Source: a virus. From it: a stretch of DNA of 23,789 nt. The stretch covers positions 1 through 23,789 of IMG/VR virus record IMGVR_UViG_3300020439_000081; one strand, given 5' to 3'. The notes beneath the pieces are model-generated. The model was not told where the DNA came from. It saw nothing but the letters and a program-made list of their open reading frames with translations, and searched no databases. Shown in pieces: positions 1-23,789 of this stretch (its first letter is position 1; each line of letters starts with the position of its first letter). The position numbers were made by a program, and so were the translations under genes.

Positions 1-77
1 AAAACCCCGTAATAAATAAAACCAGTAACAACAAATATAAAACCTATAACCCCGTAAAGCATAATTAAAGTTTTCAT
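1..77 (-). CDS. small membrane protein, 3' end outside the window
   Basis: The frame opens with ATG at 77 and runs off the left edge, giving at least 25 residues (MKTLIMLYGVIGFIF...). Nearly all of it is hydrophobic, consistent with one transmembrane helix starting at the N-terminus. A purine-rich AAAGGATC lies about 8 bases before the ATG, overlapping the end of the upstream gene, so the two are probably translated together. No family is recognisable from this fragment. Confidence 0.5.
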   Translation of the reverse strand, partial: MKTLIMLYGVIGFIFVVTGFIYYGV

Positions 78-80
78 AAT

Positions 81-350
81 TTAAGATCCTTTACTACGTA
101 ATTTCGGTTTTAGTCTATCCCATAACGACTTTAACTTATATCTAAACGTTGCTTGTTTAGTTACTTCTAACGCACGTAAATAACCAACTTCATAAGATAC
201 GTTAATATCCTCACCGTCCCAATTCGTAACGTCATCAATTAAATCATCTACTGTAAGTTCTCTATTAATATAACTGTAATAATCTAAGTATTCAGAAATC
301 TGTTCTTTAGTTGCTTCTATATCTCTATCAATTACTTTTATTATGTCCAT
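81..350 (-). CDS. hypothetical early protein, 89 aa
   Basis: This 89-residue frame has a helical, acidic N-terminal half (around VIDRDIEATKEQISEYLDYY) and a basic C-terminus (RYKLKSLWDRLKPKLRSKGS). It has no signal peptide or membrane segment. It overlaps the upstream 98-residue gene by 10 bases and sits in an unbroken run of small early genes. I do not recognise the family. Coding status rests on packing, orientation and the lack of any competing frame. Confidence 0.65.
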   Translation of the reverse strand: MDIIKVIDRDIEATKEQISEYLDYYSYINRELTVDDLIDDVTNWDGEDINVSYEVGYLRALEVTKQATFRYKLKSLWDRLKPKLRSKGS

Positions 351-637
351 TCGTATCCTACTCCAGTGCTAATTAAATTACATTGTTCGCAATAATCCAT
401 ATCGCATTCTGTAAATACAACTATGTCTTGTTTATTTTCTCTTGTCTGGTATACACTATCATTAATTTCTAAGTCACATTTATTTACATACAATATTACG
501 AATAAGTCTGTTGGTAACCACTTGTTTTTTTTTGCAACTTGCGTCCAAAATTTTCTGGCTTTGTTGTATTCTTTGAATAAGTTTTTGTATCCATTTAGCT
601 TCTCTACAAATTTAGTAAGTAGTTGTTCGTATGTCAT
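341..637 (-). CDS. hypothetical early protein with C-terminal Cys pair, 98 aa
   Basis: The first half is basic and aromatic (KFVEKLNGYKNLFKEYNKAR). The C-terminal third is acidic and contains DMDYCEQCN, a CxxC pair, with a third Cys upstream. One CxxC alone is too little to claim a zinc site. It starts one base after the stop of the 80-residue gene and overlaps the next gene by 10 bases. Family unknown. Confidence 0.65.
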   Translation of the reverse strand: MTYEQLLTKFVEKLNGYKNLFKEYNKARKFWTQVAKKNKWLPTDLFVILYVNKCDLEINDSVYQTRENKQDIVVFTECDMDYCEQCNLISTGVGYEWT

Positions 638-638
638 C

Positions 639-881
639 TTATTGCTTCTCCTTCTCTTTAAGCATTTTATTTACAACAATTAAGTCTGTCAACTGTTGCT
701 TAATCCAGAAGTATTCATTATTAATATCTCTTGGCGTTGCGTCTTTATTAGTAAAAAATTCTTTTAACTTTTTATCTGCGTCATCAATCATCTCACGCAA
801 ATACTCAACGCTTGGCTCTCTTGGTGGTATAACTTTTACAACAAGATCCGTGCTATTATCTGTTCGGTTTTCGTTACTCAT
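639..881 (-). CDS. hypothetical early helical protein, 80 aa
   Basis: An 80-residue, highly charged protein. After about 25 residues of polar N-terminus, the rest (from EYLREMIDDADKKLKEFF to the C-terminal KMLKEKEKQ) looks like two amphipathic helices, possibly a coiled coil. It overlaps the upstream 109-residue gene by 8 bases. No enzyme motif or membrane segment is visible. Function unknown. Confidence 0.6.
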   Translation of the reverse strand: MSNENRTDNSTDLVVKVIPPREPSVEYLREMIDDADKKLKEFFTNKDATPRDINNEYFWIKQQLTDLIVVNKMLKEKEKQ

Positions 882-1203
882 CTATTTCACCTATCTCTAC
901 GTCAAAACGTAAGTCACTTAGCCATGATATAACTTCGTCTTTTATAGATGACGTAAGTTCTGCTTCACTAGGTGTATCATCTTTCCAATTATCTCTATGG
1001 TGTGTATCAAACTTATACAAGTTGTCATAGTCTATTGATAATTTCAAAGTAAATTCTTTAGAGTAGTAACTATCATCTAACGCTTCTTTGACTGCATGTA
1101 TTACATGTGCTTCAACTAAATCACTCTGGCTACTTCCTAATTCCAAAGTTCTCCATTCTCTATCAAACATTTTTTTGATAGCTTCTATAATTTTATTCTC
1201 CAT
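874..1203 (-). CDS. hypothetical early protein, 109 aa
   Basis: A 109-residue acidic protein with a predicted helical N-terminus (MENKIIEAIKKMFDREWRTL) and a mixed C-terminus. A GGAGATAAC sequence lies a few bases before the ATG. The same leader words precede the gene at 1711-2541, so GGAGATAAC appears to be a standard early ribosome binding site in this phage. It overlaps the 59-residue gene upstream by 11 bases. Family not recognised. Confidence 0.65.
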   Translation of the reverse strand: MENKIIEAIKKMFDREWRTLELGSSQSDLVEAHVIHAVKEALDDSYYSKEFTLKLSIDYDNLYKFDTHHRDNWKDDTPSEAELTSSIKDEVISWLSDLRFDVEIGEIDE

Positions 1204-1372
1204 TAGTTATCTCCATCTCTATATTGTGAAGCGGGCAATAGCAACCATCAAAGATAGTTCCTTCTTGACAAACAATATCGCTATCGTATGTAATTGGATA
1301 CTCATTCTCCATTAAAAATGTCATACAACGTAACGTAAAGTCATGTATGTATTGTAATAATTTATTTTTCAC
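1193..1372 (-). CDS. hypothetical protein with Cys cluster, GTG start, 59 aa
   Basis: Read from GTG at 1372 with GGAGAAGC just before it, this gives 59 residues beginning MKNKLLQYIHDFTLRCMTFL and ending in a stop at 1193-1195. It contains GCYCPLH near residue 43-49, plus Cys at 16 and 35, so metal binding is possible. It overlaps the genes on both sides by about 11 bases. It fills an otherwise empty 158-base stretch in a region with no gaps, which is the main argument that it is real. An ATG at Met17 or Met21 would be an alternative start. Confidence 0.55.
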   Translation of the reverse strand: MKNKLLQYIHDFTLRCMTFLMENEYPITYDSDIVCQEGTIFDGCYCPLHNIEMEITNGE

Positions 1373-1556
1373 GCTTCTCCTTCCGTAAGTTATAGTTAAT
1401 ATCCATAACTATATCTAATTGTGATTTTATATGTTCTTTTTCTAATTGTAAAGCACTAAACTTATGTTCGTCTATGCTTCTGTTTTTGTATTCACTAAAC
1501 ATGTATCCAGTTCCAATACCAAAACAATATACTGTTATCCCCGTTAATAAGTCCAT
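1362..1556 (-). CDS. membrane-anchored coiled-coil protein, 64 aa
   Basis: I start this gene at the ATG at 1556, two bases after the TGA of the zinc-ribbon gene. The alternative upstream TTG at 1595 would bury the start inside that gene. The product begins MDLLTGITVYCFGIGTGYMF, one transmembrane helix. A charged helical tail of about 40 residues follows (EKEHIKSQLDIVMDINYNLR), a likely coiled coil. This layout is common in small phage inner-membrane proteins. Role unknown. Confidence 0.55.
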   Translation of the reverse strand: MDLLTGITVYCFGIGTGYMFSEYKNRSIDEHKFSALQLEKEHIKSQLDIVMDINYNLRKEKREK

Positions 1557-1557
1557 G

Positions 1558-1707
1558 TCAATGTCCGCTACAACATGGCTTACAAAACTCAACAACGTCT
1601 TGTTGCTCTAAGTCTTTACCACAATTCATACAAAACCACATATCAGTTTCGTCATTGTATTTAGCATGCTTCCCGCACTTATAACATTCTGTTAATGTAT
1701 CGTCCAT
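1558..1707 (-). CDS. zinc-ribbon miniprotein, 49 aa
   Basis: ATG at 1707 opens a 49-residue frame with CYKCGK near the N-terminus and CMNCGKD about 18 residues later, the classic CxxC...CxxC zinc ribbon. A further Cys-rich end, CKPCCSGH, follows. It starts three bases after the stop of the gene at 1711-2541. Small zinc ribbons of this kind in phages may bind nucleic acid or mediate protein contacts. The specific role is unknown. Confidence 0.65.
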   Translation of the reverse strand: MDDTLTECYKCGKHAKYNDETDMWFCMNCGKDLEQQDVVEFCKPCCSGH

Positions 1708-1710
1708 GAT

Positions 1711-2541
1711 CTAACCTATAACTGCTTCGGCTTTAGTTCTATACTTACCTAAAGTTTTCTCATCATCACTGTTCTGAACACGTTGCATAACAATAGCTTC
1801 TTTGTTTTTCACGTTGTCATCAGCACTACTATGCTTCCATAAATAAAAACAATTCTTTACATAACGCATACTGGTATTTTGTTTATCGTTGTTCATGTTC
1901 ATTATCTTTGTAGCTTGTGTTAATAAGTCTGTGTTCATACCAAAAACGTCTGGTGTCATATTAAGATACTCTGTTCCACTCAACTTATTTCTATCAGCTA
2001 AGTCTTTAATAAAAGTATCCATGACATTGTCAATAGCTTCTATCATACGAACGTCTTGACGTTGTGTTCGTGGCGGTAACTTAAATAAGTTTAAGTATTC
2101 ATCATCATCAAACTCAAAATCAAAATATAAATTATCCATAGTTTTGTATTCAGTGTTCTCTAAGTCTCTTACTACATTTACTTCTGCACTTTCCAGAACT
2201 AACTTACATGTATCATCTACTGTAGTTTTCTTATGCTTTAGTATCTGTCTTGTTGTCTGTAGTAAGTGCTTAGGGCTTACTGCTACACAATAAATATTCT
2301 CATCATCTCTTACTGCGTCATCAACAATAAACTTTGGATAATAATTCTTACCAAACTCTACAATGTTTAACACGTATGAGTTAGTAACTTCTATCCAGAA
2401 TATTTGTCTTGTCATATCCCATTTAAAAGCCATTGCAAACTCATCTCTTGTGTACTTATCTGTTTTCTTTACTATTCCTATAGTTGCTAATTCACGTAAA
2501 ACTTTTACGTCATTGTAATCCATTTTTATTTCTATTTTCAT
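1711..2541 (-). CDS. hypothetical early protein, 276 aa, downstream of the structured RNA
   Basis: This is the first gene after the structured RNA at 2568-2887 and has a strong ribosome binding site, GGAAGGAG, ending 8 bases before the ATG. The product is soluble and acidic. Residues about 85-165 alternate strands and helices (VAVSPKHLLQTTRQILKHKK, then LVLESAEVNVV). This faintly recalls a DNA sliding-clamp-type fold, as would a replication accessory factor, but I see no diagnostic motif, so that is only a guess. The C-terminal third is helical and Asn/Met-rich. Its position under a large structured leader makes it the likeliest regulated target. Confidence 0.7.
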   Translation of the reverse strand: MKIEIKMDYNDVKVLRELATIGIVKKTDKYTRDEFAMAFKWDMTRQIFWIEVTNSYVLNIVEFGKNYYPKFIVDDAVRDDENIYCVAVSPKHLLQTTRQILKHKKTTVDDTCKLVLESAEVNVVRDLENTEYKTMDNLYFDFEFDDDEYLNLFKLPPRTQRQDVRMIEAIDNVMDTFIKDLADRNKLSGTEYLNMTPDVFGMNTDLLTQATKIMNMNNDKQNTSMRYVKNCFYLWKHSSADDNVKNKEAIVMQRVQNSDDEKTLGKYRTKAEAVIG

Positions 2542-2567
2542 TTAGTTATCTCCTTCCACAAAGATGT

Positions 2568-2887
2568 AGTGCTTGTAGCTAACTAGCTTACTTTCCCACC
2601 TGCAAAGTTTTGGGCTTACCTGCTAGCAGTCTTTATATCTCTATAAAGTACAAGGCGTTGTCCGTACTTAAACTAAGACTATTCTGCCGTTAGCTACTTG
2701 CACTTGTAACACATAAAACTCAACCAGTGCCGTCATTTAAGTTTATATTATCTGGCTTTATCTATTTTGCTTTGCATAAGTCCGTTGCTATTGTCTTATG
2801 TGTTTAGAAAGTATCTAAGGCGTTAGCGGGATATACCTTAGAATTTTTATTAACTACCTTCACCGCTTGCTGTTAATAAACTTTCTA
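2568..2887 (-). ncRNA. large structured RNA or leader RNA, about 320 nt
   Basis: No protein gene fits this stretch, but on the minus strand it is dense with nested perfect helices. P1 pairs 2880-2887 with 2805-2812 (8 bp) and encloses P2 (2872-2879 with 2847-2854, 8 bp) and P3 (2836-2842 with 2814-2820, 7 bp), forming a three-way junction. P4 starts at the next base: 2793-2804 with 2708-2719, 12 bp with one G-U. P5 pairs 2689-2697 with 2575-2583 (9 bp), then an AA/AA internal loop, then 2700-2704 with 2568-2572 (5 bp). Inside P5, 2675-2680 pairs with 2628-2633, 2664-2669 with 2646-2651, and a short helix is capped by a GAGA (GNRA) tetraloop at 2638-2641. The predicted +1 falls at about 2888, just before P1. 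No terminator separates it from the next gene. Helices were found by eye. Confidence 0.75.
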
Positions 2888-2893
2888 TGAATA

Positions 2894-2922
2894 TATATAA
2901 TCGAAGTTTTATTTTATGTCAA
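2894..2922 (-). promoter_or_regulatory. sigma70-type promoter of the structured RNA
   Basis: On the minus strand TTGACA (2917-2922) is followed by a 17-base spacer and TATATA (2894-2899). This is a consensus -35, ideal spacing and a good -10. Transcription would start near 2887-2888, exactly where the first helix of the structured RNA begins. The -35 box overlaps the stop region of the upstream 70-residue gene. Confidence 0.7.
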
Positions 2923-3131
2923 TCTTTTAAAATATTTTTTTTCCAACGGTTGTGTCTAACAATTTTTTTACGTGCGTCATCACGCTCACATGGTAGTCCG
3001 TCAATGTGGTGCATGTATTTTTCTTTGCATACTAAACATGGCTCATGTCTGTTAAATTCATACTCAACTTTAGCCATGAGACTGGCTAAGTTTAGTGCTA
3101 CTTGCCGTCCAACTGTATCTATATCTGTCAT
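2919..3131 (-). CDS. small Cys/His protein, 70 aa
   Basis: A 70-residue protein with CLVCKEKYMHHIDGLPCERD in the middle, a CxxC pair followed by HH and another Cys, which suggests a zinc site or HNH-like finger. The C-terminus is strongly basic (RKKIVRHNRWKKNILKD). Its ATG overlaps the stop of the nuclease gene upstream as ATGA. The HH between the Cys residues raises HNH nuclease as a possibility, but the protein is too short to call one. A nucleic-acid-binding role is inferred. Confidence 0.65.
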   Translation of the reverse strand: MTDIDTVGRQVALNLASLMAKVEYEFNRHEPCLVCKEKYMHHIDGLPCERDDARKKIVRHNRWKKNILKD

Positions 3132-3505
3132 GGTAGTTGTTTCCAGAATGGATCATCAAAGAATGAATTTCCGATTTTAGTTTCAACTATCTCTATAAAG
3201 GTATCAAGTGTTAAGCATACAATAATCGGCACTCCGTCTGGTTGTCTGCGTTGTCCAGATGTTTTAACTAACCGCTTCCAAACTAACGCTGTAAAGTTCG
3301 ACTTTGACTTCTTTATTGCCTTAGCTAACTCACGTGTCACGTTAAGACTTTGTCTAGCTTTACACTCTACAAAAAAATCATTACCGTTCCATGTAAATTT
3401 AACATCACCTTTATCGTTCATACCACCTTCCGCAATTCTCTCACCGTCTAACATCTTTGCTACGAAGGTTTCGAGTTTAGTTCCCTGTTGTTTTTGTTTA
3501 CTCAC
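3128..3505 (-). CDS. PD-(D/E)XK endonuclease, Holliday-junction-resolvase-like
   Basis: This 125-residue protein has the layout of a small PD-(D/E)XK nuclease: an N-terminal helix with Glu12, a glycine turn then GDV with Asp34, and the core strand FFVECKARQ giving Glu47-x-Lys49. A helix with RELAKAIKKS follows. Length and order match phage Holliday-junction resolvase / VRR-type nucleases that trim or resolve DNA during replication and recombination. The start is GTG, its G shared with the stop of the upstream gene (TAGTG). Family level is fairly safe; exact substrate is inference. Confidence 0.7.
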   Translation of the reverse strand: MSKQKQQGTKLETFVAKMLDGERIAEGGMNDKGDVKFTWNGNDFFVECKARQSLNVTRELAKAIKKSKSNFTALVWKRLVKTSGQRRQPDGVPIIVCLTLDTFIEIVETKIGNSFFDDPFWKQLP

Positions 3506-3942
3506 TATTCTTCTTTCTTAAATAGTTTTCTCTCCTTTAATGCTTTCGGTGAATTGAGTACCCTAGATAATGACGTTAAGTATTCATGCATGTCAGCACG
3601 AAAAAATCTACCATAGTCTAATTGCACACCCCGTTGAACATACTGATAAGAAAACAAATCGTTCATGTCTAGTAAGACAGTTAGATACCCAACACCTTTT
3701 GCCGTAACTATTTCGACTTTAACTCCGCCATAGTGTGGGCAGTCTTTAGTTGGAAAGAATGGTTCTAGTTTATATAATTGTTGATACAAACTATTGTCTT
3801 CGACAGTATCGTTAGGAAAAAATCCAACTCGATCACTCTCTTCTATCTCTTCACAATATGTAATTGCTTCAAGAAAACCATCACATGTATCCATTAAATC
3901 CCAAGAAGCTATACCGCCTTTGGTTTTTAAAATGTCTTTCAT
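3505..3942 (-). CDS. hypothetical early protein, 145 aa
   Basis: I place the start at ATG 3942, one base after the TAG of the upstream gene, giving 145 residues (MKDILKTKGGIASWDLMD...). A TTG at 3972 would add ten residues but has no ribosome binding site and overlaps the previous gene. The protein is mixed alpha/beta with several aromatic stretches (YGGVKVEIVTAKGVGYLTVL) and a basic tail. There is no recognisable motif. Confidence 0.6.
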   Translation of the reverse strand: MKDILKTKGGIASWDLMDTCDGFLEAITYCEEIEESDRVGFFPNDTVEDNSLYQQLYKLEPFFPTKDCPHYGGVKVEIVTAKGVGYLTVLLDMNDLFSYQYVQRGVQLDYGRFFRADMHEYLTSLSRVLNSPKALKERKLFKKEE

Positions 3943-3943
3943 A

Positions 3944-4201
3944 CTACAACTGTAGCTGAATTTGATCGTCAAGTCTATTTAATAACTCTTGTTTTTTATC
4001 CTGGTCATTTAATCTGTACATGCTGACACTACCTCTGTGTGTGTGCATAGTACATTTTTCACCTAGTATATAATCTTGTCCGTGATCTTGTCTTATTTCT
4101 GATATTCTATTACGTGCTGACCAACCAAACTCTATTAGTTCTGTAGCACAATGCCACTTCTTATCATCTAATAACTGTAGGATCTCGTCTCTCATACTCA
4201 T
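3944..4201 (-). CDS. winged-helix-like DNA-binding protein, 85 aa
   Basis: The N-terminal 60 residues read as a compact helix-turn-helix: RDEILQLLDDKKWHCATELI, a turn, SARNRISEIRQDHG, then a short beta wing ending in VSMYRL. This matches small winged-helix regulators in phage early regions. Three in-frame ATGs occur at the start. AAGGAG directly abuts the first (4207), so the second, at 4201 with 6-base spacing, is the likeliest initiator. It overlaps the SET-domain gene. It could be a transcription regulator of the early genes; the target is unknown. Confidence 0.6.
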   Translation of the reverse strand: MSMRDEILQLLDDKKWHCATELIEFGWSARNRISEIRQDHGQDYILGEKCTMHTHRGSVSMYRLNDQDKKQELLNRLDDQIQLQL

Positions 4202-4508
4202 AGTCATCTCCTTCTACTTCATACCATTCGTATTTCAATGTTAATTCACTGCCCATAGGTATGTCAACGATCGTATATAAATAATATTTTCTATGATCCA
4301 ATACTTTTTTTAGGTTAGGTGTATCACTGTGGTTCACAAAACCACCTAATGGTGTGCGTATTGTATCTAACGTAGGTGCGTCTATAATATGTGACATGCC
4401 TAAGTTTACACCTTTATCTATATCTACTAATGTAAACAAACCTAAGCCGTCTATCTTGCTTGGTTGTATTGTAAGATAATCTGGTAGTGGTTTATACACA
4501 GTCTTCAA
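4164..4508 (-). CDS. SET-domain protein (putative protein lysine methyltransferase)
   Basis: The 114 residues match the SET fold. SKIDGLGLFTLVDIDKG is the entry motif, GFVNHSDTPN at residues 57-65 corresponds to the conserved NHSxxPN S-adenosylmethionine-binding knot, and the later stretch IPMGSELTLKYEWY carries the G-x-E-L and terminal Tyr. SET enzymes methylate lysines with S-adenosylmethionine; this is close to a minimal single domain. The start is uncertain: TTG at 4508 or GTG at 4499, both in frame, overlapping the small zinc-ribbon gene. The target could be a host ribosomal, transcription or nucleoid protein, or a phage protein; nothing here tells which. Confidence 0.75.
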   Translation of the reverse strand: MKTVYKPLPDYLTIQPSKIDGLGLFTLVDIDKGVNLGMSHIIDAPTLDTIRTPLGGFVNHSDTPNLKKVLDHRKYYLYTIVDIPMGSELTLKYEWYEVEGDDYEYERRDPTVIR

Positions 4509-4590
4509 TCTCGTGTGCCATACAACCTACACATCTACCATCATAATTTAATGTTGTTTGTGGTGGATCACCGCACTCAATACATTTCAT
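4492..4590 (-). CDS. zinc-ribbon miniprotein, 32 aa
   Basis: ATG at 4590 opens a 32-residue frame containing CIECGD and, 15 residues later, CVGCMA, a CxxC...CxxC zinc ribbon. The ATG overlaps the TGA of the upstream 43-residue gene (TGAAATG region), and its end overlaps the start of the SET gene by 17 bases. The paired knuckles and operon packing argue for a real gene despite its size. Confidence 0.6.
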   Translation of the reverse strand: MKCIECGDPPQTTLNYDGRCVGCMAHEIEDCV

Positions 4591-4718
4591 TCTTCAAACC
4601 AATTATCGTCTTCTCTTATTTCTTCTGTCACTTGTAAGTCAATGTGTGTAGGTTTTTCTACTATCTCTACGTCCTGGAATGTACCTGCAGTATCAAGTAT
4701 TATTTTTATATGTATCAT
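4587..4718 (-). CDS. hypothetical early protein, 43 aa
   Basis: ATG at 4718 with AGGAG eight bases upstream gives a 43-residue acidic product (MIHIKIILDTAGTFQDVEIV...NWFEE). It has two predicted beta strands and an acidic tail. It fills the gap between the annealing-protein gene and the zinc-ribbon gene, and its TGA overlaps the next ATG region. An ATG three codons upstream in another frame closes after ten codons and is not competitive. Function unknown. Confidence 0.5.
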   Translation of the reverse strand: MIHIKIILDTAGTFQDVEIVEKPTHIDLQVTEEIREDDNWFEE

Positions 4719-4766
4719 CAATCATCTCCTGCCCAGTTAGGATTACCCCTGTAGCTTTTATCTTTT

Positions 4767-5525
4767 TTAGAACGGTGCTTCGTCTTCTTTGATTTCTTCA
4801 ATATCTTTTGCCTTCGGCATATCAGGCATAAACCATTCATCAGGTGCTTGTTTTTCTGCGTTAAAACTATCCATATAATATATACGTGGATTGCCATTGT
4901 CACATTCTTTGTTCTTACACTTCCAATCTGGATATGTGTCTTTAATTTTACCGCTAGCTTTATCTACCCTGTTGTCCCATAACTCACTCTGACAACTAAG
5001 ACATCTAGGTTCTACTGTGCCATTAGTTACTACAACTTTTTCTTGAACCACTACACCGATCTCTTCTAATGCAGATTTAGTATCTTCTACTGGACCTGTA
5101 GGTACGTCTTTAATTTTTTCTTTAATAGAAGGTGAAGGAGTATAGCTATTGCTGTTGCCAGTTTTAGCTACACTCTTGGTAACTTGACTGTCCGACAAGT
5201 TCTCCACCTTCTGCATTTCTGTAACTGATGGACGCTTCTTTGCTTGATAAATCCAGTTCGCTAATGCTCTACCAACTGCGCTCGTCTCCCCGTTCTCTAT
5301 CCATGATGTTTGGTTAGCACCTTTAGGTCCGTGTTGGTCTTGCGCTATACCAGTTGCTACTGGTCTTGCGTCTTCCATGTTTTTATAAATCTCTGCTTTA
5401 TGTACAGCAGACTTGTGGTCTTCTGATATAGCAATAATATCAGTTTCTATTCTGCCGTTAGGATTGTCTTTCCAAAACTTTTTAAGTCTATCCTCTACTT
5501 GATCGTATTCATCTTGCCATGCCAT
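4767..5525 (-). CDS. single-strand annealing / ssDNA-binding-like protein with zinc ribbon
   Basis: Residues 50-107 (DARPVATGIAQDQ, then WIENGETSAVGRALANWIY and KRPSVTEMQKVE) match the core of phage Rad52/Erf-type annealing-like proteins, where 'ENxETSAxGRALA' is the signature. A linker rich in Ser/Lys follows. Residues 175-208 form a zinc ribbon (CLSC, then CKNKEC). The protein ends in the acidic tip EIKEDEAPF, like the C-terminal tip of bacterial SSB that recruits partners. Together this suggests a recombination or replication mediator acting on single-stranded DNA. It sits just upstream of the nuclease cluster and is coupled to the next gene up by TAATG. The fold assignment is from memory of the family and was not searched. 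Confidence 0.65.
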   Translation of the reverse strand: MAWQDEYDQVEDRLKKFWKDNPNGRIETDIIAISEDHKSAVHKAEIYKNMEDARPVATGIAQDQHGPKGANQTSWIENGETSAVGRALANWIYQAKKRPSVTEMQKVENLSDSQVTKSVAKTGNSNSYTPSPSIKEKIKDVPTGPVEDTKSALEEIGVVVQEKVVVTNGTVEPRCLSCQSELWDNRVDKASGKIKDTYPDWKCKNKECDNGNPRIYYMDSFNAEKQAPDEWFMPDMPKAKDIEEIKEDEAPF

Positions 5526-5770
5526 TAGTCGTTCTCCTCCTCCATCATTTCTGTATCGTCTTCTTTAGTATATTCTACCCATACTTTTGTTTTTTTACCA
5601 ACACTATATTGTTTGAGTAAATCTGTAATGCTTTGTTCCATGTGATTAAAAATTAAATCAAATACTTCTTCTGCTTCTTTTATGTTACTTGCAGTAATTA
5701 CAAACTCACGTGTACTTTTATCTGCAAACATAACTTTTACATCACGATCCATAGGACTAGGTGCGCTCAT
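5525..5770 (-). CDS. hypothetical early protein, 81 aa
   Basis: An 81-residue acidic protein. DVKVMFADKSTREFVITASN suggests a beta hairpin, a helix with EEVFDLIFNHMEQSITDLLK follows, and the tail is Glu-rich. Its stop overlaps the ATG of the annealing-like gene as TAATG, so the two are translationally coupled, and it could be an accessory to that protein. No family recognised. Confidence 0.6.
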   Translation of the reverse strand: MSAPSPMDRDVKVMFADKSTREFVITASNIKEAEEVFDLIFNHMEQSITDLLKQYSVGKKTKVWVEYTKEDDTEMMEEEND

Positions 5771-5976
5771 TCTTGTTCTTCCTTACTTGCTAGTTCTATT
5801 GCTGTCATCATCATTTCATTGTAGTTTTCTACAAATTGTTTTGTTAAACTTTCTATTTTTTTTGCGTTTGGTTTGTTGAGTTTAATAGAAGTCTGTGACA
5901 CTTCTTGACCACCGCATGCGTTAGCCATAGCTATCGCCCACTTCTTTAACTCCTTTTGACTTGTAAATATGTTCAT
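5767..5976 (-). CDS. hypothetical early protein, 69 aa
   Basis: A 69-residue mainly helical protein (MNIFTSQKELKKWAIAMANA at the start, FVENYNEMMMTAIELASKEE at the end). It overlaps the next gene by four bases (ATGA). There is no membrane segment or Cys pair. Its position directly before the annealing-like operon suggests a replication or recombination accessory, but nothing in the sequence shows that. Confidence 0.6.
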   Translation of the reverse strand: MNIFTSQKELKKWAIAMANACGGQEVSQTSIKLNKPNAKKIESLTKQFVENYNEMMMTAIELASKEEQE

Positions 5977-5979
5977 GGC

Positions 5980-6216
5980 TTAGTCGCCACCGCGTTCTGA
6001 TTGTACAAATACGTAGTGGATAACATTATTCCAGTTCTCAAAGTGATGAATGTATAGTCCGTGTCTGTGTAACCAATCACGTAACTCACCTGTGCTATCT
6101 ATGTACTTAGGATTGTTTTTATGTATAACAATAAATCCTCTACCAGTTTCACCAACTGATTGTACAAGTTCAGACAACATAAAGTTATCATCAAACGTAG
6201 TATTAATTGCAGTCAT
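5980..6216 (-). CDS. hypothetical protein, first gene of the early block, 78 aa
   Basis: This 78-residue protein opens the early block. A strong GGGAGG lies about seven bases before its ATG. The sequence is mixed alpha/beta with many His/Trp residues (RDWLHRHGLYIHHFENWNNV). A TATACT at 6239-6244 could be its -10 box, but I see no convincing -35. Being first after the intergenic regulatory region, it should be among the earliest expressed. Function unknown. Confidence 0.6.
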   Translation of the reverse strand: MTAINTTFDDNFMLSELVQSVGETGRGFIVIHKNNPKYIDSTGELRDWLHRHGLYIHHFENWNNVIHYVFVQSERGGD

Positions 6217-6271
6217 TACTACCTCCCACTATAAGTGTAGTATAAAAAACCACAATATCCAAGAATTTTAC

Positions 6272-6306
6272 AAAAAACACCAGATCGGAGTAAGATGACC
6301 TGGTGT
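6272..6306 (-). terminator. rho-independent terminator, minus strand
   Basis: On the minus strand ACACCAGGTC (6297-6306) pairs with GATCTGGTGT (6277-6286): 10 bp with one G-U and a 10-base loop, immediately followed by six T residues (6272-6277). It ends any late transcript coming from the metallophosphoesterase gene as well as putative small RNA C, separating late from early genes. Confidence 0.8.
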
Positions 6307-6355
6307 CAAGGATAAGAGTAAAGGAGGAAACCTCTTATCAATGAATTGAGTGTTG
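6272..6355 (-). ncRNA. putative small RNA C, minus strand
   Basis: An extended -10 (TGGTATAAT, 6362-6370) would start a transcript near 6355 that ends at the terminator 6272-6306. The RNA of about 84 bases has a single-stranded start, then a perfect 8-bp hairpin (6332-6339 with 6311-6318). Its 13-base loop displays CCTCCTTTA, the same word as the anti-Shine-Dalgarno end of 16S rRNA. The terminator stem follows. Two hairpins with a pyrimidine loop is typical of RNAs that bind ribosome binding sites. The transcript itself is inferred. Confidence 0.45.
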
Positions 6356-6361
6356 ACATTA

Positions 6362-6370
6362 ATTATACCA
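6362..6370 (-). promoter_or_regulatory. extended -10 promoter of small RNA C
   Basis: The minus strand reads TGGTATAAT, a consensus extended -10 (TGnTATAAT). No good -35 is seen 17 bases upstream, which extended -10 promoters can tolerate. It lies within the plus-strand promoter for small RNA B. Confidence 0.4.
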
Positions 6371-6378
6371 CATGGTAT
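6365..6378. promoter_or_regulatory. inverted repeat, candidate operator between divergent promoters
   Basis: ATACCA and TGGTAT form 6-bp arms around a 2-base centre (CA). The repeat covers the spacer and -10 of the plus promoter and part of the minus extended -10, so a protein bound here would control both small RNAs. The winged-helix-like protein at 3944-4201 is one possible binder, though nothing direct links them. Confidence 0.35.
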
Positions 6379-6387
6379 TGTGGTGAG

Positions 6388-6460
6388 ATCAGATAACATC
6401 TAAACGTGTTATCTCCTTCCCAAGCAATAAGGCGGTCCTGTGAGACCGCCTTGCTTTTTA
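6388..6460 (+). ncRNA. putative small RNA B, plus strand
   Basis: The transcript would run about 73 bases from the promoter at 6353-6381 to the terminator at 6429-6459. A perfect 8-bp 5' hairpin (6391-6398 with 6407-6414, loop TCTAAACG) is followed by an unpaired C-rich stretch (CCTTCCCAAGC) and the terminator hairpin. This is the textbook shape of an antisense small RNA. Positions 6408-6420 (GTTATCTCCTTCC) are exactly complementary to the ribosome binding site of the minus-strand gene at 1711-2541. Confidence 0.45.
6429..6459 (+). terminator. rho-independent terminator, plus strand
   Basis: AAGGCGGTC (6429-6437) pairs perfectly with GACCGCCTT (6444-6452) around a 6-base loop, followed by GC and five T residues (6455-6459). 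The T-tract exists only on the plus strand. No plus-strand protein gene precedes it. Confidence 0.75.
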
Positions 6461-6509
6461 TGTACCTTACTATGGCACCGTATTGATTACAAAATTAATT
6501 ATAAAGTTG

Positions 6510-6537
6510 TTGACAAGGATTGCAATTAGTATAAAAT
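6510..6537 (+). promoter_or_regulatory. plus-strand sigma70-like promoter of small RNA A
   Basis: TTGACA (6510-6515), a 16-base spacer, then TAAAAT (6532-6537), which matches the -10 consensus in five of six. It points towards the terminator at 6582-6624. The surrounding sequence is AT-rich, so a chance -10 is possible; the perfect -35 is the stronger part. Confidence 0.45.
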
Positions 6538-6543
6538 ATTTAT

Positions 6544-6622
6544 ATCTAATTAAATACGCCATATTCTATTAGAGTAAAGCTAAGTCAGGTGTGTAGCTCT
6601 CAAACACATCTGACTTTCTTTT
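6544..6622 (+). ncRNA. putative small RNA A, plus strand
   Basis: From the promoter at 6510-6537 to the terminator at 6582-6624 this would be a transcript of about 79 bases. It has a 6-bp hairpin (TCTAAT 6545-6550 with ATTAGA 6568-6573), a short linker and the 13-bp terminator stem. Its 3' end is antisense to the last codons and stop of the metallophosphoesterase gene. It shows no clear target sequence. Confidence 0.4.
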
Positions 6623-6624
6623 TT
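6582..6624 (+). terminator. rho-independent terminator, plus strand
   Basis: AAGTCAGGTGTGT (6582-6594) pairs with ACACATCTGACTT (6604-6616): 13 bp with one G-U, a 9-base loop, then a T-rich tail (TTCTTTTTT). It touches the stop codon of the minus-strand gene at 6623-6625. The minus-strand copy lacks a T-tract, so it works mainly for plus transcripts. Confidence 0.75.
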
Positions 6625-7843
6625 ATACGATCTCTTTGTTGTTGTGTCCGTTGCTATCAACAACCATAGTCATTACACCTTGTTTAGTTTTCTTACCTGC
6701 TTGATGTTCAAACCATGTACTTTCATCTAAGCTAGGTACTTGTATCCATGTGCGTCCGTCATGTAATTCACGGTGATGATGGTAATGACCTGTGACAAGA
6801 ATGTCACTGGATCCTGCATGGAAGCCACCAAATGTTTGGTTCTTCCACCAGTTCATAAGTTTATTTTCTACTGTGCCACTGTAACCTGCAAGATGTCCGT
6901 GTGTAAAACTCATGTTTGTACCGCATACATTTAGTGATAGGTGTGGCTCATCTGGTATAACAAACTTAACATGACTGTATTGTGGTTTGTCTGCAAATAT
7001 CTCTGCTATCTGCTCAAACACTTCTATGTCATAGTTGTCCATCTCTCCTGTTGGTGCTAAGTTCTTTGCAATTCTTTTAGTTCCATGATTACCTGGCACT
7101 GCACCTACAACTACTACATCAAAGTCTTTAGACCATTCAACTAATGCTTTTGCAATAATTCTTCTGGCTAACTTCATCTGGTTCCGATAATCAAGTTCGA
7201 CACCGTTAGGTCCCATTGCTTGCGGGTAGAAGCCTACGCAACCTTCGACAATATCACCTAATCCCACAACAGTTAACTGATCTAACTTAACTCCTGCTTT
7301 ACGTAAAAAGTTATAACGATCACGTACTGTATCTATCTTCTCTAAAAATCTATTTACAATAGCTTCAGTACCACCACCATCACGTTTACCTAATTGCAAG
7401 TCTGATATTGCAACAAAGAAACTAGCTTCTGGTTGTTTTACTTTTGGTTTAGCTTTACGCTTATACGATTGTATCCATTTAGATATGCGGTCATAGTCTT
7501 CTGTATCAAGCACATGCTCTTTGTAAACTATCTGTGCTTTGTATGCCCACGCTTGTTGCACGTCTCCTTTGCCCAAATTCATATCCCACGTGCTTACACG
7601 TATTGTGTCATTTAGGATAGAATATTTTTCAGGATCAAATCCCCACGATCTAAGTAGGTCATCAAACTCTGGGCTTGCATTCTGCATAGCCCGTGTTGTT
7701 ATAGTACCTGTCTTAGTTTTGTAATTAAATTCTACACCAGGTTCCCAACCGTTAGGGTGGTTAGGTGTATCTTTAGTTTCGTTGTGTGGTACGTCCTGTT
7801 GGGTTGCTGTAAGTTTACTTACCTGCGAGTTGTTTTTTTGCAT
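6623..7843 (-). CDS. calcineurin-like metallophosphoesterase, 406 aa
   Basis: Motifs appear in order: SDLQ (147-150), GDIVEG (196-201), GNHG (251-254), THGHLAG (314-320) and TGHYHHH (351-357). This is the two-metal phosphoesterase fold. Motif I is D-x-Q where the family usually has D-x-H, so one metal ligand is altered. An N-terminal domain of about 130 residues (GWEPGVEFN, SPEFDDLLRSWGFDPEKY, IRVSTWD) is of a type I associate with actinobacteriophages. A basic linker separates the two. It is the last gene of the late block and overlaps the holin gene by 29 bases. It may act on DNA or nucleotides; the substrate is unknown. Confidence 0.8.
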   Translation of the reverse strand: MQKNNSQVSKLTATQQDVPHNETKDTPNHPNGWEPGVEFNYKTKTGTITTRAMQNASPEFDDLLRSWGFDPEKYSILNDTIRVSTWDMNLGKGDVQQAWAYKAQIVYKEHVLDTEDYDRISKWIQSYKRKAKPKVKQPEASFFVAISDLQLGKRDGGGTEAIVNRFLEKIDTVRDRYNFLRKAGVKLDQLTVVGLGDIVEGCVGFYPQAMGPNGVELDYRNQMKLARRIIAKALVEWSKDFDVVVVGAVPGNHGTKRIAKNLAPTGEMDNYDIEVFEQIAEIFADKPQYSHVKFVIPDEPHLSLNVCGTNMSFTHGHLAGYSGTVENKLMNWWKNQTFGGFHAGSSDILVTGHYHHHRELHDGRTWIQVPSLDESTWFEHQAGKKTKQGVMTMVVDSNGHNNKEIV

Positions 7844-8006
7844 ACTCTTTTAGTACAACTATTACTGATCCGCCACCTGCAATAGCTGCAGCTTGGATTG
7901 CTGTAATGTCTAAGTCGAGTGCAGGACCTACAAGTAAAGCAGAACCAAATGCTTCAATGAATGTCCATACAACTTTTTCGATAAGTGCTTTGAGTTCGTC
8001 ACTCAT
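7815..8006 (-). CDS. holin, r1t-like
   Basis: A 63-residue protein with two hydrophobic segments (VVWTFIEAFGSALLVGPAL and IQAAAIAGGGSVIVVLKEYA), a short Asp-containing turn between them (DLDIT) and a Lys-rich end. This is the pattern of r1t-type holins, common in phages of Gram-positive and actinobacterial hosts. They open the inner membrane at the end of infection. GGAGATAAT precedes the ATG. The neighbouring DUF5675-like protein is a plausible partner. Confidence 0.7.
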   Translation of the reverse strand: MSDELKALIEKVVWTFIEAFGSALLVGPALDLDITAIQAAAIAGGGSVIVVLKEYAKKQLAGK

Positions 8007-8018
8007 ATTATCTCCAGT

Positions 8019-8585
8019 CTATATTATTGGTCTTCCCTGTAGTTTAGCGTCAATTCTTGTCACTTTTTCGTGAATAGAACTTAACGTTTTACTATCGAGA
8101 CTTTGTTCTGGTACAGCAGTAGCACCATCTAAATTTATTTTAGTTACTTCTAGTGTCACATCTTTACCTTGTAACAATACTTTAGCAACTTGGTCATACA
8201 TTTTTTTGTACGCTCTTTGTGATGATCCAATAAATCCGTCTTTGCTTACATCTAACACTTGCTGTGTAGATCCTGTAAGCACACAACCTTTCGTATCTTC
8301 ATCGGTATTTCCTCCATGAAATAAAATCCATTGAAAATTAGGTACGTCTTTTATTTCTAGCATACCGTAGTGTGCATTTTGATAACGCTTAGAATAATTA
8401 TTGTGAAAGCCACCTTCTTTTCTAAACTTGATAGGATATGTACCTTCAGGTATACAGGTTTCACCATATACTTTAGTTACTTGATATTGGTCTTCAAGTG
8501 TATAGCACTCAAACTTACCGTTGATAAACAACATTCCATTGGTTGCGTCAATGCCAAATTCATGTCTAATTAATTGTAATTTCAT
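8019..8585 (-). CDS. DUF5675-like protein, possible cell-wall enzyme
   Basis: This 188-residue protein matches the DUF5675 type in phages. A strand-rich core (YTLEDQYQ, CIPEGTYPIKFRKEGGFHNN) leads to WILFHGGNTDEDTKGCVLTG at residues 86-105. His90 and Cys101 stand in the order of the catalytic His and Cys of L,D-transpeptidases (HG...GC). The last 65 residues (from about DLTLEVTKI onward) are a helical tail. Its position next to the holin suggests peptidoglycan cleavage or remodelling during lysis. The family resemblance is recognised; the catalytic role is inference. Confidence 0.65.
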   Translation of the reverse strand: MKLQLIRHEFGIDATNGMLFINGKFECYTLEDQYQVTKVYGETCIPEGTYPIKFRKEGGFHNNYSKRYQNAHYGMLEIKDVPNFQWILFHGGNTDEDTKGCVLTGSTQQVLDVSKDGFIGSSQRAYKKMYDQVAKVLLQGKDVTLEVTKINLDGATAVPEQSLDSKTLSSIHEKVTRIDAKLQGRPII

Positions 8586-8597
8586 TATTCTCCCTGT

Positions 8598-8699
8598 TTA
8601 CTTAACCTTAGTATAGTCCTTGCATTGGGGATTTGTACAGTATAGTTTACTGTTTTTAACAAGAAGATGTTGTCCGCATTTAGGACAAGATACTTTCGT
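8598..8699 (-). CDS. zinc-ribbon miniprotein with apparent ACG start, 33 aa
   Basis: The frame carries CPKCGQ and, 13 residues later, CTNPQC, a small zinc ribbon. It is closed upstream by an in-frame stop only three codons before the first sensible residue. The only codon in position to start is ACG at 8699, with AGGTAGG ending about five bases before it. Read from there it gives MKVSCPKCGQ..., a natural zinc-ribbon N-terminus. Either ACG is a true rare start or the sequence has a T-to-C error or mutation. It abuts the 54-residue gene upstream. Confidence 0.55.
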   Translation of the reverse strand, partial: TKVSCPKCGQHLLVKNSKLYCTNPQCKDYTKVK

Positions 8700-8705
8700 A
8701 TAATC

Positions 8706-8870
8706 CTACCTGCTAGCTGCCCAGATGTTATCCACCATGTTAGGATACTTACGACCATTAGCTTTAGCTCTTGCTTTAGCTTTTGCTTTTTGATCAGGTG
8801 TAAGTTTCTTTGGTTTACCTAATCCTTTTGGTCTTGGTTTATCCCAGATTGGTTTACTTTTTTTTGCCAT
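8706..8870 (-). CDS. small basic protein, 54 aa
   Basis: ATG at 8870 gives a Lys/Arg-rich product: PIWDKPRPKGLGKPKKLTPD, a run of AKAKARAKANGRKYPN, and a conserved-looking end (MVDNIWAASR). I recall similar short basic proteins in marine phages, usually uncharacterised. The charge suggests nucleic-acid or membrane binding. It overlaps the 39-residue gene upstream by 17 bases. Confidence 0.65.
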   Translation of the reverse strand: MAKKSKPIWDKPRPKGLGKPKKLTPDQKAKAKARAKANGRKYPNMVDNIWAASR

Positions 8871-8973
8871 TTTTCTTTTTCTTTTGTTTTAACATAGCAA
8901 AATCTGCACCTGTAATCTTGTTACGTGGTGGTGCCATTCTTGCTATCTTCATTTGTTTTTTACTATAAGGCAT
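8854..8973 (-). CDS. small basic protein, 39 aa
   Basis: GAGAGG four bases before ATG 8973 starts a 39-residue protein, MPYSKKQMKIARMAPPRNKI..., with a Lys-rich tail of ten residues. Its beginning, MPYSK/MPYTK, resembles that of the 22-residue gene at 9237-9305, so the two may be related. Similar short proteins are familiar in marine phage structural or lysis regions. Role unknown. Confidence 0.65.
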   Translation of the reverse strand: MPYSKKQMKIARMAPPRNKITGADFAMLKQKKKKNGKKK

Positions 8974-8982
8974 ATTACCTCT

Positions 8983-9234
8983 CTACCATTTATGTTTGCA
9001 AGCCCAATATCCTGCAGTAAATTTATCTTTCTTTGCACTGCAGTTATGTCTTGCATGAAACGCTTTGTTTCTTTTAGTTCCTTTAGGACTACCTTTTTTT
9101 CCTGCTTGTCCAAATCTTACTAGCTTAACCTTGTCGCCTTTTTTTGCTAAGACAACATGGGATTTACCGCCAGAGACTTGCGCTTTAGGTTTATTATAAC
9201 CAGAAAATGTTTGTCCTCTGTACTTAATAGTCAT
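8983..9234 (-). CDS. small basic protein with conserved ARH-C...YWACK motif, 83 aa
   Basis: The first part is a beta-rich segment (IKYRGQTFSGYNKPKAQVSG). A basic half follows with KLVRFGQAGKKGSPKGTK, KAFHARHNC and TAGYWACKHKW at the end. The 'KAFHARH-C...YWxCKxxW' ending is recurrent in uncharacterised phage proteins I have seen, and the His/Cys pair could bind metal. It is flanked by other basic mini-genes. Probably a nucleic-acid-binding or virion accessory protein, by inference. Confidence 0.7.
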   Translation of the reverse strand: MTIKYRGQTFSGYNKPKAQVSGGKSHVVLAKKGDKVKLVRFGQAGKKGSPKGTKRNKAFHARHNCSAKKDKFTAGYWACKHKW

Positions 9235-9236
9235 GA

Positions 9237-9305
9237 CTACTTAGTCATTTTTTTCTTACGCTTAGAAGAATATCTTTTTTTCTTCCCTGCTTTTGTGTAA
9301 GGCAT
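9237..9305 (-). CDS. basic micropeptide, 22 aa
   Basis: ATG at 9305 overlaps the TAA of the upstream membrane-protein gene (TAATG) and reads MPYTKAGKKKRYSSKRKKKM plus two residues before TAG at 9237-9239. More than half the residues are Lys or Arg. The translational coupling, the shared MPY start with the gene at 8854-8973 and the lack of any gap before the next gene argue that it is expressed. Confidence 0.5.
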   Translation of the reverse strand: MPYTKAGKKKRYSSKRKKKMTK

Positions 9306-9529
9306 TACCTACTCGCTCTCTGTGATGATTTGTCATCACTATCTTTACGTAATCCTATAGTCAATAACCATAAGATCGTACTTAATATTATAGCAACACC
9401 GACTATGTCTTTAGCTGTGCCAGTCAAAGTTAGCCATGCTATAAAAAAACCTAGTAAAGTAAACGTTTGTGCAATTGTTTCTTTTAATATGTCTTTTATC
9501 CAGTTAATTAATTTTTTTATGTACTTCAT
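9305..9529 (-). CDS. two-helix membrane protein, possible holin or lysis accessory
   Basis: 74 residues: an amphipathic basic N-terminus (MKYIKKLINWIKDILKET), two transmembrane helices (TFTLLGFFIAWLTLTG and VGVAIILSTILWLLTIGL) and a hydrophilic tail. This is a holin-like layout, though the r1t-like protein at 7815-8006 is the stronger holin candidate. The start overlaps the stop of the secreted acidic protein as ATGA, so these two membrane/envelope proteins are coupled. Confidence 0.6.
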   Translation of the reverse strand: MKYIKKLINWIKDILKETIAQTFTLLGFFIAWLTLTGTAKDIVGVAIILSTILWLLTIGLRKDSDDKSSQRASR

Positions 9530-11334
9530 ACTCTACGTCTTATTCTAACTGGTACGACTTGCACACTAGCTACAATTTGCGAAGCTATGATAACTGGTAC
9601 TACAACTTCTTGCGCTTTTTCCTTTTGTGTAGAGGTCATTGTGTCACCTAATGATGTAAGATCAATTGCAGCTATATCTATATCTGTAAATGCACCAACA
9701 GGATCAGCAAGAAACTCCTCTGTTTGTATCTCTGTGACAACGTCCGCAAGGTTGTAATCTTCTACGTCAGCATTTTCTACTGCACGTTCTACGTACTCTT
9801 CAACAGCTTCTGCCACAGCTTCGTCTTCTTTAACTGCTTCAGCAATGATTTGTACGTCTTCTGGTTCTTCTAAGTTAAGAACTTCTTGTACAACTTCTAC
9901 TTGTTCTTCTGTTAATACTTCTTCTGTAGCTATAGTTATAACTTCTTCTATAACTTCGCTTACAACTTCAAGTACATCTTCGCTAACTTCTGTAAGATTT
10001 TCCACTCCGACATCAGCAACTTCAGTAAGTACTTCGATAACCTGCTCTGTTTCAAGTTCTTCTACCTCTACTTCCTTAATGTCTTCTACAACTTCTTCTA
10101 CTTCTGCAACCTCTACAGCTATTTCTTCTTCAGTAAGTTTTACAGGATCTTGTACAGGTTCTTGTTCAAAGTCTTCTGGCTCTTCTTCTGGTTCCAGTAA
10201 GATCTCTTCTGTCTTTTCAATTTCTTCCTCCTCTTTTATTTCTTCTTCTTTATTATCCTCGTTTTTGACATCTTCCTCTTGAACTCCCTCTTCTCTGATG
10301 TCGTCATCTCTTGGTATCTCTTTATCCAACTCATCTTCTATGACTTCTTCTTTAGGTTGCTCAACAGGTTCTTTGTCTTCATCATCAACGACCACTTCAG
10401 GTACCACAACATCATCATCAGAAATGACTTCTTTGGTATCTGGTTGTTCTTTTTCATCTTCTTCTATTATAACTTCTTCTTCTTTTTCTTCTACTACTTG
10501 TTCTTGTATAACTTCTTTCTCTTCTTCTTCTGGTATATCACAATCACCACGTTCTATTTGTGCGTCTGTCATGTAACAACCATACTTATCTTCATTAGCT
10601 TTACGTTGGTTATCACGATCTACTGTTCCATCTTCTACTTCTGTTTCAGTATATTCTGATGTGCTACCATCTTCGTTCACTACTACATACAAAGTAGTTG
10701 TTGTTGTTGGTGGCGGCGGAGGCGGAGGAGGTGTTTGTGTTGTAGTGGTTGTGCTGCTAGTAGTTGTAGTTTCTTCTTCTACTACTTCTTCTTGTGCTGC
10801 AGCTTCTGTTGTTGGAGGTAATGTGCTGCTTGTTGTTGTAGTAGTTGATGTGTCATTACATGTTGTAGAAGGTGCGGACCAATTTTCTACACCTACAAAA
10901 GGTTCCTGGTTAGGTATATCTATTGCCATCTGTGCTGTTAGTGTGCTAAAACTATTGTCAGTATCATTGTCTGATCTAATCTTTGTCCTAAAATTACCGT
11001 AAGGATTAGCAAAATATGTTTGTAAATCAGATAAAGAAAACGTGTGATAGTTCCATTGCAAGTTACCTGTGTGTCCAAATGATGTTGAAACACAAAAACT
11101 ATCTGTAGTTACATCATTATCAATGTCAAAAAATATAGTGTATTTTTCTGGTGGACTATCTTCCCAACCATCTGACGTATATATTCCAATTTTTATATCA
11201 CCGTTTGTTGTGTCTATTTCAATAGATTGATTGTATGGTGGTTGTGTAGGCACATGATCTGCAAGTACAGGAAAAGGAATTACTAAGAACGCAACAAGAC
11301 ATAGACGAACAAGTGTATTAAATTTATGTAGCAC
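9526..11334 (-). CDS. secreted Thr/Pro-rich, Glu/Val-rich acidic protein, 602 aa
   Basis: The GTG start at 11334 gives a classic signal peptide (LVRLCLVAFLVIPFPVLA, cleavage after about residue 25). Residues 30-155 form a strand-rich globular domain. Residues 160-215 are a low-complexity linker of Thr, Ser and eight consecutive Pro. Residues 220 to about 560 are extremely acidic with repeated Glu-Val patterns and some heptad character. The end is hydrophobic then basic (PVIIASQIV, VPVRIRRRV). Poly-Thr/Pro linkers recall secreted proteins of some marine Actinobacteria. A phage protein exported by the host signal-peptide route could alter the envelope, block superinfection or assist lysis. None of these is proven. 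Confidence 0.7.
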   Translation of the reverse strand: MLHKFNTLVRLCLVAFLVIPFPVLADHVPTQPPYNQSIEIDTTNGDIKIGIYTSDGWEDSPPEKYTIFFDIDNDVTTDSFCVSTSFGHTGNLQWNYHTFSLSDLQTYFANPYGNFRTKIRSDNDTDNSFSTLTAQMAIDIPNQEPFVGVENWSAPSTTCNDTSTTTTTSSTLPPTTEAAAQEEVVEEETTTTSSTTTTTQTPPPPPPPPTTTTTLYVVVNEDGSTSEYTETEVEDGTVDRDNQRKANEDKYGCYMTDAQIERGDCDIPEEEEKEVIQEQVVEEKEEEVIIEEDEKEQPDTKEVISDDDVVVPEVVVDDEDKEPVEQPKEEVIEDELDKEIPRDDDIREEGVQEEDVKNEDNKEEEIKEEEEIEKTEEILLEPEEEPEDFEQEPVQDPVKLTEEEIAVEVAEVEEVVEDIKEVEVEELETEQVIEVLTEVADVGVENLTEVSEDVLEVVSEVIEEVITIATEEVLTEEQVEVVQEVLNLEEPEDVQIIAEAVKEDEAVAEAVEEYVERAVENADVEDYNLADVVTEIQTEEFLADPVGAFTDIDIAAIDLTSLGDTMTSTQKEKAQEVVVPVIIASQIVASVQVVPVRIRRRV

Positions 11335-11339
11335 GGAAC

Positions 11340-11384
11340 TTACTTAGTTCCGCAACAACCACCACCGCAGCAAGGATCTGCCAT
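11340..11384 (-). CDS. Cys-rich micropeptide, 14 aa
   Basis: ATG at 11384 overlaps the TAA of the upstream membrane-protein gene (TAATG) and GGGAGAG lies about seven bases before it. The reading is MADPCCGGGCCGTK then TAA. Two CC pairs around GGG form a compact metal- or cofactor-binding motif. The reading is short, but coupling plus a ribosome binding site make it credible. Immediately downstream, GGAACT/AGTTCC form a 6-bp inverted repeat just before the GTG of the secreted protein. Confidence 0.45.
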   Translation of the reverse strand: MADPCCGGGCCGTK

Positions 11385-11656
11385 TATACTTCTCTCCCAT
11401 TCATATCATTATGTGTCTTACTATCTAAAATACCGAATGCCTGGTTGACTTCTTCAAATGTAAGTTTGCCATCATTAAGATATTTTCTAGCAAGGATTTC
11501 TAGGACATTAGCTACGCCTAGTAATCCTGCAAGTAATGATGACTGTATGACATCTATTCCTATTAAACTACCTGCACCAATAACACTCAATGCCTGTGCT
11601 ATAAATACAGCAACCATGCGTTTTGATATATTCCAGTACAATGCGTAGCCGTCCAT
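11384..11656 (-). CDS. two-helix membrane protein, holin-like
   Basis: 90 residues with two hydrophobic segments (MVAVFIAQALSVIGAGSLIG and IQSSLLAGLLGVANVLEIL) joined by a short Asp-containing turn, then a charged cytoplasmic tail (YLNDGKLTFEEVNQAFGILD). It resembles small phage holins or antiholins. It lies directly before the Cys-rich micropeptide and directly after a coiled-coil membrane protein, forming an envelope cluster. It could be a second holin or a regulator of lysis timing. Confidence 0.6.
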   Translation of the reverse strand: MDGYALYWNISKRMVAVFIAQALSVIGAGSLIGIDVIQSSLLAGLLGVANVLEILARKYLNDGKLTFEEVNQAFGILDSKTHNDMNGREV

Positions 11657-11658
11657 TA

Positions 11659-11844
11659 TTACATTATACTATTTAAGAATGCAGCACTACTGGTAATTGC
11701 AACAAGCCAACCTAAAATTTCTTGACGTGATGGTGACTTGTTTATCTTTTCATGCAGTTCATCAATACGTGTATTAGCTGTGTCGATCTCCTCTTTAATT
11801 ATTTGTAAGTATTCTTTAGTTGTAAATCCGTTGCCGTTAGACAT
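11659..11844 (-). CDS. coiled-coil membrane protein, XhlA-like
   Basis: 61 residues: a hydrophilic helical N-terminus (KEYLQIIKEEIDTANTRIDE) predicted to form a coiled coil, then one C-terminal transmembrane helix (ILGWLVAITSSAAFLNSIM). This is the architecture of haemolysin XhlA-type lysis accessories, which partner with a holin in Gram-positive phages. The ATG overlaps the stop of the 49-residue gene upstream as TAATG. Family call from layout only. Confidence 0.55.
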   Translation of the reverse strand: MSNGNGFTTKEYLQIIKEEIDTANTRIDELHEKINKSPSRQEILGWLVAITSSAAFLNSIM

Positions 11845-11993
11845 TATGGTAAGTCATCTTCTCTTAGATCTATCCAATCCCATTCTTCCTTGTAAGTATA
11901 CCTATTGTCATAATCGTAATTAGATAAATTGTTAAGTAAGATTAAAAATTTATTAAAAAAATAACCTAATGCAAATCCTATAACATAATCCAT
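11844..11993 (-). CDS. small membrane protein, 49 aa
   Basis: ATG at 11993 gives MDYVIGFALGYFFNKFLILL, a hydrophobic first half, followed by an acidic aromatic tail (EEWDWIDLREDDLP). Its TAA overlaps the next ATG (TAATG). It fills an otherwise empty gap between the halogenase cassette and the lysis cluster. No strong ribosome binding site is visible, so expression may depend on readthrough from upstream. Confidence 0.5.
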   Translation of the reverse strand: MDYVIGFALGYFFNKFLILLNNLSNYDYDNRYTYKEEWDWIDLREDDLP

Positions 11994-12005
11994 TGGTAGA
12001 TTATA

Positions 12006-12716
12006 CTATATGTTTTTTAAATACCCACCTTTAAATTTAGAATGTACTCGAAATAAATTTTCTCTGCATTTATCTTCCCAATCTTGTGTCCATGTTTCAA
12101 TTTCAAGATCATATTCCTCTCTTTTGAATGGAACGTAATAACACAATGGTTCACCCTGTTTAATCATTATTTGTTTTTTGTTTTCAGCAGTAATAATTAA
12201 TTGTTGATTTAATATATGATGTTTATCTGTATGTAAAACGCCATAAGGTATATACCAATCTGGATTGTAATGGTAAAGTAGTGGAACTTGATACACACTA
12301 TATCCAGGTGGTGTCATCATACGCCATACTGATATAATTTTAAATACTTTTTGTATGTTTGCACTATTAGGAACGTAATCTTTCATTTGTTTATCGTGAT
12401 GTAATTGTATTTCATATTCCTCAAATGATGTAGCCCATTCCCATTCACCACCTTCCTCCCACCTAAAATACATATCACAATGTGCAGGTATAACAAATCC
12501 GTTATAAAAAATATCTGTAAAACTAGGACATAATTTTATTGTTTTGCTTTGTGGAATTAATTTTGTATAGTGATCATCTTTAGGTGTAGGTGGCATATCT
12601 GTATACCATTTAGGAATAAAATTTTTAGCAGGTTGTGGTCTGCAACTATCTATGTTTTCCAACCCTTTAAACGGTGTGCTAAATTTTAATGTTGGTTTTT
12701 TATTTTTTTGAAACAT
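12006..12716 (-). CDS. halogenase-cassette protein, paralogue 1, 236 aa
   Basis: This soluble, aromatic-rich protein starts after TTAAAGGAG and overlaps the halogenase gene by 17 bases. It includes NFIPKWYTDMPPTPKDDHY near the start, then VWRMMTPPGYSVYQVPLLYH and a C-terminal IKQGEPLCYYVPFKRE. The last motif recurs in the 228-residue protein on the other side of the halogenase (FKKGEPLGYLYFSKE), and both have I-x-x-CP about a quarter of the way in, so they look like diverged paralogues. The strand-rich pattern suggests a beta-sandwich or jelly-roll fold. I recall relatives beside phage halogenases but know no function. Confidence 0.7.
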   Translation of the reverse strand: MFQKNKKPTLKFSTPFKGLENIDSCRPQPAKNFIPKWYTDMPPTPKDDHYTKLIPQSKTIKLCPSFTDIFYNGFVIPAHCDMYFRWEEGGEWEWATSFEEYEIQLHHDKQMKDYVPNSANIQKVFKIISVWRMMTPPGYSVYQVPLLYHYNPDWYIPYGVLHTDKHHILNQQLIITAENKKQIMIKQGEPLCYYVPFKREEYDLEIETWTQDWEDKCRENLFRVHSKFKGGYLKNI

Positions 12717-13851
12717 TTAACTCCTTTAATTTTTTTAATATGCCTAATGAATTTATATTTTGATTAAAGCTGTGCATTCTCCAGACACCATAATCATATA
12801 CTAAATCGTAACCTATATTATTTATATTATCTAATATCTCTGTATATTCTCTCTGGTTTAGTGAATTGTCAGACAAACATTTCTCTGCTAAATTTTTAGC
12901 ATAATTCCAAAACTCATTGTCGTATTTAGTTGCACCCAAATAGTGCATTACAATAATATCTTGCAACTGTTTAAAAGTTTTTTTGTACCACTCGTTGTGT
13001 TCATCAATGCTTTCTTTATTAACTATGCTGTCATATATTTTACGATTAATATTGTCAACTGTTGTAAGACTTGTTGCTTCCATAGGTTCTAAAAAAAACG
13101 AAGCATTCCCGTTGTACGCAATGCTTTCAAAAAAGTTTTGTTTACGATAATAATTATTAAAATCTAATCTATTTTCTTGCTCTGTAGGTTGCATTCCATA
13201 ATTATCTATTACTTCTAAAAGTTGTTCTTTAGCAACATTATGATCTGTAATTTGCTGATTATACATGTATCCCCATGACATTCTATAGGATAAAGGAATA
13301 CCAAATATCCAACCATATTCAGCAGCTATACATATTGTATAATCGTATATAGGATAATCCCAATTACATTGTCTAACGTAGGCAGTATTAACAGGAATAA
13401 ACTCTGCAAATTCAAAATCATCAAATTTATTTGGAGTTCCTGAACAATCTATAATAAAATCTGCGTCTATGTCATACACATTATTTACTTTTATGTCCTT
13501 AAATTTCACTCTATTTTTGTTTTTTTCTGCAATGTACTCTTGTAAATCAATTGCGCTAAAGTGCATAGATATACTTGGAGGAGGAAAAGTGTGCATATAA
13601 TTTTCATCAGTCCAATTAATATAATGAATGCCATTTTTATATTGACCGTGAAATTCTTTCATTTTGTAAAACTCAAAACCTGCTGTGTAATGTAAATTTC
13701 TAGGTAATGTAACAGTTGTTCCTTCTCCAACTGTTTGCTCTTTTGATAAAGTATCGTAGTAACATTCTATTTCCCAATCCGTATAATATCCAAAATGATT
13801 ATACGTTAACGAACCTGCTGTTCCTTTACCGATCACTGCTAATTTATTCAT
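12700..13851 (-). CDS. flavin-dependent tryptophan-halogenase-like protein, 383 aa
   Basis: Residues 7-13 (IGKGTAG) are the FAD-binding glycine motif. VGEGTT at 41-46 matches the VGEAT segment. QYKNGIHYINW places Lys72 where the halogenases have their catalytic Lys. DCSG (135-138) is a further FAD motif. GWIFGIPL (180-187) is a WxWxIP variant with Phe for the second Trp. FLEPMEATS (253-261) matches the EPLEATS loop with its conserved Glu. These enzymes use reduced FAD, oxygen and halide to make hypohalous acid and chlorinate or brominate tryptophan-like substrates. At 383 residues it is much shorter than the usual 500 or more, lacking part of the substrate-binding C-terminal region, so the substrate may differ. 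No flavin reductase gene is nearby. The cassette is visibly more AT-rich than the fibre genes. Confidence 0.8.
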   Translation of the reverse strand: MNKLAVIGKGTAGSLTYNHFGYYTDWEIECYYDTLSKEQTVGEGTTVTLPRNLHYTAGFEFYKMKEFHGQYKNGIHYINWTDENYMHTFPPPSISMHFSAIDLQEYIAEKNKNRVKFKDIKVNNVYDIDADFIIDCSGTPNKFDDFEFAEFIPVNTAYVRQCNWDYPIYDYTICIAAEYGWIFGIPLSYRMSWGYMYNQQITDHNVAKEQLLEVIDNYGMQPTEQENRLDFNNYYRKQNFFESIAYNGNASFFLEPMEATSLTTVDNINRKIYDSIVNKESIDEHNEWYKKTFKQLQDIIVMHYLGATKYDNEFWNYAKNLAEKCLSDNSLNQREYTEILDNINNIGYDLVYDYGVWRMHSFNQNINSLGILKKLKELNVSKK

Positions 13852-14530
13852 TTACTTCCTCACAATTTTTTAACTCTTTATAGGGATACCTATTTTTTGC
13901 ACGTTTAAATATTTTAGAAACTCCTTTAACGTAGCTTGTAATTCCATATATTGAGTTTACATAATTAAGTATAACTTGGCTAGGTATTATTTCTTTTAAA
14001 TTAATTTCTTTACTAAAATATAAATAACCTAATGGCTCTCCTTTTTTAAAAGTAACTTGTCTATCGTGTGGAATAATAAAAGCAAGGTCTAAACTTCTAG
14101 CATACTGTCCAGGATATAACATACCTTCTGCAAATAACACACCTGTTATATCATGTTTTGTGTCACTCTTTGGTCCTGTCCAGTAATATGTTAGTTCTTT
14201 ATCTTCTGTCATAAAAACATAAGGTACTTTAATATGACATATTGAATAATCTTCATAATTTTTAATCTTTGTTTCTGTGTCTATTGCCAAAACTGGTCTT
14301 GTATCCCACAAATTTTCTCCAACTATTTGTTTAGACTTAGCATAATAAGTACCATCTTCTTGTCTTTGTATTCTTAGATCATAAGGCATAGTAATAACTA
14401 CTGTCCTTTTATCTAATGCAATAGTTTGCGGACAAATATTAATAAATGTTTTTTTTATTACTGGATTGTTGTATAACTGATGAGGAGGTAAATCCTCTTT
14501 TTGTAATAAGAACCAATATAAATCTGTCAT
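13844..14530 (-). CDS. halogenase-cassette protein, paralogue 2, 228 aa
   Basis: I start at ATG 14530, preceded by AGGTGG; a GTG two codons earlier lies inside that ribosome binding site. The protein is soluble and strand-rich, with FINICPQTIALDKRTVVITM, an internal TGPKSDTKHDITGVLF, and FKKGEPLGYLYFSKE in the last third. It shares the K-x-GEPL-x-Y-x-x-F core and overall order with the gene at 12006-12716. It overlaps the halogenase by 8 bases. The tail is basic (KIFKRAKNRYPYKELK). It is likely a partner or substrate-handling protein for the halogenase. Confidence 0.65.
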   Translation of the reverse strand: MTDLYWFLLQKEDLPPHQLYNNPVIKKTFINICPQTIALDKRTVVITMPYDLRIQRQEDGTYYAKSKQIVGENLWDTRPVLAIDTETKIKNYEDYSICHIKVPYVFMTEDKELTYYWTGPKSDTKHDITGVLFAEGMLYPGQYARSLDLAFIIPHDRQVTFKKGEPLGYLYFSKEINLKEIIPSQVILNYVNSIYGITSYVKGVSKIFKRAKNRYPYKELKNCEEVNE

Positions 14531-14552
14531 TTCCACCTATTTTATTATACTA

Positions 14553-14975
14553 CTATGGAGTTCTAAGCACCCAACTTGTTGTATCTTCGTTCCACTCGTA
14601 TGATGTTACTTCATCTGCTTCTAATTGTTCTTGTGTTAATGTAGGATATGGAGTTGGTGGTTCCCAAATCCATTTATCAGTATTTAGTGTCCAACTAGCA
14701 TAAGGTTGTTGCCAATAAAATACGTCATTTTCAGTATCGTATTTCATACCTACACCTGCATAGTTGCCTCTAAAAGGAGTACCGCCTAGTAGGTGTGTAC
14801 CCTCATAAGTATTGTAAGAAGTTCTTACACATGTACCACTATGCTGTTCTAAACTTTCTAAATATGCTTCCCAATTTGCAAAACCATCAGGCAATTGTGC
14901 AGTATCATCTTCATCTATACCAACAATTACTTGTGTAACTATTGAGTTTTCATCTATAAAAGCATAGTGTGCCAT
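14553..14975 (-). CDS. tail-fibre-associated protein, 140 aa
   Basis: The start MAHYAFIDENSIVTQVIVGID is a form I have seen repeatedly next to fibre genes of marine phages. The rest is Tyr/Trp-rich with GTPFRGNYAGVGMKYD, then FYWQQPYASWTLN and a Pro-rich WIWEPPTPYP. This suits a small beta-rich fibre tip, chaperone or virion decoration. It follows the glycine-rich adhesin by one base. Exact role unknown. Confidence 0.65.
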   Translation of the reverse strand: MAHYAFIDENSIVTQVIVGIDEDDTAQLPDGFANWEAYLESLEQHSGTCVRTSYNTYEGTHLLGGTPFRGNYAGVGMKYDTENDVFYWQQPYASWTLNTDKWIWEPPTPYPTLTQEQLEADEVTSYEWNEDTTSWVLRTP

Positions 14976-14976
14976 A

Positions 14977-15801
14977 CTAATTCCAATAAACTGAACCGCT
15001 ATTAGCAGTTACATAAGCAAATTTGTAATCACCACTAACAGTTTCAGAGGATATAGTTACTGTATTAGCATTGAGTGTCCATTCTTTAGGATAACGCAAA
15101 CCAATTACACCTGAACCACCTGCAAAAGAAGCTCTGCTTACGTGTGAACGAGATCCTCCACCGCCACCGCCTGTGTTAGCTGCGCCTGCTGTTCCCTGTC
15201 CAGAACCTTGCCCTTTTCCGCCACCACCTTGACCACCTTGTGATTGAACATTGTTTCCTGAACGATAGTAGTCTGCACCACCACCGCCACCACCTGCATA
15301 GTAGTTCCCATCAAGCCATTGTGAACCATTACCACCATTGCCCCCAGATGTTCCACCAAAACCACCTGCTTGCGAAGCACCTCCACCGCCTCCGCCTGCG
15401 TAGTAAAGATTGCCACCATTTTTACCTTCAGCAGGAGAGTAGCCACCTACATTACCTGAACCACCTGTTTGTCCCTGCCAACCTGGTCCACCACCTGAAC
15501 CACCATTGTTACCGTTAGCATTGGCACGACCTGCACCACCATAAGATGATTGGTTACCATTAAAATGTGAGTTGTTTCCATTACCACCTGGAGACGCACC
15601 TGCACCTACATAAGTTGTATAGTTAGTATCTCCATCAAGTTGTGTTTCAGAAAAAGCACGATACCCGCCTGCACCTCCACCACCTGCAGCGTCATTACCG
15701 TTACCTCCGCCTGCGCCACCTGCAACAATAAGAACAGAAACCATAAGATCTGGTTTAGCCCCTCCTGCTAAGGCAAATCTTGCTGCGCCTAATGGTGCCA
15801 T
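14977..15801 (-). CDS. glycine-rich tail adhesin, 274 aa
   Basis: From residue 25 the protein has glycine-rich runs (GGAGGGNGNDAAGGGGAGGY, then many GGGGGGA and GGNGGNGS blocks) to about residue 225, then a short non-glycine C-terminus ending SGDYKFAYVTANSGSVYWN. Glycine-rich tail-tip adhesins are known from T-even-like phages, where stacked poly-Gly helices carry the receptor-binding loops. Aromatic Tyr/Trp residues between the Gly runs would be the contact points. It lies directly after the main fibre gene, so it probably sits at the fibre tip. Confidence 0.65.
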   Translation of the reverse strand: MAPLGAARFALAGGAKPDLMVSVLIVAGGAGGGNGNDAAGGGGAGGYRAFSETQLDGDTNYTTYVGAGASPGGNGNNSHFNGNQSSYGGAGRANANGNNGGSGGGPGWQGQTGGSGNVGGYSPAEGKNGGNLYYAGGGGGGASQAGGFGGTSGGNGGNGSQWLDGNYYAGGGGGGADYYRSGNNVQSQGGQGGGGKGQGSGQGTAGAANTGGGGGGSRSHVSRASFAGGSGVIGLRYPKEWTLNANTVTISSETVSGDYKFAYVTANSGSVYWN

Positions 15802-15809
15802 ATTACTCC

Positions 15810-16925
15810 TTAACTAAAATCTAATAATGCGTTTATAAGTGGTGTTCCTGCGTCAAAAAATAAAAAGGTCACTAAATCTACATCATTAGCACCTGTGCTA
15901 AGTGTAAGACCTGCTGCACCTGCTGTAAGTCCTGTAACATCTGAACCACCATTTACTGTTATTGCGTTAATAGCCATAGTTCTTGAACCAGTGCCATCTT
16001 GTGTTACTTTCAATGTAAATGATGATGTTCCATTTGTAGGAACATTTGTAAAGTCTATATCTGTTACAGAGTGTCCAAGAGTAACACTGCCTGTATTACC
16101 ATTTGCTAAGTTTATGGCTAATGTTGTTCCTGAAGTTACAGCTACATCTGTTTCAACATAATCTTTTAGTGACACAGCGCTTATCTCTTGATCACCACCA
16201 GTTACTGCACCTGATAAAGTTACAGCACCTAATGTTTTATTTGTAAGAGTAGCTGTCTCGCTGTCAGCATAGTTCTTAACTGCTGCTGATGTAGGTATTG
16301 TTGTGTCATTGTCATTAGATGTGATAGTTTCACTTTCAGTAACTAATGATCCTGCTGCTATTTCTGAAGTTGTAAGTCCACCAACATTTAATTGTCCTGA
16401 TGAAGCGGTAACACCTGTGCCTGCAATACCTGACACTAAATCTGCAACGCTTTCTTTTTTAACTTTGCTACTGTCGTCTGCGTCAATAATAGGTATTTCA
16501 TCTGCTGCAACGTTTACTGTTGCTGCTGATACGTCTAATTTAACTTCACCTGCTGTACCGCTAGAGTATGTTGTATCAACAACTTTACCTAGTGCGTCAA
16601 AAATATCTTCAAAGTGTTGCTTCATTGGTGCAACACGTACTTTAGATCCTGATGGGTGTGTTAAACCAGAACCTGCTGCAGAACCACTAAGGTATCTATT
16701 GTCTGCAGTTGTTGTTGTAAATGATGTAGCAGCAACTGTGCTGTCTATAAATATGTATTCTCTTTGTGTAGCACTGTCAGGTTCTACCACTATGTAACAT
16801 GGTGTAGCTAGACCTGTTGTAGAAGCTACGTTGATTGTTAAGTCACTAGCACCTAATTGCGAAGAGAGTGTAGTCTCAAACGCGTTAGCTGTAGTACTTT
16901 CTGCTGCTTTTCTTGTGTTTGCCAT
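15810..16925 (-). CDS. tail fibre, 371 aa
   Basis: A Thr/Ala/Ser/Gly-rich, strand-repetitive protein with almost no Cys or Trp. It contains motifs familiar from marine phage fibres: TSAAVKNYAD, TATLTNKTLGAVTLSGAVTG and AADEIPIIDAD. The N-terminal 100 residues (NAFETTLSSQLGASDLTINV ... REYIFID) should attach to the virion and the rest form a trimeric shaft. GGAGAAAAATAG precedes the ATG. It lies between the nozzle-like gene and the glycine-rich adhesin. Confidence 0.75.
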   Translation of the reverse strand: MANTRKAAESTTANAFETTLSSQLGASDLTINVASTTGLATPCYIVVEPDSATQREYIFIDSTVAATSFTTTTADNRYLSGSAAGSGLTHPSGSKVRVAPMKQHFEDIFDALGKVVDTTYSSGTAGEVKLDVSAATVNVAADEIPIIDADDSSKVKKESVADLVSGIAGTGVTASSGQLNVGGLTTSEIAAGSLVTESETITSNDNDTTIPTSAAVKNYADSETATLTNKTLGAVTLSGAVTGGDQEISAVSLKDYVETDVAVTSGTTLAINLANGNTGSVTLGHSVTDIDFTNVPTNGTSSFTLKVTQDGTGSRTMAINAITVNGGSDVTGLTAGAAGLTLSTGANDVDLVTFLFFDAGTPLINALLDFS

Positions 16926-16951
16926 ATTCTATTTTTCTCCTATTTAGTATA

Positions 16952-18928
16952 TCATATACCAAATTGCTGTATGCCTAATTGTCCAACTCCCATAGTTCCT
17001 AATGAGGAAACTTCAGAAGTTGCAGTCTCTCTTTGACCTCTAATCTGTATAGTACAGAATACCATAGTCGATCCGTACTTCGTTATCTCTTGTACAGGTA
17101 GCGTAACATTTTCTACAATACCTCTAATTGTTTCTTCAGGTTTATAAAGTTGCAATGTTACTGATTTACCTTCTAATCTTTTTACTGCGTCAAATAATTT
17201 TGCACCAATACCAGGTATGTTTTTTGGTCTTTTACCTGGTCGTTCTATACGATCAGATACGTTAATAGGTAGTCTTGCTATAACGTCTTCTGGTTCTGGG
17301 AACGCACGAACACCATACGAATATACTTCTGGTGTTGCGTCTTGTTGTGCGCTAGAAGTTATTGTAAGTTTTGGAATAAGCCATCTGTTAATTACATTAA
17401 CAATAGGTATTTCATCACCATCACCTTGTATCTGTACATTTGTTAATGTTGAATATGTAGAACTGTCTGGATCAGCTAATGCGTCTAATTCTGTAGAATA
17501 TTCTGCTAATACTGATCCACCTGCAGGCATAGGTCCTGTATATATACGACCACCTATCCATTGTTTTTTCTGTGATGTATAAAAATCTGCAGCAGGCAGT
17601 ATGACATATCCATCTTCAACGTATGTAGATAATTCTTTTACTAAACCTACTTGATCAACAATAAAAAATAATTTATCTTTTGCTACAGTAATACCTTGCA
17701 CTTTTCCTGATGTGCCTGTGTAATAAATATCTCTAGCATAACCTAAAGTTGGTAAGTATATAGAATACAAATCTGTTTCATTAGCACTATCTATAACACC
17801 AAAATATATTTGATCTCTTGTAGAAAACAAACTTGTAGGTGATTTATCTACTGTAGTATTTACGTCACCAAATTCTTTTATAAGTTGTCTATCATCTATT
17901 GTATATAAAACACCATCAGTTGCAATAGTTCCTCTGTATATTCTTCCTATCTTGCCACCTGCATTTGATGATTGTGATGTAGCAAAAAATATAATACCGT
18001 TGCTTTCTGCTAAAGATACAATATCTTCACCTTCGATATATGTTTGCCCTACTAAAGATAAACCTGATCCTGTATCTTTTAATGAATATATATAACCATC
18101 ATCAGAAGCTGCTAAAACAACAGCGCCACCATCTATAACATCAACCCAAAGTGATCCTGAAGGTAAGTCTTTAATTAAAGTAGGTGCAGATGTACCATCT
18201 AATTCTTGTAATTTACCATCATCTTCAACTGATAGTATGTAATTTTTTACATTAAATATTCCTTTAATTACTCTGCTTGATACAACGTTTGTATAGTTAG
18301 ACCAACCACCACCAATATTATCTGTATCTATTTGTCTAACAATACTGTCTGTACCATCATTTAGTGAAGCGTATAAAATATGACCTTCCATAACAAGACC
18401 AGATACGTTGTATGAAGCGTCTGCTGCATAAGGATCTGTAGTTGTCCAACTATCACCATTGTCACTAGAATAATATATATCGTGTCCTTGTGCTAACCAT
18501 ATAACATCTTCGTGTGTAAGTACATGCTGATTAGCATTGCTGCTTGCTTTATTTAATTCTGTATCAAAATGTAATTCTAATGAATAACTTTGTCCTTTAT
18601 CATTTGCATTTTTAAAAACATCAACACCTTTACTATCAAAAAATCTTCTATAATCATTAGGTCCTTGATTTCTTTTATGTGCCTGGTCAAGTCCTGCACC
18701 ACCAGAAAAATCTGATCTTGCATAACTTTGACCAAACTCTGCTCTAAACTCTTCTGGTACCTGTGCTGTGTTAACCTGTTGCGCAGATAATGGTGCAGTA
18801 GTAATAGATAATTCTCTACCTGGTGCTACTGCTAAACGAAGTAATATATCTGTAACACCATCTGATATTTGTGCTTGATAACCAAAAGCTAACGGTGTAG
18901 CTACATTACCAGTATTAGGTAATGGCAT
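16952..18928 (-). CDS. tail nozzle/hub-like protein with beta-propeller repeats, 658 aa
   Basis: Residues about 135-440 repeat short four-strand units (VIWLAQGHDIYYSSDNGDSW, then GHILYASLNDG, NYILSVEDDGKLQEL, GIIFFATSQSS). Residues 154-161 form an Asp-box (SSDNGDSW), typical of propeller blades. The N-terminus (PLPNTGNVATPLAFGYQAQI) and the C-terminus (VTLPVQEITKYGSTMVFCTI) look like virion assembly domains. Beta-propeller nozzle proteins close the short tail of P22- and T7-type phages, and the size and place after the connector fit. Its ATG overlaps the end of the connector gene. The role is inferred from fold and order. Confidence 0.65.
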   Translation of the reverse strand: MPLPNTGNVATPLAFGYQAQISDGVTDILLRLAVAPGRELSITTAPLSAQQVNTAQVPEEFRAEFGQSYARSDFSGGAGLDQAHKRNQGPNDYRRFFDSKGVDVFKNANDKGQSYSLELHFDTELNKASSNANQHVLTHEDVIWLAQGHDIYYSSDNGDSWTTTDPYAADASYNVSGLVMEGHILYASLNDGTDSIVRQIDTDNIGGGWSNYTNVVSSRVIKGIFNVKNYILSVEDDGKLQELDGTSAPTLIKDLPSGSLWVDVIDGGAVVLAASDDGYIYSLKDTGSGLSLVGQTYIEGEDIVSLAESNGIIFFATSQSSNAGGKIGRIYRGTIATDGVLYTIDDRQLIKEFGDVNTTVDKSPTSLFSTRDQIYFGVIDSANETDLYSIYLPTLGYARDIYYTGTSGKVQGITVAKDKLFFIVDQVGLVKELSTYVEDGYVILPAADFYTSQKKQWIGGRIYTGPMPAGGSVLAEYSTELDALADPDSSTYSTLTNVQIQGDGDEIPIVNVINRWLIPKLTITSSAQQDATPEVYSYGVRAFPEPEDVIARLPINVSDRIERPGKRPKNIPGIGAKLFDAVKRLEGKSVTLQLYKPEETIRGIVENVTLPVQEITKYGSTMVFCTIQIRGQRETATSEVSSLGTMGVGQLGIQQFGI

Positions 18929-19869
18929 TAGGTAAAACTTATTCCGTAGAGTTCAACACCTTGTGGAAACCTAGATCGTTGTTCTCTTCTTGCTCTGTCA
19001 AGTAATACGCCATAGTATCTAAGTAAAGCATTTCTAAGTCTTTCACCTGATCCTACAGGTACACCTCTTTGTTCTAGGTTTTCTGTAATAAAGTTTTGTG
19101 TAGTAACATCAACATCTAATTCTGATAACAACTGTGCTACAGCACCTACCATAACTATCTGCTCATGAAAATCCTCTAAACCACATACAGTATTTAAGTC
19201 ATTAGCTTCTGCTGTTGGTCTTGTAAATTTTGAAGCATAAACAACATAAACTGTTTTACCTGATGTAGGTGCAGAAGGAAATTGTACTGCTGCTTCTGTT
19301 GTTGATCCTGCAAAATCTGTAAGTAACTCCAATGCTATGTCACTATATACAGTTGTAGTAGATCCTGATGTAGAGTTATCCATCTTTGCTTGTAATATTC
19401 TTTGTGTTCCTGCAGGCATTTCTACAAATTGTGTAGATGATGTAGTTATAGATGTTTTCTTTACTGCATACAATGCAGGATATAAACCTATAACTTGATC
19501 GCCTATTGCATTAGCAACGTTTAATCTAGGATATTTAGGTTTAAGTATTATGTCTGTATCATTAAGATGTTCTGCTGCAGTAGATCCTAACCTACCACGT
19601 TCTACAGTTATTTCTCTTGAAACTGTATTAATATCTTCCACCATTAATAATTCTTGTTCTATTTCTAATACAGAACCTGCACCAATTAACTCTTCTTCTT
19701 CAGGTGTAAACAAACCTGCTTTATATTGTAAAGTTGTGCCTGACGAGGTAAGTCCTGTGCCACCTGTAATACTATCTGTATTAGCTACTTGTGATAATGG
19801 TTCTTGTTCTTCTACTGGACGTAAATATTCTCTGTATGTTCTGTCTATAAGTTCGCCAAATGTTGCCAT
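18928..19869 (-). CDS. head-tail connector/adaptor-like protein, 313 aa
   Basis: A 313-residue protein following the capsid genes. Helical ends (GELIDRTYREYLRPVEEQEP; EQIVMVGAVAQLLSELDVD) flank a strand-rich middle (EELLMVEDIN-like, TVERGRLGSTAAEHL). The C-terminal half with LRNALLRYYGVLLDRARREQ is a long helix, as in adaptor rings that bind beneath the portal. Its ATG overlaps the stop of the 50-residue gene (TAATG). Name based on synteny and secondary structure, not on a recognised motif. Confidence 0.55.
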   Translation of the reverse strand: MATFGELIDRTYREYLRPVEEQEPLSQVANTDSITGGTGLTSSGTTLQYKAGLFTPEEEELIGAGSVLEIEQELLMVEDINTVSREITVERGRLGSTAAEHLNDTDIILKPKYPRLNVANAIGDQVIGLYPALYAVKKTSITTSSTQFVEMPAGTQRILQAKMDNSTSGSTTTVYSDIALELLTDFAGSTTEAAVQFPSAPTSGKTVYVVYASKFTRPTAEANDLNTVCGLEDFHEQIVMVGAVAQLLSELDVDVTTQNFITENLEQRGVPVGSGERLRNALLRYYGVLLDRARREQRSRFPQGVELYGISFT

Positions 19870-20021
19870 TATACACCCATAGTCCCTTCACCTAATATCA
19901 TTACACCCATACCTGAAGGTACTGGATCTGGTAATAAATCTAAATCTTCATCTATAGGTTTGTTGCCTATAGTATCAATTATAAGAGAACCACCCTCTTT
20001 GAGAGTTAATAAGATACCCAT
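19869..20021 (-). CDS. small virion-region protein, 50 aa
   Basis: ATG at 20021 gives MGILLTLKEGGSLIIDTIGN ... VPSGMGVMILGEGTMGV, a Gly-rich, mostly hydrophobic product without a clear transmembrane helix. It sits six bases after the stop of the 110-residue gene and ends in TAATG with the connector gene. Packing and coupling on both sides support it as real. Function unknown. Confidence 0.55.
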   Translation of the reverse strand: MGILLTLKEGGSLIIDTIGNKPIDEDLDLLPDPVPSGMGVMILGEGTMGV

Positions 20022-20027
20022 AGGATC

Positions 20028-20360
20028 TTAGCTTTCTCTATATAAAAAAGTTATTTTTCTTGCAGACGCTTCAGTAGAACCAGATACTACACGTAAAAAA
20101 CCTGTAGAAGCAAAAGCCCAACCACTAGGATCTACTCTTACTACGTCATCTGTACTTACTGTATAGCTTACTGCAGTTCCATCAGTCTCTTTAACATCTT
20201 TCCAACCACCAGGACTAGAAGCCCATTGCATTGTGATTGTTGTTCCAGTCATAGCTGATGGAAATATGATTGCTGACAAAAGCATTCCGTCTGTATTAGA
20301 ACCTTCGCTAGCTGTAGATCCGCTATCTATTTGTACTATATCTTGTTTAAATCTTGCCAT
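20028..20360 (-). CDS. small beta-rich virion protein, 110 aa
   Basis: Strand-rich throughout: IVQIDSGSTASEGSNTDGML, TTITMQWASSPGGW, VVRVDPSGWAFASTGFLRVV, KITFLYRES. Its position between the capsid gene and the connector suggests a head decoration or head-completion protein. AAGGAACG precedes the ATG, which follows the hairpin at 20381-20422. There is no enzyme motif. Confidence 0.6.
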   Translation of the reverse strand: MARFKQDIVQIDSGSTASEGSNTDGMLLSAIIFPSAMTGTTITMQWASSPGGWKDVKETDGTAVSYTVSTDDVVRVDPSGWAFASTGFLRVVSGSTEASARKITFLYRES

Positions 20361-20380
20361 ATTCGTTCCTTATTTTAGCA

Positions 20381-20422
20381 TACTCTAAAGACCGCTTAGG
20401 TGGAGTAAGCGGTCTTAGAGTA
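20381..20422 (-). terminator. long hairpin after the capsid gene, terminator or mRNA stabiliser
   Basis: The arms 20381-20398 and 20406-20422 pair over 17 bp with one bulged base and a 7-base loop. The core is AAGACCGCTTA / TAAGCGGTCTT. On the minus strand only a few T residues follow, so termination may be partial. Such hairpins often follow a major capsid gene to raise its transcript level above that of downstream genes. Confidence 0.6.
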
Positions 20423-20434
20423 TTAATTTATTGA

Positions 20435-21487
20435 TTAAGCGTTAGAAACGTTATCAATTTCACAGTGATATTGTTGTGGACCAAAGTCAAAGCCCATTTC
20501 CATATATACTGCTTTTGCAATTCTTGCATTATCGTTTTGATCTAAGTCTCTTACAAACATAGTTCCATAACCTGGAATGTTAAGGAATACTGGTTTGACA
20601 AAAGACATGTCAACGATAAAGTTTTTCTTACCATCATTAGATCCTGCAGGTAGGAAGTCAGACAAAGCAAGTCCGATTGTTCCAAAAGGTGTAACGATTG
20701 TATCAATGTCAACACCTCCTACATTTCTATCTCTAGGTAAGATACCGTAATTCTTTCCTGATACAACAGTTGCGTTTACTATTTCTTTGTTAAGATCAAG
20801 CAAAGCTGTTGGTTGACAGAAAAGCACTAAGTTTCTCATTGGTGCGCCTGCGTCATACAATTTTTTCATTGCTGCTGCAATTACATCAAAGTTAAGTTTT
20901 TGTGCAGTTCCTGTTCCATCACCATCTGTATCGTGATAGACAATGTTGCCGCCAGATAAAGAACAGTGTTGATCAAGACCTCTCATTTGACGGTTACCTG
21001 ATGTACCATCATTATAAGCGCCATTGAATGCTGACCATTCTACTTTCTTTGCGACTGTTTCTAATACTAATTCCATTTGATAAGCAAGCTCATCATTAAT
21101 TGGATTGTTACCTGCTAATGCTAAGGCAGGATCGGAGTTCTTATAGTTTCCTGATAATTGAAACGGTACAATTTCTCCAGAAGCTGCTTGTGCAGTATAA
21201 GATACTTGTGCTGCTTCGTGGAAAATTTGTAGTACGCCCTGTTGTGCGCTTCTGCTTCTTCCAGAATAGTTAGGTGAACCACCTTCGTCATCTGGTGTAA
21301 CAGAAGAGACTGTTGCATTATCTTGTGTTTGGAACTGAAAGAATGTTGAGTTGATCGCAACTCCTCCGTTAAGTCCGCCTGCAGCAGCTAGCAATGGTGT
21401 TCTATGAGGTGTGATTTTAAATAATTCACCAGTAAAGTTATTAACGTCACTAGCAACTATTGGATTAGCACCTGATATTGCTGCCAT
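20435..21487 (-). CDS. major capsid protein, SU10-like (HK97 fold)
   Basis: The 350 residues match the SU10-like/DUF5309 capsid type. The start has GANPIVASDVNNFTGELFKI, residues about 40-100 are a loop with NSTFFQFQTQD, and a long spine helix region holds ELAYQMELVLETVAKKVEWS then AFNG. The peripheral domain has RNLVLFCQPTALLDLNKEIV and the end KAVYMEMGFDFGPQQYHCEI. The protein forms the icosahedral shell. It directly follows the scaffold and is preceded by GAGAAGGGAAATAG. The hairpin at 20381-20422 follows it. Confidence 0.8.
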   Translation of the reverse strand: MAAISGANPIVASDVNNFTGELFKITPHRTPLLAAAGGLNGGVAINSTFFQFQTQDNATVSSVTPDDEGGSPNYSGRSRSAQQGVLQIFHEAAQVSYTAQAASGEIVPFQLSGNYKNSDPALALAGNNPINDELAYQMELVLETVAKKVEWSAFNGAYNDGTSGNRQMRGLDQHCSLSGGNIVYHDTDGDGTGTAQKLNFDVIAAAMKKLYDAGAPMRNLVLFCQPTALLDLNKEIVNATVVSGKNYGILPRDRNVGGVDIDTIVTPFGTIGLALSDFLPAGSNDGKKNFIVDMSFVKPVFLNIPGYGTMFVRDLDQNDNARIAKAVYMEMGFDFGPQQYHCEIDNVSNA

Positions 21488-21519
21488 ATTCTACTATTTC
21501 CCTTCTCTCTTACGAGATA

Positions 21520-21966
21520 TTATTTTCTTTTAAGTTCTTCTTGTAAAGCTAATTTTGCTCTTAGACTATCTTTAACAGAAGTTGTATCGCTAGATATAAT
21601 TTCTTGCATTTTCTGTGTCCAATCTTCAGGTTGTGTAGATACAGAGTTTTGTTGTATTTGTGTTAGCTTGTCGTCACTTTCAGCGATCTTTGCAGCAGCT
21701 ACTTCGTTGTTCTGCTGTACTTCAGTATCGATATTGTAAGTTTCTTTAAGCCATGAACCTAGTTCTGCAGTATCTGGTTTTCCATCATATAGATCAAAAG
21801 CCATCTTACCTGTGCCAGAGTTAGGATCTAATCCAACATCTTTAAACAAAGAAGTCTTTACAACATTCTTTAGTTCTTTATTCTCTTGTTCTACAGATTT
21901 AAGTTTTTCTCTTAAACCTTTTATACCTTCGTTGTTTTCGTTGCTTTCCATTATTTCGTCTGTCAT
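21520..21966 (-). CDS. capsid scaffold protein, 148 aa
   Basis: A charged, helical protein with coiled-coil segments (REKLKSVEQENKELKNVVKT; Gln-rich DDKLTQIQQNS) and a basic C-terminal helix (KDSLRAKLALQEELKRK), which in scaffolds docks on the inner capsid. Length, charge and the place immediately before the capsid gene are typical of phage scaffolds, which template shell assembly and then leave. The start is set by GGAG seven bases before ATG 21966. Confidence 0.75.
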   Translation of the reverse strand: MTDEIMESNENNEGIKGLREKLKSVEQENKELKNVVKTSLFKDVGLDPNSGTGKMAFDLYDGKPDTAELGSWLKETYNIDTEVQQNNEVAAAKIAESDDKLTQIQQNSVSTQPEDWTQKMQEIISSDTTSVKDSLRAKLALQEELKRK

Positions 21967-22146
21967 TGATATTCTCCATTTCTCACACTATTACACTATT
22001 CTCCAATAAGGTGTGGATCATATTGGGAGTGATTACAGTATTTGTTTATATGCTGAATGGGCGCTGTAATTACGCATACAACACCTCTACGAATTTAATA
22101 CGTGGCTAGGACGTAGGAACCCTAAACCAGAATGGCGATCTATTTT
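21967..22146 (-). other. untranslated leader of the scaffold/capsid genes
   Basis: About 180 bases with no credible protein gene. On paper there is a 5-bp hairpin (TACGT with ACGTA around CCTAGCC) and a longer stem, ATTACAG/CTGTAAT with outer pairs between 22028-22037 and 22065-22074. A 14-codon frame (MRNYSAHSAYKQIL) occurs within it but has only a modest ribosome binding site. It lies downstream of the extended -10 at 22181-22189 and may regulate capsid gene expression. Confidence 0.4.
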
Positions 22147-22320
22147 TTACCTAGCGGATACTGCCCACGCCAGTAATATTATTATAACACATAAAAGTAC
22201 TGCTACGAGATTTTTTCCTGATTGTGTCAATTTTATTTTATAAGCGTCATTCCACCATGTCCATGCTTTATCAGCAACATAGTGACCTTTTTTATTTCTT
22301 GCTCTAACCCATTTAAACAT
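22147..22320 (-). CDS. small membrane protein, 57 aa
   Basis: ATG at 22320 overlaps the TAA of the upstream gene (TAATG). The product begins with a basic aromatic region (FKWVRARNKKGHYVADKAWT, WWNDAYK) and ends with one transmembrane helix (LVAVLLCVIIILLAWAVSAR). It is well packed between two late genes. A membrane protein between head genes may assist assembly or genome entry, but that is a guess. Confidence 0.6.
   Translation of the reverse strand: MFKWVRARNKKGHYVADKAWTWWNDAYKIKLTQSGKNLVAVLLCVIIILLAWAVSAR
22181..22189 (-). promoter_or_regulatory. possible extended -10 promoter for scaffold and capsid genes
   Basis: The minus strand reads TGTTATAAT, an extended -10 (TGnTATAAT), within the small membrane-protein gene. 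No clear -35 is seen. Transcription from here would start about 210 bases upstream of the scaffold and include the leader. The same TGnTATAAT form occurs at 6362-6370. Confidence 0.3.
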
Positions 22321-23621
22321 TATTGTTCTACCAATCCTGTGACACCTGCTTGTGTAACTGCAGCGCCACCTTCTCTTGTAAAGACTGTTGCTTGTTCTGC
22401 TTCTAGTCTTTCTCTTACTTGATCTGCAACACCTTCACCAAAGACTTCGCTTTCTATAAATTCTGATAGTCCAAATATATCTTCTCTACCAGTAAACCTT
22501 CTAGCTAATCTTTGCAATCTTGGTAATTGTGTTTCTGCTCTAGCTGCTAACTGTTGCGCACCAGTACCAGACAAACCTGCACTAACTAATCGTTGTGCTT
22601 GTTCTTGTGATATTGCAAAATCTTGTTCTAAGAATGCACCACCTATTTGTGATACATTAACTCTTTGTTCGATAATATCTGCTGATACATCTTCTGATAT
22701 AAAGCTAGCAAATATAGCTTCATCTGTAATATCTTCTGTAGTAGGAAAGATATTGGGATAGTTGTTAACATAGTATTGTTTTACTGCGTCAAACTGTGGA
22801 AACAAACTGTTGTATGCAACATTAAGTCTTTGCTCAAATACTCTAGGTGCTACATCATTCTCAAACAATGTTTCTATTTGTCCTTCAAAATATTCTGGAT
22901 TAAGGTTGTAGTCTTGTAACAAGTTGCCATAATCTTCACGTATCTTTATGTAATCTAGCTCTGGTGTATCTGTATCTATACGTAGTGTTGTACCATCTTC
23001 TCTAAATATTCCAGGAAACTTATCTTTGTATGCTTGTGTAGTTCTAAGATTTCTTAATGCTTCTTCTTCGTCACCACCGTTAGTATTAAACTCTTGCAAG
23101 AATGTATCTATAAGATCATCACCTAACCATGAGTAATTAAGTCTTGCATATTCTCTCGCGTCAAACTCTTCTACTGGATCGCCAGGTACTTCTGTAGTTC
23201 CTGGTGGAGGAGGTGGTGAAGGAGGTCCTTGATCTACTGGACCTAAATCTTGTTCTTCTATGCTTCCGTCACTGTATATAGTTTGCAATATATTCCTACC
23301 ATTTTTTATAACTGTTTGTGTAGAAACTATTGTACGTAAAGCACCGCCTGTTAATTCATCTCCGCCTAATGGTTCAGTTGGTGGTTCACTTGGCGGTATA
23401 ATTTCGTCTGGTGGTTGTGATATTATTCCTGCAGCTTCTGCTGCACCTGCACTAGCTTCAACAACTTCTTCTATAGTTTGATCTGGTGCAAAGTCAAAAA
23501 CTGGTGCTGACACAATATTTCTAACTTGTGTTCTGTCTGGTGCAGTAGGTGTAGTTCTAGGTGGCTCTAATCCATCTATAGTTATACCTTGTAACTGTGC
23601 AAGTCTAGCTAAAATGCTCAT
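22320..23621 (-). CDS. head-region structural protein, 433 aa, unknown role
   Basis: Residues 1-70 are low-complexity and Pro/Thr-rich. A long Pro-rich linker (around EIIPPSEPPTEP and GPPSPPPPPGTTEVPG) ends near residue 150. A globular, acidic, helical region follows: LNYSWLGDDLIDTFLQEFN, AYKDKFPGIFREDGT, and repeated 'xxYNSLFPQFD / YYVNNYPNIFP' elements. The basic C-terminal part has TQLPRLQRLARRFTGREDIF. It lies before the scaffold, so it is probably a minor head or internal (ejection) protein. I do not recognise the family. Confidence 0.6.
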   Translation of the reverse strand: MSILARLAQLQGITIDGLEPPRTTPTAPDRTQVRNIVSAPVFDFAPDQTIEEVVEASAGAAEAAGIISQPPDEIIPPSEPPTEPLGGDELTGGALRTIVSTQTVIKNGRNILQTIYSDGSIEEQDLGPVDQGPPSPPPPPGTTEVPGDPVEEFDAREYARLNYSWLGDDLIDTFLQEFNTNGGDEEEALRNLRTTQAYKDKFPGIFREDGTTLRIDTDTPELDYIKIREDYGNLLQDYNLNPEYFEGQIETLFENDVAPRVFEQRLNVAYNSLFPQFDAVKQYYVNNYPNIFPTTEDITDEAIFASFISEDVSADIIEQRVNVSQIGGAFLEQDFAISQEQAQRLVSAGLSGTGAQQLAARAETQLPRLQRLARRFTGREDIFGLSEFIESEVFGEGVADQVRERLEAEQATVFTREGGAAVTQAGVTGLVEQ

Positions 23622-23789
23622 TGAAATCTACCTCCGCCTGTGGCTCGTTGTCCTGCTCTACCAAAAGATTTTTCCATCTTAGCTGCTAATGTATCTCTAT
23701 AAGTTTGTGTACCTAATTTAGCTGCTTCTGCAAATGCAATATCTTCTCTTTCTTTTACATCATTTGTTGCAAAAAACTTTTGCCATGCA
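23618..23789 (-). CDS. C-terminal end of a late gene running in from the right
   Basis: An open frame enters at the right edge and ends at TGA 23618-23620, overlapping the next ATG as ATGA. The 56 visible residues are helical and polar (FATNDVKEREDIAFAEAAKL, YRDTLAAKMEKSFGRAGQRA) with a Gly-rich end (TGGGRFQ). It should belong to the head gene that precedes the 433-residue protein, possibly near a portal or terminase gene. Too short to name. Confidence 0.55.
   Translation of the reverse strand, partial: AWQKFFATNDVKEREDIAFAEAAKLGTQTYRDTLAAKMEKSFGRAGQRATGGGRFQ

Follow-up and report, generated by a model that had tools for sequence, protein, structure and literature searches.

The region analysed here comprises positions 6272–6624 of the IMG/VR record IMGVR_UViG_3300020439_000081 (positions 1 to 23,789 of the record; the whole stretch of 23,789 nucleotides is hereafter termed the window). 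It is flanked by a gene at 5980–6216 and an exonuclease gene at 6623–7843 (phrog_284 match), both on the minus strand, and no plausible genes lie between them. The region is built up of three units, one on the minus and two on the plus strand, each consisting of promoter-like hexamers, a hairpin and an intrinsic terminator with a U-run. Compared with 200 dinucleotide shuffles, the folds of the three units, referred to as RNA A, RNA B and RNA C, reach z values of −4.23, −5.96 and −5.60, respectively, and each is better than all 200 of its shuffles. Folding reveals three terminators, two on the plus and one on the minus strand, at the positions noted in an earlier sequence-only reading, and also confirms the second hairpin that this reading had placed between start and terminator in each unit. 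A simple terminator scan of the region listed 6428–6453 only, as the loops of the RNA A and RNA C terminators exceed its loop limit of 8. By sequence and folding, the units thus display the attributes of stand-alone small-RNA genes, namely an own promoter, a compact structure and an intrinsic terminator with no ORF needed. Rfam searches at the gathering and at a relaxed threshold (to E 10) returned chance-level matches only for all three RNAs, a tRNA/tmRNA search found none present, and no nucleotide match of the region to any phage record was found. Promoter-like matches in the region are not commoner than in shuffles, i.e. they occur at the chance level of AT-rich DNA, and the case for small RNAs therefore rests on the comparison across relatives.

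RNA A (6272–6355, minus strand; about 84 nt), whose 5′ end was inferred from the −10 box TATAAT (6362–6367, minus), is composed of a first hairpin (6339–6311) and an intrinsic terminator hairpin with a 10-bp stem (6277–6306) and a U-tract (6276–6272). The first hairpin presents a 13-nt loop, GUUUCCUCCUUUA (6319–6331), which is constant in relatives and contains CCUCCUUU, whose eight letters are those of the anti-Shine-Dalgarno (anti-SD) end of 16S rRNA. RNA B (6388–6460, plus strand; about 73 nt) starts with a hairpin (6391–6414), followed by a linker and a terminator (6422–6456) formed by a stem and a T-run. Its anti-SD-like segment CUCCUUCCC (6413–6421) is partly located in the foot of the hairpin and mostly in the linker, and varies little among relatives. 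The RNA B promoter (6353–6381), whose core is conserved in relatives, combines TTGACA (6353–6358) and TATTGT (6376–6381) with a spacer of 17. Its −35 box overlaps the predicted RNA A start, and the RNA A −10 box, likewise conserved in relatives as ATTATA, lies within the RNA B promoter spacer. Since this overlap of the two promoters is conserved in relatives, RNA A and RNA B can probably not be started at the same moment. An inverted repeat (6365–6378) previously considered to be shared by both promoters is not conserved (GCATGC in L003, none in L061); a function as operator was therefore rejected, and the repeat is best regarded as resulting from the back-to-back arrangement of two −10 boxes. 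RNA C (6544–6624, plus strand; about 80 nt) is preceded by the promoter TTGACA (6510–6515) and TAAAAT (6532–6537) with a spacer of 16 (6510–6537, plus), whose 11/12 match shares the top rank among the promoter-like sequences of the window. Its first hairpin (6546–6574) presents GCCAUAUUC and precedes an intrinsic terminator (6582–6616) consisting of a stem and a T-rich run. The seed GCCAUAUUCUAUU (6559–6571), of which the GCCAUAUUC part is invariant, is predicted to be engaged in part in base pairs of the hairpin apex (probability of being unpaired, 0.35–0.63).

An IMG/VR search with the exonuclease and the neighbouring small protein yielded 107 loci, and 25 relative contigs were taken for the target analysis. 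All representatives of RNA A (23), RNA B (18) and RNA C (11) fold with z between −3.3 and −8.9. Structure conservation was assessed by a pair count for RNA A and by folding of diverged representatives for RNA B and RNA C. In the case of RNA A, 12 nt of the loop, AAAGGAGGAAAC, are found at this place in every related locus reaching the region; the loop was counted 102 times in 48 distinct surroundings by an exact search of the IMG/VR loci, in which its invariance is partly inherent. The 8 loci devoid of the loop all end before the region, and no locus with the region present and the loop changed was found among the loci collected. Fifteen distinct stems surround the constant loop in about 100 related loci. 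In a loop-anchored comparison of these stems, 90% of the stem cells are paired vs 37–57% for slid pairings, and several positions switch among A-U, U-A, G-C and C-G, so that the structure is conserved via compensatory changes. The loop motif itself is predicted to be unpaired with a probability of 0.99–1.0 in the 23 representatives. RNA B and RNA C have diverged stems and terminators and the same two-hairpin plan. The hairpins and terminators of RNA B vary among lineages, all 18 representatives fold as two hairpins, and the linker CUCCUUCC is retained almost throughout, L035/L051 carrying CACCUCCAUU in its place. RNA C is present in at least four sublineages (the window/L029; L043/L061; L039; L044), among which GCCAUAUUC is fixed while the stems and terminators differ. 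It is confined at this place to some sublineages, the other lineages being without RNA C here. In L018, L022, L037 and L033, extra small genes or unrelated sequence are located where RNA C would sit, and this flank of the cassette, from RNA B up to the exonuclease gene, thus resembles a hot spot of sequence exchange.

The comparison across relatives, which had been suggested as a check, thus revealed promoters, hairpins and terminators that are kept while the stem sequences change. The proposal of a three-RNA cassette, in which overlapping promoters drive two of the small RNAs divergently, holds up with lengths of about 73–88 nt, and we consider the cassette very likely to be real. A two- or three-RNA cluster is carried by this virus and dozens of relatives. 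Three further loci found by the loop alone (L190, L210, L236) also encode a similar small protein, next to which RNA A and a related form of RNA B are retained. As to function, we probably deal with three stand-alone phage small-RNA genes whose products act in trans on translation initiation. A different assignment would regard RNA A as the leader of the early operon and its terminator as an attenuator before gene 5980–6216, which is read through via a phage factor or the leader. RNA A is indeed encoded on the same strand as the early genes, and the first start codon follows about 56 bases past the U-tract. However, no alternative antiterminator pairing is evident, and although the sequence of the terminator stem varies among lineages, folding still predicts the terminator in 23/23 representatives. 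Moreover, relatives contain a further −10-like element between terminator A and the first gene (TTTACG-17-TATAAT in L003; weak in the window), and a leader would not account for RNA B and RNA C, neither of which faces a gene; this assignment is thus unlikely.

For a trans-acting RNA, the most specific evidence is provided by RNA C. The complement of its loop, GAATATGGC, occurs in the window at the start codons of three genes and at RNA C itself, and nowhere else. The corresponding predicted targets, all on the minus strand, are the start of the major capsid gene (21483–21493, UAGAAUAUGGC, 11 nt complementary), whose product matches the phrog_1328 major head protein, the start of the late-region gene 15810–16925 (16921–16933, AAUAGAAUAUGGC, 13 nt complementary) and the start of gene 20028–20360 (20356–20364, GAAUAUGGC, 9 nt complementary). 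When 9-mers were counted around the ATG starts of frames of ≥80 codons, GAATATGGC proved to be the commonest one at start codons in the nine RNA C contigs (232 kb), where it is found at 9 distinct genes, the next 9-mer at 5, and only 2 occurrences lie outside start codons. The contigs without RNA C (449 kb, about twice the sequence) contain GAATATGGC at the starts of 5 distinct genes. A scan of every 8-mer likewise indicated that start-site matches concentrate in the conserved loop or linker of each RNA, the remaining RNA parts and the gene interiors being close to background; any anti-SD sequence matches ribosome sites trivially, which affects the matches of RNA A and RNA B, but not those of RNA C.

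The distribution of seed and sites among the relatives points in the same direction without being uniform. Sites exclusive to RNA C lineages are found at the g83 homologue (G009/G013/G014) and at g90 (G007), and G016, which differs very little from the window in the RNA A and RNA B segments, has neither RNA C nor the capsid site. However, G001, G002, G017 and G018 contain GAATATGGC at the capsid start though no RNA C is present at this place, and G009 and G014 have RNA C but capsid starts without GAATATGGC. Because of these cases seed and target do not track each other strictly, and as judged from the contigs compared the association between RNA C and GAATATGGC is real but not strict. In G007 (pieces L155 and L156) the cassette is, unlike in the other relatives, oriented opposite to nearly all other genes including the capsid gene, despite the clear relationship of its exonuclease and capsid protein to those of the other relatives. 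The complement of the RNA C loop is still found at three start codons; as the pairing persists with the targets on the other strand, the action would be in trans. A cis-antisense RNA does not fit, since the predicted targets are located at distances of about 4–15 kb and, in G007, on the opposite strand. RNA C therefore combines a conserved accessible seed, partly unpaired by prediction, with distant translation starts, as expected of a trans-acting antisense RNA, and we find it fairly likely that at least RNA C acts on translation starts. These data also bear on a mere punctuation function, in which back-to-back terminators would separate the late and early units and the promoter-like sequences would be chance products of AT-rich DNA. 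The position of the region at a gene-block boundary and the chance-level frequency of the promoter-like matches are compatible with this explanation. Yet two of the terminators face no gene, each unit contains a second conserved hairpin/loop needless for a terminator, the 13-nt loop of RNA A is constant over many stems and the RNA C loop matches the start codons of many genes, so that punctuation alone appears quite improbable.

Within the preferred assignment of trans-acting small RNAs, the partners of RNA B and RNA A are predicted to be SD sequences. The CUCCUUCC segment of RNA B may pair with the SD regions of phage early genes, a possible target in the window being the ribosome-binding site of gene 1711–2541 (2545–2557, minus strand, GGAAGGAGAUAAC, 13 nt complementary). 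Matches of 10–14 nt between RNA B and early-gene ribosome sites were obtained in several lineages, six genes being matched in G006 alone. A GGAAGGAGATAA(C)-like sequence recurs at many early ribosome sites of the window and its relatives, including lineages with a non-matching RNA B, and genomes in which the 5′ part of RNA B differs are also rich in GGAAGGAGATAA ribosome sites. When RNA B was swapped between lineages, the own RNA was not the best fit to the own genome, and the RNA B targets are therefore considered as a lead only. No consistently conserved phage target was found for RNA A in the genomes of the relatives. Opposite RNA A, the plus strand contains a tiny non-conserved frame (AUG AAU UGA) after AAAGGAGG. 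The wide fixed loop of RNA A suggests a constant partner, for example strong SD sequences of host mRNAs, and a role of RNA A as a broad anti-SD RNA is plausible. Its open loop with the letters of the 16S 3′ end would most likely pair with strong SD sequences, the predicted partners being UAAAGGAGGAAAC-type sites in host mRNAs, and the lack of a consistent phage target implies that RNA A probably acts on host mRNAs. That RNA A (and RNA B) might instead serve as decoys or mimics, with the loop imitating the 16S tail and thereby drawing in either a factor associated with the ribosome or a host toxin nuclease that cuts the anti-SD, would agree with a loop in which all 13 nt are fixed although an SD match requires fewer, and with the missing consistent phage target, but is very improbable, since the anti-start-codon loop of RNA C is not covered, no nuclease or binding protein was identified, and a constant loop is equally expected of a broad anti-SD RNA as in αr14 (PMC10746234).

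Based on these data we propose a scenario for the trans-acting small RNAs. The three RNAs would be transcribed from host-type promoters. The GCCAUAUUC(UAUU) loop of RNA C would pair with the start codon and upstream bases of late-region genes, including that of the major capsid protein, and block the entry of the ribosome, probably early in infection or until the RNA C level falls. Translation initiation would thus be blocked on phage mRNAs by RNA C and perhaps RNA B, and on host mRNAs perhaps by RNA A. The analysis demonstrates the units themselves as well as their conservation, stem covariation and complementarity, while expression, intracellular pairing, and the direction and timing of the effect are what we infer. 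As the exposed loops match ribosome-landing and start sites, the virus probably uses the RNAs to set which proteins are made and when. In its most far-reaching form, which we regard as rather unlikely, the scenario would amount to a viral translation switch made of RNA only: two RNAs with copies of the anti-SD tail would mute host and early mRNAs, the third would mask the start codons of the capsid gene and further late-region genes up to the time of assembly, and a single locus of 350 bases, whose divergent promoters exclude each other, would produce all of them. If true, RNA alone would serve phages to schedule the synthesis of their structural proteins and perhaps to silence the host. To our knowledge, most phage small RNAs with a described function originate from a few temperate phages of enterobacteria; here, the loops of a conserved multi-RNA cluster in widespread uncultured phages show complementarity to SD sequences and the capsid start codon. 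The predicted RNA-target pairs are concrete and testable by reporters without the uncultured host.

Trans-acting RNAs with anti-SD loops are already known, and the new element is the three-RNA phage cassette; a cluster of this kind is not described in the passages covered from the accessible literature. The αr14/NfeR1 RNAs of α-rhizobia expose a constant anti-SD motif unpaired on changing stems and block translation at the ribosome-binding site without Hfq (PMC10746234). RNA A resembles them in its one constant anti-SD loop on changing stems and may function in a similar way. In contrast to RNA A, however, αr14/NfeR1 are chromosomal, contain CCUCCUCCC instead of CCUCCUUU, form three anti-SD hairpins per RNA and have no anti-start-codon partner. 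Membership in this family is ruled out by the RNA A loop CCUCCUUU, the single anti-SD hairpin and the absence of an Rfam match at E 10. In mycobacteria, the structured small RNA 6C/B11 uses C-rich loops for pairing with ribosome-binding sites (PMC10470900); unlike the phage RNAs reported here, its loop is a cytosine run and it is host-encoded. Membership in 6C/B11 (two C-run loops, Rfam 6C model) is likewise ruled out, with no Rfam match. In both cases the RNAs are not assigned to the known family because the motifs differ and Rfam gave no match. Among phages, the c4 antisense RNA of P1/P7 pairs via its loops around the ribosome-binding site of a phage gene and blocks translation (reviewed in PMC12197685). 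c4 differs from the cassette in acting on an antirepressor gene (immunity), and it neither forms a three-RNA cluster nor is directed at several late-region genes. CfrI of cyanophage S-PM2, an antisense small RNA of a lytic marine phage, is linked to psbA (PMC12197685); unlike the cassette it represents one locus, and the review makes no mention of a loop that stays constant while stems change.

The window derives from an uncultured virus of bacteria that is probably marine, an origin attributed to it in the earlier reading. PHROG matches were obtained for terminase and portal, that of the terminase large subunit being clear. The further attribution to the podoviruses was not borne out: the nearest named relatives of exonuclease, major capsid protein and portal belong not to marine podoviruses but to actinobacterial phages (of Mycobacterium, Propionibacterium and Streptomyces), all of them distant with <60% identity. 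An actinobacterial host is therefore possible on the grounds of protein relationship. WhiB, a marker of actinobacteria and their phages, is absent from the 13 contigs searched, and a search of a collection of bacterial and archaeal genomes found no relative of the exonuclease. The late region of the window also contains a tryptophan halogenase-like gene (12700–13851, minus strand; phrog_2928).

The RNA A loop is found in bacterial genomes at no fewer than 118 sites among the matches listed, nearly all of them without a stem, and hence these matches provide no evidence of a host homologue of RNA A. The exact loop GGTTTCCTCCTTTACC is also located on perfect, differing 9–12-bp stems in four unrelated contigs. 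In L205 the hairpin follows the major capsid gene of a prophage with 62% GC, in L213 it is part of a contig with 49% GC, in L229 it lies beside tRNAs, and in L349 the loop sits in a terminator-like hairpin of a bacterial contig. By a rough estimate, these four stems exceed chance expectation.
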